From positions 1-62,374 of the IMG/VR virus record IMGVR_UViG_3300007351_000005: a DNA stretch of 62,374 nucleotides; one strand, given 5' to 3'. The first letter of the stretch is position 1, and each line of letters begins with the position of its first letter. The translations under genes and the position numbers were made by a program. Source of the stretch: a virus. The notes beneath the pieces were generated by a model. That model saw nothing but the letters and a program-made list of their open reading frames with translations. It did not search any database and was not told the DNA's origin. Positions 1 to 62,374 of the stretch are shown here, piece after piece.

Positions 1-49
1 CGACGCCGACGCCCTCTCGACCCTTTCCAAAGCCTTTGAGGAGCCCGAC

Positions 50-370
50 ATGGAGCCCGGACTGCATCTCGTCCAGATCTCGATCACGAACTACTACTCG
101 ATCGTCATCGTCGGGTGGCTGCGCCGCGTGCGCGGCGACGAGTACGAGCTCGTGCCCGGCGCGCGGATCATCACGCGCAAGCCCGGCGAGTCGGCCGACT
201 GGAATGGCTTCGACGACATCGCCACGAAGGGGGCGGGCAAGAAGTACAAGCTGCATCCAGCGATGGCCGCGCCCGAGCCGCTGCATCGCCTCATGATCCG
301 GCGCAGCAAGCCGGCGAACGAGAAGGTGTGGGCGAAGGACTGCCCGCGCCCGGAAGGATGGTCGTCATGA
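50..370 (+). CDS. Hypothetical protein, possibly 5'-truncated
   Basis: Encodes 106 residues of no family I recognise. A GAGG ribosome site lies just before the ATG at 50. The same frame is open back to the window edge (from base 2) with protein-like sequence, so the true start may lie outside the window. It overlaps the next gene by 4 bp (ATGA). It is the first visible member of the rightward early operon, which probably continues from the right end of the window. Confidence 0.6.
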   Translation: MEPGLHLVQISITNYYSIVIVGWLRRVRGDEYELVPGARIITRKPGESADWNGFDDIATKGAGKKYKLHPAMAAPEPLHRLMIRRSKPANEKVWAKDCPRPEGWSS

Positions 371-948
371 AGCCGCTCTACATCCTCGATCGCTACGACG
401 AGAGCAGCGTGCGCCGACAGCGCGCGACGCTCGAAGAGATCCGCGCCGTCGTCGACGGCAAGAGCAGCGAACGTCTCGCGACGATCGCGATCGGCGACGA
501 CGGAGACATCGTCGCGACGCAGCTCGTGGAGGCCGACCTGGCCACGATCCGCGCGGAGCTGAACGTCGAACACGAGCGCCGCATCCGCGAGTTGCTAGAC
601 GCTTCGCTGGGTCTCTGTCGCAAGGCACGCGGCATCGACGGCGTCTCGGTCGGCTTGTTCGGCGCGATCACGTTCTGGCTCGACGGCATGGCGCCGGGTA
701 CCGACGACATCGCGCTCGCGTGGGCTGCGGAACACACCGCCGAGATCAGGCGCAACTCGCCGCCGCGCGACCCTCACCACTGGTGCCCGGATGCCGAGAT
801 CAAGGTCGATGGCATCCACGTGTGCCGTCTCGTCTGGCCCGAGCGCGAAGCGAACACCGAGAAGGCGATCAACGACGAGATCGCGACGGTCGCGGCCGAG
901 CGCTCGATCGCGGACAGCGAGCTCGCCGACATCGCGGAGGCGTTCTGA
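367..948 (+). CDS. Hypothetical acidic protein
   Basis: A 193-residue, acidic, mostly helical protein without a recognised domain. It starts with an ATG overlapping the previous stop and ends overlapping the next start (TGATG). The middle contains a short hydrophobic stretch near GVSVGLFGAITF and a single HHWC. Function unknown. Continuous coupling with neighbours supports it as a real gene. Confidence 0.65.
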   Translation: MKPLYILDRYDESSVRRQRATLEEIRAVVDGKSSERLATIAIGDDGDIVATQLVEADLATIRAELNVEHERRIRELLDASLGLCRKARGIDGVSVGLFGAITFWLDGMAPGTDDIALAWAAEHTAEIRRNSPPRDPHHWCPDAEIKVDGIHVCRLVWPEREANTEKAINDEIATVAAERSIADSELADIAEAF

Positions 949-1112
949 TGCCGACCATCCTCACCCGCCTCGCCGCCGCAAGCGCCGAGCTACAAGCCGC
1001 GCACGACGCGGCGAAGGTACAACGCCGTCACGCGCTCGCTGCCGCGATCACCGCGGCGCAGTGGGCGATCAACAAGTGCTACCCGCTGCTCGCGGGGAAG
1101 GCGGTCGCGTGA
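948..1112 (+). CDS. Small Ala-rich hypothetical protein
   Basis: Encodes 54 residues, Ala-rich and predicted helical, with no recognised family. The ATG overlaps the upstream stop and its TGA overlaps the GTG start of the repeat protein (GTGA). Evidence is mainly its fit in the overlapping operon. Confidence 0.55.
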   Translation: MPTILTRLAAASAELQAAHDAAKVQRRHALAAAITAAQWAINKCYPLLAGKAVA

Positions 1113-2521
1113 TCGCTCTCGATCAACTCCGCAGCGACGCGGTCACCGACGAGCAGGCGCGCCTGGTGCTTGCCGATCTCGAGGAGCAGCGCGCCGAGTC
1201 CGTCGGGGTGACCTTTGTCGAGATTCAGGGCGCCGAATACAAGACGCAGAAGGCGTCGGAGGTCTCCTTCAATACTGCCGACTTGCTTCGCGGGCCGTTC
1301 GCCCGTTCGTACGCGGCCAGCTTCTCGCGACCAGACGTCGCACGGCTGTGGCGCGACGAGACGCCGGCGCGCTCCGTGCCGCTGCGTGATCGCGTCGAGA
1401 AGATGACGCGCAAGGAACGCGATCAGATTCCGCCATGGGCCGAGAAATGGATCGCGATCGGCCTGTCTACCGAGCGTGCCGATCGGCCGCTCGCCGAGGC
1501 AGCGATCCATGCGTGCTACCGGCTCAGCGGGCACGCGCCGCCTAAGGCTGTGGTGTGGGCGCCGTGCCCGATCGTGGTCGCGTATGCCGGGCCGATCGCG
1601 CTGCACTGGTCGCGCAAACTCGGCAACGCCTCAGTCGACGCCTCAGTCGACGCCTCGGTCCGCGCCTCAGTCGACGCCTCGGTCCGCGCCTCAGTCGACG
1701 CCTCGGTCCGCGCCTCAGTCGGCGCCTCAGTCGGCGCCTCAGTCGGCGACTCGGTCCGCGCCTCGGTCAACGCCTCGGTCGGCGCCTCAGTCGACGCCTC
1801 GGTCCGCGCCTCAGTCGGCGCCTCAGTCGACGCCTCGGTCCGCGACTCGGTCCGCGACTCGGTCAACGCCTCGGTCGGCGCCTCAGTCGACGCCTCGGTC
1901 CGCGCCTCAGTCGGCGCCTCAGTCGACGCCTCGGTCGACGACTCGGTCGGCGCCTCGGTCCGCGACTCGGTCGACGCCTCGGTCCGCGACTCGGTCAACG
2001 ACTCGGTCGACGACTCGGTCCGCGACTCGGTCCGCGACTCGGTCAACGACTCGGTCGGCGCCTCAGTCGGCGCCTCGGTCCGCGCCTCAGTCGACGCCTC
2101 GGTCCGCGACTCGGTCAACGACTCGGTCGACGACTCGGTCGGCGCCTCGGTCCGCGACTCGGTCGACGCCTCGGTCCGCGACTCGGTATCAACAAGAGGC
2201 GAACGCGTCGACTGCACTGAGTACTGGCGTCATTATCTCGGCGGTCAATTCTGGGTCGGTGGTTGGGGGTGGGGTAGCGCATATCCGACGTTCATGCTCG
2301 ACGTGCTCGGCCTCGACATCGGACGCGTCCAAGAACTGAAGTGCCGCGCGTATGCGGCGCTCAACTCGTCAGCGTGCTGGTCGTTCTGGACGCGAGACTT
2401 CGTGATCGTCAGCGAGCGTCCGACGCTGATCGAGAAGCACAGCGACGGGTCACTGAAGGTCGCGCGCTGGGAGTGGGTCGGCGAGCGCGGCGAGCACTGC
2501 GAGTGGAGTGTGACGCCGTGA
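1109..2521 (+). CDS. DUF6745-like protein with 47 tetrapeptide repeats
   Basis: A 470-residue protein starting at GTG 1109, coupled to the previous stop. The first ~170 residues contain a segment of the type PPWAEKWIAIGLST, followed by a region ending GPIALHWSRKL. Residues ~174-361 are 47 units of the form (A/D)-S-V-(D/R/G/N), encoded by a 12-bp DNA repeat. The last ~110 residues are Trp-rich and contain YPTFMLDVLGLD and FWTRDFVIVSERPTLI. The flanks resemble the DUF6745 family as I remember it, some members of which carry DSVRDSV-type repeats. Function unknown. Tract length is likely to vary by slippage or recombination. Confidence in the reading frame is high, in the family assignment moderate. 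Confidence 0.75.
   Translation: MIALDQLRSDAVTDEQARLVLADLEEQRAESVGVTFVEIQGAEYKTQKASEVSFNTADLLRGPFARSYAASFSRPDVARLWRDETPARSVPLRDRVEKMTRKERDQIPPWAEKWIAIGLSTERADRPLAEAAIHACYRLSGHAPPKAVVWAPCPIVVAYAGPIALHWSRKLGNASVDASVDASVRASVDASVRASVDASVRASVGASVGASVGDSVRASVNASVGASVDASVRASVGASVDASVRDSVRDSVNASVGASVDASVRASVGASVDASVDDSVGASVRDSVDASVRDSVNDSVDDSVRDSVRDSVNDSVGASVGASVRASVDASVRDSVNDSVDDSVGASVRDSVDASVRDSVSTRGERVDCTEYWRHYLGGQFWVGGWGWGSAYPTFMLDVLGLDIGRVQELKCRAYAALNSSACWSFWTRDFVIVSERPTLIEKHSDGSLKVARWEWVGERGEHCEWSVTP
1628..2191 (+). repeat. 12-bp tandem repeat array (47 units)
   Basis: In-frame units of type GCCTCAGTCGAC or GACTCGGTCCGC. Codon 1 is GCC or GAC, codon 2 TCA or TCG, codon 3 always GTC (the last unit has GTA), and codon 4 GAC, CGC, GGC or AAC. 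TCA appears only after GCC. The array contains no stop in other frames, which creates long false open frames on both strands. Confidence 0.95.
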
Positions 2522-2586
2522 TTGCCGCCATCGTCATCGGGATCGCAGCCGTCGCGCTGCAGCTCTGGAAAGGACGCGAATCGTGA
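2518..2586 (+). CDS. 22-residue membrane peptide
   Basis: A GTG start overlaps the stop of the repeat protein and the TGA overlaps the next GTG. The peptide is a single hydrophobic segment (IAAIVIGIAAVALQLW) followed by KGRES. It could be a tiny membrane protein or simply a coupling ORF. It is seen only from the overlaps and composition. Confidence 0.45.
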   Translation: MIAAIVIGIAAVALQLWKGRES

Positions 2587-2843
2587 TCTACCTGTGCCTC
2601 ATCGCCATGGCCGTCCTGTGCGTCGCCGCGGGCTGGCAGCTGCGCGGCAACTACGACGACCGTCACGCGCCGCGGTTTCCGATCGACGACGCGCCGCCGC
2701 TGCCGGCTGCACGCATCCATCGCGATCCGCTCGACACGCCCGCGGCGACACGCCGCCAGCGCGATCAGCGAGACGCCGTGTTCGTACACGGCAAGCGGCA
2801 GCGCATCGCACGCGAGGTCATCGACATCCCGGTGGCCGACTAA
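2583..2843 (+). CDS. Small single-pass membrane protein
   Basis: Encodes 86 residues from a GTG. Residues 2-18 form a hydrophobic segment (YLCLIAMAVLCVAAGW), followed by a basic, Pro/Arg-rich cytoplasmic-like tail. No family recognised. GTGA overlap with the preceding peptide gene. Confidence 0.55.
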   Translation: MIYLCLIAMAVLCVAAGWQLRGNYDDRHAPRFPIDDAPPLPAARIHRDPLDTPAATRRQRDQRDAVFVHGKRQRIAREVIDIPVAD

Positions 2844-2883
2844 CCAAGGCAACACCAGCTCAGCTGGAGAAAGAAGCAAAGCA

Positions 2884-3345
2884 ATGGCAACCCTGTTCGA
2901 AGGTACCTGCATTGGGAAACCCGTCAGCGTCGAGTTCGGCGCGGACAAGAACGATCGCCCGGTCGTGCGCTGGCAGATGGAAGTCACGCAAGGACCGCAC
3001 AAGGGCAAGCGCGCGAGCTACAGCGGCAAGCTCGATCCCGACAACATCAAGTGGACGAAGCGCGACATGAAGCTCATCGGGTGGAAGGGCGTCTCATCGA
3101 AGACCTTTCTCGATGACGTGAAGTCCGCGAACGTCGAGATCGAGTTCAACGCCGAGATCGCGTCGCACAACGACCGCGAGTGGACTTCGGTGAAGTTCAC
3201 CGGCGCGCTGCCGCTCGGAAAGCTGCCCGACAGCAAGATCGCCGAGGTCGATCAGTGGTTCGCCGAAGCCGAGGACGTCGCGCCGCAATCGAACGGCGCG
3301 AGCGGCGGCGGACACAGTGCCGACAACCCCGATATCCCGTTCTGA
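2884..3345 (+). CDS. ssb: Phage single-stranded DNA-binding protein
   Basis: A 153-residue protein with an OB-fold-like N-terminal ~115 residues and a Gly/Ser linker ending in DNPDIPF, the acidic tip ending in IPF by which SSB proteins recruit partners. A purine-rich ribosome site (GGAGAAAGAAG) precedes the ATG. It lies directly before a RecA-like ATPase and an exonuclease-like gene, a normal phage recombination module. The OB fold is inferred from pattern and context; the tail is seen directly. Confidence 0.7.
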   Translation: MATLFEGTCIGKPVSVEFGADKNDRPVVRWQMEVTQGPHKGKRASYSGKLDPDNIKWTKRDMKLIGWKGVSSKTFLDDVKSANVEIEFNAEIASHNDREWTSVKFTGALPLGKLPDSKIAEVDQWFAEAEDVAPQSNGASGGGHSADNPDIPF

Positions 3346-3356
3346 CCGTCGTGGTC

Positions 3357-3402
3357 GCTGTCGCCGAGTCGGCGAGCACGGGTGCGAATCCCGTCGGCAG
3401 CA
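3357..3402 (+). other. tRNA-like acceptor/T-arm element A
   Basis: GCTGTCG (3357-3363) pairs over 7 bp (one G-U) with CGGCAGC (3395-3401). Inside, ACGGG/CCCGT closes a 7-base loop TGCGAAT like a T-arm, and TCGCCG/CGGCGA (3361-3375 region) can form a short arm. No anticodon arm is present in this 46-nt reading. An 86-nt class-II reading starting near 3316 would use the TCGCCG hairpin as variable arm but pairs only 5 of 7 acceptor bases and overlaps the ssb end. Confidence 0.35.
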
Positions 3403-3431
3403 CGCAACCAAACAACCAAGGAGCAAAGCAC

Positions 3432-4421
3432 ATGGCTGGTTTCAAGAAAGCAGTGAAGGAGCAGGCGAAACTTCGCCTCGCGGTTATCGGTCCGTCAGGT
3501 TCGGGCAAGACATTTTCCTCGCTGAGAATCGCGTGCGAGATGGCGCGCCTCATGCGCGAGGCGGGTCAGGGCAACGGCCGTGTGGGCCTCATCGACACGG
3601 AGCGCGAGTCGGCGTCGCTGTACGCCAACAAGTTCGACTTCGATGCGATGCCACTCGATAGCCACTCGCCGATCTCGTACGTCGACGCGATCACGCTGGC
3701 CGAGAACGAAGGCATCGACATCCTGATCGTCGACTCGCTCTCGCACGCGTGGATGGGCAAGGACGGAGCTCTCGAGCAAGTCGACAAGGCCGTCGAGCGT
3801 GGCGCCGGCAACTCGTTCTCTGCTTGGCGCACGGTGACGCCGAAGCACAACGCGCTCGTCGACAAGATCCTCAGCTCGAAGCTGCACCTGATCGCGACGA
3901 TCCGCGCGAAGACCGAATACGTCCAAGAGAAGAACGACAAGGGCAAGACCGAGATCAAGAAGCTCGGCATGGCTGCGATCCAACGCGACGGGCTCGAGTA
4001 CGAGTTCACGTGCGTCGGCGATCTCGATCTGCAGAACAACTTCAAGGTCTCGAAGACGCGCCTCGATGGCGTGGTCTCACCCGGCGAGATCTTCGAGAAG
4101 CCCGGCGAGCTGTTCGCGCAGAAGGTGTATGGCTGGCTGATCGACGGCGCGCCGAAGCGTGAGCCTGCGCCGCTCGCGCCGGCCGCTCCGTCGCCGGTGG
4201 CCGCTGCCGTCTCGCCGCTCGCTGCCGCGATCGATGAAGCCACCGATGCGTTCATCAAGGCGATCGAGACCGCCGAGACGCGCGAGGCGCTCGACGCAGC
4301 GATCCGCGGCCCGGGCAAGCCGGCCAAGGGCACGCCGGGCTATCAGCGCGCCGCCGACGCGTACACGATGCGCGACACGTGGCTAAAGGCGCAGGCAGCG
4401 CACGGGACGGCATCGTGCTGA
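3432..4421 (+). CDS. RecA-like AAA ATPase (phage recombination/nucleotide-binding protein)
   Basis: A 329-residue protein with Walker A GPSGSGKT at residues 20-27, Walker B-like DILIVDS near residue 98, and a conserved C-terminal half of the AAA_24/Sak4-like phage ATPases. The last ~80 residues are Ala/Pro-rich and low complexity, then helical. GGAGCAAAG precedes the ATG. Adjacent to ssb and a Cas4-like nuclease, it probably acts in single-strand annealing or recombination. Sak4 versus other RecA-core ATPases cannot be settled by eye. Confidence 0.8.
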   Translation: MAGFKKAVKEQAKLRLAVIGPSGSGKTFSSLRIACEMARLMREAGQGNGRVGLIDTERESASLYANKFDFDAMPLDSHSPISYVDAITLAENEGIDILIVDSLSHAWMGKDGALEQVDKAVERGAGNSFSAWRTVTPKHNALVDKILSSKLHLIATIRAKTEYVQEKNDKGKTEIKKLGMAAIQRDGLEYEFTCVGDLDLQNNFKVSKTRLDGVVSPGEIFEKPGELFAQKVYGWLIDGAPKREPAPLAPAAPSPVAAAVSPLAAAIDEATDAFIKAIETAETREALDAAIRGPGKPAKGTPGYQRAADAYTMRDTWLKAQAAHGTASC

Positions 4422-4423
4422 CC

Positions 4424-5578
4424 ATGTCGGCGCTGCCGCGCCTGCTCAACTGCACCGCGAGCGCGGTGCTGTCGCGTGCAGAGACCGCGTCCGAGTGGGC
4501 CAACTCGGGGAACGACGAGCACGAGGACCTCGCCGAGCTGGACGATCCCGAGCACGAATTCGCACACCTGCTGCCGCCCGGCGCGCGATCCGAAGTGAAA
4601 GTCGCGTACGACGTGCTCGCGCGCACCGGCCGGATCATCGGCCAGGGCGACGGGCGCGGGTATGGCACGCTCGGGCCTTTCGAGATCGCGGGCTCGATCG
4701 ATGTGCTCTGGCTCGAAGGCGACACCGTCGTCGTCCTCGACTGGAAGACTGGATACAACGACGTCGATCCGGCCGAGCGCAACTGGCAGCTTTGGGGCTA
4801 CGCGCTCGCAGCGTGCGCGGCGTTCGGCAAGAGCCGTGCGCGCGTGATGATCGTCTACACGAAGTTCAAGTCGGCGCGTCCCGACGAGTACGAGATCGAC
4901 GCGCTCGAGCTGGCCGACTTCGCGAGTCGACTGGCTGCTCTCCACACGCGCGTGCCCGAGCTGAAGGCGTCGCTCCAGCGCGGTGAGCTGCTCGACACGA
5001 AGGAGGGCAACTGGTGTCGCCACTGTCCAAGCAAGCACGTCTGCCCGAGCAAGAACGGGCTACTCGTCCAGTTTGCCGAGAACGGACTCGCGGTCGTTGG
5101 CGACGCGGCGATGACGCCGGAGCGCGCTCGCCAAGCCTACGAGCAGTTCGTGCGCATCGATCAGCTCGTCGCTGATGTCAAGAAGCGGCTCAACGCGTTC
5201 GTCATCGACAACGGCCCGATCGACCTCGGCAACGGCCGGATGTATGGGCGCTACCACCGCAAGGGCAACGAGGTTCTCGACGGCAAGGCTGCGGTCCGGG
5301 CGATTCGAGAGATCGCCGGCGAATCGGCCAAGGAATTCGAAGCCGAGGCCGTCGAGGTCTCGACGAGCAAAGCGGCGATCGATCGCGCGTGCAAGGCACT
5401 CAACATGCCGCGCGGCACGAAGCCGAAGATCGAGCGCCGCATCCGCGAGCTCGGCGGCTCCACCCACAAGAGCGACTCGATGCCGATCGGTGAGTTCGAT
5501 GCCGATCGCCGGACGGCCGCGATCATCGAGCCGCTCGACTTCGATGACATCGATCGCCGGTTGAAGGAGGCCGGCTAG
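4424..5578 (+). CDS. Cas4/AddB-type PD-(D/E)XK nuclease with Fe-S cysteines
   Basis: A 384-residue protein from ATG 4424 (a GTG at 4415 is possible). Nuclease core: SIDVLWL near residue 90, then VVVLDWKTG at about 103-111 (the D...DxK signature). Cys10 together with C-x2-C-x5-C at about 197-207 (CRHCPSKHVC) matches the split four-Cys iron-sulfur site of Cas4 and AddB nucleases. The C-terminal half is helical and carries a DUF2800-like look. It probably degrades DNA ends with the upstream ATPase and SSB. Confidence 0.8.
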   Translation: MSALPRLLNCTASAVLSRAETASEWANSGNDEHEDLAELDDPEHEFAHLLPPGARSEVKVAYDVLARTGRIIGQGDGRGYGTLGPFEIAGSIDVLWLEGDTVVVLDWKTGYNDVDPAERNWQLWGYALAACAAFGKSRARVMIVYTKFKSARPDEYEIDALELADFASRLAALHTRVPELKASLQRGELLDTKEGNWCRHCPSKHVCPSKNGLLVQFAENGLAVVGDAAMTPERARQAYEQFVRIDQLVADVKKRLNAFVIDNGPIDLGNGRMYGRYHRKGNEVLDGKAAVRAIREIAGESAKEFEAEAVEVSTSKAAIDRACKALNMPRGTKPKIERRIRELGGSTHKSDSMPIGEFDADRRTAAIIEPLDFDDIDRRLKEAG

Positions 5579-5593
5579 ACCGTCTCGGGGTGA

Positions 5594-5611
5594 CGGCACG
5601 CCCCCGTGCCG
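5594..5611 (+). terminator. GC-rich hairpin, possible terminator
   Basis: CGGCACG and CGTGCCG form a 7-bp perfect stem around a CCCC loop just after the nuclease stop. No U-run follows, so intrinsic termination is doubtful; it may instead be an mRNA-stability or processing hairpin before the tRNA-like element. Confidence 0.35.
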
Positions 5612-5658
5612 AACAGAGCATGCCCGCGGCTGCCGGGTCCCCGATGAGCAGCCACCTA

Positions 5659-5715
5659 GCCCGCGTTAGCCAAGGAAGGCAGCGCGCACTCCAGGTTCGA
5701 CTCCTGGCGCGGGCA
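5659..5715 (+). other. tRNA-like element B without an anticodon loop
   Basis: GCCCGCG (5659-5665) pairs perfectly with CGCGGGC (5708-5714). The T-arm CCAGG-TTCGACT-CCTGG (5691-5707) is canonical, and TTAGCCAAGGAAGGC resembles a tRNA D-arm (GCC/GGC stem). Where the anticodon arm should be there is only GCGCGC. A second copy of GCCCGCG at 5622-5628 can pair instead, giving a 94-nt reading. No CCA is encoded. It ends 4 bases before the next ATG. Could be a decayed tRNA or a regulatory mimic. Confidence 0.45.
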
Positions 5716-5719
5716 CGAG

Positions 5720-5968
5720 ATGAAAAGACCAAACGCAGCCCGCTCTCTTGCGCGGCAGATCGAGATGCTCAAGCTCGCCGAGAAGACCGGCTCGGTCATC
5801 CGCGCCGCCGGCGAGCTCGACGACAAGAACGAGAAGCTCGTCGACGAGACGGCGCGGTACGCCGAGCGCGTCGCGACCGAGCTCATGGGGTCGGGCAAGT
5901 ACGTCACCTACAACCAGGCTTGCGCAGTCGCTGCTGAGCGTCTCGAGGCAACGCGGAGCGCGGCATGA
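5720..5968 (+). CDS. Small hypothetical helical protein
   Basis: Encodes 82 residues, largely helical and charged, with no recognised family. The start lies directly after tRNA-like element B, whose 3' strand could cover the ribosome site region. The stop overlaps the methyltransferase start (ATGA), suggesting coupled translation. Confidence 0.6.
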   Translation: MKRPNAARSLARQIEMLKLAEKTGSVIRAAGELDDKNEKLVDETARYAERVATELMGSGKYVTYNQACAVAAERLEATRSAA

Positions 5969-7659
5969 CCCGGAACCCGACGATCCGATCGTGGAAGGGC
6001 AACGGGAAGATCGCCGACAACTTCGCCGGCGGCGGTGGCGTCAGCCTCGCGTTTCTTCGCGCGCTCGGTCGCGCACCTGATCACGCGATCAATCACGACG
6101 ACGAGGCGCTCGCGATGCACGCGGCGAATCACCCCGAGACCGAGCACCACTGCGAGTCGGTCTGGAAGGTCGATCCGCGCGAGCTCTTCGCCGACGAGCC
6201 GTGCTGGGCCGCATGGTTCTCGCCCGACTGCAAAGACCACTCGAGCGCGAAGGGCGGCAAGCCCGTCGACAAGAAGATCCGCTCGCTCGCGTGGGTGATG
6301 GTTCGCTGGGGCAAGCTCGTCGGGCCCGCGGTGATGTTCCTCGAGAACGTGCCCGAGTTTCGCGACTGGGGCCCGTGCATCGAGATCGACGGCGAAATGC
6401 GGCGCGACCCGAAGCGCAAGGGCCAGACCTTCCGTGCGTTCGTGCGCAAGCTCGAGCGCTATGGCTACGTCGTCGAGTGGCGGATCCTGAAGGCCGCGGA
6501 CTACGGATCGCCGACGTCGCGCAAGCGCCTCTTCATGGTCGCGCGCCGCGACGGTCAGCCGATCGTGTGGCCCGAGCCCACACACGGCCCGGCGCTGCTC
6601 GGCCTCAAGCCATACCGCACCGCGGCCGAGTGCATCGATTTCGCGATCCCCGCGCCGTCGATCTTCATGACGCGACGAGAAGCGCGCGCGTACACGAAGG
6701 CGACCGGACAGCAGATCAGGCGACCGCTGTCAGACAACACGCTCGCGCGGATCGCGTACGGCACGCAGACGTACGTGATCGACGAACCGAACCCGCTCAT
6801 TGTCACGCTGCGCGGGACCGAGGAATCGCACCTGCGATCCTCGGCGAGCTCGCTCGAGTCTCCACTGCGCACGATCAGCGCTGATGGCTGGCACCACGCG
6901 ATGGTGGTGCCGTACTTGGTCCCGGCTGGTCACGGCGCAAAGGGCGACGTCGATCGCCGCGCCTATAGCGTGGGCGATCCGGTGCCGACGATCACCGCAT
7001 CGAGCCGCTCGGGCTTCGCCGTGATCACGCCGTACCTCGTCCGCTGCAACGGCACGAGCGTCGGACAATCTCTCGAGGATCCGCTGGGGACGATCGACAC
7101 GCGCGATCGCTTCGGCCTGATCGTGCCGCTGCTCGTTCAGAGCGGATACGGCGAGCGTCGTGGGCAAGATCCGCGCGCTCTCGATATCCGCGAGCCGCTC
7201 GGTACGGTGGTCGCGTGCGGCGTGAAGCACGGGTTCGCGGCGCTGTTCATCGAGAACGGCAATTCGATGCGAAAGACCGGCGGCCTCAACATCGGCCACC
7301 CCGCGAACCGTCCGATGTCGACCGTCACGGCGCAGCGACAGAAGGGCATCGTTGCCGTCTCGTTCGCGGACACATCGCGGGCCGAGAGAGTGCGGAAGTT
7401 CCTCGCGCGCTACGGCGTCTCGAACGTCGTCCGAATCGCCGGCGAGGAGCGAACGATCGGCGACATTGGATATCGGCTGCTCGTGCCGCGCGAGCTCTTC
7501 CGCGCACAGGGCGTCGGCGACGACTACATCATCGACCCGATCGGGCCAGACGGTAAGCCGCTCACCGCGACGGCGCAGATCCGCATGTGCGGGAACATGG
7601 TGCCGCCGCACCCGGCTGAGGCGCTGATCGGCGCGAACTTGCTGCGGAGGGTCGTGTGA
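5965..7659 (+). CDS. DNA (cytosine-5) methyltransferase
   Basis: A 564-residue C5 methyltransferase. Motif I is DNFAGGGGVS (residues 18-27). Motif IV is SPDC with the catalytic Cys89, in the phage-type context SPDCKDHSSAKGG. The ENV motif VI is at 127-129, and the C-terminal GNMVPP resembles motif X. Residues ~250-450 hold several similar segments of the form YLV...G...S(L/V)xxPLxTI, typical of a long target-recognition region in phage orphan methyltransferases. It probably protects phage DNA from restriction. No cognate nuclease is beside it. Confidence 0.9.
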   Translation: MTRNPTIRSWKGNGKIADNFAGGGGVSLAFLRALGRAPDHAINHDDEALAMHAANHPETEHHCESVWKVDPRELFADEPCWAAWFSPDCKDHSSAKGGKPVDKKIRSLAWVMVRWGKLVGPAVMFLENVPEFRDWGPCIEIDGEMRRDPKRKGQTFRAFVRKLERYGYVVEWRILKAADYGSPTSRKRLFMVARRDGQPIVWPEPTHGPALLGLKPYRTAAECIDFAIPAPSIFMTRREARAYTKATGQQIRRPLSDNTLARIAYGTQTYVIDEPNPLIVTLRGTEESHLRSSASSLESPLRTISADGWHHAMVVPYLVPAGHGAKGDVDRRAYSVGDPVPTITASSRSGFAVITPYLVRCNGTSVGQSLEDPLGTIDTRDRFGLIVPLLVQSGYGERRGQDPRALDIREPLGTVVACGVKHGFAALFIENGNSMRKTGGLNIGHPANRPMSTVTAQRQKGIVAVSFADTSRAERVRKFLARYGVSNVVRIAGEERTIGDIGYRLLVPRELFRAQGVGDDYIIDPIGPDGKPLTATAQIRMCGNMVPPHPAEALIGANLLRRVV

Positions 7660-7958
7660 TCCTCGTCGACGCGCTCCGCGGCTACGAGACCAGGCTGCGC
7701 CACAAGGAGTGGTGCCACATGGTCTCGGACACGAGTGAGGAGGAGCTGCACGCGTTCGCGGCGAAGCTCGGCCTCAAGCGCTCGTGGGCACAGCTGCGTC
7801 CGAAGGCGAGCGCCGCGCACTACGACCTGACGCCGTTGCGGCGTGCGCTCGCGATCAAGCTCGGCGCCGTCGAGGTGTCGAGCCGCGAGCTCGTGCTGCG
7901 CAACTACGACGGGCTGACTCGGCGCGGCCTGCTCAACGCACGCGGAGGTGTCGCATGA
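7656..7958 (+). CDS. DUF4031 family protein
   Basis: A 100-residue protein from GTG 7656. It shows the DUF4031 pattern ILVDALRG...CHMVSDTSEEELHAFA, the HYDLT segment and KLGAVEVSSRELV. Biochemical role unknown; such proteins are common in phages and actinobacteria. It overlaps both neighbours by 4 bp in the modification operon. Confidence 0.75.
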   Translation: MILVDALRGYETRLRHKEWCHMVSDTSEEELHAFAAKLGLKRSWAQLRPKASAAHYDLTPLRRALAIKLGAVEVSSRELVLRNYDGLTRRGLLNARGGVA

Positions 7959-8140
7959 GCATCGACGCGCTCTCACCGCGCGGTCGCCAGCTCGCCGGCG
8001 CGATCGCGAAGAACTTGGAGCTTGTCGCCGAGCACGCGAAGACGCACCCGGGCGAGGCGCTCGCGCTCGCGATGTTCCTGCTCGCGCACATCCGCAACAC
8101 GTGGCCGCAGGCGCTCGTGTCGCTACAGGAGATCCCATGA
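7955..8140 (+). CDS. Small hypothetical protein
   Basis: Encodes 61 residues from ATG 7955. A moderately hydrophobic helix (GEALALAMFLLAHI) occupies the middle. No family recognised. ATGA overlaps on both sides. Confidence 0.55.
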   Translation: MSIDALSPRGRQLAGAIAKNLELVAEHAKTHPGEALALAMFLLAHIRNTWPQALVSLQEIP

Positions 8141-8460
8141 ACCGCTACCACCAAAGGGCCACGGAGACGGAAGCGCAGGCAGCCGAGCGGATCCTCTCCG
8201 AATGGGTCGCTGACTTCTCGGATGCGACTGAGGTCGGATTCGTCGCCCGCGCGGTGCTGCCACAGCTGAAAGAGCTCGTGCAGCTCCGCGCGCTGCTCGC
8301 AACGCCGATGCCGTGCGCCTGGCCGGTGCCGCGGCACGACGGCGTCTTCGTGTACTGGGACGAAGTCTTCGCGTCGGGTGAAACGCCGGACGACGCGATC
8401 GGCCTCGGCGCCGGCGTCATTCGCGCGGCGCTCGCAGCGCAGGGCAAGGAGACACCGTGA
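8137..8460 (+). CDS. Hypothetical protein
   Basis: Encodes 107 residues. The N-terminal half is helical and acidic; the C-terminal half has an aromatic segment (HDGVFVYWDEVFA). No family recognised. It overlaps both neighbouring genes by 4 bp. Confidence 0.55.
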   Translation: MNRYHQRATETEAQAAERILSEWVADFSDATEVGFVARAVLPQLKELVQLRALLATPMPCAWPVPRHDGVFVYWDEVFASGETPDDAIGLGAGVIRAALAAQGKETP

Positions 8461-8651
8461 AGCTAGAGAACGTCCGTGTAACGAAGGTCGGGCTCGTCCG
8501 CGAGCACAGCCGCGACAAGCTCGAGGTGACGTGCGAGCCGCCGTGGGGCGGTCACGTGATCGTGTTCCGCGTCGACGACAACCACCGCATGCGCGAGACG
8601 TACACGATCGGGCGCGCGGTCGATGTCGAGATCACGCCGGGGTTGCGATGA
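8457..8651 (+). CDS. Small hypothetical beta-rich protein
   Basis: Encodes 64 residues from a GTG, alternating hydrophobic pattern suggesting beta strands (GGHVIVFRVDD). No recognised family. Coupled to the ATPase gene by ATGA overlap. Confidence 0.5.
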   Translation: MKLENVRVTKVGLVREHSRDKLEVTCEPPWGGHVIVFRVDDNHRMRETYTIGRAVDVEITPGLR

Positions 8652-10642
8652 CGAAGCTCCACATCTCCAGCGAGCTCGCGCTGCCGCTGTCGTTCGTGAC
8701 GAGCACGCAGGCGATCCTCGCGAAGAAGCGCGTCGGCAAGAGCTACACGGCGCAGGTCGAAGCCGAGGAGCTGCTCGAAGCGAACCAGCAAGTCGTCGTG
8801 ATCGATCCGACCGGCGCGTGGTACGGGCTGCGCTCGTCGCCAGACGGTCGCTCGACCGGCTACCCGATCTCGATCATCGGCGGGAAGCACGGCGACGCGC
8901 CGCTCGAGCTCGACAGCGGCGCGCGCTGGGCCGAAGCGATCGTCTCCGATCGGTTCTCGGCGATCTTCGATATCTCGCTCTTCGACGACGTCGATTGGTC
9001 GAGGTTCATCGCCGAGTTTCTGAGCACGCTCTATCGGCTCAACGAGTCGGCGATGCACCTGTTCATCGACGAGGCCGACGTCGCGTGCCCGCAGACCGCG
9101 CAGGACAAGGCCCAACAGAAGGCGCTGCGCGCGACGAACAACATCGTGCGTCGCGGCGGCCTCAAGGGCATCGGCTGCACGCTGATCAGCCAACGGCCGG
9201 CGCTGATCGACAAGAGCGTCCTCTACATGATCGACCAGCTCGTCGTGCTGCAGATGAACGGCGAGCTCGACCTGAAGCAGATCAAGGGCTGGGTCAAGGC
9301 GCACGACCTGAGCGACGACGTCGGCGAGATGATCTCTTCGCTGCCGTCGCTGCCGAAGGGCGACGCGTGGGTGTGGGCACCAAACGCCGGCATCTTCAAG
9401 CGCGTCACGATTCGCAGGAAGCACACGTTCGACAGCGGCCGCACGCCCGAGCCGGGTGAGGCTGCCGTCGCCGCGAAGGTGCTCGCACCCGTCGACGTGA
9501 AGCGCCTCGGCAAGTCGATCGCGTCCGCCGTCGAGCGCGCCGCTGCGAACGACCCCGCGGCGCTGCGGAAGCGGATCGCCGAGCTCGAGGCGCGTAAGTC
9601 GGGTAGCGACGCACCGCCCCGCGTCGTCGAGAAGCGCATCATCACGGACGAGGAGCTGCGTCGTCTCGAGGCGGTCGCCGACAAGTGCGACGCGCTCAGC
9701 AAGCGGATCGACGACACCGGCAACGAGCTCCACGAGGTCCTCGAGGTCCTCACCGGCGAAGTGATCGACCTCCGCGCAGCGATTCACCTGGCCGACCAGC
9801 TGCCGAACGGCGAGCCCGTGAAGACGAACCGGCAGATCGCGAGCGAGCACTTCGCCAAGGATGGCAAGGTCTCGAAGCAGGTCGGCAAGTATCAGATCCG
9901 CGTGCCGGCGCCGAAGCCGTCGAAGCCCGCGCCGGCGCCAAAGGCCGAGTCGACGCTCGACTCCGGGACCCTCCTCAACGCGATCGCGACGCTCCACAAC
10001 ATCGAGCTCGCGACGTTCCCGGCGCTCGCGGCGTGGCTCGGCATGCATCCGCGCAACAAGACGTTGCTCACCGCGATCGGTCAGCTGCGATCGGACGGGC
10101 TTCTCGACGGCCTGCAGCTCACTGGCAACGGTGCCGCGGTCGCCCGACCGACCAAGCCGTCAGGAACGGATCAGCGCGAGCAGCTCCGACGCCCGCTCTC
10201 GGAAGGTCAGCAGCACGCGCTCGACATGTTCGCGACGTTCGAGAAGCTCGGCCGCGCGCACTCGCACGCTGCGCTGGCGGCATGGCTCGGCGTTCATCCT
10301 CGCAACAAGGGACTCCTGACCGACATCGGGTTTCTTCGCGATCGCGGCTACCTCGCCGACAGCGAGCTCACCGAGATCGGCCGTCGCGCATCGCTGCCTG
10401 CATTCGCGGGCGTGACTGCCGGCGACATCATCGCGTACCTCGACGAGTCGGCGCGGCCGATCGTTCGGCTCGCGCTGAAGCTCGGCTCGGTCGTCGACAT
10501 GACGGCGCTCGCCACCGCGCTCGATCTGCACCCGCGCAACAAAGGCTTGCTGACCGACCTCGGCAAGCTGCGTGAGCGCGGGCTGATCACGAACGACTGG
10601 CCGTTGAAGCCGACCAGCGTGTTCCCAGGAGTCGCGTCGTGA
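8648..10642 (+). CDS. HerA/DUF87-like ATPase with three winged-helix-like repeats
   Basis: A 664-residue protein. The P-loop is the variant AKKRVGKS (residues 25-32, first Gly replaced by Ala), then QQVVVIDPTGAW. Walker B is HLFIDEAD near 140. The segment GIGCTLISQRP resembles the sensor/Q-loop of HerA-FtsK ATPases. A coiled-coil-like middle follows (~300-400). The C-terminal half has three copies of a unit with core HPRNKGLLTDIG...L(R)xxGL (near 10040, 10290 and 10530), each like a winged helix. It probably translocates or remodels DNA. Its partner could be one of the small genes around it. Confidence 0.75.
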   Translation: MTKLHISSELALPLSFVTSTQAILAKKRVGKSYTAQVEAEELLEANQQVVVIDPTGAWYGLRSSPDGRSTGYPISIIGGKHGDAPLELDSGARWAEAIVSDRFSAIFDISLFDDVDWSRFIAEFLSTLYRLNESAMHLFIDEADVACPQTAQDKAQQKALRATNNIVRRGGLKGIGCTLISQRPALIDKSVLYMIDQLVVLQMNGELDLKQIKGWVKAHDLSDDVGEMISSLPSLPKGDAWVWAPNAGIFKRVTIRRKHTFDSGRTPEPGEAAVAAKVLAPVDVKRLGKSIASAVERAAANDPAALRKRIAELEARKSGSDAPPRVVEKRIITDEELRRLEAVADKCDALSKRIDDTGNELHEVLEVLTGEVIDLRAAIHLADQLPNGEPVKTNRQIASEHFAKDGKVSKQVGKYQIRVPAPKPSKPAPAPKAESTLDSGTLLNAIATLHNIELATFPALAAWLGMHPRNKTLLTAIGQLRSDGLLDGLQLTGNGAAVARPTKPSGTDQREQLRRPLSEGQQHALDMFATFEKLGRAHSHAALAAWLGVHPRNKGLLTDIGFLRDRGYLADSELTEIGRRASLPAFAGVTAGDIIAYLDESARPIVRLALKLGSVVDMTALATALDLHPRNKGLLTDLGKLRERGLITNDWPLKPTSVFPGVAS

Positions 10643-10848
10643 AGGGGCTCGCCGAGATCAAAGCGGCCAACACGCCGAAGCAGAAGCCCCGCGCTTCGCT
10701 CGTCCTTCGCTTCGAGGTGACACCGCAGGTCTACGACGCGCTTGAGGCGCTGCAGGCGACCGGCTTCTTCGGCAATGGCGACGACGTCGAGAGCGTCGCC
10801 GAAGAGCTGCTGCGCGCGGCACTGCGGCGAGAGGACGTCGGACGATGA
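10639..10848 (+). CDS. Small protein, possible ribbon-helix-helix type
   Basis: Encodes 69 residues from GTG 10639. After a basic N-terminus it reads LRFEVTPQVYDALEAL followed by a second helix ending AEELLRAALRR, resembling a ribbon-helix-helix DNA-binding fold. No toxin partner is visible. 4-bp overlaps on both sides. Confidence 0.5.
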   Translation: MKGLAEIKAANTPKQKPRASLVLRFEVTPQVYDALEALQATGFFGNGDDVESVAEELLRAALRREDVGR

Positions 10849-11348
10849 CCCTCCGTGCGATCACGCTGACGCAGCCATGGTGCGGTCTGATGGCCGCCGG
10901 GATCAAGCGCATCGAGAACCGCACGCGGCCGCTGATCAAGCGCTCCGCGATCGGCACGGACATCGCTTTCCACGCGAGTCGCGAGATCGACGAGTCCGTC
11001 TACGCTCGGATCTTCGATCTCGCGCCCGGGCTGCGGAACTGCGGCGACTACTTCGAGACGCCCTGGTACACGTCCACGCGCATCACGAGCGCGATCACGC
11101 ACGTCGCGACGCTCGTCGACGTGCTCGCGACCGACAACGCATCGGGCGAGCAGCGGCGACGCGAATTCGATCAGGCCGTCGCGCGCGGCACGGTCACCGC
11201 CGATCAGTGGCGCTGGTACTTCGGGCGCTACGGCTACGTGTTCGACAACGAGCGCGTGATCGCGTCGCCGGTGAAGTGCCGCGGTTGGCAAGGCTGCTGG
11301 CGACTTGATGAGGAAACGGAGCGGCGCGTGATGGAGCAGATCCGATGA
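10845..11348 (+). CDS. ASCH domain protein
   Basis: A 167-residue protein starting with the ASCH-type sequence RAITLTQPWCGLMAAGIKRIENRTRP, continuing with HASREI and ending near VKCRGWQGCW. ASCH domains are RNA- or nucleotide-binding beta-barrels of the PUA-like superfamily. It sits with DUF4326 and Gp37/Gp68 genes, a frequent phage grouping. Substrate unknown. Confidence 0.8.
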   Translation: MTLRAITLTQPWCGLMAAGIKRIENRTRPLIKRSAIGTDIAFHASREIDESVYARIFDLAPGLRNCGDYFETPWYTSTRITSAITHVATLVDVLATDNASGEQRRREFDQAVARGTVTADQWRWYFGRYGYVFDNERVIASPVKCRGWQGCWRLDEETERRVMEQIR

Positions 11349-11611
11349 CCACTGTCGTTCACTGCAAGCGATCGAAGTTCGACGTCTACATCGGTCGCCC
11401 GTCGAAGTGGGGCAATCCGTTCCCGCTCGCGAAGGGTGCGTCAGCTCTAGATCGCGCGGCTGCGGTCGACGCGTACGAGAAGTGGCTGTGCGCGCAGCCG
11501 CAGCTGATGGCATCGCTGCACGAGCTCCGTGGCAAGGTGCTCGGCTGCTGGTGCGCGCCGAAGGCATGCCACGGCGATGTGCTCGCGCGTCTCGCCGACG
11601 AGGAGCGATAG
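11345..11611 (+). CDS. DUF4326 family protein
   Basis: An 88-residue protein with the DUF4326 hallmarks DVYIGRPSKWGNPF, a middle AAVDAYEKWL and the C-terminal LGCWCAPKACHGDVLA. Cys and His in the last motif may bind metal or act catalytically. Function is not established. ATGA overlap with the ASCH gene. Confidence 0.85.
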   Translation: MTTVVHCKRSKFDVYIGRPSKWGNPFPLAKGASALDRAAAVDAYEKWLCAQPQLMASLHELRGKVLGCWCAPKACHGDVLARLADEER

Positions 11612-11613
11612 CA

Positions 11614-12672
11614 ATGGGTGACACAACGATCAGCTGGACCGACAAGACGTGGAACCCGATCCGCGGCTGCCGTCGGATCTCGGCGGGCTGCGAGAACTGC
11701 TACGCCGAGCGACAGGCGAATCGCTTCGCCGGCGCCGGCGGTGCGTACGACGGACTCGTCAAGCTAACCGCGAACGGACCGCGCTGGACCGGCGCGACGA
11801 AGTTCGTGGAGGAGCATCTCGCCGACCCGCTGCGCTGGAAGAAGCCGCTGCGCATCTTCGTCGACTCGATGTCGGACCTCTTCTACGAGGGCTTCACAAA
11901 CGAGCAGATCGCGGCGGTGTTCGGCATCATGGCGGCCGCGCCGCAGCACACGTTCCAGGTCCTCACGAAGCGATCTCGCCGCATGCGCGAGTGGTTCGAG
12001 TGGGCCGAGTCGACGGACGACATCCACGGCGTCATGCACGTCGAGGCCGGCCCGCACATCGCCGACGCGATCGGCGACGATGATGCCGAGTACGAAGAAG
12101 ACGATCCCGCCGAGGTCGCGGCACACCGGCTGCTCGATGCGGAGTGGCCGTTGCCGAACGTGTGGCTCGGCGTCAGCGTCGAGGACCAGGCCGCCGCGAA
12201 CGAGCGCATCCCAGACTTGCTCGCGACGCCGGCGGCGATCCGTTTCCTCAGCTGTGAGCCGCTACTCGGCCCGGTCGACCTCTCGCGGTGGCTGCATCGA
12301 TGCGCGTCGTGCGTCTGCAGCTCGTGCCCGCCAGGCTTCGACGACGACACCGCGATGGGGCAGCGCCGGCTCTCGTGGGTCATCGCCGGCGCCGAGTCGG
12401 GCCCGCGAGCTCGCGAGTGCAACGTCGAGTGGCTGCGCTCGCTGATGCAGCAGTGCGCAGCCGCGGGCGTCGCGCGCTTCCTGAAGCAAGCCGTCGCACT
12501 CTCGTACGAGCGTCGCGTCTACCCGAGCTCGCAAGCCGCCGTCGTCACCACCGAGGTTGTGTCGTGCGGTGACGGTTCGCGCGCGAAGGGGCGCGGCTTC
12601 GGCGGGCCCGTGATCGAGCTGCCATATCTCGACGGGAAGCAGTGGGCTGAATTCCCCGAGGCGAAGCGATGA
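11614..12672 (+). CDS. Phage Gp37/Gp68 family protein (DUF5131)
   Basis: A 352-residue protein. The N-terminus has SWTDKTWNPIRGC with Cys19, Cys26 and Cys29 (C-x6-C-x2-C, GCENCYAER), the signature of the Gp37/Gp68 family, related in pattern to radical-SAM iron-sulfur proteins. Later conserved parts are FVDSMSDLF, LTKRSRRM, LGVSVEDQ, FLSCEPLLGP and VIAGAESG. The insertion DDDAEYEEDDP (~150-160) is unusually acidic. Proposed to act on nucleic acid or nucleotides, but no reaction is known. Confidence 0.85.
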   Translation: MGDTTISWTDKTWNPIRGCRRISAGCENCYAERQANRFAGAGGAYDGLVKLTANGPRWTGATKFVEEHLADPLRWKKPLRIFVDSMSDLFYEGFTNEQIAAVFGIMAAAPQHTFQVLTKRSRRMREWFEWAESTDDIHGVMHVEAGPHIADAIGDDDAEYEEDDPAEVAAHRLLDAEWPLPNVWLGVSVEDQAAANERIPDLLATPAAIRFLSCEPLLGPVDLSRWLHRCASCVCSSCPPGFDDDTAMGQRRLSWVIAGAESGPRARECNVEWLRSLMQQCAAAGVARFLKQAVALSYERRVYPSSQAAVVTTEVVSCGDGSRAKGRGFGGPVIELPYLDGKQWAEFPEAKR

Positions 12673-13196
12673 TCACCGACGAGCAAGCCATCGAGCTCGT
12701 GCGCAGCGGCTACTTCCGCATCGACGACGACGGATCTGTCTGGCGCTGCATGATGGGCACGCGCACCGGCAACCGCCGGACGATCGCGCCGACGCGAGCA
12801 GACAGCGCCAACAACACCGGATATCTGCTCGTTCGATACGGCAAGCGCGGATCGATCACGGCGCATCGCCTCGTGTGGCTCGCGATCCATGGTCCGATTC
12901 CGCCCGGCGTCGAGATCAACCACAAGAACCTCAACAAAGGCGACAACCGCATCGACAACCTGGAACTGCTGACGCACGAGGCGAACGTTCAACACGCGTT
13001 CGCGAACGGCGCGGCGCCGTCGTCGTGCGGGCCAGGCGAGGCGAACGCCAACCACAAACTGACCGCGAGCGCGGTCAGTGAGATTCGACGACTCGCGGCG
13101 GCAGGCGAGCCGAAGCGGGCACTCGCTCGACGCTTCAACGTGACGCCGACGCTCGTTCGCAAGATCGTCGCCGGTCGAGCGTGGAGAAACGCGTAG
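12669..13196 (+). CDS. HNH homing endonuclease
   Basis: A 175-residue protein with an HNH core of the phage homing type: AHRLVWLAIHG, then EINHKNLNKGDNR and IDNLELLTHEAN (residues ~81-105). The C-terminal ~45 residues form a helix-turn-helix (AVSEIRRLAAAG...FNVTPTLVRKI) like NUMOD-type DNA-binding segments. It sits as a free-standing gene within the operon, typical of mobile HNH genes. Confidence 0.85.
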   Translation: MITDEQAIELVRSGYFRIDDDGSVWRCMMGTRTGNRRTIAPTRADSANNTGYLLVRYGKRGSITAHRLVWLAIHGPIPPGVEINHKNLNKGDNRIDNLELLTHEANVQHAFANGAAPSSCGPGEANANHKLTASAVSEIRRLAAAGEPKRALARRFNVTPTLVRKIVAGRAWRNA

Positions 13197-13198
13197 CC

Positions 13199-13273
13199 AT
13201 GGCGACCTGCCCCACCTGCAACGACACGCACCGGATGACCCTCCGCGACGCCGAGGTGATGTGCACGCAGTGA
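13199..13273 (+). CDS. 24-residue Cys-containing peptide
   Basis: ATG 13199 to TGA 13273 encodes MATCPTCNDTHRMTL and a tail ending VMCTQ. A single C-x2-C plus a later Cys suggests half a zinc ribbon. The TGA overlaps a GTG that starts the following methyltransferase. Could be a micro-protein or a coupling ORF. Confidence 0.45.
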   Translation: MATCPTCNDTHRMTLRDAEVMCTQ

Positions 13274-13756
13274 TCCCGACCGGCGAGATCCTCGACGCGT
13301 GCTGTGGCGGTCGCCACTGGTGGTGGGATAAAGCGCATCCGCTCGCGGTCTACATGGACTCGCGCACGGCACCGCGTGGTTGCTGCGACGTGCGACCGAA
13401 CTTCGAGGTCGCGCCCGACATCGTCGGCGACTTCCGCGCGATGCCCTTCGCCGACGGTGCGTTCCGGCTTGTCGTGTTCGATCCACCGCACAACGTGCGT
13501 GACCGCGTCGAGGGATACGTTGGCATCAAGTACGGCGCGCTGCCATCGGCCACCGAGCAGGACGATCTGCGGCGCGGCTTCGCGGAGTGCTGGCGGGTTC
13601 TGGGGGGGCGGAACGCTCGTCTTCAAGTGGGCCGGCGACGTGAAGCGCGTGGAGCCGCACTTTCCCGCGACGCCAATCGTCGGCACGCGTTCGCCGCGCG
13701 GCGGTCAAACGCGCTGGTTCATCTTCTACAAGCCGATGGGAGGCGGTGAGCGATGA
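13270..13756 (+). CDS. Class I SAM methyltransferase, frameshifted
   Basis: The protein begins at GTG 13270 (or GTG 13261) with ILDACCGG (SAM-binding), MDSRTAP, DIVGDFRAMPF and the motif IV-like VFDPPHN. At a run of seven G (13602-13608) after CWRVL the frame breaks. Reading continues in the +1 frame as GGTLVFKWAGD...FIFYKPMGGGER to 13756. One extra G, a sequencing error, or +1 frameshifting would each explain it. Without frame restoration the protein ends at 13749 with a nonsense tail. Substrate unknown. Confidence 0.7.
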
Positions 13757-14088
13757 GCCTCTCGCTCGACGACCTCCGCGCGCTCGAGCTCGCCGTCGAT
13801 CGCGCCGTCGAGCGGCACCTGCGCCGAATCGTCCGCGAGGAGGTAGCCAACGCGAACCGCTCCGGACCACCCTCGCCGATCGGAATCACCGCGCCGGTCG
13901 AAGGAGACCGATGCGAACCAACGAACCGAGGATCTATGGACCCGAGAAGCACGGCAACCGATGGCGCATTCGCGTCGTTACAGGACGCGGAAGCGGACGG
14001 AAGACGTTTTATCGAAGCTATCCAACGAGGGACCTTGCCGAAGCCGCCATCGGCGGCGCGCAGCAGCAGGCGCAAGGCACGACGGTGA
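13753..14088 (+). CDS. Hypothetical protein overlapping integrase start
   Basis: An ORF of 111 codons. The first ~35 residues are a convincing helix (LDDLRALELAVDRAVERHLRR). The last ~58 codons overlap the integrase gene in another frame and look like shadow sequence. It may be a small DNA-binding or excisionase-like protein by position, but no motif supports that. Confidence 0.4.
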   Translation: MSLSLDDLRALELAVDRAVERHLRRIVREEVANANRSGPPSPIGITAPVEGDRCEPTNRGSMDPRSTATDGAFASLQDAEADGRRFIEAIQRGTLPKPPSAARSSRRKARR

Positions 14089-14957
14089 GGCAGGCCGTCA
14101 ACGCGTTGCTCGATCAGATGCGCACCAAAGGGCTCGCGGCGTCGACGATCGAGACCGCCGAGCATCGGCTGTGGCACTTCTTCGGACTGCCGCGCAACGC
14201 GGATCGCCCGCTGCGGTGGCTACAGACGCGCGGCGCCGAGCTGTACGCGGCAGCGCAGATCGAGCGCAGTGCCGACACGCACCAGGCCGAGCTCGCGCTC
14301 GCGAAGCAGGTAGCCGCGCTCGCGCTCAAGCGGAAGTGGCTGCGAGCCGATCCGTTCGCGCACGTCGAGCCGGTCGGTCGCAAGCGGCACGGCTCGACGA
14401 AGGAGCGCATGGGGGTCGACGAGAGCCGCAAGCTGCTGGCGCACTGCGCGGCGCTTGGTCGCGATCAAGCGGCGATCATCACGATCGCGTACCTGATCCT
14501 CGGCGCCCGCGCGAGCGAGCTCGTCAAGCGATCGGTCCGCGACCTCGACGACGACGGCAAGGTCCTGCGGATCGATCGCGCGAAGACGTGCGCCGGCACG
14601 CGACGGCTCAAGATGCCAGGCGAACTCCGCGCGCTCCTGCTCGCGCTCTGCGAAGGTCGAGCGCCCGACGCTCCGATCTTCGCGCGCGACGACGGCACGC
14701 GGGCGACACGCTATTGGGCGTACTATCACGTGCGCCGGTTGACGAAGGACGCGATCGGCCGCGAGCTGTCACCACAGGCGCTGCGGCGCACGCAGACCGA
14801 CATGGCTACCGAGGCGAGCGAGACCGCGCTGGCGGTGGCGCGTCACCTCGGGCACACGTCGGAGCGCGTCACCGAGCGGTCGTACCGCGATGCCGACGTC
14901 GCGGCCAACGCGGCGATCGGCCGGGCGCTCGAGGTCCTGGCGGGTGGCCGCGCGTGA
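13911..14957 (+). CDS. int: Tyrosine-type integrase
   Basis: A 348-residue recombinase with AAGGAGACCG before ATG 13911. A basic N-terminal arm-binding segment (~1-50) is followed by a SAM-like core domain (~60-140). The catalytic set is visible: Arg in ILGARASEL (~199), Lys in IDRAKT, Arg in QALRRTQ (in place of HxxR, ~290), His in ARHLGH (~312) and Tyr in ERSYRDAD (~325). An attP-like tRNA fragment with direct repeats lies immediately downstream, the usual arrangement for tRNA-integrating phages. Confidence 0.92.
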   Translation: MRTNEPRIYGPEKHGNRWRIRVVTGRGSGRKTFYRSYPTRDLAEAAIGGAQQQAQGTTVRQAVNALLDQMRTKGLAASTIETAEHRLWHFFGLPRNADRPLRWLQTRGAELYAAAQIERSADTHQAELALAKQVAALALKRKWLRADPFAHVEPVGRKRHGSTKERMGVDESRKLLAHCAALGRDQAAIITIAYLILGARASELVKRSVRDLDDDGKVLRIDRAKTCAGTRRLKMPGELRALLLALCEGRAPDAPIFARDDGTRATRYWAYYHVRRLTKDAIGRELSPQALRRTQTDMATEASETALAVARHLGHTSERVTERSYRDADVAANAAIGRALEVLAGGRA

Positions 14958-14963
14958 TCTGCG

Positions 14964-15133
14964 TGGACACAGCCTTGGACACAGCCGGCATGATGGCGAC
15001 CATGCTGGACACGGGACGAGCAGAATCCCGTGTGATTTCGCAGTGCGCGAGGCGGGACTCGAACCCGCACCCGGTGAAGGACTAGCACCTCAAGCCTGTT
15101 CGCTCCGTCGAGACCGGCCGCAACCTGTGTCCA
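14964..15133 (+). other. attP region with integrase arm-type sites
   Basis: The 8-mer TGGACACA occurs at 14964-14971 and 14976-14983, a 7-base version TGGACAC at 15006-15012, and an inverted copy at 15126-15133. They flank the tRNA-Leu fragment, as arm-type integrase sites flank a core. The remainder of the 14958-15387 gap shows no convincing gene. Confidence 0.75.
15044..15097 (-). other. attP core: 3' part of a tRNA-Leu(GAG) gene
   Basis: Read on the minus strand, it runs from the anticodon loop (TTGAGGT, anticodon GAG) through a variable region, a perfect T-arm (GCGGG-TTCGAGT-CCCGC), the acceptor 3' strand CTCGCGC and discriminator A. CCA is not encoded. No 5' half with GCGCGAG is found upstream, so this is a 3' fragment such as temperate phages carry to restore the host tRNA after integration. 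Confidence 0.85.
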
Positions 15134-15387
15134 GGCGCGGTGATTCCACGGTCGGATCGACGGTTTGGACGTGGACGCAGGTTCGTAGCCCATTACGCGC
15201 GCCACGGCGAGCGATAGCTCTCTCGCGTGTCGCAGAACGCCGCGTTCCAGGATGCAGGCATCCACGCGGTGCTGGTCGCGGTGCACGAGACCGGCGACGA
15301 GGTCGAAGTCGAATGCGTTGACGTTCGCCAGCACGCGAGACGTGCGCGACTGGACGCGGAGGTTGCGGCGGCTGTTGCGAATCGTGG

Positions 15388-15416
15388 TTGACATTCGTAC
15401 GTACGATAGGCATACT
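15388..15416 (+). promoter_or_regulatory. Sigma70-like promoter, leaderless architecture
   Basis: TTGACA at 15388-15393, 17-bp spacer, CATACT at 15411-15416, then six bases and ATG at 15423. The spacer holds the palindrome CGTACGTACG (15396-15405), a likely operator. The spacing puts the transcription start at or within a base or two of the ATG. Confidence 0.75.
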
Positions 15417-15422
15417 GTTCTC

Positions 15423-15743
15423 ATGTGGGTTCAGCCGACGTATACCGATTGCCGAAATTGCGGAACTTGTGATCATAGCGATTACGCATGCCCGTGCGCA
15501 TGTCATACGACCAGGACGTTCAGGAGAACGATGATGGCTAAGAAGATGGCTAAGAAGAACGTGGCGGCGGTGAAGGACAAATACGTGCAGCGCGTGTTGG
15601 AGGCGATGGAAACCTCATCCGACGAGATGTCACTCGTCGATTACATTGACGCGCTCAGTGAAATCTACTCCGAGATCGATTCCCGAATCGACGCAGCCAG
15701 AGAGGATGCGGAGCGAGCCGAGTCCCGCCGAGCTCGGCGATGA
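15423..15743 (+). CDS. Cys-rich small protein (leaderless start)
   Basis: From ATG 15423 it encodes 106 residues: a Cys cluster CRNCGTC...CPCACH within the first 30 residues, a basic linker (KKMAKK) and an acidic helical tail. An internal ATG at 15531, preceded by AGGAGAACG, would give a 70-residue form lacking the Cys cluster. Both may be made. No family recognised; the Cys/His cluster suggests zinc binding. Confidence 0.6.
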   Translation: MWVQPTYTDCRNCGTCDHSDYACPCACHTTRTFRRTMMAKKMAKKNVAAVKDKYVQRVLEAMETSSDEMSLVDYIDALSEIYSEIDSRIDAAREDAERAESRRARR

Positions 15744-15919
15744 CCAAACCCCGCATCGGCCGCCCACCACTCGGCCGCACCACCGTCCGCGTCAACCTCA
15801 AGTTGTCCGGCGCCGACCACAAGCGGTGGATGGCGCTCGCGGACAAGCAGGGCATCTCGCTGTCCGCGGCGATCCGCGAGGCGATGGAATTGGCTGTACG
15901 GGCCAGGTTGCTCCCATGA
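15740..15919 (+). CDS. Ribbon-helix-helix protein
   Basis: Encodes 59 residues: a basic RPPLGRT arm, a strand TVRVNLKLS, then two helices (HKRWMALADKQ, SLSAAIREAMELAVR). This is the CopG/Arc ribbon-helix-helix layout, so it is probably a small DNA-binding regulator. ATGA overlaps on both sides. Confidence 0.65.
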   Translation: MTKPRIGRPPLGRTTVRVNLKLSGADHKRWMALADKQGISLSAAIREAMELAVRARLLP

Positions 15920-15996
15920 CCCGCCGCTACTGCCGGCGCGGCTTCGACTCGCTCTCGCAGTGGCTGCGGTCGCTGGCTGCAGAGGACGTGCGATGA
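15916..15996 (+). CDS. 26-residue basic peptide
   Basis: ATG 15916 to TGA 15996, MTRRYCRRGFDSLSQWL and a short acidic tail. It is supported only by ATGA overlaps on both sides. Confidence 0.4.
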   Translation: MTRRYCRRGFDSLSQWLRSLAAEDVR

Positions 15997-16169
15997 CGCC
16001 GCACGAGCAACGCTGGCTAGACAATGCTCGGCGCACCGGGCGATGCCCCGAGTGCGACGCCCCAGCTCGCCCCGGTAGCCGCTACTGCTCGCGCTGGTGC
16101 GTTGACATGGCGTATCGCAGGGAGATCGAGCTGCCGAGGGAGAGGGCGGAGAGGGAGCGGGGGAAGTGA
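15993..16169 (+). CDS. Small zinc-ribbon-like protein
   Basis: Encodes 58 residues with RCPECDAPARPGSRYCSRWC, i.e. C-x2-C and C-x3-C separated by ten residues, a likely zinc site, and a charged C-terminal helix. Function unknown. Confidence 0.6.
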   Translation: MTPHEQRWLDNARRTGRCPECDAPARPGSRYCSRWCVDMAYRREIELPRERAERERGK

Positions 16170-16480
16170 GCCGGCCGTACGGATTCCTGGAGCCCGCAGC
16201 GATCGATACGCCAGCGCTCCACGGCACTGAGCCGGATCGCATCTACGGCGCCCGCGATCCGCTGACAAACGTAGGCTTCACGTGGTCTGACGCCGAAGCG
16301 CGCTGGCCCGGCTGCTCAGCAGCATGGGATCGCGATGGCGGCAACGAGTGGGCCGGTGATCGGCCTAACCTGACGATTGTGATCGGCAAGCACTTGGCGG
16401 TCGGATGCGGCGACCGCGAGCCCTTTGGCTGGGCACTCTACAAGGACAAAGAAGCCGACCCGTACTGGATCTTTCTATGA
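16166..16480 (+). CDS. Hypothetical protein
   Basis: Encodes 104 residues from a GTG overlapping the upstream stop. Aromatic-rich, with a C-terminal FGWALYKDKEADPYWIF. No family recognised. Confidence 0.55.
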   Translation: MSRPYGFLEPAAIDTPALHGTEPDRIYGARDPLTNVGFTWSDAEARWPGCSAAWDRDGGNEWAGDRPNLTIVIGKHLAVGCGDREPFGWALYKDKEADPYWIFL

Positions 16481-16797
16481 CCTCGCTGCTGGACGACGTC
16501 ATGCGCCACTACCTCGACGTGTGCTGCGACGCGCTCCTGCGCGCAGGCTGGCCGCCGTCGCGGATGCTGCAGGTCAAGGAGTCGTCGTTCGATCCGTTCG
16601 ACGCCGAGACGATCACGATCGTGCTGAAGCCCGGCATCGAATTCACCGCCGAGCTGCCGGTGTTCCGCGCCGCATGGGTGTGGGACCGGCGCGCGCCGAG
16701 CGTCATCGCGACATGGCTCGTCGAGCCGATCCCGACACCGCATCCGTCGACGATCGAGCGCGGCAACATCGAGGCGGCGCAGGCGGCGCGCGAATGA
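16477..16797 (+). CDS. Hypothetical protein
   Basis: Encodes 106 residues from ATG 16477, with an N-terminal helix (DDVMRHYLDVCCDALLRAGW) and alternating strands after it. No family recognised. 4-bp overlaps with both neighbours. Confidence 0.55.
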   Translation: MTSLLDDVMRHYLDVCCDALLRAGWPPSRMLQVKESSFDPFDAETITIVLKPGIEFTAELPVFRAAWVWDRRAPSVIATWLVEPIPTPHPSTIERGNIEAAQAARE

Positions 16798-16922
16798 CCC
16801 CGCTCCTCACCGAACGCGACCTCACCGACGCGCGTAAGTACATCCGCGGATACGATGACTTACACGATTTCTCGTATACGGGTATTGCGCTCGCCGAGTT
16901 TGTGTATACACTATTCTCATGA
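16794..16922 (+). CDS. Small hypothetical protein
   Basis: Encodes 42 residues beginning MTPLLTERDL and ending FVYTLFS. Its 3' end overlaps the promoter and ATG of the next gene. Its first 26 bases nearly match those of the doubtful ORF at 17420, suggesting a duplicated start. Confidence 0.45.
   Translation: MTPLLTERDLTDARKYIRGYDDLHDFSYTGIALAEFVYTLFS
16885..16912 (+). promoter_or_regulatory. Promoter with palindromic operators, leaderless architecture
   Basis: TTGCGC (16885-16890), 16-bp spacer, TACACT (16907-16912), then ATTCTC and ATG at 16919. Palindromes CGTATACG (16873-16880) and GTGTATACAC (16902-16911) lie upstream and over the -10. The stretch ACT-NTTCTC-ATG is shared with the promoter at 15388. 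Confidence 0.65.
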
Positions 16923-17224
16923 CGAAAACGAACGCACTCACGGTCTGCCGCTCAATCACCTCGCACTGCTCGGAGTGCGGCGACCAAGTCGAGGGGGACG
17001 AGACCTGCTCGGAGCACCCTGGGGCCGATATCGAGTCGATTTCGACGCTCCTCGCCAGCGACGGCACGGAGCTCGGCGTGGACGTGCGCGTGGAGGCTGG
17101 CAAGCCGGGTACCGAGGACTACGACACGGGCCGCGTCGTCGAGGTGGACGGCGATTTTGTCGTTGTCGCCTGGGACTCGCAGATCCGCACGCGCGCGCAT
17201 GCGTCGGTGCTCCGTGGCGCGTAA
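16919..17224 (+). CDS. Zinc-ribbon protein with SH3-like tail
   Basis: Encodes 101 residues. HCSECGDQVEGDETCSEH near the N-terminus has C-x2-C and C-x2-H, a probable zinc site. The C-terminal part (GRVVEVDGDFVVVAWDS) looks like a small beta-barrel. It is the first gene of a short transcript made from the adjacent leaderless promoter. Confidence 0.6.
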   Translation: MTKTNALTVCRSITSHCSECGDQVEGDETCSEHPGADIESISTLLASDGTELGVDVRVEAGKPGTEDYDTGRVVEVDGDFVVVAWDSQIRTRAHASVLRGA

Positions 17225-17423
17225 ACGCGGCCCTGGCCGCCCCAAGCTCGGCGCAGACGCTCGCTCCGTCGTCGTCCCCGTGCGAATCACGAAGGCGCAG
17301 TACAAGGCGATAGCGGCGTACGTCGCGAAAGAGAACGCAGAGATCGAGACGGCGGGCGGCGACGGCACAATGGCGACCGTATCGAGCTGGGTGCGCGACG
17401 TCATCACGGACTCGATCCCGTGA
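17214..17423 (+). CDS. Small RHH/MobC-like protein
   Basis: Encodes 69 residues from GTG 17214. A basic arm with RGPGRPK, then VVVPVRITKAQYKAIAAYV and a helix ending SSWVRDVI resemble ribbon-helix-helix proteins of MobC/plasmid type. Overlaps the previous stop by 11 bp. Confidence 0.55.
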   Translation: MARKRGPGRPKLGADARSVVVPVRITKAQYKAIAAYVAKENAEIETAGGDGTMATVSSWVRDVITDSIP

Positions 17424-17644
17424 CCGCGCTGCTCGCCGAACGCGACCCAGAGCACGAGCGCTCTCACCACAGTGCGCTCCACCATACGAATCCGCACGGG
17501 ATGCAATGGAGCGCGCCCTGCGGGATGCTCCACGTCTTGAACGGCTCGATCTTCGGCGAGCCGCAGCGTCCGCACGCGCGCGGCGGTCCGTCGCAACCAG
17601 CGAGGCACGCGACGTATGTCCCCACGATTGGCTCACCAACGTGA
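17420..17644 (+). CDS. Doubtful ORF at operon end
   Basis: A GTG overlaps the preceding stop (GTGA) and the first codons read MTALLAERD, like the 16794 gene. The rest lies antisense to the zinc-ribbon gene at 17464-17667 and is His/Pro-rich. It is probably a duplicated gene start cut off where the leftward late module was joined. Confidence 0.25.
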   Translation: MTALLAERDPEHERSHHSALHHTNPHGMQWSAPCGMLHVLNGSIFGEPQRPHARGGPSQPARHATYVPTIGSPT

Positions 17645-17667
17645 CCGCATGGCGCACGCCAGATCAC
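17464..17667 (-). CDS. Zinc-ribbon protein at the end of the late operon
   Basis: Encodes 67 residues from GTG 17667, overlapping the endolysin stop (GTGA). Cysteines occur as CGH, ACLAGC, CGRCGS and CIPCGF, compatible with one or two zinc ribbons. Function unknown. It marks the left border of the leftward region. Confidence 0.65.
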   Translation of the reverse strand: MIWRAPCGHVGEPIVGTYVACLAGCDGPPRACGRCGSPKIEPFKTWSIPQGALHCIPCGFVWWSALW

Positions 17668-18506
17668 GCGAGCAAGTCCCCGACGCCCGGCCGCGCGACC
17701 CACAGCACGCGGTAGCCACCGCGCGTCGCGAAGTAGTCCGCCTTCGAGATGCCCTCGCGGCGCTTGCCGACCGGACCCTCGCCGCCGCCGTTGCCGCTCA
17801 CGGTGTGGAACACGCTCGGGCTGTAGCGCTCGAGCAGCGTGATGTGGTCACCCTCGGCGGGCGTGCCGTCGCCGACGATCACGATGTCACCGGCGCGTGG
17901 CAGCGTGCCGTCAGGGAACGTCGCGTCGGTGCCGCGCATGATCATGCGACCGCCACTCGCCGGCCGATCGCCCGCGCTCGTCTCGTTCCAGTCCCGGTAG
18001 CGAAACCACGTCGCCATGCGCAGCGTCGAGGCCCAGAACGTCGCGAGCCACTGCGGATCGATGCCGGCCGTTCGCCAGCATGCCGCCGCGAACATGCCGC
18101 ACCACTGCACCGCGCCGTCGCCGCGGTACGGCACGGCCCAGGTCCAGCCGGCGTCACGCACGATGTCCGAGATGATCGCCTTGCAGCGCTTACCGTTCTC
18201 GGTGTCGTCGGCGACGCGCGGATCGTAGACGTCGAGCGACCATAGCCGCTGCGCCTCGGCGACCGCACGCTCACCGGCGAGCTGCAGCGCGTCCGAGCTC
18301 GGCGCCGGCGGCATCTCCGGGGGTACGGCGCGCCACAGCGCGGCCGTGGTCTGCGGATTCGGATCGCCGTTGACCGCTAGCCCTCGCGAGCGCTGGAAGT
18401 CCATGAGCGCACGGTGTGACTCGGGGCCAATGATCCCGTCGATCGTCACGGGATACGCGAGCGCGTTCAGCGCGCGCTGGATGCGGATTGCCTCTTCGCG
18501 GGTCAT
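17664..18506 (-). CDS. Endolysin: peptidoglycan-binding plus CHAP domain
   Basis: A 280-residue protein. Residues ~1-55 (EEAIRIQRALNAL...DGIIGPESHRALMDFQ) are a classic PG_binding_1 domain. The C-terminal part has the CHAP-type active-site Cys in VQWCGMF (~136) and the His in GDHITLLERYS (~219). CHAP enzymes cut peptidoglycan amide or peptide bonds. No signal peptide, so release needs a holin. Downstream in the late operon of the spanin genes. Confidence 0.9.
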   Translation of the reverse strand: MTREEAIRIQRALNALAYPVTIDGIIGPESHRALMDFQRSRGLAVNGDPNPQTTAALWRAVPPEMPPAPSSDALQLAGERAVAEAQRLWSLDVYDPRVADDTENGKRCKAIISDIVRDAGWTWAVPYRGDGAVQWCGMFAAACWRTAGIDPQWLATFWASTLRMATWFRYRDWNETSAGDRPASGGRMIMRGTDATFPDGTLPRAGDIVIVGDGTPAEGDHITLLERYSPSVFHTVSGNGGGEGPVGKRREGISKADYFATRGGYRVLWVARPGVGDLLA

Positions 18507-18778
18507 GTCGCTATGTCCTCCGGGTGTCGCGCCGCGCAGGCGCATTTGGTGTAGGCCGTCGCCGAGTGGCTGTGACAGCGGACGAAGCGGAAGCCGGCGC
18601 GAAACAACGCCACCGCACACGCGACGCCGTCGAACGCGTCGAAGATGTCGATGCCGCCGCTCGTGCACTCGAAGCTCGACCAGTCGCTGTAGAGCGCATC
18701 GAGCAGCGACTCGATCGCGTGCTCGGCCGCGATGTACTCGGCCTCGGCATCGAAGTAACGAGCGGCGGGTGTGATCAT
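18503..18778 (-). CDS. Hypothetical protein
   Basis: Encodes 91 residues, N-terminal helix rich in Asp/Glu and Ala, C-terminal part with RCHSHS and CACAARH, possibly metal-binding. ATGA overlap with the endolysin gene. Confidence 0.55.
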   Translation of the reverse strand: MITPAARYFDAEAEYIAAEHAIESLLDALYSDWSSFECTSGGIDIFDAFDGVACAVALFRAGFRFVRCHSHSATAYTKCACAARHPEDIAT

Positions 18779-19044
18779 GCGGCCCTCGGCGTCAGCAGCT
18801 CGACGGTGTCGCTCCACGCGCGCGCCTGCGCCGCGTCCCACGGCTCGCCGGCGTAGTGGCGGATCGACGCCTGCTCGTCGAGCGTGTCGAGGACGCGCCG
18901 CACGTCGACGCCGAAGCGCCGCGCCCATGCGCGGGCTGCCTTGACCCAGTCCTCGGCGAGCTCGCGCGGCTGCGCGCGGCGAACGCGATCCTCGCGCTGC
19001 AGATCGCGGACGCGGTCGGTCGGTGTCAGCTTGCGGATCGCCAT
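18775..19044 (-). CDS. Hypothetical helical protein
   Basis: Encodes 89 residues, highly charged and helical (DRVRDLQREDRV, LAEDWVKAARAWARRF). No family recognised. ATGA overlap downstream, TGATG overlap upstream. Confidence 0.55.
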   Translation of the reverse strand: MAIRKLTPTDRVRDLQREDRVRRAQPRELAEDWVKAARAWARRFGVDVRRVLDTLDEQASIRHYAGEPWDAAQARAWSDTVELLTPRAA

Positions 19045-19202
19045 CACGCCTTCGCGGGCCGCAGCGGCGGTGGTGCGAGCCGATCGGTCAGCGCCTGGAT
19101 CGTCTCGTCGTGGAGCCGCTTGCCCTCGGGGCAGAGCTTTCCCGGCACGCGCAGGCATTCGCCGCACGCCTCGAGGTGGTCGTAGAAGCTCTTCGTGGTC
19201 AC
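19044..19202 (-). CDS. Small Cys-containing protein
   Basis: Encodes 52 residues from GTG 19202 with HLEACGECLRVPGKLCPEG, i.e. C-x2-C and a third Cys. Similar phage proteins (SFYDHL...C..C......CP.G) are common and unassigned. GTGA overlap with the lipoprotein gene upstream. Confidence 0.55.
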   Translation of the reverse strand: MTTKSFYDHLEACGECLRVPGKLCPEGKRLHDETIQALTDRLAPPPLRPAKA

Positions 19203-19327
19203 CGCCGGACCTCGCACGTGCTCGGGCCGCTCGACGTCGACTCCGATTGCGCCGCCGGCGCCGGCTTGCATGCCCCGCGGCCACGCCAGCCGCACGAGAA
19301 GAGCAGCACGAGGGCGAGCGCCTTCAC
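19199..19327 (-). CDS. Small lipoprotein (42 residues)
   Basis: GTG 19327 overlaps the stop of the o-spanin-like gene. The N-terminus is VKALALVLLFSC, a short signal sequence ending in a lipobox Cys at 12, followed by a Pro/Ala/Ser-rich tail. Possibly a second outer-membrane lysis lipoprotein. Short but well supported by overlaps on both sides. Confidence 0.55.
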   Translation of the reverse strand: MKALALVLLFSCGWRGRGACKPAPAAQSESTSSGPSTCEVRR

Positions 19328-19638
19328 GGCTTCGGCCCGCAGAGGTAGTACCAGCGGTCGGCCCAGCGCATCAGCTCGACGCGTTGGTCGAGGAGCTGCG
19401 CCTTGTACTCGCGGTCCTGCATTTCAGAGCAGCGATTCGTCGGGATCGAGGAGTCGATCCGCGGATCGAGCGGGCTGCACTTCGGTGGCAGTGGCGTTGC
19501 CGGGTACTTCGCCCGAATGCACCGCTCCGCTGGCGCCGGCAGGTAGCGAATCTCCGGCGGCGGCGATGGCTTCTTTGGCGGCGCGGAGCATGCGGCTGTC
19601 CACGTCGTCAGGATCCAGATCAGCGTTCGGCTTCTCAT
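19324..19638 (-). CDS. Rz1-like outer-membrane spanin subunit
   Basis: Encodes 104 residues. A signal sequence ends in the lipobox-like TAAC, followed by a Pro-rich segment (SAPPKKPSPPPEI) as in Rz1 lipoproteins. Its 5' two thirds is nested out of frame within the i-spanin gene (19424-19858), the usual embedded Rz/Rz1 layout. The tail is longer than in lambda Rz1. Confidence 0.7.
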   Translation of the reverse strand: MRSRTLIWILTTWTAACSAPPKKPSPPPEIRYLPAPAERCIRAKYPATPLPPKCSPLDPRIDSSIPTNRCSEMQDREYKAQLLDQRVELMRWADRWYYLCGPKP

Positions 19639-19858
19639 GCGGCTCCTTCGCGAGTCGGTCTGCGGTGCGTTCGAGGTCTGCGATCTTCTCGTCGCGCTTG
19701 GCGAGCTCGTACTCGGCGCGTTCCGCTCGCACCACGGCCTTATCGCGCTCGTCGTCCATGACTTGCAGCGCATTCGCGGCGGCGATGCGGCCATAGACGA
19801 GCCACGCGATCAGACCGAGCGCCACGACGCATCCGCCGACGACAGCTACGACCTCCAT
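19424..19858 (-). CDS. Rz-like inner-membrane spanin subunit
   Basis: Encodes 144 residues: an N-terminal transmembrane segment (VVAVVGGCVVALGLIAWLVYG), then a coiled coil (DDERDKAVVRAERAEYEL) and a less ordered tail. This is the i-spanin layout. It pairs with the overlapping lipoprotein gene to fuse inner and outer membranes at lysis, which implies a Gram-negative type host. Confidence 0.72.
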   Translation of the reverse strand: MEVVAVVGGCVVALGLIAWLVYGRIAAANALQVMDDERDKAVVRAERAEYELAKRDEKIADLERTADRLAKEPHEKPNADLDPDDVDSRMLRAAKEAIAAAGDSLPAGASGAVHSGEVPGNATATEVQPARSADRLLDPDESLL

Positions 19859-20040
19859 TAGCGGCGCTCCATGCGCTGCCACGGGCCGCCGTTGATGCGG
19901 TAGCGCGCGAGGCGATACACGCCGGCCGTGCCCCAGCGCGTCGCGCGCTCGGATCCGAGCAGCGGTGCGAGCAGCGCCACGAATCGCAGCCACGCTCGCG
20001 CGCGCCAGGTGCTGACGGTCAGCTTGATCGCGAAGTCCAT
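19858..20040 (-). CDS. Small basic, partly hydrophobic protein
   Basis: Encodes 60 residues with one hydrophobic stretch (LRFVALLAPLLG) and a basic C-terminus. Located between spanins and small membrane proteins, so a lysis role is possible. No family recognised. Confidence 0.5.
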   Translation of the reverse strand: MDFAIKLTVSTWRARAWLRFVALLAPLLGSERATRWGTAGVYRLARYRINGGPWQRMERR

Positions 20041-20123
20041 CGCTTCTCCTTCGTCACGAGCAGCCACGCGACAACGCCGCAACCGAGCAGCACTCCGGCA
20101 ACGATGATCGCGGCGCGCTTCAT
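20019..20123 (-). CDS. 34-residue single-pass membrane peptide
   Basis: MKRAAIIVAGVLLGCGVVAW and a short basic tail (TKEKRW). One transmembrane segment with N-in/basic-end pattern; size and site suit a pinholin-like or accessory lysis peptide, but this is inference. Overlaps both neighbours. Confidence 0.5.
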   Translation of the reverse strand: MKRAAIIVAGVLLGCGVVAWLLVTKEKRWTSRSS

Positions 20124-20908
20124 CGCCGGTCCCTCCGCGCGAGCCACCACGAAGCCGCGCCGTGCGAGCGCGTGAACTTCATCGTGTCGTGCCAGCCGGT
20201 CAGGTTCAGGCTCGACGAATCGACGACGTGGATCTCGTCGACCCACTTGCCGTATTGAAATTTACCGTCGACGTCGCGCTCCTCGACGTACCTATGCCGA
20301 GCACCGTCGAGCAGAATGAAGTGATCGATCGAGTTGAGCAGCGGGCAACCGTCGTCACCGGGCGAGAACGGGCCGCCGCCGTGCATCTTGATCTCGGTCC
20401 AGGCGACCCAGCCGCCGCGTAGCCAGCCTTCGAGACGGCGTGTGTAGTCGAGATCGAGATCCTGGAAGCGCCACGCGTAACTCCAGCTCGGATGCCCGTG
20501 GCTGTGATCGAAATGCGGCTGCACCATGTCCCATGTGACTTCGAGGCGGCCCCACGCGCGGCCCGCCTTCTCGATCACGTCCTTGAAACCAGACCACGTA
20601 TTGCAGGTCGTCGTCTTCGGCTTCTCAGCGCTGACCTCGGCGTGGATACGACGAAGATCGTCGGCGCCGAGCTGGCCGTCGAGATGCTCGCCCACAGCCG
20701 CGCGAAGCTTCCGCAGATTCGCCTGCGCGCTGCCGTCGTAGTACTCGACGACGAACATGTCCCAGACCTCGTCGAGATCGACGGTGCGCTCCGGGTAGAG
20801 AAAGCGCAGCCCGGCGGTCGCCGCGCATGCGAAGCAATCACCGCCCGGATTCCGCGCCGGCACCGGTTGCGCGACGCGCTCGATGTTGTGGCAGACCTCG
20901 ACCGTCAT
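20120..20908 (-). CDS. Cysteine-peptidase-like protein in the lysis region
   Basis: A 262-residue protein with NPGGDCFACAATAG near the start (Cys25 at the head of a helix, as in papain-fold enzymes) and SIDHFILLDG near residue 195 (candidate catalytic His). Many Trp in the middle. Possibly a second wall-active or tail-associated hydrolase; the fold is inferred from these two motifs only. ATGA overlap with the upstream gene. Confidence 0.5.
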   Translation of the reverse strand: MTVEVCHNIERVAQPVPARNPGGDCFACAATAGLRFLYPERTVDLDEVWDMFVVEYYDGSAQANLRKLRAAVGEHLDGQLGADDLRRIHAEVSAEKPKTTTCNTWSGFKDVIEKAGRAWGRLEVTWDMVQPHFDHSHGHPSWSYAWRFQDLDLDYTRRLEGWLRGGWVAWTEIKMHGGGPFSPGDDGCPLLNSIDHFILLDGARHRYVEERDVDGKFQYGKWVDEIHVVDSSSLNLTGWHDTMKFTRSHGAASWWLARRDRR

Positions 20909-21153
20909 ACGCTCCACGCCTCCAGCCAGAGCCATCGCTTCGCTCCGCACGTCACCGTCGGGCACTTCCAGACCGGGATGACGCGGCCGTCGGGCGACAC
21001 CTCGTGATCCTCGGCGAGCACGTCGACGCCGCCGCAGTCGCCGCAGCGCACGACGGCCTTCGCCTCGACGTAGTCGCGGACGCCCTCGCGAGTCCATTGC
21101 CCGACGTCGAGCGTGTCGACGGCACCGAGGTGGCGTTGCAACACGTCACCCAC
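20905..21153 (-). CDS. Zinc-ribbon protein
   Basis: Encodes 82 residues from a GTG. VRCGDCGGVDV followed by WKCPTVTCGAKRW gives C-x2-C and C-x4-C, a zinc-ribbon arrangement. No recognised function. Confidence 0.6.
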   Translation of the reverse strand: MGDVLQRHLGAVDTLDVGQWTREGVRDYVEAKAVVRCGDCGGVDVLAEDHEVSPDGRVIPVWKCPTVTCGAKRWLWLEAWSV

Positions 21154-21289
21154 GGCGAGCCTCGTCGTAGCGCCGACACAGGGCCACCGTGGCGGCGGTG
21201 ACGAGCAGAAGCAGCGCGGCCAGTGGGCGGCTCACGACGAGCGCGAGCCCGGACCACGTGCCGCCGGTGATGAGCGCGAGCGGCTCCAC
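21146..21289 (-). CDS. Small membrane protein
   Basis: Encodes 47 residues from GTG 21289, sharing one base with the upstream stop. Hydrophobic helix LALVVSRPLAALLLLVTAATVAL, then a basic tail. Holin-like size and position. Confidence 0.5.
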   Translation of the reverse strand: MEPLALITGGTWSGLALVVSRPLAALLLLVTAATVALCRRYDEARRG

Positions 21290-21957
21290 TACTTCGCGGG
21301 CTCCGTGTGCGTCGGCGAGATCAGCGCGAGCACGGCGCCGCCGCCGGCGAACAGGATCGACGTCCACGTTCCGCCGAGCGCCGCGACGTTGAAGCACGCG
21401 GCCGCGACGGTGCCGACACCACCGATCACGATGATCGCGAGCTTCTTCTTCGCGAACCAGGCGAACAGCTTCGACTTGGGCCACCGCGAGCTCGCGCGCG
21501 CGAACGTCGCCGTCAGGATCACGAGGACGCAGAAGATCGCCGGCGCCCAGCCCTGCTTCTTCGCCTGCTTCACGTCGTCGATCGTCGCCAGCGGCTCGCT
21601 GAGCGGGTCGTGCAGCTTGTCGCTCGGCTTGACCTCGGGCGCCGGCGGCTGCGACGGGTCCGCGGGTGGAGCGGGGATGGCCGAGCCGCTGTCGGCTGGC
21701 ATCGTGTCGGCCTGCGCGAGCAGCACGCGATCGGCGCGGCATCCATCGCCGGCCGGACCGACCATGCATTCAGGCGCCACACGAAATTCCTCGGCTGCAC
21801 GGGCGAGGTTCCGGCGCGCGTGCTGGCACGGCGCATCGCAGAGTGTGTCATCGGCGAATGCCTGCTCGATGAGGATGCCGCTGGTCGCGACGCAGCTCGC
21901 AGCGATATAGCCGAACGCGATGACGATGAGGAACGTGACGATCGAGAACTTGCGCAT
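21289..21957 (-). CDS. Membrane protein, holin candidate
   Basis: A 222-residue protein. The N-terminal hydrophobic segment (FSIVTFLIVIAFGYIAA) is followed by a Cys-containing loop, a Pro-rich linker (IPAPPADPSQPPAP), then three hydrophobic segments (APAIFCVLVILTATF, LAIIVIGGVGTVAAACF, SILFAGGGAVLALI). It is larger than typical holins. Best guess by position between tail genes and endolysin. Confidence 0.5.
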   Translation of the reverse strand: MRKFSIVTFLIVIAFGYIAASCVATSGILIEQAFADDTLCDAPCQHARRNLARAAEEFRVAPECMVGPAGDGCRADRVLLAQADTMPADSGSAIPAPPADPSQPPAPEVKPSDKLHDPLSEPLATIDDVKQAKKQGWAPAIFCVLVILTATFARASSRWPKSKLFAWFAKKKLAIIVIGGVGTVAAACFNVAALGGTWTSILFAGGGAVLALISPTHTEPAK

Positions 21958-21965
21958 GATGTCTC

Positions 21966-22676
21966 CTACGATTTGAGCCAGTGAACGAACCAAGCGACGC
22001 CGCCGCCGATCACGATGGCGATGGCGTGACCGAGTTTGAAGACTTGGAACCAGCGACGACGTTCCGTGACCACCGCCGTCGAGGCGACTTGCTTGTCGCG
22101 CTCGGCGAGGACGAGTCCGTCGACGACCTTGTCGAGATTCGCGAGAGCGAGATCGTGCTGGGTCTGCTTCGCTTCGACGATCTCGACGCGATTCTCGACG
22201 TCGGTCATGCGCTCTTGGACGCTGCGCAGCAGCGCGTTCGACGTCTTGACCTCGTCGAGGTACTCCGGGAATTGCTGCGTGAAGAACACCTTCAGCTCGG
22301 CGTCCCGCTCGATCTGTTTGTCCGAGACGGTGTTCGATTTGTCGAACGACTTCCGCGCCAGGTCGCCAAAATGTTCAACCTTCGCGATCAGCGTGGTGAC
22401 CTGCCGCGTGTCCTGCTCGACGATCGTCTCGAGGCGCTCGAGCCGATCGACGACGTGACGCGCGTCCCACACGCGCTCGAGCGCTGCGCCCTGCTCCTGG
22501 ACGACGTGGTGGAGCGCGTCCACCTTCGCCGCGATCGGCATCGCCGAGAACGCCTCTGCGCTCGGCGGCTCGCGCGGCGGCGGCGTCGCCTCCGGATCGA
22601 TTTCGGTGGGGACGGCCGATTGCGGCCGAGCGAAGTCGCGATGCGATGCGAGGCGCTTCTTGCGATCGTCCACCAC
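21966..22676 (-). CDS. Coiled-coil protein with C-terminal membrane anchor
   Basis: A 236-residue protein: a Pro-rich N-terminus, a long coiled coil (~50-200, e.g. DRLERLETIVEQ, VENRVEIVEAKQ) and a C-terminal transmembrane segment (HAIAIVIGGGVAWFVHWL). This resembles phage hemolysin-XhlA-like or tail-lysis accessory proteins. The late motif lies 31 bp upstream of its GTG start. Confidence 0.55.
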   Translation of the reverse strand: MVDDRKKRLASHRDFARPQSAVPTEIDPEATPPPREPPSAEAFSAMPIAAKVDALHHVVQEQGAALERVWDARHVVDRLERLETIVEQDTRQVTTLIAKVEHFGDLARKSFDKSNTVSDKQIERDAELKVFFTQQFPEYLDEVKTSNALLRSVQERMTDVENRVEIVEAKQTQHDLALANLDKVVDGLVLAERDKQVASTAVVTERRRWFQVFKLGHAIAIVIGGGVAWFVHWLKS

Positions 22677-22707
22677 TGCGAGAGACAGGGTCGCCGCCGG
22701 GCAGTGA

Positions 22708-22718
22708 GGGGTCGATTT
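22708..22718 (-). promoter_or_regulatory. Late motif copy 1 (AAATCGACCCC)
   Basis: A perfect 11-mer in the gap after the tail-tip stop codon, 31 bp upstream of the coiled-coil gene start. One of eight copies in the late region, all in this orientation. Confidence 0.6.
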
Positions 22719-22721
22719 CGG

Positions 22722-24197
22722 CTATGCCTGCTCGAACGGCGGGAATGGCTCGAGCGGATTCGCGGTCTGGGGCGTGGCGCGCCACGTGAAGAAGAAGTCT
22801 TCGATCAAGTCGAGTGAGATCTTGCGGTTGGCCAACGACCCGCGGTTCACCGCGGCGACGCGAAACACCCGGCCGTCGATGCCGTACTCGGGCCACGTCA
22901 GCTTGACCGCATCGCCGGGCATCACGCTGCTGAAGTCGCGCCCGACGATCGCGCGACACTTCGCGATCGGCCGGCTGCGAGCGGCGAGCTCGCGTGCCGC
23001 GATCGTGCCGGCAAGCGCAGCCGTGCATACCCCGGGCATGTGGATGATCTCCTCGTGGACCTCGCCGTCCTGCGCGGCCGCCGCGGCCTGGTTCTGCGCC
23101 GTCGCGGATCCGTCGCGGTAGTCATCCGCGCGGTTCGTGAAGACGACGCGCACCTTGTTGACTGCGGCTTCCCAGCCTCCAGCGGCGAAGCTCTCGAGCG
23201 CTTGGCAATTGCTCGTGGTGAGATGCGGCAGCGCGGCGACATCGTAGTCGGGGCGGATCAGCTTGAGATGGATCAGGCCGTCGCGTGGGTCCTCGTAGAG
23301 CACGCCGTCGATCTGCTCGAGGATCTCGCGGATAATCTCAGCAAGGTCGACGGTCGAATCGATCGCGCGCGAGTAGCCGTTGCCTTCCTCGTTGAGGCGA
23401 ATCTTCGCCGCCCCGAAGCTCGCGCCGTGGATCTTCGACGCCGGAAAGCCGAGCTTGCCGAAGCGCCCCGTGAGCAAGTCGATGAGCACCTTTGCGGGGT
23501 TCGCTTCGAGGCCGATGTCGAACGCGTCCGAATCGCCGGGGTACGAGCTGACTTCGTACTGGTACGAGCCGAGCTCGGCGCCGTTGCCGAGCATCCACTT
23601 CGTCCCGCCAGTACCGTAGTGAAAGGCCGAGACGTATCCGCGATATCCGGGAAGCTGCTCGGGCAAGAGCCCAGCGGTCACCATGCGCTGGCCGACAACG
23701 CTTGTCGTTGCATATGGCGCTGTTTGATCTGCGAGCTGCTGCGTCGGACGCCCGTCGAAGACTTCGAGTCCGTTTCCGATAGCGCCGCGCTGGGTCAGCG
23801 TCGGATCGACGCTGTTGTCGACGATGTGTTGCCCGTACGTCGCGCTGTGCCGTTTCGGCTGAGCAGTGGTCGCTCCCAGATATCCCTCGCCGACCCAGAT
23901 CTTCCACACCGCCACATTTGCCGGCGTCTCGAACGGGATGCCGAGCACCATGAAGAAGTCCATCGCGTACTTGAACTGCTCGTCGCTCAGCAGCGTCGCA
24001 GTCGGTTGCCCGCACCACGCGAGGAGCGGCGAGCGCACGCGGCAGCGTCCGTAGATCAGCGACGGCGTGGCGCCGTCTTCGAGCCGCGGTACTTCGATCC
24101 GCTCCATTGGCTTGGGACGCGGCGGCTGCGGTGCCGTCAGCCGGTGATAGATGTACGAGCCGACGAGAAAGCCACCGTATGCGAGTGCTTGCCACAT
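22722..24197 (-). CDS. Tail tip/hub protein
   Basis: A 491-residue protein starting MWQALAYGGFLVGSY and containing the tail-tip (TipJ-like) N-terminal region with the segment PSLIYGRCRVRSPLLAWC. The middle has VDLAEIIREILEQIDGVLYED, typical of hub proteins that bind the fibre. Follows the BR0599-family gene as in many siphophages. TGATG overlap upstream. Confidence 0.75.
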   Translation of the reverse strand: MWQALAYGGFLVGSYIYHRLTAPQPPRPKPMERIEVPRLEDGATPSLIYGRCRVRSPLLAWCGQPTATLLSDEQFKYAMDFFMVLGIPFETPANVAVWKIWVGEGYLGATTAQPKRHSATYGQHIVDNSVDPTLTQRGAIGNGLEVFDGRPTQQLADQTAPYATTSVVGQRMVTAGLLPEQLPGYRGYVSAFHYGTGGTKWMLGNGAELGSYQYEVSSYPGDSDAFDIGLEANPAKVLIDLLTGRFGKLGFPASKIHGASFGAAKIRLNEEGNGYSRAIDSTVDLAEIIREILEQIDGVLYEDPRDGLIHLKLIRPDYDVAALPHLTTSNCQALESFAAGGWEAAVNKVRVVFTNRADDYRDGSATAQNQAAAAAQDGEVHEEIIHMPGVCTAALAGTIAARELAARSRPIAKCRAIVGRDFSSVMPGDAVKLTWPEYGIDGRVFRVAAVNRGSLANRKISLDLIEDFFFTWRATPQTANPLEPFPPFEQA

Positions 24198-25030
24198 CAG
24201 AAGAAGTCCCTCATCAAGCGAAGGAGCGAGTGCTCGTACGGGATGAACGGATTCGAATTCGGCTTGTGCGGCAGACCGCCGTAATTGCCTTGGTTCTGAA
24301 ACTTCGTCGAGCAGACCTGAATCTCGTGAACGCAGCCCGCGGTGACCTCCACGGCGTCGCCGGCCTGCATCCCTGGGATCGGTAGCTGCACCGTGAGCTG
24401 CGCGCCGAACTGCGTCTTGATCGTCACGCGCTCGCCGCTGGCGACATGCAGCAACGCACCGTGCTGCGCCCAGTTGTCCGTGGCGTTCGGTGCCGACGAC
24501 AGGTCGATGCGCGTGCCATCGACGAACGTCACAGTCCGCGACACCGTGAAGCCGGCCGCGTTCACGTTGCAGCCCGCCTCGTAGAGCACGTGTGGGCATT
24601 CGCGCCCCGTGCTGATCGTCGGGATGCGGCGCTGTAGCGCCGTGGTGGTGCGCGCCGGGACGAGGAACTTCGCGACGTGCCCATCGATCGACATCGAGAG
24701 CACGCGGCCGATCCAGACGAGCTGCACGTCACCGCCGGCTTGCTTGCAGTACACGTTGACATCGATACGCCGCGGCGGCACACCCATCTGCAGGTAGCGC
24801 TGCGGTAGAGCATGCTTGACGTCGATCGGGATCTCCAGCGCGGCTTCCTTCGTCGCGGTCGTGACTTCGGCTGCGCCACGCTGGATCACCCCGGCGCGGT
24901 ATGTCTGGCCATTGATCACGACGTCGCGCACGCCACTGGCGAGCCGATACGTCACCGCGGGGAGGATGAACTCGTAGCCCTCGCGGGGCGCGCTGGATTC
25001 GATACTTCGATCATCGGTATCGTAGGTCAC
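24197..25030 (-). CDS. Phage BR0599 family tail protein
   Basis: A 277-residue protein with the N-terminal pattern of DUF2163/BR0599 (YEFILPAVTYRLASG, RGAAEVTTATKEAALEI) and the Cys-bearing region ECPHVLYEAGCNVN. The C-terminal GCVHEIQVCSTKFQNQGNYG is the family's hallmark and resembles an NlpC-like neighbour region. Part of the tail tip. Confidence 0.8.
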   Translation of the reverse strand: MTYDTDDRSIESSAPREGYEFILPAVTYRLASGVRDVVINGQTYRAGVIQRGAAEVTTATKEAALEIPIDVKHALPQRYLQMGVPPRRIDVNVYCKQAGGDVQLVWIGRVLSMSIDGHVAKFLVPARTTTALQRRIPTISTGRECPHVLYEAGCNVNAAGFTVSRTVTFVDGTRIDLSSAPNATDNWAQHGALLHVASGERVTIKTQFGAQLTVQLPIPGMQAGDAVEVTAGCVHEIQVCSTKFQNQGNYGGLPHKPNSNPFIPYEHSLLRLMRDFF

Positions 25031-26700
25031 TGCGTCACCGCCCTTGCTGTGGTGTCAAGCGCGAACAAGTGTCGCGAGAACCGCACCGTGAACGTGTCGC
25101 CGTCGAAGTGGCAGAGCTCGAGCCACGACACCATCTCGATCGCCGAGCCTGAAAGCGTCACGCCGATCGTGAGCGTGATCGTGCCGTCCCCGTTGTCGAC
25201 CGCATTCGTGATCGTCGCGCGCGTGATCGTGCCGTCGACCTGCACGATCTGGATGTCCTGGTGCGTCGCGTACCAGGTGAAGAAGTCGGCCGGTGCGCCA
25301 GACGTGATGCCGCCGCTGATCAGCGTCGGGTTCTCGATCGTCAGCGTGTTCACGCCGGTTGCCGTCGGAATCAGATCGGCACGCCACGACGGCAGCCAGA
25401 ACGTCTTCTGCGCGCCGAAGACCGTCCCGAGGAACCGCTTGGTCCACTGCCATTCGCCGCCGAGCTTCGTCTCGATCGCGACGCGGCGGCCCCAGTCGGG
25501 CACGGCTGCCTGCGCGCGGTTGACTGGCACGCCGCCGAGCTCGACGATCTCGTTCATCGCCTGCAGCGAGTCGTCGCTGGTGCTGTCGACGACGAGCCGG
25601 CGATCGAACACGGGATGCGCGGCGTGCGTCGCGATCACCGCGCCGGCGCCCTCGGTTGCATAGTCACCGTCGCTGCCGCCCGTGAGGTTCAAGAACTCGA
25701 ACTCATCGGCGACCGAGGTGAGCAGCGTTGCCGGATTCCAGGAGCCGATGATCTTGATCAACGAGCTGCTCGCATTGATCGCCGCAACAAGGTCGCCGAT
25801 TGTCGAGACGCCGGCTTGCCAATGGATCGCGATGTCGTTACCGACCTCTGCGAAGTCGACGCCCGCGAGCGACTGATCGTCGAGCGAGACGCGGATATTG
25901 TTGCCGGCCGCGCCCAACGTCCGCGCTTGGAAGAATAGATCGTCGAGTACGCCGCTCGTACCAGTGTTGAGCCCAGCGAGCTCGGCCGCGACGGGCTGCT
26001 TCTGCCAGCCGAACGTGGCCGCAATCGCGTCGAGCGTCCACCGCTCGATGCCGTCGGCAGGCGTGTACCGCGCGAAGGCTTGCTGCGGCTCGAGGTAGAT
26101 CGGGACCGTCGGCATCACATAGCCGCCCGCCTTGCCGATCGCACCGGGCGCGATGTCGAGCACGATCGACGTGCCGCTCGCCGACTGCACGATGGCGTTC
26201 ACGGCCGTGCGCGCACCGCTGACAATCACGACGCGTTGCCCTGGATTCGCCCAGTCGCAGTTCGCCAGCGCACCAGCCTTGACGGTGAGCGTCGTGCTCG
26301 CCGCATCTGCAGCGAGTAGCAGCGCCTCGTACGGTAGTCCCAGGAGGAACGTCGCGCCCCCGGCAGCCCAGCGCTGCAGCTGCGTGCGCAGGAGTCGTAC
26401 CGCGTCGCCGATCGCGAACACGCTGCCCTTGAAGCGCTGGCGGGGATTGTCGAGCATCGCGGCGCGGGTCTCCGCGCCTTCGTAGGCCTTGAACACGTCG
26501 GTCTCCCACTCGAGCGTGACGTCGAGTTGCGCGTCGAGATCGAGCACGAAGGTCGCGACGCCTGCCGGGCCCGTCGGCGTGACGAGATCGAGGGCCGGGC
26601 CGGGATCGGGAAACAGCGGCCCCCAGAACGTGCGTCCGGCGACATCCCAGACGTCGGGGAACAGCGGCCCCCAGAACCGGCTGCGCGTCGTGACCGCCAT
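25027..26700 (-). CDS. Tail tip protein (distal tail/baseplate-like)
   Basis: A 557-residue protein. Two copies of FWGPLFPD appear in the first 35 residues. The start (ATFVLDLDAQLDVTLEWETDVF) and end (GDTFTVRFSRHLFALDT) resemble tail assembly proteins preceding BR0599. A central flagellin-like insert (~265-370, GAAGNNIRVSLDDQSL) may be a carbohydrate-binding or surface domain. Confidence 0.65.
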   Translation of the reverse strand: MAVTTRSRFWGPLFPDVWDVAGRTFWGPLFPDPGPALDLVTPTGPAGVATFVLDLDAQLDVTLEWETDVFKAYEGAETRAAMLDNPRQRFKGSVFAIGDAVRLLRTQLQRWAAGGATFLLGLPYEALLLAADAASTTLTVKAGALANCDWANPGQRVVIVSGARTAVNAIVQSASGTSIVLDIAPGAIGKAGGYVMPTVPIYLEPQQAFARYTPADGIERWTLDAIAATFGWQKQPVAAELAGLNTGTSGVLDDLFFQARTLGAAGNNIRVSLDDQSLAGVDFAEVGNDIAIHWQAGVSTIGDLVAAINASSSLIKIIGSWNPATLLTSVADEFEFLNLTGGSDGDYATEGAGAVIATHAAHPVFDRRLVVDSTSDDSLQAMNEIVELGGVPVNRAQAAVPDWGRRVAIETKLGGEWQWTKRFLGTVFGAQKTFWLPSWRADLIPTATGVNTLTIENPTLISGGITSGAPADFFTWYATHQDIQIVQVDGTITRATITNAVDNGDGTITLTIGVTLSGSAIEMVSWLELCHFDGDTFTVRFSRHLFALDTTARAVTQ

Positions 26701-26702
26701 GG

Positions 26703-27779
26703 CTACGTCAGATCACCGATGACGACGGTGAGCACGCCGGTTTCATCGGTCGTCCATGTCACGCGCGTCTTGGCGCCGTTGAGCGACAGCGCGGCGATCG
26801 TTCCCGTCGTGTAGTTGCTCTTCTTGCCGCAGATCGCGCCGACGATCAGCCGGAAGAGGTCGCCGTACGTGTTCGCGCCCTCACCGATCGCGGACCACAC
26901 AGATGCCGCCACGCTCGTCGGGTTCGCGCCGCTCGGCGCCGGCACGATCACGAACTGCGAGGTGTTGTCCGGTGCGGTCGCCCAGTTGCGCGCCATCGTC
27001 GCGACCTGCGTGCCGCCCGCATACGATGCGATCGTGTTCGACTGCCCGACGCCCGTCCCACCGACGATGATGCAGACGCAATCCTTGTAGAGATCGTTCG
27101 TCGCGCTCGCGCCGGCATCGAGCGTGATCGTCCCCGCCGCGCCGCCGGCGGCGGTGCCTGCGTGGATCTGCTGCTCGTCGCGGAGGTCGACGTTGAAGCG
27201 CACGTCGCGAATCGACGCGGGCTTCGAGATGCGGATGCCGAAGTACTTGCCGCGGTAGTTGATCTCGGCCTGCGATGCCTCATACATCCACAGCCCATCG
27301 TTGAGCCGCTTCGTGCTCGCCGTATCGACGAGCGTGTTGACGCCCGTGCCGGCCGAGGTGAGATTGACCTTCGTGCCCGCGAGCGCGTTGGCCAGCGACG
27401 TCGCGACCGAGATTTTGTCGACGTCGACCTTGATCACCCAGTAGTCGGTCGCCACCGCGAGCCCACCCGGAAGCCCGCCCGTCGTCGTGAACTGCACCGG
27501 CCCGTCGCCGGTGAGCAGGCCGTGTGCGGTGAGCGTCAGCGATTCCGCCGCGCCCGTGTCGACCGCCTCGATCACGTCGTCGGCGACGATGAGCGGACGC
27601 GTCGTGTTCGAAAGCGTGCCGCCCGGCGCGACGTAGTTACCATCGCCCTTGTCGACGAGCAGTTCGTTCGTGCCGCTGAACAGGAGCGTAGCCACCGCGG
27701 GGGCGCCGTCGAGATCGTCGATGCCGATCAGCACGCGACGCTTCTCGGCGAGCGGCTCGTTGCGGTTCCAAGCCGGCAT
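26703..27779 (-). CDS. Tail-associated surface protein
   Basis: A 358-residue, beta-rich, Thr/Gly/Ala-rich protein with repeated hydrophobic strands (ESLTLTAHGLLTGDGPVQF, TGTIAALSLNGAKTRV). No family recognised. It lies between fibre and tip genes; probably a tail appendage or baseplate decoration. Confidence 0.6.
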   Translation of the reverse strand: MPAWNRNEPLAEKRRVLIGIDDLDGAPAVATLLFSGTNELLVDKGDGNYVAPGGTLSNTTRPLIVADDVIEAVDTGAAESLTLTAHGLLTGDGPVQFTTTGGLPGGLAVATDYWVIKVDVDKISVATSLANALAGTKVNLTSAGTGVNTLVDTASTKRLNDGLWMYEASQAEINYRGKYFGIRISKPASIRDVRFNVDLRDEQQIHAGTAAGGAAGTITLDAGASATNDLYKDCVCIIVGGTGVGQSNTIASYAGGTQVATMARNWATAPDNTSQFVIVPAPSGANPTSVAASVWSAIGEGANTYGDLFRLIVGAICGKKSNYTTGTIAALSLNGAKTRVTWTTDETGVLTVVIGDLT

Positions 27780-28298
27780 CTACGGCCCCTTCGCGTACTG
27801 GACGAACGCCGTGAGCCGCAGCGCCTCGGTCGAGGCGTTGCGCGCGACGAGGACGACACGTGTCGCGCCCGGCAGCGTCGTCCCGTCATGCAGCGTCGAG
27901 CCCGGCATGTCCTCGTAGGTGAGCGAGACCGTCTCGAAGCGGCCCGCTGCCGCGCCGGTATACTCGACACCGGACGGCCGCGCGCCGATCTCGACGTTGA
28001 CGTCCGCGGTCACCGTCGCGCCAGGCTGCACGTCGGCGGTGAGCAGATCCGCGATGTCGCCGCGCCCCGCGCGAGCGGCGCTGACCACGCGATGGTACTC
28101 CGCGACATCCACGGGCTTGCCGGCCGGGATGTTGGTGGTCGCTTTCGCAGCGACGTCGGCGAGCTTGTCGTCGCGCTGCGGGTCGTCAGGCGCGATTGCG
28201 ACGCCGGTCGCGAGACCGAGCGCGAGCATGAGGCCGCCGCCGACAACCTGCTTCTGGCGAGGCGTGAGCACGGCGAGCACGGCTTGCAACTGCGCCAT
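27780..28298 (-). CDS. Membrane-anchored tail-region protein
   Basis: A 172-residue protein with an early hydrophobic segment (VVGGGLMLALGLATGVAIA), a linker, and a beta-rich C-terminal half (ATRVVLVARNASTEALRLTAFV). A GTG at 28301 is an alternative start. Unknown role; its membrane segment is unusual for a virion protein. Confidence 0.55.
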   Translation of the reverse strand: MAQLQAVLAVLTPRQKQVVGGGLMLALGLATGVAIAPDDPQRDDKLADVAAKATTNIPAGKPVDVAEYHRVVSAARAGRGDIADLLTADVQPGATVTADVNVEIGARPSGVEYTGAAAGRFETVSLTYEDMPGSTLHDGTTLPGATRVVLVARNASTEALRLTAFVQYAKGP

Positions 28299-30346
28299 CA
28301 CAGCCTCCCGACGCAGTGGTAGTTGACTTCACAGCTCTGGCAATTCGCGCCGATGCCGGTCGTCGAATCGATGAACTTGACGGTCATCGCCGTCGTGCTG
28401 ATCGCCTGAATATCGGGCGTGATCTTCGGTGTGATCGAGTCGCTGGCGTTATTGCGCTGCACGATGCAGATCGGCGCATTCGTGGTCCACGCGGTGTTGA
28501 AACTCACCGTGCATGCATTCGGCGAAGCGGTTCCCGTCGTGAACATGCCGGCCTTATCGTTGCCGACGATCGACGGCGAGGTGCCGCACGTCGAGAGCGA
28601 CGGCGCGGACCCGTGTGTCTGCGGCTTGCCGTAGATATGAAGGTTGTCAGCGTCGGAGTCACCGACCGTCACGTTGCTGATGGTCTGGACGTTGCTCGCA
28701 GATACATCGCCGGTTACTGAAACGTTGCCGCTGAAGTAGCCCGCGTAGTTCGCCTGTCCACCGCTCGCCGACGCATAGATGCCGTAGTTCACCAAGCTGT
28801 TCGCACCCGCGGAACGCGTCGCGGTGTTGACGGCCTTGACGCCGTAGGATTCTCGAAGCCCGCTCGTCGCGTCGAAGCTTCCGCTTTGACCGCCGTACAG
28901 CGCGGTGCTGTCGGACGTTGCCCCGGTGGTCGTGTTCTGCGCGAGAGTCACGATGCCGGTAGCACCGTTGATCGACGTGTTTCCGTTGATGATGTGGGTG
29001 TCAACGGTGGGAGCGTCGCCGAGCGTCCAGTTGCCGTTGGACGTGACTGCGCCGTTGAAGGTGCCGCCGACCGAGATGAGGTCGCCGACAGCGTTGCCGA
29101 GGGAAACCGTGCCGAGGAACGTCGCAGCGGCGACCGCAGTGAACTGGTTCGCCGCGTAGAGCTGAGTCGTCGCCTCGAAGTTGGGCACGCTCGTGATCGC
29201 CCACGACTTGACGGTCCAGCGCGACAACCCGCCGTCGTAGAGCAGATCGATGCACTCGTGCCCGTTACCCGCCCAGTAGTTCGTCGACGGGATGATGATA
29301 GAGCCGCCGCCGGGGAACCTGAAGCGGTTGGCGGCCGTCGACGACCCGGACTCCAACGAGAGCGAGACCTGACTCGTGCTCTCGTTGCAGAGCGTCAGCA
29401 TGCGCCCGGCAGTGCCGCCCTGGAGGCCGGTGATCGTGAGCGGGCTCGCTGGATTGAGCAGCACGGTCCGCGCACCCGCGAGCCCTGTCGGGTTGTAGTC
29501 GTTCTGCGTGCCGACGTCGGTCGGCGTGATCGACGACCCGACCGTGATGCCGCTCGTCAGCGTGCCGGAAACCGACAGGTTCCCGCCAGCGGTCATCGCG
29601 CCGGAGAACGTCGACGAGCCGATGACATAGAGGCGCGCCATCGTCGTCCGGCAGATCTGCCGCCACCGCGAGATCGTCGCGTCGTAGACGAACTCGATCG
29701 AGTCGTTCCATCCGCCGATATCGACCCAATTGTCGCCCGCGCAGAGCGAGAGTTTGTTCGCGGCCGTGCCGGTGCCCTCGTGGTTGTAGTAGATCCCGTT
29801 CGATCCGATGTTGATGATCTTGAGGTAGCGATCCGCCGACGGGCTCGCGATCGAGTTGACCGTCGCCGTCGAGCTCGAGGTCGCGAACACGATTGTCGCC
29901 GTGGACGAGACCGCCCAGTCGTTGACCGTGCCGCTGATTGCGCTCGGTGACGTCGACTTGAGACGCGCGTCACCGAGCGTCGTGCTTCCGTTCCCGGATA
30001 GGTCGAGGTTGTCGGCGAGCTCGGTCGTGCCGACGGTCGCGGAGTCGATGTCCCACGTCGCGCCGCCACCGCTGACGGTGATGTCGCCCTTGTCTCCGTC
30101 GGAGACACTGCTGTCCGCCCCGCATCCCCACGCGCCGCTCGTCGACTTCAGGACCTGACCGTCGCTGCAATCGCTGCGGATCTTGAGCGGGTTCGTCGTC
30201 GTGCCGCTGCCGGCGAGGCCTCCACCGGTCACCTGCACACGCGAGAGTCCGCCGCCGCTCGTGACGGGCTGCGCGATCGAGACGAGCGAGAACGCGAGAA
30301 GGAGGAAGCCCGCGACAGCGGCGAGCGAGATGGCTTTGCGCTTCAC
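28298..30346 (-). CDS. Tail fibre/spike protein with signal-like N-terminus
   Basis: A 682-residue protein from GTG 30346 with GAGGGG directly before it. Residues 1-25 look like a signal peptide (AISLAAVAGFLLLAFSLVSIA). The rest is Ser/Thr/Gly-rich beta sequence with many short strand repeats (GNLSVSGTLTSGITVGSS, GNVSVTGDVSASNV) typical of fibres, and six Cys near the C-terminus. The signal-like start may be a processed anchor or the result of domain acquisition from a secreted protein. Confidence 0.7.
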   Translation of the reverse strand: MKRKAISLAAVAGFLLLAFSLVSIAQPVTSGGGLSRVQVTGGGLAGSGTTTNPLKIRSDCSDGQVLKSTSGAWGCGADSSVSDGDKGDITVSGGGATWDIDSATVGTTELADNLDLSGNGSTTLGDARLKSTSPSAISGTVNDWAVSSTATIVFATSSSTATVNSIASPSADRYLKIINIGSNGIYYNHEGTGTAANKLSLCAGDNWVDIGGWNDSIEFVYDATISRWRQICRTTMARLYVIGSSTFSGAMTAGGNLSVSGTLTSGITVGSSITPTDVGTQNDYNPTGLAGARTVLLNPASPLTITGLQGGTAGRMLTLCNESTSQVSLSLESGSSTAANRFRFPGGGSIIIPSTNYWAGNGHECIDLLYDGGLSRWTVKSWAITSVPNFEATTQLYAANQFTAVAAATFLGTVSLGNAVGDLISVGGTFNGAVTSNGNWTLGDAPTVDTHIINGNTSINGATGIVTLAQNTTTGATSDSTALYGGQSGSFDATSGLRESYGVKAVNTATRSAGANSLVNYGIYASASGGQANYAGYFSGNVSVTGDVSASNVQTISNVTVGDSDADNLHIYGKPQTHGSAPSLSTCGTSPSIVGNDKAGMFTTGTASPNACTVSFNTAWTTNAPICIVQRNNASDSITPKITPDIQAISTTAMTVKFIDSTTGIGANCQSCEVNYHCVGRL

Positions 30347-30373
30347 CCCTCAAGCGTCGCGATCGGATGTCCG

Positions 30374-30384
30374 GGGGTCGATTT
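30374..30384 (-). promoter_or_regulatory. Late motif copy 2 (AAATCGACCCC)
   Basis: Perfect copy overlapping the tape-measure stop codon (TGA shared with the motif start), 27 bp upstream of the fibre gene start. Confidence 0.6.
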
Positions 30385-32456
30385 CAGCGCTTGAGCAGGC
30401 CCGGGTACTTGCGGAACAGGTCGTCGAGGACCTGCGCGCCCATCGGCGACTGTTGCGCACGAAGGAGCGCGCGCTCGTCGAGCACGACGACGACGGGCTG
30501 GGGCGCGCTAGGCGACCCGGGTGCACTGGCCACTTCGCGCGTCGCCATCTGCTGGCCGGGCGTGCGCACGGTCAGCTCCTCGCCGCCGGTCGCAAAGAAC
30601 GTCACCGGCGTCGTGTCAGTCGCGCCGGTGCCGGGGATCCGCATGCCTCCGCCGGCTGCGAAGTGCGGCGCGGTGAGGGAGAGGCCAGCGGAGCCGAGCA
30701 ACCCCTTGCCGAAGCCAGCCTCCCGAGCAAGACCGATTGCGTTTCCGGTATCGCCGCCGAACAGGATGCCGCCGAGCCCGAGCGCTGCGCGCCGGAGCGC
30801 GAGGCGTTGCATGTCGGCCATGAAGCTGTCGACCATCTTCGAGAAGCTGAGCTCGCTGTTCGCGAACGCGTTGACCAGAATGTTCTCGAACTCGGAGGCC
30901 TCGTGCTTCGAGTGCTCCATCCACTTGCTCCACTCGGCCGCGTTCCGCGCGCGCTGCCGCGAGACCTCGGCGAGCCGCTGGTTTCGCTGTCCCTGCGCGA
31001 AGTCCGCCCACTCCTGATTTGTCACCTTGCCTTGGAACATGTCGCCGCGCATCTCCAGCGCCTGCGAGGAGTGCAGACCGGCTTCGTCCTCGCGCGCGAA
31101 CGTCTTTAACTCCTCGCGCGCCTCCTTCACGGCGGCTTTGTACTTGTCGACGTGCTTCTTCCCTTCGGTCCAGGCGTGGCCGATCATCGACGTGATCTGA
31201 TCGATCCCCTGCGCGAACGCGGTGCGATCGTCGCCCCATGGGTCGACCGAGAGCTTCTGCAGCGCGAGCCAAAACTCCGTCGCCTTGGTCGTGAGCGTGT
31301 CAAACCCGGCCGCGAGCAAACTCTGCTTCTCAGACGTCGTGTCCCACGAATCGATCAGCTTACGATTTGCGTCGGTGACCTCGCTCGACTTGAGTTTGTT
31401 AAGCTCCTGTAGCTGGTTGAGCTGGTCGTAGAATTTGGCCGACACCTCGACGACCTGGTTCTGCGCATGCCAAGACATCTTCATCTTGTCGACGACTTCG
31501 GGTGTCGTGCGGATCGACGTCAGCAAGCGATCAAGGCCGAGCTGCGCGAGCTGACCGCTGTCGGCCGCGTCGAGCAGTTGCTTCGTCGTGCCGCCGAACT
31601 CCTCGCGCCAGATCGCGGCGAGCGGAGGGAACTGCTTCATGATGCGCGCGAGCTCACCGCTCGAGATCGTGCCCTTGCTGATCGCGAACTCCAGGGTCGC
31701 CATCACGTTGCCAACGTCACCGATCGACTTGCCCTCGATCTTCATGATCGAGCCGAGTGACTTGGTGATGTCGACGAGCTTCTCGTGCGAGAGGTTCAGC
31801 GACGACGACGCGTCGGCGATGTCGAGAAACGCACTTGCGGTCGTCTTGAGATCCGTGCCGAGTAGGTGTGACACCGAACGCATCTGCTCTGTCGCAACGC
31901 GCGCTTCGAGAAGCGAATCGGTGTAACGAAGCATCGCCGCATTGACTTCGCCGGTCTCGCGCCGCTTCTGCGCAAGATCGTCGAGTGCTGTCGTTATGGA
32001 GCCGATGGTCTTCGCAGCGATCGCGGCGGGTCCAGCGATCGCCGCGACCTGGCCGACGACGCCGTCGAGTAGGCCGGCTGCCGGCTTCGCATCTGCTAGC
32101 CCATGCTTCTGCCCAGCAGACGCGAGCGCGGCGTCGTACTCCTTGACCGAGATCTTGCCGCGATCGAGGAGCGAGTTCAGGACCGTGAGGTCCTTCGCGT
32201 AGCCCTGCGTATCGCCGCGGATCGTCGCGAGCCACTTGTGCTCGAGCTGGATCGCTTCGTTGAGCGATCCGAAGCCGCGCACGGCAGACGAGACCGTGGT
32301 GTTCGCGGTGTACTTGATCGCATCCCCCAGCGTCGTGAAGGCCCGAGTTGCTGCGGTCGCCTGCTTCTCGGCCTTCTCGACGGTGCGATGGACATCGTCG
32401 ATCTTCGTCTTGGAATCGCCGGGGTCGACCTTTACGTTGATCGGGAAATCGGCCAT
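30384..32456 (-). CDS. Tape measure protein
   Basis: A 690-residue helical protein from ATG 32456, preceded by GGAGGAAGCTGAG. An N-terminal coiled coil (~1-60), a hydrophobic stretch GVVGQVAAIAGPAAIAAKTIG near 140, and the tape-measure N-terminal type segment ~180-300 (AFLDIADASSSLNLSH, KGTISSGELARIMKQFP). The C-terminal region is basic. It lies directly after the G/GT chaperones. Length predicts a tail of roughly 100 nm by the usual 1.5 A per residue rule. Confidence 0.9.
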   Translation of the reverse strand: MADFPINVKVDPGDSKTKIDDVHRTVEKAEKQATAATRAFTTLGDAIKYTANTTVSSAVRGFGSLNEAIQLEHKWLATIRGDTQGYAKDLTVLNSLLDRGKISVKEYDAALASAGQKHGLADAKPAAGLLDGVVGQVAAIAGPAAIAAKTIGSITTALDDLAQKRRETGEVNAAMLRYTDSLLEARVATEQMRSVSHLLGTDLKTTASAFLDIADASSSLNLSHEKLVDITKSLGSIMKIEGKSIGDVGNVMATLEFAISKGTISSGELARIMKQFPPLAAIWREEFGGTTKQLLDAADSGQLAQLGLDRLLTSIRTTPEVVDKMKMSWHAQNQVVEVSAKFYDQLNQLQELNKLKSSEVTDANRKLIDSWDTTSEKQSLLAAGFDTLTTKATEFWLALQKLSVDPWGDDRTAFAQGIDQITSMIGHAWTEGKKHVDKYKAAVKEAREELKTFAREDEAGLHSSQALEMRGDMFQGKVTNQEWADFAQGQRNQRLAEVSRQRARNAAEWSKWMEHSKHEASEFENILVNAFANSELSFSKMVDSFMADMQRLALRRAALGLGGILFGGDTGNAIGLAREAGFGKGLLGSAGLSLTAPHFAAGGGMRIPGTGATDTTPVTFFATGGEELTVRTPGQQMATREVASAPGSPSAPQPVVVVLDERALLRAQQSPMGAQVLDDLFRKYPGLLKR

Positions 32457-32457
32457 C

Positions 32458-33275
32458 TCAGCTTCCTCCATTCAATCGGCGAGCGCTCGTTTCGCCCTCG
32501 ATTCGCTGCGCCTCGTGATGCTGCACCACCGACCAGACGAGCCCGGCATTGTCGTCATCGAGACCATGTCGCTGGCACCACCGCTCGACCGCCGACCACG
32601 GAATGGCCCCGTATACAGTGCGCGTCCAGAACGTTGTGCCGTTCATGCCGCTGGCAATCGCGAGCGGACGCTCCGTCGACAAGTCGCGGATCGCCTCTGC
32701 ACAGATCGCGGCGGCTTCGCTGTGCGGCGGCCGTCGCGACATCACCTCTTGCTCATGACCCGGCAGCGGTCCGCGCTTGTGCAGGCGCATCTGCTTCAGG
32801 ACCGGCGCTGCTTCCTCCTGCCAGGCCAGCAACGCCGCTACGCTTTTCCCACGGCTTCGACTGCGATCGCCCCCTCGGTGAAGTTGTCCGCGTCGGCGAA
32901 GTAGCGGAACGCAGCGGCGACGACGTCGGCGCGTTTGGCATCGAGCAGACCCTCGATCACCGCCATCATCAGCTCCGGCGAGTATGGCGCCGGCGAACCA
33001 TCGTCGAGACACGGCCCCTCCCAGTCGGTGAAGACGTGACGCGCGAAGATCTCGCCGCGCCGCGCATCACTCGCGTCGAGCTGCGACGGTGACAGTGTGG
33101 TGCTGTATTCGCCGTCGAGCTTCATGATGGCGTTGACGAACGGCGCGTTCGAACGCCCAGCGTGTTTCCCGATCAACGTGAGCCGCGGCGCGCTCTTGGC
33201 GTTGACCTGCACGCCGAGTGTCAGGCGCGCAAGCTTGACGGGTCGAAGGTGCGATACATCGACGGTGAATCCCAT
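32458..33275 (-). CDS. Tail assembly chaperone GT (-1 frameshift product)
   Basis: The G frame (from ATG 33275) slips -1 at GGGAAAA (plus-strand bases 32844-32850) and continues as KSVAALLAWQEEAAP to the stop at 32458, ending just before the tape-measure gene. The T part has no start codon of its own near the overlap. GT proteins of this layout recruit tail tube subunits to the tape measure. Frame change and heptamer are seen directly. Confidence 0.8.
32838..33275 (-). CDS. Tail assembly chaperone G
   Basis: A 145-residue protein ending two codons after the slippery site (GTG GGA AAA GCG TAG). Its position between tail tube and tape measure and the shift site define it as G. Late motif copy 3 lies 27 bp upstream. 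Confidence 0.8.
   Translation of the reverse strand: MGFTVDVSHLRPVKLARLTLGVQVNAKSAPRLTLIGKHAGRSNAPFVNAIMKLDGEYSTTLSPSQLDASDARRGEIFARHVFTDWEGPCLDDGSPAPYSPELMMAVIEGLLDAKRADVVAAAFRYFADADNFTEGAIAVEAVGKA
32844..32850 (-). promoter_or_regulatory. Programmed -1 frameshift site GGGAAAA
   Basis: Slippery heptamer G GGA AAA in the frame of gene G, 5 bases before its TAG. It is the canonical X-XXY-YYZ form, close to the lambda GGGAAAG site. Confidence 0.85.
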
Positions 33276-33302
33276 GCGTCGATGGTCGCGATCCTCCGGA
33301 CA

Positions 33303-33313
33303 GGGGTCGATTT
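33303..33313 (-). promoter_or_regulatory. Late motif copy 3 (AAATCGACCCC)
   Basis: Perfect copy in the divergent gap between the chaperone gene and the opposite-strand metalloprotease gene, 27 bp upstream of the chaperone ATG. Confidence 0.6.
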
Positions 33314-33341
33314 ACACCGGACCGTGGTTACACTGCTCGTG

Positions 33342-33827
33342 ATGCGGTTCGCCTTGCTCCTGTTCTTAGTCGCCTGCAATTACCACGATGGGTCATGGCC
33401 AGCCGGATCACGGGCCCGCCCTGTGGTCGTCGGCGTAGATCCGAACTTGCTGCCGCGCTGGCATGCAATCGTGAGGAATGCCCTCGCGACATGGGAGATG
33501 AACATCGACTACGACGGACTCTGCCCGATGCCGATCGAGCTAGTCGACTTCGGCGACACCGATACTGATAGCTGCGAGATCCGGCTTGTCAGCGAAGCGG
33601 CGTGGACGCGCGACCCCGGTATGATCGGCGTCGAGCAGAACTGCTACATCGAAATTCGCGGAGATGTGCCAGACGGCAGACAAGCTGCACTCCTTCACGA
33701 GCTCGGTCATGCCATCGGCCTCGAACATGTCGACGATCCGTCGTCGATCATGAACGCGGCCGTCTCGGTCCAAGATCCCAACGCCTGGGATATCTACCGC
33801 GCGCGCGAGCGGCTCGGCTGCGAGTGA
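33342..33827 (+). CDS. Matrixin-like metalloprotease lipoprotein (moron)
   Basis: A 161-residue protein on the strand opposite to the surrounding late genes. Signal sequence FALLLFLVAC with lipobox Cys, then a mature part with HELGHAIGLEH (residues 119-129), the metzincin zinc motif HExxHxxGxxH, and SIMNAAV as Met-turn. -10-like TACACT lies 7 bases before the ATG, so it probably has its own, nearly leaderless promoter. Likely expressed from the prophage to change the host surface or attack competitors; that is inference. Confidence 0.85.
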   Translation: MRFALLLFLVACNYHDGSWPAGSRARPVVVGVDPNLLPRWHAIVRNALATWEMNIDYDGLCPMPIELVDFGDTDTDSCEIRLVSEAAWTRDPGMIGVEQNCYIEIRGDVPDGRQAALLHELGHAIGLEHVDDPSSIMNAAVSVQDPNAWDIYRARERLGCE

Positions 33828-33828
33828 G

Positions 33829-35322
33829 CTATGCGAGCTCGGCGCTCGCGAACACGGAGAGCGACGCGACGACGTTCGTGGTCGGATCGCGGAAGCCCGG
33901 GACGTCGCAACTGATCATCACGGCATCATTCGCCGGGTAGCTGCGCGGGCCGTTGCGGAGCGCGACGTACGGCATGCGCCACCACAGCCCGACCTGGTGG
34001 TTCGCGTGGTACGCATCCCACTTGAGATCGCGGTTGTCGTTGAGCGCCTTCGCCTGATCCCAGTTCGTGAAGTACGCCTCCATCGTCAGGTTCGGCTCGA
34101 ACTTGCCGTAGATCAGATCCTGCGCGCCGATGCTGCCTTGGACCTTGCGCGCCTTCACGTTGTTCTCGAACGACAGCTTGTAGCTGTTCACCTCGCCGAC
34201 GAGCTCGCCGCTCGCCTCGAACAACCGCACCTTCTTCGTGTCGCTCGCGGTATCGATCAGCGCGATCGCCTGCGGTGCGTAGGCCGCTGCGGCACCCGCG
34301 TTGCGATTCGCGACGAGCACCGGATCGCCGATGTTCTTGCCGACGTAGCCGACCGTCGTGACGATCTTCGCCTCGAGCGGCGCGTCGATCTCGAACGTCT
34401 TGACACCGAGCCCCTCCGCGTAGGTGTAGATCGCGGCGTTCGCCGTGCCGGGCCCGAGCTCCTCGAGCTCGCCATGCAGCGACGGCTCGAGATAGTCTGC
34501 GTGGTCGATCGGTACGTTGCGATACCAACGCGAGAAACCGAGGCGGATCGTCTTGGCTGCGCCGTTGTCGGCGCCGGCGACCGTCCACGAGTGATCTTCG
34601 AGCTCGATCAGGTTCGCCGCTATCGACTTGATGAACGCGCGCCCCTGACCGGCGATCGTCGCGAACTGATTCGCCGCGGCGGATCCGCCGATGATGATGC
34701 CCTGACCGACGTTGAGGCCGAGCGTCGTGAAGTTGAGCACCGTCGAGATCAGGTTGTTGCCCGCGTTGATCTGGATGTCGGCCGCGCCGCCCTCGACGCC
34801 GCACACCTCGAGCGTCACGTTCGCGGGAGGCGCCGCTTCAGCGGTGAGGCCGGCCGTCTTGACCTCGGTGCCGATCGATGCCGCGCCGACGACCTTGACG
34901 CCGTTGTTCGCTGCCGTCGCGAACCCGCGCGCGCGAACAAGCAAGCCCTGCGTCAGATCGCCGTTTGCCGGCACGGTGTAGCCGGTCGCGGTGACCGCGG
35001 TCGGGCGATATAGCGATTGCCCTTTGTTGCCGCCGTGCTTCGCGACGCAGCGGAAGATCGGACCCGCGTGGAGGTCGATCCAGTCCTTGTTCAGATCGTG
35101 CGTGAGCTTGGGCTCGACGGTGCGACCGACGAGATCGCCCTTCTCGCGCGACGCATACGTGGAGAGCGGGTCGCGCTCGACGTACGTGTTCTTGCTGTAC
35201 CAGTCGGTGATGCCGCCCGGGTTGACGCCGGTCCGCGTCCACGCGCCGGCGCCCGGGGCCGTACCCCAGGCCGCTTCGGAACCGAGTCGAACGGTGGTCG
35301 CTTCGCTCTTGGCCTTGCCCAT
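33829..35322 (-). CDS. Major tail tube protein
   Basis: A 497-residue protein with the tail-tube opening EATTVRLGSEAAWGTAP and a C-terminal GLWWRMPYVALRNGPRSYPANDAVMISCDVPG as in phage tail tube families of ~300-500 residues. A central domain (~130-270) looks inserted. It lies just upstream of the G/GT chaperone genes. Start chosen at ATG 35322. Confidence 0.75.
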   Translation of the reverse strand: MGKAKSEATTVRLGSEAAWGTAPGAGAWTRTGVNPGGITDWYSKNTYVERDPLSTYASREKGDLVGRTVEPKLTHDLNKDWIDLHAGPIFRCVAKHGGNKGQSLYRPTAVTATGYTVPANGDLTQGLLVRARGFATAANNGVKVVGAASIGTEVKTAGLTAEAAPPANVTLEVCGVEGGAADIQINAGNNLISTVLNFTTLGLNVGQGIIIGGSAAANQFATIAGQGRAFIKSIAANLIELEDHSWTVAGADNGAAKTIRLGFSRWYRNVPIDHADYLEPSLHGELEELGPGTANAAIYTYAEGLGVKTFEIDAPLEAKIVTTVGYVGKNIGDPVLVANRNAGAAAAYAPQAIALIDTASDTKKVRLFEASGELVGEVNSYKLSFENNVKARKVQGSIGAQDLIYGKFEPNLTMEAYFTNWDQAKALNDNRDLKWDAYHANHQVGLWWRMPYVALRNGPRSYPANDAVMISCDVPGFRDPTTNVVASLSVFASAELA

Positions 35323-35352
35323 CTTGGGGACAGGGTCGAATCAGCGACGGAA

Positions 35353-35363
35353 TGGGTCGATTT
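35353..35363 (-). promoter_or_regulatory. Late motif copy 4 (one mismatch)
   Basis: AAATCGACCCA on the minus strand, 30 bp upstream of the tail tube start. A weaker second copy (ATTCGACCCTG) sits at 35332-35342 nearer to the ATG. Confidence 0.5.
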
Positions 35364-35469
35364 CGACGGGCTTGACGCGCGCATTGACGGCCGCTACGGT
35401 GACCTCCGTGAACCTGTCAGCGCGCTCATCGAGTAGCAATCGCTCCTGAAGCGACTCCTCGTGTGCTTT

Positions 35470-35553
35470 GGCAGGTGAGGTGGCCGTTGGTGGCCACGCC
35501 CGTCTCGAAAACGGGATGCCCTTCGGGGTCGGGTTCGACTCCTACGCCTGCCG
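35470..35553 (+). tRNA. tRNA-Ser (anticodon CGA)
   Basis: An 84-nt class II tRNA: acceptor GGCAGGT/GCCTGCC (one G-U), D-like arm GTGGCC/GGCCAC, anticodon arm CCCGT-CTCGAAA-ACGGG with anticodon CGA, variable arm around GCCC-TTCG-GGG, and T-loop TTCGACT. The T-stem is weak (two mismatches) and four bases precede the D-arm. CCA is not encoded. It reads UCG, a frequent codon here. Confidence 0.8.
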
Positions 35554-35558
35554 CGACT

Positions 35559-35644
35559 GGAAGGTAATCTCGCGGTGGCGCGAGCGCCGTTTGCTACACG
35601 GTTGGACCCCGCGAGGGGTTGCGGTTCGACTCCGCTGCCTTCCG
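35559..35644 (+). tRNA. tRNA-Ser (anticodon GCT)
   Basis: An 86-nt class II tRNA five bases after the first: acceptor GGAAGGT/GCCTTCC, D-arm CTCG/CGAG, anticodon arm GCCGT-TTGCTAC-ACGGT with anticodon GCT, variable arm ACCCC-GCGA-GGGGT, T-arm GCGG-TTCGACT-CCGC. No CCA encoded. It lies on the plus strand inside the leftward operon and ends next to the stop of the 26-residue ORF. Confidence 0.85.
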
Positions 35645-35725
35645 CTACTCGAGCGTCCACGTGAACCAGCGGTTACCGCGACGCTCGATCGCGAGCCCGA
35701 GCGCGAAACAGAACGCGACGTTCAT
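35645..35725 (-). CDS. 26-residue conserved-looking peptide
   Basis: MNVAFCFALGLAIERRGNRW and a short tail, overlapping the tail terminator stop by 4 bp. Hydrophobic start then aromatic/basic end. Small phage ORFs of this type occur between tail terminator and tail tube genes. Role unknown. Confidence 0.5.
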   Translation of the reverse strand: MNVAFCFALGLAIERRGNRWFTWTLE

Positions 35726-36126
35726 CGCAGCTCTTCGTATGCGAATGGAATCGTGATCGTACGCATCGCCCAGCGGCCATCGCTCGGCGACTCGCGCGTG
35801 GATCCGGCGTATGTCGTCAGCTCCTCGGCAAGCCGCCTGCCCTCGTAGACGCTGCGCGTCTTGTCGGCGAGCTCGGCCAGCGTCTTCACGCCGACGTTCA
35901 CCGCGCCGAACAGCTGCACGAACACGTAGCCGCGTGACTCGAACTTGCGTCCGCCATCGCTGCCCAGCGTCGCCTGGCGTCGCACCGTGTGCACGAACGA
36001 GACGCGGACGTACGAGTCGGCGCTGTCCGCGATCTCGTTGTCGAACGTGTACGGCACGGCGGACAGTCCCGGCCACGCGTCGATCCATCGCTGGGTGAGC
36101 GCCTCGATCGCCTGCGCCTCGGTCAC
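35722..36126 (-). CDS. Tail terminator protein (DUF4128-like)
   Basis: A 134-residue protein from GTG 36126. The pattern TEAQAIEALTQRWIDAWPGLS...YTFDNE...YVRVSFVHTVRRQ followed by FESRGYVFVQLFGAVNVG fits gpU/DUF4128 tail terminators. Between HK97-gp10-like and tail tube genes, as expected. Confidence 0.7.
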   Translation of the reverse strand: MTEAQAIEALTQRWIDAWPGLSAVPYTFDNEIADSADSYVRVSFVHTVRRQATLGSDGGRKFESRGYVFVQLFGAVNVGVKTLAELADKTRSVYEGRRLAEELTTYAGSTRESPSDGRWAMRTITIPFAYEELR

Positions 36127-36164
36127 GTGAAGAGCGTCGCGCGAGCGGCGGCGTGGGTCGACAT
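36123..36164 (-). CDS. 13-residue coupling ORF
   Basis: ATG at 36164 overlaps the upstream stop (TGATG) and its TGA overlaps the GTG of the tail terminator (GTGA). The product would be MSTHAAARATLFT. It could carry ribosomes from the upstream gene to the terminator gene, which otherwise sits 37 bp away. Confidence 0.35.
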   Translation of the reverse strand: MSTHAAARATLFT

Positions 36165-36646
36165 CACCAGTCGTCGCCGAACGGCGAGTACGCCGCAGCG
36201 AGGTTCTCTGCGCCACTCGCGCCGAGCGAGCTCTGGATCGCCGACGACACGCCCCGGCCGAGCTCGCCGAACTTCTGCTCCGCCTCGAGCAGCGTCTCGG
36301 CGATCGCGCGCTCGACGAAACCGGCGGGCTGCTGCTTCGACCATCCGTCGTTGAGCATCAGGATGTACGGTACGTTGTTCGAGATCCACGCCGGGCCGTC
36401 GCCGAGCTTGTAGCCGATCACCGCGGCCACGCCCGACTCGTGCGCGCCGTCGCCGTCAACGACGCTGGAGTGCGGTGAACCGACGCTCGGGACCCAGTTC
36501 GCGCGCGCGTGGCCGGTGTCTACGGGCGTGCCGCCTCGAGAAGGGTTGCGGCGGAGCCGGCGGTCGATACCGAGCGCGATGAACCGCACGACGTTCTCGG
36601 TCGTGCGCGTCAGCTCGTTGCGGATGCGGTCAGCGATCGCGCCCAC
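36164..36646 (-). CDS. HK97 gp10-like minor tail/head-tail protein
   Basis: A 160-residue protein, N-terminal basic helix (IADRIRNELTRTTENVVRF), then TPVDTGHARANWVPSVG, the TPVDTGxxRxNW motif of HK97 gp10-type head-tail proteins, and YILMLNDGWSKQQPAGFVERAI near the end. Role in tail completion is inferred from family. Confidence 0.8.
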   Translation of the reverse strand: MGAIADRIRNELTRTTENVVRFIALGIDRRLRRNPSRGGTPVDTGHARANWVPSVGSPHSSVVDGDGAHESGVAAVIGYKLGDGPAWISNNVPYILMLNDGWSKQQPAGFVERAIAETLLEAEQKFGELGRGVSSAIQSSLGASGAENLAAAYSPFGDDW

Positions 36647-36905
36647 GACGCCTGCGCTGTTGCGTCGGGGTCTCGACGTCGACGTCGACGTGTGGGCCGG
36701 GGATCACGGCGTGCGCGACGGCGTGCGGCACCACAGCATCCACCTTGTGGTGCAGCCACAGCTGCAGCAGCGCGAGCTCGTCGAATCCGACCTCTCGCCA
36801 CGGGAACGCATCCCCACGCTTGAAGCGACGCGTCCCGCACGGCAGCTCGTCGCATGCCACGATGAACGGCAGCGAGAGATCGAACGGGACGCGCGTGCCG
36901 CTCAC
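36630..36905 (-). CDS. Hypothetical head-tail region protein
   Basis: Encodes 91 residues from GTG 36905. PFIVACDELPCGTRRFKRGDAFPW then a His/Val-rich segment (HHKVDAVVPHAVAHAVIPGPHVDVDVE) which might bind metal. Located directly after the capsid gene. No family recognised. Confidence 0.55.
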   Translation of the reverse strand: MSGTRVPFDLSLPFIVACDELPCGTRRFKRGDAFPWREVGFDELALLQLWLHHKVDAVVPHAVAHAVIPGPHVDVDVETPTQQRRRRGRDR

Positions 36906-36914
36906 CGATCAGCT

Positions 36915-37979
36915 CTAGGTGAGCATGTTCTTCCAGCGAACGCCGGCCGACTTCGTGACGACCTCGAGACCGTAGTACACGTCGATGACGTGCGACCACG
37001 AGCCGCTCGGCCCGGCCTTCTCGTCGCGGAAGCGGCGGATCTGGACGCCCTCGTTGTTCGCGCCCGCGACGCCGCTCCACACCGGGCGGCAGAACGCGGA
37101 CGGCTGCGTGGTGTTCGGATCCATGCCCGCGTCGCCGTCGAACGGGTTGACGTAGAGCAACGACTCCTCTTCGGGGATGATCGCCGTGTTCGTCGGCTTC
37201 AGGGTCGCGTCCGAGGTCATGAGCCCCGTGTTGCGCATCGCCGTGCCGACGAGCACCTGGCGGATGCCGAGCAGGTCCGCGAACTGCTGTTCGGTGGCCT
37301 GCCGCGCCATGCCGATGATCGCGGTGCCGATCGCGCCGCCGGCAACGCCGACGATCTGCGACTTCACCTTCGCGTGGTTGCGGATCTTGTGCCACGCCTT
37401 GTTGCCCAGCGCGAGGCAGATGTCCATCGGGCCGCAGCCCGTACGGATCATCAGCCGACGGATCTCGTCGGTGAACTGCTCGACCGGATCGGCCGCCGCG
37501 TCATCGACGAACAGGCGCGACGGCGTGTCCGTGTCGAGGTTCGCGTCTGCGCCGGCGCCGGTGATCAGGCGCTCCCATGCGCCGTCGACGAAGAACTTGG
37601 CAGACAGGCGCACCTCGAGATTGAGCAGCGCCTTGTAGCCGAGCACCTGCGGAATCCAGATGTCGGGGTTCGTCTCGACGTCTGCGCCCGCCGCTTCGGC
37701 ATCGTTGAGGTCGTAGCCGAGCGACCGCGCGTCGGTCGAGAAGTCCTGCAAGATGCGGCGCCAGCCGCCCTTCGCGGCGGGGGCGTTGGGGCCGCGCGCT
37801 TCCATCTCGTCGCGGTTCAGATCGCCGTCGACGATCACCGGGTACTTGCCCGATGGCTTCAGCACCTTGAGCATCGGGACCATGCGCCGAGCGATGAACT
37901 TCATGTCGCTCTGCATGCGACGAACCGCGACGCCGGTCTGCGGGACGTCGACGTAGAGGCTGCCAAAGAGGGGGTCCAT
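36915..37979 (-). CDS. Major capsid protein
   Basis: A 354-residue protein with the capsid-type middle (DADANLDTDTPSRLF, IRRLMIRTGCGPMDICLALGNKAWHKI) and C-terminal part (SWSHVIDVYYGLEVV). HK97-like fold is inferred from size and place after a decoration gene and protease/scaffold gene. No RBS stronger than GGAG. Confidence 0.8.
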   Translation of the reverse strand: MDPLFGSLYVDVPQTGVAVRRMQSDMKFIARRMVPMLKVLKPSGKYPVIVDGDLNRDEMEARGPNAPAAKGGWRRILQDFSTDARSLGYDLNDAEAAGADVETNPDIWIPQVLGYKALLNLEVRLSAKFFVDGAWERLITGAGADANLDTDTPSRLFVDDAAADPVEQFTDEIRRLMIRTGCGPMDICLALGNKAWHKIRNHAKVKSQIVGVAGGAIGTAIIGMARQATEQQFADLLGIRQVLVGTAMRNTGLMTSDATLKPTNTAIIPEEESLLYVNPFDGDAGMDPNTTQPSAFCRPVWSGVAGANNEGVQIRRFRDEKAGPSGSWSHVIDVYYGLEVVTKSAGVRWKNMLT

Positions 37980-38033
37980 GATCGTGATCTCCGATGAGGG
38001 TTGCTGAGGAAGTCGCTAGAGGAAGAGTTCGCG

Positions 38034-38786
38034 CTAGGCGCGCTTGACGGCGAGGACGGTGACGTGGACGGCGGCGTTGCCGGCTCCGCCGTTGTTGACC
38101 GAGATGCGGAGCGTGCCGCCCGCGGCGATTGTCGCTTGCGCGTCGTCGATCGTCGCCGCGCGCGAGATGACCTTGTCGGCGTCGTTCGTGTCGATCGCGT
38201 CGGTGATCGCATTCGCGCCGTTCTTGACGGTCACGGTGTCGGCCGCGCCGCCCGCACCGCCGCGCTTCTCGACGATGACCTCGAGCACTTCGACCTTCTC
38301 GGCCATCACGACATCGTAGTCGGCGCTCGCTGCGTTGGCGATGTTGCGCGTGAACGCGACGACCGTGCCCGGCGTCGTCTGCGCGCTCGCGACGTTCTGC
38401 GCGCTCGGCGTGCGCGAGTACGGCGGGATCACGCGGATGAACTGCGTGTCTGCCGTGGCGGCGTCCAGCGCGATGCCGTTGACGACGTCGCCGGCCGCGG
38501 CGACTTTCGCCTTGCCGTTCGCGTCGGTCGTGAGCTGGTCGTTGACCGCGATGGCCTCGGCCACTTCGATGAGCATGATGCGGTCGATGTAGAAGTCGAT
38601 CGCGTCGCCGGCGACCGGCGTCTTCTTGTAGTGCGCGCCGATGATGCCGTCAGCGCGTTCGCCGGCGACCGAGCACACGTTGACACCCGTCGCCGTGAAC
38701 TTGCCGAAGCGGAAGAGCTTCGTCGTCAGGTCCGCCGCGGCGGGAAGGCTGACGGGGGTCGATTCGATCTTGGCTTGGGTCGTCAT
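38034..38786 (-). CDS. DUF2190-like capsid decoration protein
   Basis: A 250-residue protein. Residues ~25-110 (FRFGKFTATGVNVC...ADGIIGAHYKKTP...DQLTTDANGKAKVA) match the DUF2190 head-cement pattern. The C-terminal half (~140-250) is an added beta-rich domain ending VTVLAVKRA. It precedes the capsid gene in transcription order. Confidence 0.75.
   Translation of the reverse strand: MTTQAKIESTPVSLPAAADLTTKLFRFGKFTATGVNVCSVAGERADGIIGAHYKKTPVAGDAIDFYIDRIMLIEVAEAIAVNDQLTTDANGKAKVAAAGDVVNGIALDAATADTQFIRVIPPYSRTPSAQNVASAQTTPGTVVAFTRNIANAASADYDVVMAEKVEVLEVIVEKRGGAGGAADTVTVKNGANAITDAIDTNDADKVISRAATIDDAQATIAAGGTLRISVNNGGAGNAAVHVTVLAVKRA
38755..38765 (-). promoter_or_regulatory. Late motif copy 5 (one mismatch, within coding)
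   Basis: GAATCGACCCC on the minus strand, inside codons 7-11 of the decoration protein gene (reads ESTP). It lies just after rather than before the start, so it may be chance or the gene may start later. Confidence 0.3.
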
Positions 38787-38840
38787 CGCTTGGGTCTCCG
38801 GTTGTGGTCAGTGCGGGGAGGGTGTGGATCGGCGCCGCGG

Positions 38841-39536
38841 CTACGCGAGGTGCTTGCCGTACGCGCGGGTCGCGTCGTACTTGCGCTTGAGCGTCTGGCC
38901 CTCGGTCGTGCCGAGGAACTTGACGAGCGCCTCGCCCTCGTCGGCGATCTTGTGCTTCTCGGCGTAGGACTTGACGCCCGCGTTGAAGGCCTCGAGTGTG
39001 TCGGCCGGCTCGGGGTCCGTGCCGCCGGCGCCGGGCGCCTTGCCTTTCGACGCGGCGATCTCGTTCCAGCCCTTGATGGCCGTCAGCGCCTTGTCGATGT
39101 CGGCCTGCGCCGCGCCGCTCTTGCGAAGCGAGCGGACGATCAGGTCGTGTGTCGCGTCGTCGCCGGTGAGCTTGCCGAGATGCGCCTTCGCGATCGAGCG
39201 GACTTCCGCCTTCTCGATCTCGTCCTCGCGCTTCGCGAGCAGGACCGCGTTCGCCTCGTTCTGCTTCGCGAGCTGCAGCGCGAGATCGCCGTCGCGGGTG
39301 CGAACGGCGACCTTGGTCACCTCGCCCGTCCAGATCGGCGCGTCGGCGTCGAGCGCCGCCTTGACGATCGTGTCGCGCTCGGCGTTCGACTTCGCGAGGA
39401 ACGCTTCGGCATCTTCGCCCTTGAGCATGTCGAAGTGCGTCTTGTACGCACCGGACATGTTCGCGATGCGATCGAGGCGCTCGGCGCGCTTGGTGAGGTC
39501 GGCGATCGTGGCCTTGAGGGTTTCGAGATCGTTCAT
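38841..39536 (-). CDS. Putative internal-start scaffold protein
   Basis: In-frame ATG 39536 (MNDLETLKATIADL) preceded by GGAGAAATCC gives a 231-residue helical scaffold, as in lambda C/Nu3. Another in-frame ATG is at 39563. Late motif copy 6 lies 46 bp upstream of ATG 39536. Confidence 0.5.
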   Translation of the reverse strand: MNDLETLKATIADLTKRAERLDRIANMSGAYKTHFDMLKGEDAEAFLAKSNAERDTIVKAALDADAPIWTGEVTKVAVRTRDGDLALQLAKQNEANAVLLAKREDEIEKAEVRSIAKAHLGKLTGDDATHDLIVRSLRKSGAAQADIDKALTAIKGWNEIAASKGKAPGAGGTDPEPADTLEAFNAGVKSYAEKHKIADEGEALVKFLGTTEGQTLKRKYDATRAYGKHLA

Positions 39537-40385
39537 CGTGGATTTCTCCGGGTGTGCGGCCATCTTCGCGGGCGTCTTCTGAGGGGTCGATTTCGATGCG
39601 GCTGGTGCGCGCGCAGCGACGATCACGACGGCGTCCGCGGGCACGACCGCGACGCCGGCTTGGCCCTCGGCGAGCTCGTGCGAGTGGCCGCTGTCGGCGA
39701 GAATGGTCAGCTTGCCGTCCTCGAAGACAATGCCGTGGCTGTGGCTATTGTCGGCGCCGGCAGCAGTGGCGTAGCCAACGTAGAAGCCGCCGCCTTCGTA
39801 GCAGTCGATCTGGTGCTGATGCCCATCGACCTCGTTGGTGTAGAGCATCGCCTTCACCGCCCGGCCTGCGCTCTTGTCGACGGGCACACGCTCGCCGGTG
39901 CCGTCGATCGAGAAGCCGGTGTACTCGCCGCTCTTGAACTTCGCGAACGTCTCGGGCGAGACCTTGAGGCCCGTCGCCCAGCCGTGCTTGCGCGCGGTGA
40001 CGTCCATCGCCTTGTTCGTCTCGGCGTCGAACACCCACGACAGCACCACGCGGCCATCGGCCTCGCGATTGTGGTTGGTGTCCGTCGGTGCGCCGGCCTC
40101 CATGAAGCCGACGACCGTCTTGAGCAGATCCTGCTCCTGGACTTCGTCGCCCTGCAGATCGGTGTACGGGACACCGTCGATGCTCGTGATGATCGACATG
40201 CCGATCACGAGCCCGAGCGACTCGTCCATCTTCGTCACGCGGTAGCTCGCCTTGACGTCGGGCGGCGCACCGTTGCGCTTCGTCAGCACGCAGACGGCCG
40301 GCTCCTGTGCAGGGAAGTCGACGGCGCTGAGGAACTTCAACGACCGGAGCGTGAGCTTGTAGCGGTTCACGAGCCCCAGTCTCAT
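38841..40385 (-). CDS. XkdF-like prohead protease fused to scaffold
   Basis: A 514-residue protein. Residues ~55-165 fit the XkdF/S78-type protease: GLVIGMSIITSIDGVPYTD, DLQGDEV, TDTNHN and GEYTGFSIDG. A His-rich segment (HQHQID, NSHSHG, GHSHEL; ~188-240) follows. From ~285 on it is a helical, charged scaffold-like region. An internal start at 39536 would make the scaffold part alone. Confidence 0.75.
   Translation of the reverse strand: MRLGLVNRYKLTLRSLKFLSAVDFPAQEPAVCVLTKRNGAPPDVKASYRVTKMDESLGLVIGMSIITSIDGVPYTDLQGDEVQEQDLLKTVVGFMEAGAPTDTNHNREADGRVVLSWVFDAETNKAMDVTARKHGWATGLKVSPETFAKFKSGEYTGFSIDGTGERVPVDKSAGRAVKAMLYTNEVDGHQHQIDCYEGGGFYVGYATAAGADNSHSHGIVFEDGKLTILADSGHSHELAEGQAGVAVVPADAVVIVAARAPAASKSTPQKTPAKMAAHPEKSTMNDLETLKATIADLTKRAERLDRIANMSGAYKTHFDMLKGEDAEAFLAKSNAERDTIVKAALDADAPIWTGEVTKVAVRTRDGDLALQLAKQNEANAVLLAKREDEIEKAEVRSIAKAHLGKLTGDDATHDLIVRSLRKSGAAQADIDKALTAIKGWNEIAASKGKAPGAGGTDPEPADTLEAFNAGVKSYAEKHKIADEGEALVKFLGTTEGQTLKRKYDATRAYGKHLA
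39583..39593 (-). promoter_or_regulatory. Late motif copy 6 (AAATCGACCCC, within coding)
   Basis: Perfect copy inside the protease/scaffold gene, encoding KSTP, 19 bp upstream of in-frame ATG 39563 and 46 bp upstream of ATG 39536. Its position ahead of an internal start mirrors the other copies. Confidence 0.5.
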
Positions 40386-40399
40386 GGGCGCCCCGCATA

Positions 40400-40410
40400 G
40401 GGGTCGATTT
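40400..40410 (-). promoter_or_regulatory. Late motif copy 7 (AAATCGACCCC)
   Basis: Perfect copy overlapping the stop of the Mu F-like gene, 14 bp upstream of the protease start. Confidence 0.6.
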
Positions 40411-41342
40411 CACGCCACGAGCGCCGTGCTCAAGCTGCATCGGCATTGCGCGGTATGCGCGACCGGCGCCGCGGGGTCGCCCGGATACCGCAGCCGCGTG
40501 CCGTCGGGCATCACGAAGTCTTCGCCCATCCGCACCTCGACACCATCAAGTGCCTGGTGCTGCTCGCGCGCATCGCGCGTCGCCGGGCCCGCGTTCCAGA
40601 TCCGCACGAGCTGGTCGGCCTTGACGTCGCCGCGCTCGACCGCCTGCCGATACAGCTCCTCCGTTCCCTCATGCGCGGCCCGCAGCGCCTCGGTCCGCGC
40701 GATCACCTCGGCGCGGTAACCAACGTAGTTCGCGCGATACCGCTCGACCATCTTGTCGATCTGCGCGGGCGTGAGCCCGTCGACACGATCGAGCGTGCGG
40801 TTGTACCGATCGTCGTGGAGTTGGCGTCCAGACGCGTCGGCGAACTGCCCGGTCTCGAGCGCGCGTCGGTAGTTGCGGACGTGCTGTTCCTGGGTCGGCG
40901 TGAGCCCGATCGAATCCCTCAGGTCGCGCGCCATCTCGCGAGGGTTCACGCCGCGGCGCATGCCGTCGGTGACGACGTTGCGCGTGATCACGCGCTGCTC
41001 GGCGGTGAAGCCTTGGATCAACTCGTACTGGTTCTGCCGCGCGCGCTGGACGGCACGGGCGTTCGTGCCGTCGAAGCGCACGATCGTGTCGGGAAGCTTC
41101 GTGTCGAGCCATGTCGCCGCGCGCTGGCCCGCCTCGGCAAACGCGGCTTGCAGGTCGTCGGCGAACCGCGCCGCCACGGTCTCGACGTCGGCGACCGCGC
41201 CCGCGTAGTCCTGCGCACCGAGCCTGGCCGTGATCGCGTCGAGGCTGTTCTGGCCGCGCAGCCATTCCGTGATGTCGATCCAGCTGAGCCCGAGCTTGCG
41301 CTCGAGCAGCCGGATCAGGCGCTTCATGTCGCGGTCGCTCAC
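40410..41342 (-). CDS. Mu F-like head morphogenesis protein
   Basis: A 310-residue protein from GTG 41342. RYRANYVGYRAEVIARTEALRAAHEG and the C-terminal RIWNAGPATRDAREQHQALDG...YPGDPAAPVAHTAQCRCSLS are hallmarks of Phage_Mu_F minor head proteins. Follows the portal cluster as usual. Confidence 0.88.
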   Translation of the reverse strand: MSDRDMKRLIRLLERKLGLSWIDITEWLRGQNSLDAITARLGAQDYAGAVADVETVAARFADDLQAAFAEAGQRAATWLDTKLPDTIVRFDGTNARAVQRARQNQYELIQGFTAEQRVITRNVVTDGMRRGVNPREMARDLRDSIGLTPTQEQHVRNYRRALETGQFADASGRQLHDDRYNRTLDRVDGLTPAQIDKMVERYRANYVGYRAEVIARTEALRAAHEGTEELYRQAVERGDVKADQLVRIWNAGPATRDAREQHQALDGVEVRMGEDFVMPDGTRLRYPGDPAAPVAHTAQCRCSLSTALVA

Positions 41343-41441
41343 AGCTCGACTCCGCTCGCTGTTTCATGCAGCGCCCTGTCCGATCGCCGTTGCAGGATCT
41401 CCCTGCACACCATGGCTCGCGGAGTCGAAACCTTCACTGCA
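41343..41441. other. Intergenic stretch with two hairpins
   Basis: CGCTG-TTTCATG-CAGCG (5 bp, 7-base loop) and TGCAGG-ATCTC-CCTGCA (6 bp) lie in the gap between the Mu F-like and head-tail genes. I see no gene. They may affect mRNA stability. Confidence 0.4.
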
Positions 41442-41852
41442 TCACCCGCCCGGTGCTCGGGTCATGCACTCGTAGATCGCGCCAACGCCATCGGGGTTCG
41501 TCACGCCGTCCGCCGCGATCGTGTATGTCGCGCCGTTGTATGTGATGCGATCGCCGGCTGTCGGGCGAACGCCATCCGGCAGTGTCGCTCCGAGAATCGA
41601 GAAGCCGATGAAACGCGTCTTCGTCGTCCCCGTCGACGCCTGCGCGTTCTGCCAGAACTGCCAGTACGCGGAGCGCAACGCGGCTTGTCGTCCTTTGCAG
41701 GAATACGCGGTGGTCGTCGGATTCGTGCCGCCGCTCACCGCTGCGGGCGTTCTGACACCTGGCGTAACCTTGGTCAGCGTGAGCTTGCCGAAGCCGAGCA
41801 GCTTCTGACCGCCGAGCGCGCGCGCGAGGATCTTCGGCAACTGCGACGCCAT
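41442..41852 (-). CDS. Head-tail connector/stopper-like protein
   Basis: A 136-residue protein with C-terminal DRITYNGATYTIAADGVTNPDGVGAIYEC, resembling head-tail stopper (joining) proteins in which a strand pair GDRITY...YTI is conserved. Assigned by context between adaptor and Mu F genes. Confidence 0.55.
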   Translation of the reverse strand: MASQLPKILARALGGQKLLGFGKLTLTKVTPGVRTPAAVSGGTNPTTTAYSCKGRQAALRSAYWQFWQNAQASTGTTKTRFIGFSILGATLPDGVRPTAGDRITYNGATYTIAADGVTNPDGVGAIYECMTRAPGG

Positions 41853-42376
41853 CAGTACGGATCCTTGCGGTCGAAGTCGCTGCAGCTGCCGAACGGGTTC
41901 GGCGCGCAGCTCGACTGTCCGTCGCCGAGCGCAACGCTGGACGTCGACGCGAGGTAGCTGCCGAGCAGGTTCATCAGGATCGGCGGCAGTACCGGCGCCG
42001 AGCCGCGCTTCGAGCTCGTCGGGCTGAAGTACGTCACCTGCGCACCGCCGGCGCCGACGCTTTGGATGTTCGAGCCCTGGTCGAGCGTCGTGAGGATCGC
42101 CGGGTCATCGGCGGCAAGGGCGGCGAGCTCGTAGGTGGCGGTTGCGAACGCCGCGATCGCATCGCGCTCGGCGAACGTGTCGGCATCCTCGTTCCATGCC
42201 TGGCGATCGAGGTAGCGCGTCGCTGCGACGAGCGTGCGCTTCTGATCATCAGCGGCGAGTGCGAGCCAGGTCGTATATGCGTCCCCGAACTGCGTCTGCA
42301 TGTACGCCGTCGCGTCCGCGAACGTGCCGTAGGTGGTGGCGTTGTAAGCGCCGCCGATCGTGAGAACTTCGCTCAT
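41852..42376 (-). CDS. Head-tail adaptor
   Basis: A 174-residue protein: N-terminal TYGTFADATAYMQTQFGD, helical middle RTLVAATRYLDRQAW, as in DnaT-like/Gp6-type connector proteins placed after the portal gene. ATGA overlap with the portal gene. Confidence 0.65.
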   Translation of the reverse strand: MSEVLTIGGAYNATTYGTFADATAYMQTQFGDAYTTWLALAADDQKRTLVAATRYLDRQAWNEDADTFAERDAIAAFATATYELAALAADDPAILTTLDQGSNIQSVGAGGAQVTYFSPTSSKRGSAPVLPPILMNLLGSYLASTSSVALGDGQSSCAPNPFGSCSDFDRKDPY

Positions 42377-43830
42377 TGCGCCGGCTCCTGGTCGGGGTCC
42401 TCGATGGGCGGAGCGTCTTCGGGGTTCGGATCCGTCGGCATCGGTCGTCGCGGCGCCATAAGATCGCTCTCGTCCTCGTCGGCCCAGGGCAGCTTGAGGC
42501 GTTCGAACATCGCGATCTTCGCCGGGTGGTTCGGCGGCAGGCCGGCAAGGTTGATCAGGCCGAGCACGCGCGCCTGCTTCTCGACATCGGCCGCGACGAT
42601 CGGCGAAGGCACGAGCGTTGGAGCGGCGGTGTCCGGATCGAGCCCGTTCGCGGCGATCAGCCGCCGCACGAGCTGCTGATCGGCCGCGGTCGCGAGCGCA
42701 TCGAGATCGCTCTGCAACGTCGACGCGAAGAGCTCGACCTTGCTCTCGTGCATGCCGTACGTGCCCGCCGTGTCACCTCCGCCGACGAACACGAATTCGA
42801 CGCCGAGGATGCGCGCGACGTGGAGATCCGAATCGGTGATGACCTTGCGGATCTCGGCGAGCCCCTGCAGCTCGCCCTTCAGGATCTCGATGTCCCATTC
42901 CTTGACCGTCGAGATCGAGTTGGGATCGCTACCCTGGTACGTCCTCGAGCTGAGCCCGAGATACTGCTGCTTCTCGGGCGTCTTGATGCGGTTCTTCACC
43001 GCGTCGCGAATCACCTGCGTCTTGGCCGTGACGACCGCTTGCTTCTCTTCGGGCGTTCCTTCGGCGCCGTCGTAGAGCGCCTCGAACGGCGCACGGTAGA
43101 CTGGCGTGCCGCCCATCGAGCCGAACATCTCCGAGCCCTCAAGCGCCTCGTAGTGGCCGATGCGGCGCAGCCGCTCGACGACGAACCGCAACACGCCCGT
43201 GCCCGTCGGCGAATCGCTGACTTGATCGTTGACGAGGTAGAGGCACTGGTCGAGCGCGATCGGATACGTGTTGCCGTCGTCGATGCGCTGCTGCACGTCG
43301 CTCCATGGCGACTGCGGATCGGCGCGAAACCATTTCTCGATAGTGTGCGGCGGTCGGTGTGCGATGTCCGTGAACACGACCATGCCGTCGGGGCGGCGTC
43401 CGATCGAAGCGGCGTGTAGCGAGAAGCCGTTGTAGTAGTGCAACGCCGCCTTGCTCGCGACCTTCGACCACGGCTTCGGCAAGCGTGCCTTGAGCAGCCC
43501 CTGCTCGATGATCTCGACGCCGCGCGCCGCGTCCTTGCCGCCGGCGGCGTTCTCGGTGAGCGACCACTTGGTGCCCGACAGCAGCGCCGATCGCAGCAGC
43601 AGCGAAATCGCTACCGCCGGGTGCGTGAACGCGTTCGCGTACGTCACCCACTTCTCGCGTCCGGTTAGCTTGGAGCTACCCTCACCGGTTTCCTGCACGT
43701 ACCCGGCGTAGACAACGACGGCATCGGAACCGGCTGCACGCTTCGCCTTCGCAACGGTGGCACCGCGACCAAGCGCGTTGGGTGAAGGCATGCCCTTCAC
43801 CCACTTGCCTGGTTTCGCCTGTTCCGTCAC
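42373..43830 (-). CDS. Portal protein (DUF935/Mu-type)
   Basis: A 485-residue protein from GTG 43830. AFTHPAVAISLLLRSALLSGTKWSL, HYYNGFSLHAASI, IRDAVKNRIKTPEKQQYLG and AATADQQLVRRLIAANG fit DUF935-like portals. Located between large terminase and adaptor. Late motif copy 8 is 28 bp upstream. Confidence 0.85.
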   Translation of the reverse strand: MTEQAKPGKWVKGMPSPNALGRGATVAKAKRAAGSDAVVVYAGYVQETGEGSSKLTGREKWVTYANAFTHPAVAISLLLRSALLSGTKWSLTENAAGGKDAARGVEIIEQGLLKARLPKPWSKVASKAALHYYNGFSLHAASIGRRPDGMVVFTDIAHRPPHTIEKWFRADPQSPWSDVQQRIDDGNTYPIALDQCLYLVNDQVSDSPTGTGVLRFVVERLRRIGHYEALEGSEMFGSMGGTPVYRAPFEALYDGAEGTPEEKQAVVTAKTQVIRDAVKNRIKTPEKQQYLGLSSRTYQGSDPNSISTVKEWDIEILKGELQGLAEIRKVITDSDLHVARILGVEFVFVGGGDTAGTYGMHESKVELFASTLQSDLDALATAADQQLVRRLIAANGLDPDTAAPTLVPSPIVAADVEKQARVLGLINLAGLPPNHPAKIAMFERLKLPWADEDESDLMAPRRPMPTDPNPEDAPPIEDPDQEPAQ

Positions 43831-43858
43831 TGATCGCAGCGTGCTCCGCGCAAACAGG

Positions 43859-43869
43859 GGGGTCGATTA
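43859..43869 (-). promoter_or_regulatory. Late motif copy 8 (one mismatch)
   Basis: TAATCGACCCC overlapping the terminase stop TAA, 28 bp upstream of the portal start. Confidence 0.55.
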
Positions 43870-45633
43870 GACGAAACCGCCCTCGCCGCCCTGCGGTGCG
43901 CTCGTCGACGGCCGCCGCACGTGCTCCATGAACGCGCGGCTGATCGCGTCGTCGATGTCGTCGTGATCGCCCCATGGGAAGTCGATCATCTCCGCGCGCG
44001 CGATCTCCCAGCCCGGATGCTGAACGATCACGAAGTTGTCCTGATCGATCTGCGACGCGACGGGTCCGAAGCGGAACTCCTTGTCGCCTTCCTCACGGCT
44101 GCTCAAGACGGTACGCCCCGGGCAGAGCTCGCGCGCGACGTAGGCGTTGAAGTGAATCGACGTGCCGCCCGGGTCCTTCGGCAGTGACCACTTCACGGTG
44201 TTCGGATCGTCGGCGTGCTGCTTCCTCACGAAGGCGTCCGTCTTCGCGGGCCCGCCGCGCTGCGCCGCCGTGTGCACGAGGTAGAAGCGCTTGTCGACGC
44301 CCCGTCGGATGCGCGCGCTCGCGGTGCGATCCGCCGTCGGTCCGTCGCCGCCGGCCCAATCCCATCCACGCCAATCCGCGGCGGTGAACGCCGGTGCTTC
44401 GTGCGGCTCGATGACCTTGAGCTTGCCGGCATCGAACTTCGAGCCGGTGCCCTCGACGGGCCACTGGTCGAGCTGCGCCGCGATCGCGTCAGCGCCGAGA
44501 CCCTCCGACATGAGCTGCGCCTCGAGCTTGCGGATCGCCTCTTCGGGGAAGCGGATCGGGTCGGCGAGCTCGCCGAGCTTCGTGCGCGGGTCCGCGTAGC
44601 CGATCGTGCTCACCTTCCACGTCGGGAGCTTGCGAGCTGGGTGATGCGCGCCCTTGTAGCGCATTTCGATCAGCAGTACCTCGTAGCCGAGCTCGGGGTT
44701 CTTCAAGATGATCCCGCTGATGTCGTGCGGGTGCAGCCGCTGCATGATCCCGACGGTTGCCGAGATGGTCGCCTTGCGCTCGCCGTCGTCGGGGTCGGGG
44801 TCGAGCCCCCTGCCGTGGACCTCGCGCACCCAATACGGAACCTTGACCTTCGAGATCGAGCCCGCGGCGTTGCGGACGCGCGTCGGGAGCGTACGCGCGA
44901 ACCAGCGGGTGGCTTCCTTCAGCACCGCCGGCGAGTCCGCCTGCTTCACGCTGATCGGGTCGTCCCAGATCAGCCGGTCGGCGCGGTAGCCGGTGCCACC
45001 GCCGCGAATCGACGAGGACCGCCGCCAGCCGCCCTTATTGTTCTTGTAGTAGGATTTCGCGTCGGTGTCGTCGAGGATTTCGAAGCGGTCACCCCAGAAG
45101 CGTTGGTAGACGTCGTGCTCGATGATCTTGCGGCACTGATCGTTCGCCTCCTCGGTGAGTCGCGGGTCGTACGACCACGACATGTAGCGGAGGTCTGGGC
45201 GGTTCCGCGGGCCCCATTCCCATGCCGGCCAGAAGACGTTGACGAGCATGCTCTTCGTCGAGCCGGGCGGGACATTCCCGAGCAGGTTCGTGATCAGGCC
45301 GTCGGTGATCGCCTCGAGGTGCTGGCAGATCGCCTCCTGCACCCAGCTGCGCACGAACGGCTGCTCGGGCTCGAGCACCGGCCACATCAGCTCGACGAAG
45401 TCGATCAGATGGAGCTCGGCGCGGCGCTTGGCCTTCGCGAGGTTCGTCTCGCGCTCGTTCGAGAACAGCAGCACAAGCTCGGGAGGCAGATGGTTGACCG
45501 CGAACGACAGCGCGCCCGTGCCCGCCTGCAGCGCGGCCGCGCGCGGCGCGACGGCCACACCCGCGAGCGCCTGTGCGGCACCGGCGAGCAGCATCGTCAC
45601 GGTGAGCAGAAGCAGCGTCGCCGGTCGCCTCAT
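43867..45633 (-). CDS. terL: Terminase large subunit
   Basis: A 588-residue packaging motor. The ATPase has VPPGSTKS as variant Walker A (~119-126) and RLIWDDP as Walker B near 223. The nuclease half has WDWAGGDGPTADRT (~410) and DDIDDAISRAF near the end, candidate metal ligands. The first ~40 residues look like a signal peptide (ATLLLLTVTMLLAGAAQALA), not part of any terminase; the true start may lie further in. ATGA overlap with terS. Confidence 0.88.
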   Translation of the reverse strand: MRRPATLLLLTVTMLLAGAAQALAGVAVAPRAAALQAGTGALSFAVNHLPPELVLLFSNERETNLAKAKRRAELHLIDFVELMWPVLEPEQPFVRSWVQEAICQHLEAITDGLITNLLGNVPPGSTKSMLVNVFWPAWEWGPRNRPDLRYMSWSYDPRLTEEANDQCRKIIEHDVYQRFWGDRFEILDDTDAKSYYKNNKGGWRRSSSIRGGGTGYRADRLIWDDPISVKQADSPAVLKEATRWFARTLPTRVRNAAGSISKVKVPYWVREVHGRGLDPDPDDGERKATISATVGIMQRLHPHDISGIILKNPELGYEVLLIEMRYKGAHHPARKLPTWKVSTIGYADPRTKLGELADPIRFPEEAIRKLEAQLMSEGLGADAIAAQLDQWPVEGTGSKFDAGKLKVIEPHEAPAFTAADWRGWDWAGGDGPTADRTASARIRRGVDKRFYLVHTAAQRGGPAKTDAFVRKQHADDPNTVKWSLPKDPGGTSIHFNAYVARELCPGRTVLSSREEGDKEFRFGPVASQIDQDNFVIVQHPGWEIARAEMIDFPWGDHDDIDDAISRAFMEHVRRPSTSAPQGGEGGFV

Positions 45634-46178
45634 TCGTCGTCGTCCTCGTCGGCCTCGACCGGGATCGGTGTCGGTTCCGCCGGCGCAGGCAGCTGCCCAG
45701 GCAGCTGCCCCTTCGCACGCGCCGCCGCGATCTGCGCCTGCACGATCTCGAGTGCCTTCAGGCCGTCCACATCGAGCACGCCAACGAGCGTCGTGATCTG
45801 CGCTCCGATACCGATCGAGCCCGAGACCTCGATCTTCTTCGGCGCGTAGAGTCCCTTCAGCTTGCAGAGCTTGTCGTACGCGTAGTTCGACTCGTGATAG
45901 CGGCCCTCTTTCTCATACTTGCTGGCCTTCCGCAGCCACTCGCGGCATGCCGCGGCAACGCGGTACGAGTGTTCGGCGGCGTCGTCGGCGCGCGCGCGTT
46001 CGGCGATCTCGGCGATGTCCGCATAGGCCATCCGCTCCGAGATCTCGAAGTGCTTCGCGACGCGAAGCGCGAGCTGCTTCGTCGAGTACTTGCCGAGATA
46101 GACCTCGATCCACGCAAGACGCCGATCGCGGTCGTAGTGCCTCAGCGATCGGCGTTGTTCGGGCTGCTCTTCGCTCAC
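45630..46178 (-). CDS. terS: Terminase small subunit
   Basis: A 182-residue protein from GTG 46178. An N-terminal helix-turn-helix-like region (RRLAWIEVYLGKYSTKQLALRVAKHFEISERMAYADI) followed by coiled coil and an acidic tail. Sits immediately upstream of terL. A weak late-motif relative (CGAAATCGCCC) ends 29 bp upstream. Confidence 0.75.
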   Translation of the reverse strand: MSEEQPEQRRSLRHYDRDRRLAWIEVYLGKYSTKQLALRVAKHFEISERMAYADIAEIAERARADDAAEHSYRVAAACREWLRKASKYEKEGRYHESNYAYDKLCKLKGLYAPKKIEVSGSIGIGAQITTLVGVLDVDGLKALEIVQAQIAAARAKGQLPGQLPAPAEPTPIPVEADEDDDE

Positions 46179-46200
46179 GTTACGAGCCTCAATCCGCGCG

Positions 46201-46875
46201 TCATCGCGGGCGATTTCGCTTGTTCTCGTCGCGTGTCATGAGCCGCATCTGCGCTTCCTGTCCGTACTTGTTGCGGTCGAGCGTCTCCTCGATCAGCCGG
46301 CTCGCGAGGTCCGCCGGCGCCAGGGCATCGCGACGCGCAGCTTCACGCTGGATGCGCGGCAGGTTGTCGTCGATCGCATTCGCGGCCTCGACGGCGGGGA
46401 TGGCCTTCTCGAGCTCACGCATCGCGAACTTGAGGTTGCGGACGTCATCGGCTTCGAGCTGTTGTCGGTTTGGTGCGCCGCGCGTACCCCGACCGACCTC
46501 GCGCATGCGCACACGACCGTCGGGATAGCGCGCATCGACCTCGAGCTTCGCGACGAGCTGCGGCTTCCGCGCAGGATTCTGGTCTACCCCCCGACGTCGC
46601 GCGGTCACCCCCCGCTTCTTTCGGACGCACTTGCGGCACCGCCGCTTCTTCGACCGCACGCCGCAGTCGACACAGCGCTTCGCATCCCGACGTTTCGCCC
46701 GCCACCGGTTCTGCCGCGCGTTCGCCTTCGCCTGGCACTTGCCGCACAGGTTCGAGTCGCGGTCCCCGTTCGGCTCGCCGCAGCGTTCGCACTGGTGCGC
46801 GAGCAGCCTCCGCGTCTTCAGCGGCAGCTCTTCGCCGCTCACGAGATCCCCGATCGAGCTGGATTGTTGGAGCAC
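46201..46875 (-). CDS. Triple zinc-ribbon basic protein
   Basis: A 224-residue protein. Three Cys pairs: CERCGEPNGDRDSNLCGKC, CVDCGVRSKKRRCRKC in the first 90 residues, i.e. two treble-clef/ribbon zinc sites, in a very basic context, then a helical C-terminal part. Probably nucleic-acid-binding. Precedes terS. Confidence 0.6.
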   Translation of the reverse strand: MLQQSSSIGDLVSGEELPLKTRRLLAHQCERCGEPNGDRDSNLCGKCQAKANARQNRWRAKRRDAKRCVDCGVRSKKRRCRKCVRKKRGVTARRRGVDQNPARKPQLVAKLEVDARYPDGRVRMREVGRGTRGAPNRQQLEADDVRNLKFAMRELEKAIPAVEAANAIDDNLPRIQREAARRDALAPADLASRLIEETLDRNKYGQEAQMRLMTRDENKRNRPR

Positions 46876-46932
46876 AAACAGACCCCCGTGTTACTGGTTG
46901 GGAGTCGGCAGGCCGGGGGGCTCGCTGTCATG

Positions 46933-46965
46933 ACGCCGCGCAACGGGTGAGATCGTGCGCGGCGT
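46933..46965. terminator. 9-bp inverted repeat
   Basis: ACGCCGCGC (46933-46941) and GCGCGGCGT (46957-46965) form a perfect stem with a 15-base loop, in the 103-bp gap ahead of the packaging genes. No U-run. It could attenuate transcription or be a packaging-related site. Confidence 0.35.
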
Positions 46966-46978
46966 TCGTTTGTCTGGG

Positions 46979-47257
46979 CTACGGCGGTCGCTCGGTCGCC
47001 ACCTTCCAAGGCGCATCACGGCCGAGCTGGCGCTGCACGAGCTCGGACCACTGCAGCGCGTGCCGCACGTAGACGGTCCAGCGCCACCACGGTTCGAGCT
47101 TCGCCGCGTCGCTCGCCAGGTTGCGGTACCGCGTTCGATCGGCAAGGCGGATGATGCCGAGCACGCACGCGCACGGGAAGCAGTACGACTGCGGCCACGC
47201 GACGCGCTCCGAAAAGTACAGCCGTCGGCCGCACACGATGCAGCCGCCGCGCGTCAT
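46979..47257 (-). CDS. Zinc-ribbon protein
   Basis: Encodes 92 residues. CIVCGRRLYFSERVAWPQSYCFPCAC has C-x2-C and C-x2-C, then Trp-rich helices. No family recognised. ATGA overlap upstream. Confidence 0.6.
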   Translation of the reverse strand: MTRGGCIVCGRRLYFSERVAWPQSYCFPCACVLGIIRLADRTRYRNLASDAAKLEPWWRWTVYVRHALQWSELVQRQLGRDAPWKVATERPP

Positions 47258-47961
47258 AACGGGCCTTCCTTCGGATACAGCTGGATGATGCCCGCCGGCG
47301 ACTTCCGCAGCTCGACGCCCGGCACCTTGCCGCCTTCGATCCACTTCGCCATCGAGCTCTTCGCGCTCGACGCGCTCCGGTAGTGGTGCTTGATCCCGTC
47401 GATCGCAGCCTTCAACGTGATGCCGGGTTCGCGACGAACGGCATGGGCGAGTTGCTCGCACGTGTCACGGAACGGCGTCCAGCGTCCGCCTGCGCCGATC
47501 GCGCCAGCCTGCGCGTGCGTCTTGTGCTGCGGCTGCAGCCCTGCGGCGAGCCGGACCGGTCGCCGGTTCCAGCGACGACTCTCGACACGCGTCGTCACGC
47601 GAGGCTGCGCGTATTCGGAGTAGCGTGTGCCGACCCACTCGCTCTCGCCGAGCTTCATCTCGAGCACGCCGATGCCGAGCTCCTCGCAGATCGCCGCGAC
47701 GTCGCGCATGTTCTTCGAGTACGGCGCCGCGATGAAGACACGGTGCGCCTCGCGACGGCGCTCCATCGCCTGGAACAACAGCGCGAGCGAGAATGACGTC
47801 TTGACCTCGACGATCCACAGCTCGGCGCTCACGCGCGCGACGACATCGGCGACGCCGCCCGAGCACTCGACCTCTTGGTACACGTCGGCGCCGAGCGCTT
47901 CGAGCCAGGCGACGATGACCTCGCCGACTTGCTGCTCGCTGATCTCGCGCCGACGCGTCAC
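47254..47961 (-). CDS. PD-(D/E)XK nuclease-like protein
   Basis: A 235-residue protein from GTG 47961. VGEVIVAWLEALGADVYQEV, then GVADVVARVSAELWIVEVKTS, gives D...(E/V)xK in a restriction-endonuclease-like fold (~30-65). The C-terminal ~80 residues resemble a winged helix (FRDTCEQLAHAVRREPGITLKAAIDGI). Likely a DNA-cleaving or modified-DNA-binding enzyme. Confidence 0.65.
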   Translation of the reverse strand: MTRRREISEQQVGEVIVAWLEALGADVYQEVECSGGVADVVARVSAELWIVEVKTSFSLALLFQAMERRREAHRVFIAAPYSKNMRDVAAICEELGIGVLEMKLGESEWVGTRYSEYAQPRVTTRVESRRWNRRPVRLAAGLQPQHKTHAQAGAIGAGGRWTPFRDTCEQLAHAVRREPGITLKAAIDGIKHHYRSASSAKSSMAKWIEGGKVPGVELRKSPAGIIQLYPKEGPL

Positions 47962-48317
47962 CGCGGCACGTCCTCGCGCTCGATGCGCAGCTGCACGAGC
48001 CCGCTCGCTTCCATCGTGCACTCGTCGTAGAGGCAGTCACGACCGTACGGATACTCGCGGCACATCCGCGGCCGGTTCTCATAGTCGGTGCAGTCGCCGC
48101 TCGTCGCGTCGTGATGCTTACACGTGAACCAGTACGCGGTGCTGCCGTCCTCGCGCGTCGTTGTCTCGAGCGGGATGAGCATCTCGGCGAGCTTGTCGCC
48201 GTCCTGGATCCACGTTTCGCCGGGCGGGCAAACATCGGCGTTGCGGCGACGCTGGATCTCTTCGAGCGGCGCCGACACTGTGAAGCGCCGGCAGCAATGG
48301 CCGGTGCAGCGGCTCAC
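47958..48317 (-). CDS. YkgJ-family cysteine cluster protein
   Basis: A 119-residue protein from GTG 48317: CTGHCCRRF at the N-terminus, then C...DYENRPRMCREYPYGRDC, the YkgJ zinc/iron-chelating pattern. Role in phages is unknown. GTGA overlap with upstream gene. Confidence 0.75.
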   Translation of the reverse strand: MSRCTGHCCRRFTVSAPLEEIQRRRNADVCPPGETWIQDGDKLAEMLIPLETTTREDGSTAYWFTCKHHDATSGDCTDYENRPRMCREYPYGRDCLYDECTMEASGLVQLRIEREDVPR

Positions 48318-48523
48318 GGCTTCTTCCTCGTCGTGTGCCGCTCGATGTGATGCGCGACGATCCCTGTCGCTGGTGAGATCGTCACACGACAGCTCACGCA
48401 CTCGACGCTGTAGTAGCGCGTGCCTTCGTGACCGTGCCGTGTCGCGGTGACGTGGATCGTGTGGCCGTCGACGACGATCTCGCGCGTGTCGCCGGGGCGC
48501 AGGGAGGCGTATGCGTCGATCAC
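48314..48523 (-). CDS. Small hypothetical protein
   Basis: Encodes 69 residues from GTG 48523. Strand-rich start (REIVVDGHTIHVTATRHG), then VECVSCRVTISPATGIVAHH with C-x2-C and HH, probably a zinc site. No family recognised. Confidence 0.55.
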   Translation of the reverse strand: MIDAYASLRPGDTREIVVDGHTIHVTATRHGHEGTRYYSVECVSCRVTISPATGIVAHHIERHTTRKKP

Positions 48524-49011
48524 GCCGCACGCTCGCTTTCTCGCCGCAGCTCTTTCCACGTGATCGCGACGGCGAGCGCAGACCACACGTCACCGGAGAC
48601 GCCGTAGAGCGGGCCCGGCGCTGCCTTGCGGCCAATGGCCGCCTCCTTGCCGCCGTAGCGATCGATCAGCGCTGCGCGGATCGTCGCGTCGTTGGCGCGC
48701 GGCGACTTGCAGATCTCGAGCTTCACCTGCTGGCGGTACACCAGCGTGTGCGCGTCGGACCACGCTTCGAGGAAGCGCCCGATCCACAGGCACGTCTCGA
48801 ACACCTCGCGGCCAACCGGCATGCCGTAGCTCGCGATCATCTCGACGGCCAGGTGATCGGCGCACCAGAACGGTCCGTCGCCGTGCTGCGTCGAACGCAG
48901 CTTCGCGAGCAGTTCCTCGTTCGAGATCTTGCCGAACGCGAGCACGCGCTCGCCGTCGAGTAGCACGTAGGCCGAGTGCGCGTTGCCGGGGTCAATGGCG
49001 AGTAGGATCAT
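48520..49011 (-). CDS. RuvC-like Holliday junction resolvase
   Basis: A 163-residue protein beginning ILLAIDPGNAHSAYVLLD, the RNase H-fold strand with the first acidic residue, followed by HLAVEMIASYG (second acidic residue, Glu) and NDATIRAALIDRYGG with a C-terminal VWSALAVAI. Resolves branched DNA before packaging. No RuvC accessory genes nearby. Confidence 0.75.
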   Translation of the reverse strand: MILLAIDPGNAHSAYVLLDGERVLAFGKISNEELLAKLRSTQHGDGPFWCADHLAVEMIASYGMPVGREVFETCLWIGRFLEAWSDAHTLVYRQQVKLEICKSPRANDATIRAALIDRYGGKEAAIGRKAAPGPLYGVSGDVWSALAVAITWKELRRESERAA

Positions 49012-49172
49012 CGCTGCACTTTCCTTTCGCGCTCGACCTCGAGCGTCGCGAGGCTCTGCTCCACCACGGCGGCCACCGTGGTCTGCCGACCCGCGAGCGA
49101 CTCGCGCGCCACGTAGTCGCGGATGCGGTTGAGCAGGCGCTCACTGATCTCGACGGATGGTGAGTCAGTCAT
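49008..49172 (-). CDS. Ribbon-helix-helix-like protein
   Basis: Encodes 54 residues: SVEISERLLNRIRDYVARES, then TVAAVVEQSLATLEVE, the strand-helix-helix layout of RHH regulators. ATGA overlaps on both sides. Confidence 0.55.
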   Translation of the reverse strand: MTDSPSVEISERLLNRIRDYVARESLAGRQTTVAAVVEQSLATLEVERERKVQR

Positions 49173-49369
49173 GGCATTCGCTCCTTGCTGCACGTGTCGC
49201 AATAGTCGCGCGACTTCACAGGGCCGATGCGCTTCGCCCGCTCGGGCACGACGTGCGTCCAGCCGTGACGTGCAGCAACGTCACGCGTCTCGAACGCCTT
49301 GGTCTTGTCGGCGTCGAATTCGGTGCCGCAGCCATCACATTCGAGCACGTACTTCAATCGTGCGCTCAT
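49169..49369 (-). CDS. Zinc-ribbon protein
   Basis: Encodes 66 residues. ECDGCGTEFDAD near the start and DYCDTCSKE at the end give C-x2-C and C-x2-C, a classic zinc ribbon. Function unknown. Confidence 0.65.
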   Translation of the reverse strand: MSARLKYVLECDGCGTEFDADKTKAFETRDVAARHGWTHVVPERAKRIGPVKSRDYCDTCSKERMP

Positions 49370-49659
49370 CGTCCGTACCTCCGTTGACAAGCGATCGTCC
49401 GGCCGTCGACGACGATCGGCTCCGCGCCGCCCGTGCAGTACACCTGCATCGGCACGCTCCACCGCGCCGCGCGGCCATGGCAACGATTCGCCCCGCGGCA
49501 GTCGTAGTCCGCTTCGACGCTCATGCATCGCGTGACGCCGCTGGGCCGCACGCCCTCGACGTACGAGCCCTCGGGACATCGTGCCTGCGTCTGACGGCAG
49601 ACGGCGCCGGCGAGCAGCACGAGCGCGAGCAGGAGCGCGATGTGCGGCTCGGTGATCAC
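49366..49659 (-). CDS. Secreted Cys-rich protein
   Basis: Encodes 97 residues from GTG 49659. A signal-like helix (IALLLALVLLAGAVC) is followed by a mature part with seven Cys (RCPEGSY, RCMSV, YDCRG, RCHGRA, YCTGG, IACQRR), likely disulfide-bonded outside the cytoplasm. Unusual among replication genes. Confidence 0.55.
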   Translation of the reverse strand: MITEPHIALLLALVLLAGAVCRQTQARCPEGSYVEGVRPSGVTRCMSVEADYDCRGANRCHGRAARWSVPMQVYCTGGAEPIVVDGRTIACQRRYGR

Positions 49660-49826
49660 GGTGCCGCCTCGCGGTGCTTGGGGCACCAGTGGTAATCGCG
49701 CCGCTGGCCGTGCTTGACGAGCCAACCCTCGCGCTCGGCGACGACGCCGGCCGTGTACTGCGTGACGTCGTCGGGCAGCTCGATCCGGCTCGTGCAGCCG
49801 TCGGCGTCGCAGCGCAGCTCGCTCAC
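49656..49826 (-). CDS. Small zinc-binding-like protein
   Basis: Encodes 56 residues from GTG 49826: SELRCDADGCTSRIELP and a C-terminal HWCPKH, giving C-x4-C...C-x2-H. GTGA overlaps on both sides. Confidence 0.55.
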   Translation of the reverse strand: MSELRCDADGCTSRIELPDDVTQYTAGVVAEREGWLVKHGQRRDYHWCPKHREAAP

Positions 49827-50569
49827 GGCGTGCGCCCCGCGACGTGCGGCTGGCGCCCCCAGTCGTCATCGAGCGACGCGTCGCGCTCGTAGCGTTCGTC
49901 ACCCAGCGCGCGACGGCAGCCGGCCGTGCTCTCGTCCCTGTTCAGCAGCCCGCCACTCGGCTCGTAGCCGCGCTCGATGCCGCGGCGCTCGATCGCGGGT
50001 TCGCTCTCGCAGCGGTCACAGCACGCGTAGCCCTCGTCGTCGGTGTGCGTCGACGGCCGCGAGACGCAGTACGCGCAGGTGACAGGATTACGCTTCGCAC
50101 GCAGACGACTCGTCTCGTACGCCGCGTTCGCTGCACGGCATGTATCGCAGCGGCAGCCGATCACGTAGCGCGACCGAGTGCCGTGCTGCGCGCGCGTATC
50201 CTGCGGTTCGCCCCTTTCGTCGGGGGAACCCGCCGGCCGTCCCGGCGCCTTGGGCTCGTTGGGATACAAGCGCTGCCAGTGCACAGCAATCGTCGCGCGG
50301 TTCACGCCGGTTCGACGTGCCGCCTCGACGAAACTGAGTCGCTCGTCGTGGGCGAGCTGCGCGGCAAGCCGCCCCTTCTCGACGCGCGGCGGATCCGAGA
50401 CGAACTTGCGACCGCGATCCGTGGACGCTGGCACGACAACGCCGGCCAGGTCACCGGCGAGGAGTCGCTCGACGGTACCCGACACGCTCACGTCGAGCTC
50501 GGAGCAACGCGCGGCGAGCCGCTTGTACAGCGCGCCGTTGATGCTCAGCGTGTGGCGGCGTTGTCTCAC
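49823..50569 (-). CDS. DNA-binding protein with HTH and Cys clusters
   Basis: A 248-residue protein from GTG 50569. The first ~40 residues resemble a ribbon-helix-helix (LSINGALYKRLAARCSEL). A helix-turn-helix is at ~75-100 (LSFVEAARRTGVNRATIAVHW). Then GCRCDTCRAAN and CAYC...CCDRC supply metal sites; the first looks like the WhiB-adjacent HGTxxRYxxGCRCxxCR motif of phage zinc proteins. Confidence 0.6.
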   Translation of the reverse strand: MRQRRHTLSINGALYKRLAARCSELDVSVSGTVERLLAGDLAGVVVPASTDRGRKFVSDPPRVEKGRLAAQLAHDERLSFVEAARRTGVNRATIAVHWQRLYPNEPKAPGRPAGSPDERGEPQDTRAQHGTRSRYVIGCRCDTCRAANAAYETSRLRAKRNPVTCAYCVSRPSTHTDDEGYACCDRCESEPAIERRGIERGYEPSGGLLNRDESTAGCRRALGDERYERDASLDDDWGRQPHVAGRTP

Positions 50570-50979
50570 CGCGGCTCCATCGCGGCTCGTGTGGCGCCGA
50601 AGGGATCGATCTCCGCCTCGACGCTCGCCCGGCTCACCTTGCGGTGCTCGACGCGCTCCGCGTCCGGCAGCTTCGCTTCCACCTCGGGGTGCTTGCGCGA
50701 GCGCCTCGCGCGCGGCGGCTTCGGTGCCCGTGTCGTCACCACCTTCGGCTCGCGCTTGACGACGACGAAACGCTTCTTGCCAGAGAACTGGTCCAGGTAT
50801 GCGTAGCGGTCGATGCCGAGCTCGCCGAGCCGCTCGAGCAACGACGCGTGCTTGATCTTCGTCGTGTCGGCGGCTTTGCGCTGGGCCGACTTGGCGTCGA
50901 GCCACGCGAAGAGTCGCTCGTCGGCTTCGTGATCGCGTGCGGGGTCTTCCGTTCCGGGTATCTCGGTTTGTTTCGTCAC
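50566..50979 (-). CDS. Hypothetical basic protein
   Basis: A 137-residue protein from GTG 50979. Helical N-terminus (DERLFAWLDAKSAQRKAADTT), then RFVVVKREPKVV and a very basic Pro/Arg tail. No family recognised. GTGA overlap with the methyltransferase gene. Confidence 0.5.
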   Translation of the reverse strand: MTKQTEIPGTEDPARDHEADERLFAWLDAKSAQRKAADTTKIKHASLLERLGELGIDRYAYLDQFSGKKRFVVVKREPKVVTTRAPKPPRARRSRKHPEVEAKLPDAERVEHRKVSRASVEAEIDPFGATRAAMEPR

Positions 50980-51728
50980 GCTTGGTCTCCTTGCGGCATC
51001 GCCGCGAACATGTCGGTCTGCAAAGGCCTGGCGAGTCGTCGCTGCGCCTCGGCGTACGCGTTGGGATCCACCTCGGCGCCAATGGCGCGTCGCCCCAACG
51101 ACACCGCGGCGGCGAGCGTGGTGCCCCAGCCCGCGAAGCAGTCCGCGACGAGGTCGCCGGGGCGGCTGTAGTCGCGCACGAGCGCCTGAATCAGCGTGAG
51201 CGGCTTCCCGCGGCCGCCGCCGGCTTCGTCGCTCTGCGGCACGACGTACGCCCCAGAGCAGGCCCAGCCGCCCATGAAGCGCTTCGCGCGTGGCCGCGCG
51301 ACCATCGCGTAGACGGCGCAGCTCGCGGGTCCGTCGCCTTGCTTGCGAAAGCTCATCCCGCGAATCACGCACACCACGGGCGCGAAGCAGAGCCGGCCCG
51401 CAGCAGCATGCGCCGCCTCCCATGCTGGGATCAGGTCGTGCGACGTCAGCGACACCATCCAGCCGCGCACGAAGGGCGAGCGTGCGCAGACGTAGGCGTG
51501 AACGTCAGCCGCGGTCCACGCCGCGTATTCGGGGCGCAGGCCGGCGCTCGAGGTTCCGTCCGCGCGCTCGTCGACCACGAACGAGTGGACGCGCTTTCCG
51601 TACGGCGGGTCGGAGATCTCCGCGTCGACGACGGTTTCCCCGATCACGTCGCGCCAGTCGCCGATCCGCAGATCGATGGCGTTCTCGACCGGCCGGCCCG
51701 GTGCGGGCTTTGCGCGGCGCATCTTCAT
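50976..51728 (-). CDS. DNA amino-methyltransferase (N6-A or N4-C)
   Basis: A 250-residue enzyme with motif IV AEISDPPYGKRV near residue 37 and motif I-type DCFAGWGTTL near 198, so motif IV precedes motif I (beta-class order). A phage orphan methyltransferase with no nuclease beside it. Confidence 0.8.
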   Translation of the reverse strand: MKMRRAKPAPGRPVENAIDLRIGDWRDVIGETVVDAEISDPPYGKRVHSFVVDERADGTSSAGLRPEYAAWTAADVHAYVCARSPFVRGWMVSLTSHDLIPAWEAAHAAAGRLCFAPVVCVIRGMSFRKQGDGPASCAVYAMVARPRAKRFMGGWACSGAYVVPQSDEAGGGRGKPLTLIQALVRDYSRPGDLVADCFAGWGTTLAAAVSLGRRAIGAEVDPNAYAEAQRRLARPLQTDMFAAMPQGDQA

Positions 51729-52096
51729 CGCCGGCTCCTGCGCTGCTTGGCTGCCAGACGCCACCGTTTGCGCTGTGCGCGCACTTTGGCGTTCTGGCCG
51801 TTACGGCTCGGTGCGAGCTTCCGCGCCGCGCTGCAGTCAGCGCAGTACGCCGTGGCGCTCTTGCAGCCGCAGCGATCGCAGAGCCCGGCCTCGCGGTTCG
51901 AGCGATAGCCATCGTTGCTTGCGATGTGGCGAGCGTCGCGGACGGGGACAGCGATCGGGCAGCGCTTCCGCGTGTGGCCCATCTCGAGGCAGACGCCGCA
52001 GCGGTACATGCACTTGCCGCGACGCGCGCGGCGCTCTGAAGCCGGCTGAAGCTTGCGGCGCTGTATGGCCGCTGCCGTGAGCGGGCTACGCGGCAT
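51725..52096 (-). CDS. CCHC zinc-knuckle plus zinc-ribbon protein
   Basis: A 123-residue basic protein. YRCGVCLEMGHTRKRCPI fits the zinc knuckle C-x2-C-x4-H-x4-C exactly. LCDRCGCKSATAYCADC follows (a ribbon or B-box-like site). Basic tail. Probably binds single-stranded nucleic acid. First gene after the candidate origin. Confidence 0.65.
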   Translation of the reverse strand: MPRSPLTAAAIQRRKLQPASERRARRGKCMYRCGVCLEMGHTRKRCPIAVPVRDARHIASNDGYRSNREAGLCDRCGCKSATAYCADCSAARKLAPSRNGQNAKVRAQRKRWRLAAKQRRSRR

Positions 52097-52157
52097 GACG
52101 GTCTTGCTCCACGTGCAATCCGGCTGCACCTGTTAACGCGTTGCGTCTGGACTGAGC

Positions 52158-52363
52158 GGTTCCGGTTCCGGCTCGCTTCGGGTGGGATTGGCCCGGTCCG
52201 CTGGTTCCTGGTTCCTCCTCCCCGTAGGGGAGGAACCAGCGGAACCGGCCACCCAAGCTGGTTCTGGAACCGTCTGGAACCGGCTGGAACCGGTTTAACC
52301 GGCCGAAACCACACCAACGGCCATTCGTGAATTGAAAACCGTTTGCGAGAACCGGCCGGAACC
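52158..52363. other. Iteron cluster, candidate replication origin
   Basis: GGAACC or its complement occurs ten times: 52158, 52164, 52203, 52210, 52232, 52241, 52266, 52276, 52286 and 52358. Three copies of (T/G)CTGGAACCG are exactly 10 bp apart (52266-52291). CTGGTTCCTCC (52208-52218) and GGAGGAACCAG (52229-52239) form an 11-bp inverted repeat. The gap 52097-52387 holds no gene and lies between the helicase gene and the zinc-knuckle gene. Confidence 0.65.
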
Positions 52364-52387
52364 GATGAGATCGTTCATGTTTCATGG

Positions 52388-53566
52388 CTAGTTCGACCTC
52401 CTGACGTAGCGACCATCTCGCTTCTCGATCGGCCCGTTCACGACATGTAGTCGCTTGATGGCTTTGAGCCCGGCCTGGCGATTTACGCCGGCCTCCTTGA
52501 CGAGATCGCTGCCCGATTTGAAGCCTTCCGGCGTGCGATCAAGCGCGGCCATGAGCCCTTCTTCGACCTCACGATCGCCCTTCGACTGCGGCAACTCCTC
52601 GAGCTCCTCCCAGCGACCGCTCGGGCCGTGGAAGCGCATGCCGATCGCCGCGCCGCTCGCACCGAAGCGGCCCTTTGCGATCTGGATCGTCGCGTCCGTC
52701 TCGTCGCCGCCATCGCGGTTCTCGTATGTGATCGCGAGCACCGCAGCAGAGCCCGCCTCGATCGCTGAGCTCTCCGCGGCTACGTCGATGAGCGCTTCTC
52801 CGCGCGTCTTGCCGTCGCGCATCGAGCGCGATCCGCCGCGAGACCCCTTCGATAGCACGAGCCCGTACATGTCGCGGCTCTCGACGAGATCGACGAGACC
52901 GTCGACGACGCTCGATGTCACCTCGCGGATGTCGCGACCCTTGCCGCGGATGCGCTGCAGGTAGTCAGCGACCAGCAGTGGCGGCGCCGAGCACACCTTG
53001 CCAATCTCATCGAGACAGCGCTTCGCGTAGTCGATGAAGTCGACGTCGCGCGGCGGCTTGAAGACGTAGAAGTTCTCGCCGGTGAGTGTCTGCTCGATCT
53101 CGTGCGCGGCCATCACACCACCGAGCACCTGCCTCCAGGTGAACCGCGAGAGTTGTGCCGCGCGACGCGCTGCAAACTGCGCCGGCGTGAGCTCGAACAG
53201 GAAGTATGCTGTCGGTCCCTGCTTCGGGTTCGGCTTCCCTGCGTATCGTGTGCGATGTGCAGCGAGCGTCATCGCGAGCGCGGTCTTGCCGGCGCCCGTC
53301 GGACCGACGAGCGTGCCGAGCGAACGCAGTGGAATCGGCGCGGCCGCGTTCAGACCGGCCACACCATAGTCGAGCTCTGGCAGCAACGATGCCGCGAGAA
53401 TGTCGCCAGCAAAGTCGGACAAGCGACGCAGTTCGATGCGCGGCGGATCCTTCTTCGCGCGCGCATCTTCGAGGCTCAAGATCTGCGCCTCGAGCACCTC
53501 GGCGGTGTACTGACCGCCAGCTTCGTCTTCGGGCTTCACGCGGCTGGTCTCCATCCGCGCCCCCAT
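52388..53566 (-). CDS. Replicative helicase-like ATPase (DnaB/RepA type)
   Basis: A 392-residue protein. Walker A GPTGAGKT at ~88-95, LLVADYLQRI as Walker B near 200, and VLSKGSRGGSR and VLAITYENRDGG as later RecA-core elements. A C-terminal winged helix (~325-385, GSDLVKEAGVNRQAGLKAIKRL). Alternative start at ATG 53554. Partner of the upstream primase. Confidence 0.78.
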   Translation of the reverse strand: MGARMETSRVKPEDEAGGQYTAEVLEAQILSLEDARAKKDPPRIELRRLSDFAGDILAASLLPELDYGVAGLNAAAPIPLRSLGTLVGPTGAGKTALAMTLAAHRTRYAGKPNPKQGPTAYFLFELTPAQFAARRAAQLSRFTWRQVLGGVMAAHEIEQTLTGENFYVFKPPRDVDFIDYAKRCLDEIGKVCSAPPLLVADYLQRIRGKGRDIREVTSSVVDGLVDLVESRDMYGLVLSKGSRGGSRSMRDGKTRGEALIDVAAESSAIEAGSAAVLAITYENRDGGDETDATIQIAKGRFGASGAAIGMRFHGPSGRWEELEELPQSKGDREVEEGLMAALDRTPEGFKSGSDLVKEAGVNRQAGLKAIKRLHVVNGPIEKRDGRYVRRSN

Positions 53567-54546
53567 GCGTCGTTGAGATCCTTCGCGCCCGTCTTGATCA
53601 CGACGAGCGTGCCGCGGCGGATCGACAGCCCCGCATTGATTGCGATCTCGGCCGCCTCCAGCGCGCCCTGGAAGCCGAAGTGGTCCTGGTGCGGCACCAG
53701 CACGAGGCGTGTCTTCGCTTCACGAATCCGGGGCGCGGCGACGGTGACGATCTTCGGTAAGTTCGCCCAGCCGTGCGCGCCGAGAACGATCGCGCTCGGC
53801 CACGCGAGCCGCGCGGTGATGCTGTCGATCACTCCCTCGGTGATGACCACGTCGCGGCCGGTCTCGATCTGCGAGACTGCATTGATCAGCGTCCCGGCTG
53901 ACGGGCACGCTCTCAGTCCCGGCGCCTTCGGCTCGCCGAGCTCGGGCACCTGTCGAGCAACAACGTTTCTGATCTCGCCCTTACTCGAGTACAACGCGAT
54001 CGCGGGCGACCCTCCGCGACTCGGATCGAATCGGACGGTGTCCTGAAATTGCACCACGCCGCCGACGCGTCGCTCGAACAAATAATCGACGCCTCGCGAG
54101 TGTTTTGTCGGCAACGAATCCCAGTGCGCCGTCGCCTTTGGTACTGCAGCCGCGTTGCGTGCAGCGAGTTCGGCGGTTTCGCGTCGCTCTTCCTCTTCAC
54201 GTTCGCGCTTCCACCGCGTATGACGCTCCGCGCGCTCGGCATCGGGAATCGTCGACGGAATGACCTTGGCGATCTCGGCCGCGCGTTCGAGAACGGCGGG
54301 GAAGTCGATGCGCTCGACCTGACCGATGAACGTGAACAGGTCGCCGCCGAAGCCGCACGCGTGGCAATACCAGCGCCCGTTGCGCGGCGTGATCACGAAC
54401 GCGCGGCGACTGTGATCCGGACGCTGCGGGCATGCCTTCGACTCGAGATCGCGGCCGCTCTTCTTTGTTGACCACTGGTAGTGCTCGAGCACGTCGCGCG
54501 TCGTGAGAGCGCGCCGGATCTCCTCGATGTCGAGCTGCGCGGTCAT
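53536..54546 (-). CDS. DnaG-like primase with CHC2 zinc finger and Toprim
   Basis: A 336-residue protein. Zinc site Cys39, His45, Cys61, Cys64 (CPQRPDHSRR...WYCHACGFGGD), then a helical linker with a charged coiled coil. Toprim motif VVITEGVIDSI near 235 with a later acidic pair replaced by VLVPHQDHFG. Likely lays primers at the adjacent origin. Confidence 0.82.
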   Translation of the reverse strand: MTAQLDIEEIRRALTTRDVLEHYQWSTKKSGRDLESKACPQRPDHSRRAFVITPRNGRWYCHACGFGGDLFTFIGQVERIDFPAVLERAAEIAKVIPSTIPDAERAERHTRWKREREEEERRETAELAARNAAAVPKATAHWDSLPTKHSRGVDYLFERRVGGVVQFQDTVRFDPSRGGSPAIALYSSKGEIRNVVARQVPELGEPKAPGLRACPSAGTLINAVSQIETGRDVVITEGVIDSITARLAWPSAIVLGAHGWANLPKIVTVAAPRIREAKTRLVLVPHQDHFGFQGALEAAEIAINAGLSIRRGTLVVIKTGAKDLNDAWGRGWRPAA

Positions 54547-55115
54547 CCGGCGTTCTCGATGAGGCAAATCGTTTCAACCGAACACCCGACCGCAAGTCGA
54601 TATCCCTGGCCAGACAGCAAAGCCGACAGAGCGGCGTCGCGCTCGTCAAGCGACCACACTACGAAGTGCTCGACGCGAATGTTATGGTGATGGGTTTTGT
54701 ATTCTCGGTACAGATTCATCTGCCGAAGCAGATCGCCAACGGAATCGATCTTCGTCTTGACCTCAACGAGCATCGACGATGGGAGCCCGTAGACTTGTTC
54801 CTCGCACCGCGGGCAACGCTGCATCACGCGCTCGGGGTGATAGGCAGAACAAGAGAGACCGGAACGGAAGGTTGTCCATTCGAGCATCGCGTCGATGAAA
54901 CCAACCGTCGATGCGTATTTCCCTTCGCCTTTCTGAAGCGGCACCTCGATTGAGGCTCGCGCCTTCTCATCCTCGAAACCGAAGGACGCAAGGAATAAAC
55001 GCGGCTGCATCGCAATCGCGATGCACGCGCGATCATGCTCTGGCGTCTTGCGATCAGGATCCCGGAACCCCATGCGCTGAAGAAGCGTGCTGTCGTATGA
55101 GTGGCTCACGGACAT
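54543..55115 (-). CDS. PD-(D/E)XK nuclease-like protein
   Basis: A 190-residue protein. STVGFIDAMLEWT, then SSMLVEVKTKIDSVGDLLRQMNLYREY, gives D...ExK in a restriction-like core; CSAY...RCPRCEE adds Cys. Probably a nuclease acting in recombination or repair. ATGA overlap with the primase gene. Confidence 0.65.
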   Translation of the reverse strand: MSVSHSYDSTLLQRMGFRDPDRKTPEHDRACIAIAMQPRLFLASFGFEDEKARASIEVPLQKGEGKYASTVGFIDAMLEWTTFRSGLSCSAYHPERVMQRCPRCEEQVYGLPSSMLVEVKTKIDSVGDLLRQMNLYREYKTHHHNIRVEHFVVWSLDERDAALSALLSGQGYRLAVGCSVETICLIENAG

Positions 55116-55252
55116 CCTCCATCGTCGAAGTACCAGCGACACCACGCGACCGCGAACTCGGCCTCGGTGCGTGCCGCGCCGATCGCGTCGAGCAGCCGAT
55201 GCTCGTGCTCGGTGGCGAGCGCAGCCCGAATCGCTTCGATCAACTCCGTCAT
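55106..55252 (-). CDS. 48-residue hypothetical protein
   Basis: MTELIEAIRAALATEHEHRL and a C-terminal AWCRWYFDDGGCP. Overlaps the next start by 10 bp and the upstream stop by 4 bp. No family recognised. Confidence 0.5.
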   Translation of the reverse strand: MTELIEAIRAALATEHEHRLLDAIGAARTEAEFAVAWCRWYFDDGGCP

Positions 55253-55590
55253 CGACGCCCTCGCTTCATCGGCATCACCACCACGCTTCCATCAGCGCAC
55301 GCGCCGTAGATGACCTTCGTGCGCCACGCCTCCGCGAAGCCCGGGTTCTGGATCCCGACGAGCTCGAGCGCGCACGCGTCTGATCCGACGACTACAACGC
55401 GGTCGCCGAGGTTCAGCCACGCACGCAGCTTCGCGTCCCACTTCCGCTCCTCGTCGGTGCCCGCGCGCTTGATCCAGGCCCCACCGGTGAGCTGCAGCAC
55501 GCCACTGCGCAGCGTCGCCGCGAAGGCTCGCAGCCAACCCGTGCGCGGTTGCTTGACCCGCGTCTGGGATGCGACGCTGATGCCCCTCAC
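55249..55590 (-). CDS. Hypothetical protein
   Basis: A 113-residue protein from GTG 55590. Basic N-terminus, then beta-rich (GDRVVVVGSDACALELVG, DGSVVVMPMKRG). No family recognised. GTGA and ATGA overlaps. Confidence 0.5.
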   Translation of the reverse strand: MRGISVASQTRVKQPRTGWLRAFAATLRSGVLQLTGGAWIKRAGTDEERKWDAKLRAWLNLGDRVVVVGSDACALELVGIQNPGFAEAWRTKVIYGACADGSVVVMPMKRGRR

Positions 55591-55928
55591 GCGGCCCGCC
55601 TTTCGACGTTCCGCTTGTGGTGCGCGTTTCGCGTTCGACACGCCTCGCAGAGGCGGTAGCCACCAGTCCGACCGTGCTTCGCGCCGTTGATGCAGAGTCC
55701 GCGAGCGGCGAGCGAGTCTCGGTGCGCTGACAGCTTATCGGCACGAGGCGATCGGTGATCCCGCGGCCGCCGCATCGTTCGCTTCGGCGAGCAATCCTCG
55801 CGCGCGCACCGCTCGCAGACGACGACCATGCCGCCGTCTTTGCCCAGCGGTTCGTGCACGACGCCGCGCCGCGCGATCTCGCCGGCGCTGAGATAGCGGG
55901 TGCAGACGGCGCAAAAAGGCTGCTTCAC
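55587..55928 (-). CDS. Zinc-finger protein
   Basis: A 113-residue protein from GTG 55928. FCAVCTRYLSAGE, VVCERCAREDC and LCEACRTRN give three C-x2-C pairs in a basic context. Probably binds nucleic acid. Confidence 0.6.
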   Translation of the reverse strand: MKQPFCAVCTRYLSAGEIARRGVVHEPLGKDGGMVVVCERCAREDCSPKRTMRRPRDHRSPRADKLSAHRDSLAARGLCINGAKHGRTGGYRLCEACRTRNAHHKRNVERRAA

Positions 55929-56101
55929 ACCGCCTCCGTGACGTGCACGCTTGGTGCGAACACGACGCGCTTGCCGGCGTTGATATGCTGCTGCGCGAAC
56001 CGCGTTGCGTCTTCGACGCGCGGGAACTCGGCGACGACACGCGCGCGGCCCTCGCCGACGATGACGATCGCTGAGGTGGCGAGTGGATCGGCGCGCTTCA
56101 T
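55925..56101 (-). CDS. 58-residue hypothetical protein
   Basis: MKRADPLATSAIVIVGEGRA, then VAEFPRVEDATRFAQQHINA; a small alpha/beta protein. ATGA/GTGA overlaps on both sides. Confidence 0.55.
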   Translation of the reverse strand: MKRADPLATSAIVIVGEGRARVVAEFPRVEDATRFAQQHINAGKRVVFAPSVHVTEAV

Positions 56102-56502
56102 GGCGTCTCCGTGGTGTCGAAGCGGCCCATCACCTCGCGGTAATCGTCTTGCGCGAGCTGCGGCGGCTCCTCGCCCATGGGCGTCAGGTCCCGGACGTCA
56201 CCGCCAGCGCGAAGCACCGCGTCACGCTCGCGCGCCATGCCGCTCGACACACGCCCGCCGACGAGCACGATCCCATCGCAGCGCGCCGCGACCGTCTCGC
56301 AGTCGACGAGGCCGCGCTCGCGTGCCGTCGGATCGTTGTCGTCCTCGCCGGACAGGATCGCGGCGATCCACGGCGCGATAAACGTATTCGCCGGGTCGGC
56401 GTGACGCAGGTAGCGCAGCCAGCCCAGCGCACGCTTGACGTTCGCGTCGACGTCGCCGCTGACGGCATGTGCGACGTAGAAGATTTTGCGTTGCAGATCC
56501 AC
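56098..56502 (-). CDS. DUF4406-like (deoxyribosyltransferase-type) protein
   Basis: A 134-residue protein from GTG 56502. KIFYVAHAVSGDVDANV at the start, WLRYLRHADPANTFIAPWI, and CDGIVLVGGRVSSGMARERDAV near the end fit DUF4406 and the related nucleoside 2-deoxyribosyltransferase fold. May handle nucleotides; not proven. Confidence 0.75.
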   Translation of the reverse strand: MDLQRKIFYVAHAVSGDVDANVKRALGWLRYLRHADPANTFIAPWIAAILSGEDDNDPTARERGLVDCETVAARCDGIVLVGGRVSSGMARERDAVLRAGGDVRDLTPMGEEPPQLAQDDYREVMGRFDTTETP

Positions 56503-56503
56503 C

Positions 56504-56575
56504 CTGAGACTCCGAGTTGCGGTTGAGCCGGCTCCCCAAGCCGGACGGTTGCGGACTCGATCCGTGCGTGTCAGC
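56504..56575 (+). other. tRNA-like element C
   Basis: A 72-nt segment filling the gap between two leftward genes. CTGAGAC/GTGTCAG pair 6 of 7. CCGGC-TCCCCAA-GCCGG is a perfect anticodon-type arm (CCC on plus, but base 33 is C). CTCCGAGTTGCGGTTGAG resembles a D-arm and GACTCGATCC a T-loop. On the minus strand the loop is TTGGGGA, a normal proline GGG anticodon loop, but the other arms fit worse. Probably a decayed tRNA. Confidence 0.35.
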
Positions 56576-56798
56576 TCGGCGGCGCAGTAGCCCACCAGAG
56601 GCCGCTGTACTCGCACTCGATCGCGTCGGCGATGTGCGGCTCGCAGCGTCTCGCGCTGCCGTCCCACAGCCAGCTCTGGCCGTGCAGTGCGGCGAATCGC
56701 TCCGTGTAGCCGCGAACACCGAAGACGCGCTCGAGCCACGACGGCCGTGCGGTGACGCAGCACAGATCGCGCTTGAGCGGCTCGATGGTTACGCGCAT
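56571..56798 (-). CDS. Small hypothetical protein
   Basis: Encodes 75 residues, Trp- and Cys-containing (LCCVTARPSWLERVFG, SWLWDGSARRCEPHIADAIECEY). Resembles unassigned phage ORFs. Overlaps the upstream membrane peptide gene by 10 bp. Confidence 0.55.
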   Translation of the reverse strand: MRVTIEPLKRDLCCVTARPSWLERVFGVRGYTERFAALHGQSWLWDGSARRCEPHIADAIECEYSGLWWATAPPS

Positions 56799-56878
56799 CG
56801 CAAGCTCCTTGCGGCGAGGAAGACGAGCGCGAAGCCGATGAGGGCGAGCAGCCAGACGAGGAAGAACACACCGGTCAT
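56789..56878 (-). CDS. 29-residue membrane peptide
   Basis: MTGVFFLVWLLALIGFALVF, then a short basic end. A single transmembrane helix. ATGA overlap with the HNH gene stop. Confidence 0.5.
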   Translation of the reverse strand: MTGVFFLVWLLALIGFALVFLAARSLRCA

Positions 56879-57513
56879 AGCGCCAACCTCATTTGCGGAT
56901 CCGACACAACGTACGCCGATAGATCTGGCGGATAGACGCGACGAAACTTACGTCCGTTGGATGGGTAGCTGCTGTGCGGGACCTGTCCCCACGGACACTG
57001 ACCCATTCCGGTCGGGAACTGCGGACATGCCTTGATCACCGGACGCAAGAACGTGGTTGCATAGACCTCGTACTCCTGCTGTCCCTTTCGAAAGTTGCAC
57101 GGCGAGCAACATGGGACGCAATTGTTGGGGTGATGAAGGTCGTCGTTGTGCTGACGGTCGATCCAGAATCCGATGCCCCAATCACGACAGCGAGACCCGC
57201 ACCACTGGCAATGCGGATCGGGGCCTACCTTTTGTTCGTACAACTCAAACGACCAAAGCGCCTTGTTAGCTGGCTCTTTCTCGAGGACGTCACAGAATCG
57301 GTTCCACGCCTCCTCGATCGTCGCCTTGCCGTTCCAGTCGCACTCTAGGCAGTACGGCTGTAGACCGTCGAACGTGCCGAGCTTGCGATTGAAGGAGATC
57401 GGTGCACGCTGCTCGCCTTTCTTCTTTCGACCGAAATACCCATCCGGGATTTCGTCGAGGGAAGAAGGGAGAGCCACCCACAGGTGGCGATCGCAACCTG
57501 GACAGTGCTTCAT
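56875..57513 (-). CDS. HNH-type nuclease, Cys-rich
   Basis: A 212-residue protein from ATG 57513. N-terminal CPGCDRH and CLECDW form a zinc site. DPHCQWCGSRC, then IDRQHNDDLHHPNNCVPCCSPCN, is a zinc-supported HNH core (~105-145). The N-terminal ribbon plus HNH layout suits DNA cutting or mobility. Confidence 0.75.
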   Translation of the reverse strand: MKHCPGCDRHLWVALPSSLDEIPDGYFGRKKKGEQRAPISFNRKLGTFDGLQPYCLECDWNGKATIEEAWNRFCDVLEKEPANKALWSFELYEQKVGPDPHCQWCGSRCRDWGIGFWIDRQHNDDLHHPNNCVPCCSPCNFRKGQQEYEVYATTFLRPVIKACPQFPTGMGQCPWGQVPHSSYPSNGRKFRRVYPPDLSAYVVSDPQMRLAL

Positions 57514-58184
57514 GCGGTTGCGCATCCCTTCCCGTCAAACAGGATTTGTTGAGACATACGCTGCGCCGCGATCTCGCAATAGCGCTCTTCTGCCTCGATG
57601 CCGATCGCGCGGATGCCGAGGTCTTTGCAGGCACGTAGTGTGGTTCCACTGCCAGCGAACGGGTCGAGTACCATCGACGGCTTCTCGGGGCACAGTCCGA
57701 TCGCCCACGACATAACCGCGAGCGGTTTCTGCGTCGGGTGATAGCGCTCCTCGTTGCCCTCGCGAAGCATGCCGTGCCAGCGATGACGCTTGCGGCGCAG
57801 CGCGATGCCGTAGTTCGTCCACGCCAGCTCGCAGTCGGCGTAATCGTTTTCGCCGTTTTCCTTGTCCCAAACGAGCCATGCGCTCGATGGCGGCAGCGCA
57901 AAATAGTTGCCGCCGAAGATGCACTGGTAGCGCGACCGAGCGCGCAGCATGTCGAGTAGCCAGGACGCGGGCGGCACATCATCCCATGACGCGGACCCGT
58001 AATCACGGCTGGCTACTGCAGCGCGCCCCGGACGCTTGCCGGCGCGTTTGTTGCGCGCCTCGCCGATTCCGTACGGTGGATCAGTGCAGAGCAAATCAAA
58101 TGCGTCGAGCTGGGGCGCGATGACCGCACAATCACCGTGATAGATCGTGACGATGCCGTCGTCGAAGTACGGGCGCAGCGTCAT
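57510..58184 (-). CDS. DNA adenine-type methyltransferase
   Basis: A 224-residue enzyme: HGDCAVIAPQLDAFDLLCTDPPYGI (motif IV DPPY, ~34-38), YADCELAWTNYG, HPTQKPLAVMSW and VLDPFAGSGTTLRA (motif I near 170). Motif IV-before-I order is beta class (DNA N6-A/N4-C). Together with 50976-51728 it makes two amino-methyltransferases. Confidence 0.88.
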   Translation of the reverse strand: MTLRPYFDDGIVTIYHGDCAVIAPQLDAFDLLCTDPPYGIGEARNKRAGKRPGRAAVASRDYGSASWDDVPPASWLLDMLRARSRYQCIFGGNYFALPPSSAWLVWDKENGENDYADCELAWTNYGIALRRKRHRWHGMLREGNEERYHPTQKPLAVMSWAIGLCPEKPSMVLDPFAGSGTTLRACKDLGIRAIGIEAEERYCEIAAQRMSQQILFDGKGCATA

Positions 58185-58570
58185 CGGCGACCTCCGTACA
58201 CGTCGCGCAGCTTCTGCTCGCCGACCGGCCCGAGCGACTTGAGCGCAGCCTCGAGCTCGAGGCGCGCGGTGCGATCGTCGAGCGGCCTTGCGTCCTTCAC
58301 CTCGAAGCCGAGCCAGCCGACGAGCGCACCGGAGACCTTGCGCTGCATATCCGGCGAGCTGATGTCGGCGATTGCCATGACCCAGCCGATGCGGAGGTAG
58401 CGGTTCGAGCGCCCCGAGAGCGCATCGCTGAGGTCCTGCGTGCGGCAGCCGCAGGCGCCGGCCGCGACCATGAGACCGAGCGCATCAACGGCGTCGTTCA
58501 GGATCCGGAGCAACCCGCGCTCGGCTTCCGAAACGCGATGATCGCGTCCAAAATCGATGGCTTGCTGCAT
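58181..58570 (-). CDS. First gene of the leftward replication operon
   Basis: A 129-residue helical protein from ATG 58570, preceded by GGAGAGCTGCTG. Contains AGACGCRTQDLSDALSGRSNRYLRIGWVMAI, possibly a helix-turn-helix-containing regulator. No family recognised. ATGA overlap with the methyltransferase gene. Confidence 0.6.
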   Translation of the reverse strand: MQQAIDFGRDHRVSEAERGLLRILNDAVDALGLMVAAGACGCRTQDLSDALSGRSNRYLRIGWVMAIADISSPDMQRKVSGALVGWLGFEVKDARPLDDRTARLELEAALKSLGPVGEQKLRDVYGGRR

Positions 58571-58583
58571 CAGCAGCTCTCCG

Positions 58584-58611
58584 TTGCGTAGCGTTGCGTA
58601 GCGGCTACGCA
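58584..58611. promoter_or_regulatory. Operator-like repeats in the divergent 58.6-kb gap
   Basis: TTGCGTAGCG occurs twice in tandem (58584-58593, 58594-58603). TGCGTAGC-G-GCTACGCA (58595-58611) is a perfect inverted repeat with a one-base centre. It lies between the leftward replication operon and the rightward lipoprotein genes. No clear -10/-35 pair is seen. Confidence 0.6.
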
Positions 58612-58659
58612 TCGATACGCGTTGTGCGAAGATCTCTCGCGACTCACATTGGAGGCGTG

Positions 58660-58953
58660 ATGAAACTTCTTCTTTTGGCGGCGCTGGCCGCGTGCGGCGG
58701 CGGGGATGCGGGCAGCGAGGTCGTGGACTGCAACACGTGGCCGCAGTTCACCGGCACGAAATGCGAACGCGGCTGCGCGGCTGGACCGACGTGCGGATTT
58801 AACGACGCGGCGTGCAAGGCGACGCTGACGACGTGCAAGCAGCCGAATGGCCGCATCGAATGCGGCGCCGAAAGCCAGGCCGACTTCGATGGCGAGCGCG
58901 GCTGCTGTCAGCAAGATCGGCCGGGCGAACTCGTGTTCGTGGAGTGCGAGTAG
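58660..58953 (+). CDS. Cys-rich lipoprotein
   Basis: A 97-residue protein with TTGGAGG before ATG 58660. Signal LLLLAALAAC with lipobox Cys12, then a mature part with nine further Cys (VDCNTW, KCERGC, TCGFND, ACKATLTTCK, ECGAES, GCCQQD, VECE region). Disulfide-rich, probably exported. Looks like a lysogenic-conversion gene. Confidence 0.7.
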   Translation: MKLLLLAALAACGGGDAGSEVVDCNTWPQFTGTKCERGCAAGPTCGFNDAACKATLTTCKQPNGRIECGAESQADFDGERGCCQQDRPGELVFVECE

Positions 58954-59499
58954 ATGCGGGCGGCGATACTGTTGCTCGCGCTCGCCGGTTGTGGCCCGTC
59001 GATCGTCTCGGCAACGCCCAGGAGCGTGACGCTGAATCGCGTCAACCAGATGACAGTAGAAGAGGCGACAGGGAAAGCGCAGGCCCACTGCGCGCAGTAT
59101 GGGCGTGACGCTGAGCTGGTCCCCGACGCGCATCAGGACGGGATCGCGACCTTCAAGTGCGTCGACGACCAGGACGAGATCGATGCGCAGCGCACCGCGC
59201 GCGCAAAGCGCGAGGCCGAGCTCGCCGAGCTGCGTGCTTCGAAAACCGCCGTTGCGTCGACGGCCACTCTCCGCGGCTTTTACTGCGCCGCATCTGCGAG
59301 CGCTGGCTTCTGCGCTCGCGAGAAGGCCGACTGCGTCACCGCACGCGACGCGGCACTTGCCGCGGTGCCCGAGATCGGTGAGTGCGTGCTCGTCGAGACC
59401 GCGCATTGCTTCGACGCCGATGGTCGCGAGCGCTGCTTCCCGATCGCCGAGCTGTGTGCGGCGCGCGCGAACGGCGCGGCGTGTGTCGAGCGCAAGTGA
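58954..59499 (+). CDS. Lipoprotein, myxobacteria-like
   Basis: A 181-residue protein beginning MRAAILLLALAGC, a lipoprotein signal. The mature part has helical TVEEATGKAQAHC and coiled-coil-like AKREAELAELRASK, then three Cys pairs, including CFDADGRERCFP...LC, a pattern I associate with Myxococcota outer-membrane lipoproteins. Starts directly after the previous stop, so coexpressed with it. Confidence 0.7.
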   Translation: MRAAILLLALAGCGPSIVSATPRSVTLNRVNQMTVEEATGKAQAHCAQYGRDAELVPDAHQDGIATFKCVDDQDEIDAQRTARAKREAELAELRASKTAVASTATLRGFYCAASASAGFCAREKADCVTARDAALAAVPEIGECVLVETAHCFDADGRERCFPIAELCAARANGAACVERK

Positions 59500-59501
59500 C
59501 G

Positions 59502-59975
59502 TCACGAGGCTCTCTCCAGTTCGACTTGCTGCGCTGTGCGAATCGCAGCGCGCAGAAGAATCCGTCGGAACCGACTACGGGATCTCGTTTGCCGACGACG
59601 CGAGAGCACCTTCTGCCTTCTCCGAAACATCAGGCGTCGCGCCTGTTCGTTCTTGGCGAGACCGAGCCGCGCCAGGATCTTTTCGTCGTCCCACATCGAT
59701 CCGGGCGCCGTCGTGTTGTACTTCGGCGCGAACCGACGGATGAGTGCCCCCTCGTAGGCGGCGGCTTGACGCGCAGGCACCTCGATGAGGAACGCGCGAT
59801 GAAACCGCTTGCGCTTCTTCGTCGCAGTGCCTCGAAGGTGCGTGCGGATTCGTGTGCCGGGATCTCTGGTCTGCCCGACGTAAACGATCTCGTCTTTGTA
59901 GACGAGCACGTAGATCGCGACCATCCGCATGAGCTTCAAGTCGACTTCCTTCATTTGGGAAAGCAGTTCGTTCAC
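59502..59975 (-). CDS. GIY-YIG domain protein
   Basis: A 157-residue protein. AIYVLVYKD-EIVYVGQT (residues 20-36) is a variant of the GIY-YIG motif, followed by RDPGTRIRTHL (catalytic Arg) and an Asn near KYNTT. Basic C-terminus. Located next to the repressor; could be a free-standing nuclease. Confidence 0.72.
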   Translation of the reverse strand: MNELLSQMKEVDLKLMRMVAIYVLVYKDEIVYVGQTRDPGTRIRTHLRGTATKKRKRFHRAFLIEVPARQAAAYEGALIRRFAPKYNTTAPGSMWDDEKILARLGLAKNEQARRLMFRRRQKVLSRRRQTRSRSRFRRILLRAAIRTAQQVELERAS

Positions 59976-60196
59976 GACGCGCGCGCCCCATCGTCTTCAT
60001 CGGGGACCCATACGAGCGTGCAGCCGAGTACGGCAGCGAGTTGTTCGGCCTCTTCGGTGCTGAGGATCTGTTCGCCCTTTAGCTTCCGCTGTAGCGACGA
60101 ACGATCGATCTCGAGGTGGCTCGCCTTCAGCAGCTGAGGCACCGACCACCCCTTCGCCCTCATCGCGGCATGGAGCTGCTCAGCGAATGTCTTCAC
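59972..60196 (-). CDS. HTH repressor (Cro/CI-like)
   Basis: A 74-residue protein from GTG 60196: TFAEQLHAAMRAKGWSVPQLLKA and IDRSSLQRKLKGEQI form a helix-turn-helix, as in small phage repressors. Start has no RBS of its own because the promoter (-10 TACTTG) ends 6 bases before it. An operator, TGCACA-T-TGTGCA, lies within its promoter, indicating autoregulation. Probably the lysogeny repressor or Cro. Confidence 0.78.
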   Translation of the reverse strand: MKTFAEQLHAAMRAKGWSVPQLLKASHLEIDRSSLQRKLKGEQILSTEEAEQLAAVLGCTLVWVPDEDDGARAS

Positions 60197-60202
60197 TCCC
60201 TA

Positions 60203-60231
60203 CAAGTACAGTGCACATTGTGCATCGTCAA
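60203..60231 (-). promoter_or_regulatory. Repressor promoter, leaderless architecture
   Basis: TTGACG (60231-60226), 17-bp spacer, TACTTG (60208-60203), then TAGGGA and GTG at 60196. The 17-bp spacer contains the perfect operator TGCACATTGTGCA (60212-60224). Confidence 0.72.
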
Positions 60232-60268
60232 TGCGAATGCACACTGTTCGCTCAGTGCACCGTGTAAG
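60212..60268. promoter_or_regulatory. Operators O1-O3 of the repressor switch
   Basis: Sites of the form TGCACA-N-TGTGCA: O1 TGCACATTGTGCA (60212-60224, perfect), O2 TGCACACTGTTCG (60238-60250, two mismatches) and O3 TGCACCGTGTAAG (60256-60268, weak). They sit between the two divergent genes. Confidence 0.7.
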
Positions 60269-60276
60269 GTCGCGAA

Positions 60277-60771
60277 ATGCCAAGGACCGAAAAGGAATAC
60301 GATCCGGCCTACGATCCTCCCAACTGGTGGCTCGATGAGCTGCGTCGTGTGCTCGGCCTTGGCAGTGGAGTCAAGACGTGGGAGCGCGTCGATCTGGCCG
60401 AACACGCATCCAGTCTCGCTGGTCGCAAGTGGGATGGCACCCGCATCACGAAACTACTCAAGCGGCAGAATCCAACGATGGTGCTCGTCCAGGCGATCTC
60501 GGCGGCGGCATCAATCACGCCTCCGATTTTCGAGGCGCGTTCCAAAGAAGAAGCCGAAGACTTCCTGCGTATTCGCCGACAGCATGACGCCAGGGCCGAC
60601 GGAGAAATCAATCCGGAAACACTTTCGAAGGTTTCGCGAATCGCACAACGTTTGGAGCACACCGTCGCAGAAGTCACTGCATCGATGCACGATCAGACCG
60701 ATGCCTTAAACTCCAAGGATGAAAGAAGCCCTAGAGGTCGAGGCCATCGACGCGCTTCTGATCGCCGGTAG
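60277..60771 (+). CDS. HTH regulator, possible second repressor
   Basis: A 164-residue protein transcribed away from the small repressor. DLAEHASSLAGRKWDGTRITKLLKRQNPTMVLVQAISAAA fits an XRE-type helix-turn-helix (~40-80), then a charged helical tail. A -10-like TAAGGT is 6 bases before the ATG. It may be the CI- or Cro-equivalent opposite the small protein. Confidence 0.6.
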   Translation: MPRTEKEYDPAYDPPNWWLDELRRVLGLGSGVKTWERVDLAEHASSLAGRKWDGTRITKLLKRQNPTMVLVQAISAAASITPPIFEARSKEEAEDFLRIRRQHDARADGEINPETLSKVSRIAQRLEHTVAEVTASMHDQTDALNSKDERSPRGRGHRRASDRR

Positions 60772-60925
60772 ACGCCTGCTCGAGCTCGATCAGAAAGCAT
60801 TCGCCAAGGTACTGGCAGCGGCACGCGCGTTCGTGGCTGCGTACGAACGACCGAACGAGGATGAGGCGATTTTCGCATCCCGTCTGAAGCAGATCTCATC
60901 AAAGGGTTCCGGGCTCTTGGACTAG
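60719..60925 (+). CDS. Small hypothetical helical protein
   Basis: A 68-residue protein overlapping the preceding gene's end by 53 bp in another frame. Helical (IDALLIAGRRLLELD, FAKVLAAARAFVAAY). No family recognised. Lies before the operator pair at 60941-60996. Confidence 0.5.
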   Translation: MKEALEVEAIDALLIAGRRLLELDQKAFAKVLAAARAFVAAYERPNEDEAIFASRLKQISSKGSGLLD

Positions 60926-60940
60926 CGTCACGGTGCACAG

Positions 60941-60996
60941 TGCACAAAGTGCATTTTCGTCCTTGACGGAGCGAGATGCACAGTGCACTCTGTGCA
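60941..60996 (+). promoter_or_regulatory. Early promoter with operators O4 and O5
   Basis: TTGACG (60963-60968), 17-bp spacer, CACTCT (60986-60991), six bases, ATG 60998. O5 TGCACTCTGTGCA (60984-60996, one mismatch) covers the -10; O4 TGCACAAAGTGCA (60941-60953, one mismatch) lies upstream; TGCACAGTGCA (60977-60987) is an extra half-site pair. The repressor should shut this promoter. Confidence 0.75.
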
Positions 60997-60997
60997 C

Positions 60998-61363
60998 ATG
61001 CTCGACACTCCGGCCGACCTCGCCGCCCCGTTCCAGGATCCGCCCTCGCCGCTCGACATGGTCCCGGCGATCCGCTGGGCGTTCGTCGACGATGGCCGGA
61101 TCGACGTCCTCCACTACGTCGAGAGCGGCGGCCGGTTCGAGTGCCACCACACGGTCGTCGCGGCGGAGCGCCACGGCCGCCGCTGGGAGATCGACACGAT
61201 CGACGGGCCGGACCTGGACTTCGGCAGCGCCGACCTCCTCGCGGGCGAGCTGAGCGCCGAGGCCGCGGGCCGCCCGTGCGCGTACCGCATCGACGAGCTC
61301 GACATGGCGCTCGAGCGCTGCCGCCTGAGCCTGGAGCGGAAGCTCGCGCAGGAGGCCGCGTAG
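60998..61363 (+). CDS. First early-operon protein, unknown
   Basis: A 121-residue protein with a leaderless-type start. Beta-rich centre (GRIDVLHYVESGGRFECHHTVVAAERHG), helical C-terminus. No family recognised. Directly repressor-controlled. Confidence 0.6.
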   Translation: MLDTPADLAAPFQDPPSPLDMVPAIRWAFVDDGRIDVLHYVESGGRFECHHTVVAAERHGRRWEIDTIDGPDLDFGSADLLAGELSAEAAGRPCAYRIDELDMALERCRLSLERKLAQEAA

Positions 61364-61525
61364 ATGTCGGCGACACGCATCATCCAGCGTCGGCAGTGGA
61401 TCAGCGACTGCCCGCCGATCTTCAACCAGCGCCAGCGCGAGATGCAGGCGCTTCGCAAAGCGCTCCCCAAGCCGTCACCGCGCGTGACCTACCGCCAGTG
61501 GCTGCAGCGCAGAAAGGCCGCGTGA
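61364..61525 (+). CDS. 53-residue basic protein
   Basis: ATG follows the previous stop directly. Basic and Gln-rich (IIQRRQWISDCPPIFNQRQR), with a C-terminal TYRQWLQRRKAA. No family recognised. Overlaps the next ATG. Confidence 0.5.
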   Translation: MSATRIIQRRQWISDCPPIFNQRQREMQALRKALPKPSPRVTYRQWLQRRKAA

Positions 61526-61728
61526 TGCGCTGCACCACCGAGCAACACGAGGCGCTCAAGCGCGACGCGTGGGAGTCACTGACGCCGATCGGCATCATGC
61601 CCGCGTACACCGACGAGCCGCGCGTGCTCGAACTAGCCAACTGCGCGTGCGGCTCGACGCTCGCGCGCGAAGTCCCGGCGACGACCGACGAGGCGCTTTC
61701 GATCCTCCGCCGTGAGGGGCTTTTGTGA
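61525..61728 (+). CDS. Small hypothetical protein
   Basis: A 67-residue protein beginning MRCTTEQHEALKRDAWESL and containing LANCACGSTL. No family recognised. 1-bp overlap upstream and GTGA overlap downstream. Confidence 0.55.
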   Translation: MRCTTEQHEALKRDAWESLTPIGIMPAYTDEPRVLELANCACGSTLAREVPATTDEALSILRREGLL

Positions 61729-61928
61729 GCGCGGCCATGCAACGCCTCCGCGAGCGCAATGCCGCCAAGTTCGGCATGACGCTCGAGCAATACGACGCGC
61801 ACGTGGCCGCCGAGCAGCGCCGGCTCGACGCGATCTACAAGGCGCGCACCGATCACCATTACTGCCGCGGCGTACTGATCAGCGCGGCGATCAGCCGCGG
61901 CAACGTGCTCGCGTGGAGCACGCCGTGA
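61725..61928 (+). CDS. Small helical protein
   Basis: A 67-residue protein from a GTG: QRLRERNAAKFGMTLEQYDAHVAAEQRRLD, then YCRGVLISAAISRG. Possible DNA-binding small protein. GTGA overlaps on both sides. Confidence 0.55.
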   Translation: MSAAMQRLRERNAAKFGMTLEQYDAHVAAEQRRLDAIYKARTDHHYCRGVLISAAISRGNVLAWSTP

Positions 61929-62215
61929 TCCGCTACATGTCGATCGCCGAGCGCGAAGCGCGTCGCCGCGAGCAAGAGCGTAGCTACGAAGCCGACGACG
62001 AGCGCGCACGCGCGAAGTTCGAGCGGCTGTTCGGCCCGATCGACGACGACGACGACGAGCCGTCACCGCCCAAGCCGCATGTCACGCGCATCGAGGCGTC
62101 CGGCAGCCTCCGCGCGTTCCGCTGCTCGTGCCACGCGTTCGGCACGTGGACGACCGCCGCGAAGGCGCAGGCGCAAGCCGAGGCGCACGTCGCCAAGCCG
62201 TGGGTGCGTCCATGA
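61925..62215 (+). CDS. Hypothetical acidic/basic protein
   Basis: A 96-residue protein from GTG 61925 (ATG 61937 also possible). Charged helical N-terminus (REARRREQERSYEAD), an Asp run, then RAFRCSCHAFGTWTTAAKA. No family recognised. Confidence 0.55.
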   Translation: MIRYMSIAEREARRREQERSYEADDERARAKFERLFGPIDDDDDEPSPPKPHVTRIEASGSLRAFRCSCHAFGTWTTAAKAQAQAEAHVAKPWVRP

Positions 62216-62336
62216 CCGAGCCCGTGATCGATCTCGATGCGCTCTATGACAACCGCAGCGACCCAGACGCTCGCATGGTCCTCGAAGACTGGGAGCGTTC
62301 GCGCTACGAGACGTCGACGGTCGCGCGTCTTGGGTT
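62212..62336 (+). CDS. Hypothetical protein, 3' end lost
   Basis: ATG 62212 reads MTEPVIDLDALYDNRSDPDA and stays open to 62336. Beyond this the sequence is adapter, whose translation (DRKSVV) would falsely complete the gene. The rest of the gene is probably at the left end of the window or missing. Confidence 0.6.
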
Positions 62337-62374
62337 AGATCGGAAGAGCGTCGTGTAGGGAAAGAGTGTAGATC
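62337..62374 (+). other. Illumina adapter contamination
   Basis: The final 38 bases are the TruSeq universal adapter complement, beginning AGATCGGAAGAGCGTCGTGT. Not part of the organism. Confidence 0.97.

Follow-up and report, generated by a model that had tools for sequence, protein, structure and literature searches.

The number and order of the units in a tetrapeptide array found in phage proteins of the DUF6745 type turn over faster than the flanking DNA, through gain and loss of whole blocks, and the variation from unit to unit concentrates at amino-acid-changing sites, the synonymous sites being nearly frozen. The change is fast and focused on one residue of each unit, and it would serve binding or evasion. 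The explanation that we prefer, and to which we give about even weight, is that the tract is an arm, modular and diversifying, of a phage protein that acts inside the cell, and that this arm serves binding or evasion. The array from which the analysis started lies in a stretch of 62,374 nucleotides (IMG/VR record IMGVR_UViG_3300007351_000005, positions 1 to 62,374), called the window here, but the trait is much more general than this one gene.

The array and the protein that carries it

The array occupies positions 1628 to 2191 on the forward strand, 564 nt that form 47 in-frame units of 12 nt within a 470-aa gene, and its TRF score of 625, against 64 for the next best array of the window, places it far beyond chance, confirming the 47-unit tetrapeptide repeat proposed by the sequence-only reading. 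The form (A/D)SV(D/R/G/N), which that reading had assigned to every unit, describes 46 of them (ASVR 12, ASVD 10, ASVG 8, DSVR 4, DSVN 4, DSVD 4, DSVG 3 and ASVN 1) and fails for the last, the boundary unit DSVS (GACTCGGTATCA). Across the 46 full units, eight of the 12 nucleotide positions are invariant and only positions 2, 6, 10 and 11 vary. The codon rule that TCA occurs only after GCC held in one direction, as all 15 TCA codons are in GCC units, although 16 further GCC units use TCG. The statement that the tract stays in frame in all readings proved wrong, since each frame of the forward strand is open, but on the reverse strand two of the three are interrupted by stops (16 and 5).

The gene extends from 1109 to 2521 on the forward strand, starting at a GTG codon with GGGGAAGG upstream, and this start overlaps the stop of the preceding gene as GTGA. 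It encodes, all on the same strand, an N-terminal extension of about 94 aa (1109 to 1390) with low AlphaFold2 (AF2) confidence, partly conserved in the related contig L159; the alpha/beta N-terminal domain of the family (1391 to 1627), with the motif T..E...W..KWI.IGLSTE.AD, assigned from its pLDDT and its identity to L004 and L159; the array; and the N-terminal part of DUF6745 (2189 to 2518), assigned from identity to L003 and L160 and from hhalign. Both flanks of the array are homologous to L159 and L160, two contigs from one metagenome that were reached through a DNA pattern scan, each of them cut off within an ASV[RDGLH] array. L159 is 46% identical to the N-terminal part over 167 aa, reaching into the extension, and L160, the nearest relative, is 57% identical to the C-terminal part over 109 aa.

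Neither the whole protein nor either flank reached the cutoff of the Pfam HMM for DUF6745 (PF20530), for which the gathering score is 27 bits, and L160 falls just below it with 26.1 bits. The description of the protein as DUF6745-like, which direct search with whole protein and flanks did not support, is upheld by homology through relatives: the C-flank is 47% identical to L003, which scores 77.1 bits as a member, and matches a set of DUF6745 sequences (A3) in hhalign with a probability of 98.8%, the N-flank is 45% identical to the member L004 (42% for the N-terminal domain), and Foldseek pairs the protein with the DUF6745 member of Microcystis phage LMM01 at a probability of 0.89. Judged by these relatives, the array protein is to be placed with DUF6745. 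It ends before the C-terminal half of the domain, that with NxExRRxxxExxGW and related motifs, and so does L160 at the same place; the protein is therefore a conserved short form made of the N-terminal domain, the array and the first part of DUF6745 only; gene decay was rejected as the cause of the truncated C-terminus for this same reason. By eye, the small open frames 3' of the gene (2522 to 2843) hold no remnant of the other half.

Scans of the whole protein against Pfam, NCBIfam and PHROG gave low-complexity matches only, and tblastn of the whole protein against phages gave none, the relatives being obtained when the flanks were used alone. The exonuclease gene of the window, used as a query for close relatives, returned a single distant match. 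A weak match, Polaribacter Danklef, is not a member of the family, and in L156 the DNA pattern sits in an unrelated short CDSV run. PADLOC gave no specific match to a known anti-phage defence component: its one match in the protein covers 19 residues (231–249) of the low-complexity array, L004 gave one weak match, and both were judged spurious.

Unit turnover and a single variable residue across the family

Among the 98 viral contigs that have a DUF6745 gene, 68 carry arrays of period 4, with 7 to 81 units and in many of them at the same point of the protein. Another 26 viral contigs carry a full DUF6745 gene without an array, making the array dispensable, and four further genes, in which no array was detected, run off the contig end. 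The unit form of the family is [A/D/S/G]-[S/Q/A/T]-[V/L/T]-x, and the types found in different phages (DSL, SSL, GQL, AQV, SQV, GAV, AAT, NAV and others) follow one common pattern: a small or acidic residue, a polar or small one, V, L or T, and a variable one. From phage to phage the codons used for identical residues differ, so that conservation lies in the pattern of the protein and not in a DNA motif. In even samples of genomes, 12 of 148 from the class of L049 (Actinomadura) matched the DUF6745 domain, 11 of them above the Pfam cutoff, as did one of 190 from the class of L047 (Methylopila). Among the genomic copies that could be read, one (L150, reverse strand, from the Actinomadura class sample) has a long GAV[DRYNG] array that exceeds 50 units, and its C-flank, with FGGNLWVGGW, resembles that of the array protein.

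Two irregular loci were also observed. In L070 (positions 3–800) an AQV array passes through the three forward frames in turn, which may reflect two frameshifts or an assembly error, and in L017 (5200–5640) an xSL tetrapeptide array closes an upstream reading frame directly before an array-free DUF6745 gene.

The turnover of units is evident when close relatives are compared. L081 and L082 have an identical 5-kb flank and the last 29 units in common, followed by a difference of one 8-unit block, and they differ also by a few units close to the contig ends. In L016 and L018 the 3' flanking DNA is 98.6% identical, yet there are 20 units in one and 33 in the other, and L063 and L065, at 97.2% identity, have unit orders that are unrelated, although assemblies may collapse or mis-join arrays and could in this way inflate or hide such differences. 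The unit order common to the members of each of these last two pairs was no better than in shuffled arrays, and the same was true of the window array compared with L159 and L160. Thus, an identical number and order in all relatives, named beforehand as the outcome against a variable tract, was not seen, and the expectation that a DUF6745-type protein contains a combinatorial tract that varies in frame was borne out. Contigs stop inside the array in 31 of the 68 cases, against about 1.3 expected; short-read assemblies often break in the arrays, so that the trait is under-recorded.

The distribution of variation within the unit was analysed in 69 arrays. Mean nucleotide diversity at the variable codon was 0.61, 0.39 and 0.17 for its first, second and third positions. 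In codon 1 the second position, which decides between A and D, had a value of 0.35, whereas at the other nine positions, including all four third positions, it was 0.11–0.17 and mostly 0.11–0.14. Nei-Gojobori counts, which presume comparable mutation rates at all sites and treat units that are not independent lineages, put pN above pS in 64 of 67 arrays for the variable codon (p = 1.8e-12) and in 61 of 67 for the unit as a whole. In the window array, with a single variable synonymous site (TCA/TCG), pS was 0.149 and pN 0.221; in L159 (27 units) and L160 (25 units) nine of 12 positions are invariant and only nucleotides 2, 10 and 11 vary. At the protein level, positions 2 and 3 of the unit are near constant and position 1 switches between two small or acidic residues, and position 4 draws on a small set of diverse chemistry: R, G, W or Y, D or E, and sometimes N, S, H or L. 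Residues above a frequency of 8% at this position were R in 61, G in 45, W in 32, D in 25 and Y in 21 of 67 arrays. Two codon dialects encode them, NGG/GAG (W, R, G, E) and NRC (D, Y, R, N, H, S, G).

These data bear on a rival reading, that of a flexible or repetitive spacer in which length matters and the variable residues do not, their variation being slippage noise at an exposed site. The absence of the array from many members, the low AF2 confidence within it and the range of 7 to 81 units would suit such a linker. Nevertheless, third positions, which would be equally free, are nearly frozen while position 4 varies, the diverse residue set recurs in both codon dialects in unrelated phages, and the strict four-residue phase, needless in a spacer, is kept even in degenerate arrays, so that we regard a mere spacer as unlikely.

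Predicted structure of the array

AF2 models of the array protein, built with 58 sequences, gave pLDDT values of 81–97 for the N-flank (residues 90–165) and 83–94 for the C-flank, and presented the array as two long helices with a confidence of 45–76. For L128, which has a degenerate array, a helical hairpin on a confident core was predicted, with values of 47–92 along the array, strong at the base and weak (47) at the tip. A helical hairpin on a confident core is consequently the form suggested, at low confidence, by the models. The helix is not settled by them, as the spacing of V or L follows period 4 exactly, with no drift even in degenerate arrays, and ordinary coiled coils have no strict period 4.

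This exact period is what could be expected from a beta-solenoid similar to pentapeptide-repeat proteins, with four residues per face, in which the residues that point outward would provide a surface for mimicry or binding. The beta-branched V or T at position 3, the frequent Gly, Ser and Asn, and Pro in place of the aliphatic residue in some units of L102 would also agree with it. Against it, AF2 gave helices for both the array protein and L128, array-free bacterial members look helical at the same place by inspection, and Asp, about one-third of the residues at position 1, would be buried. A beta-solenoid appears rather improbable, and the repetitive solenoid that the sequence-only reading had suggested may or may not be ordered: structure prediction returned helices of low to middling confidence, and their period fits a normal coiled coil poorly. 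Pentapeptide-repeat proteins share with the array a short unit of small, polar, aliphatic and variable residues, but their period is five and not 4, and the array has no Pfam match and a helical AF2 model.

With Foldseek and VIA-align the DUF6745 core matched no known fold convincingly and no PDB fold clearly, and no relative with a solved structure was found. Matches of the array to long helices of ABC exporters were set aside as unconvincing, such an arrangement being common.

Genome context and possible function of the arm

The window belongs to a tailed phage with an integrase. The array gene is near exonuclease and methyltransferase genes, the tail genes being 22–32 kb away on the other strand, and in the Mycobacterium prophage GD102-1 the family gene adjoins a RepA-like replication initiator. 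A variable virion surface or receptor-binding tract, proposed earlier and suggested by analogy with the hypervariable tail fibres of phages, would be very unlikely in this setting, in which the neighbours are not tail genes and the family partner is a small unannotated protein; the same neighbours speak for an intracellular protein. That the DNA repeat itself is functional, as a recombination hotspot, an origin or a binding array with an incidental open frame, is hardly credible despite the near-frozen direct 12-nt repeats, since the unit DNA for the same residues differs between phages, the frame links two conserved protein domains and the variation falls on nonsynonymous sites.

In the arm that we favour, tandem tetrapeptides follow the N-terminal domain and precede the DUF6745 core. 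Slippage or recombination would duplicate and delete blocks, which keeps the frame because the units are 12 nt long; units would be homogenised, and selection would keep the exposed residue diversifying. The arm, perhaps a helical hairpin, could present a surface for recognition or evasion to a partner that itself changes fast, for instance a defence protein of the host. A diversity-generating retroelement was rejected as the mechanism, as no reverse transcriptase (RVT_1) was found in the window record, which may be incomplete.

The closest parallel from general knowledge is that of TALE arrays, in which near-identical DNA repeats also confine variation to a small codon set, one varying residue pair per repeat, and vary in number and order, although their units have 33–35 residues and not 4; neither homology nor DNA binding is implied. 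Intragenic tandem repeats are reportedly variable in number, in frame, between strains in TolA, as in the arrays described here, but we know of no repeats of that type in which one residue is hypervariable while the synonymous sites are frozen. In hypervariable phage proteins the usual sources of variation are retroelements, inversion systems and the exchange of tail fibres; here, in many unrelated phages, a non-tail gene seems to use tandem modules to diversify one residue in four. The literature searched contained nothing on DUF6745 or on such tetrapeptide arrays. More tentatively, phages might carry combinatorial recognition arrays as a general class, with one presented residue per module, reshuffled by recombination of unit blocks under diversifying selection, which bind or evade rapidly evolving proteins of hosts or rival phages. 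If this possibility holds, basic, acidic, aromatic and small residues might, just as tentatively, make up the module alphabet of a previously undescribed class. The target of the arm, once known, would expose the conflict that drives such turnover, and the arrays could be used as strain-level phage markers.

The DUF6745 proteins of phages and bacteria share homology with both flanks of the window protein, and many have the array at the same point; the window subfamily is unlike them in lacking the C-terminal half, in scoring below the Pfam cutoff and in lacking an adjacent partner gene. A partner protein of about 117 aa is encoded next to the family gene at 94 of 104 loci, with no Pfam family and a sole match to phrog_27831, a PHROG of unknown function, and no such gene was found in the DNA of the window, L159 or L160. 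Its invariant HSETGHxH and DTH(E) motifs (e.g. L055, 846–1205), mostly accompanied by QRE and RQREYTPEG, are a possible metal site. The joint loss of the partner and of the C-terminal half of DUF6745 suggests that the two act together, and the arm would work in the window subfamily without both of them.
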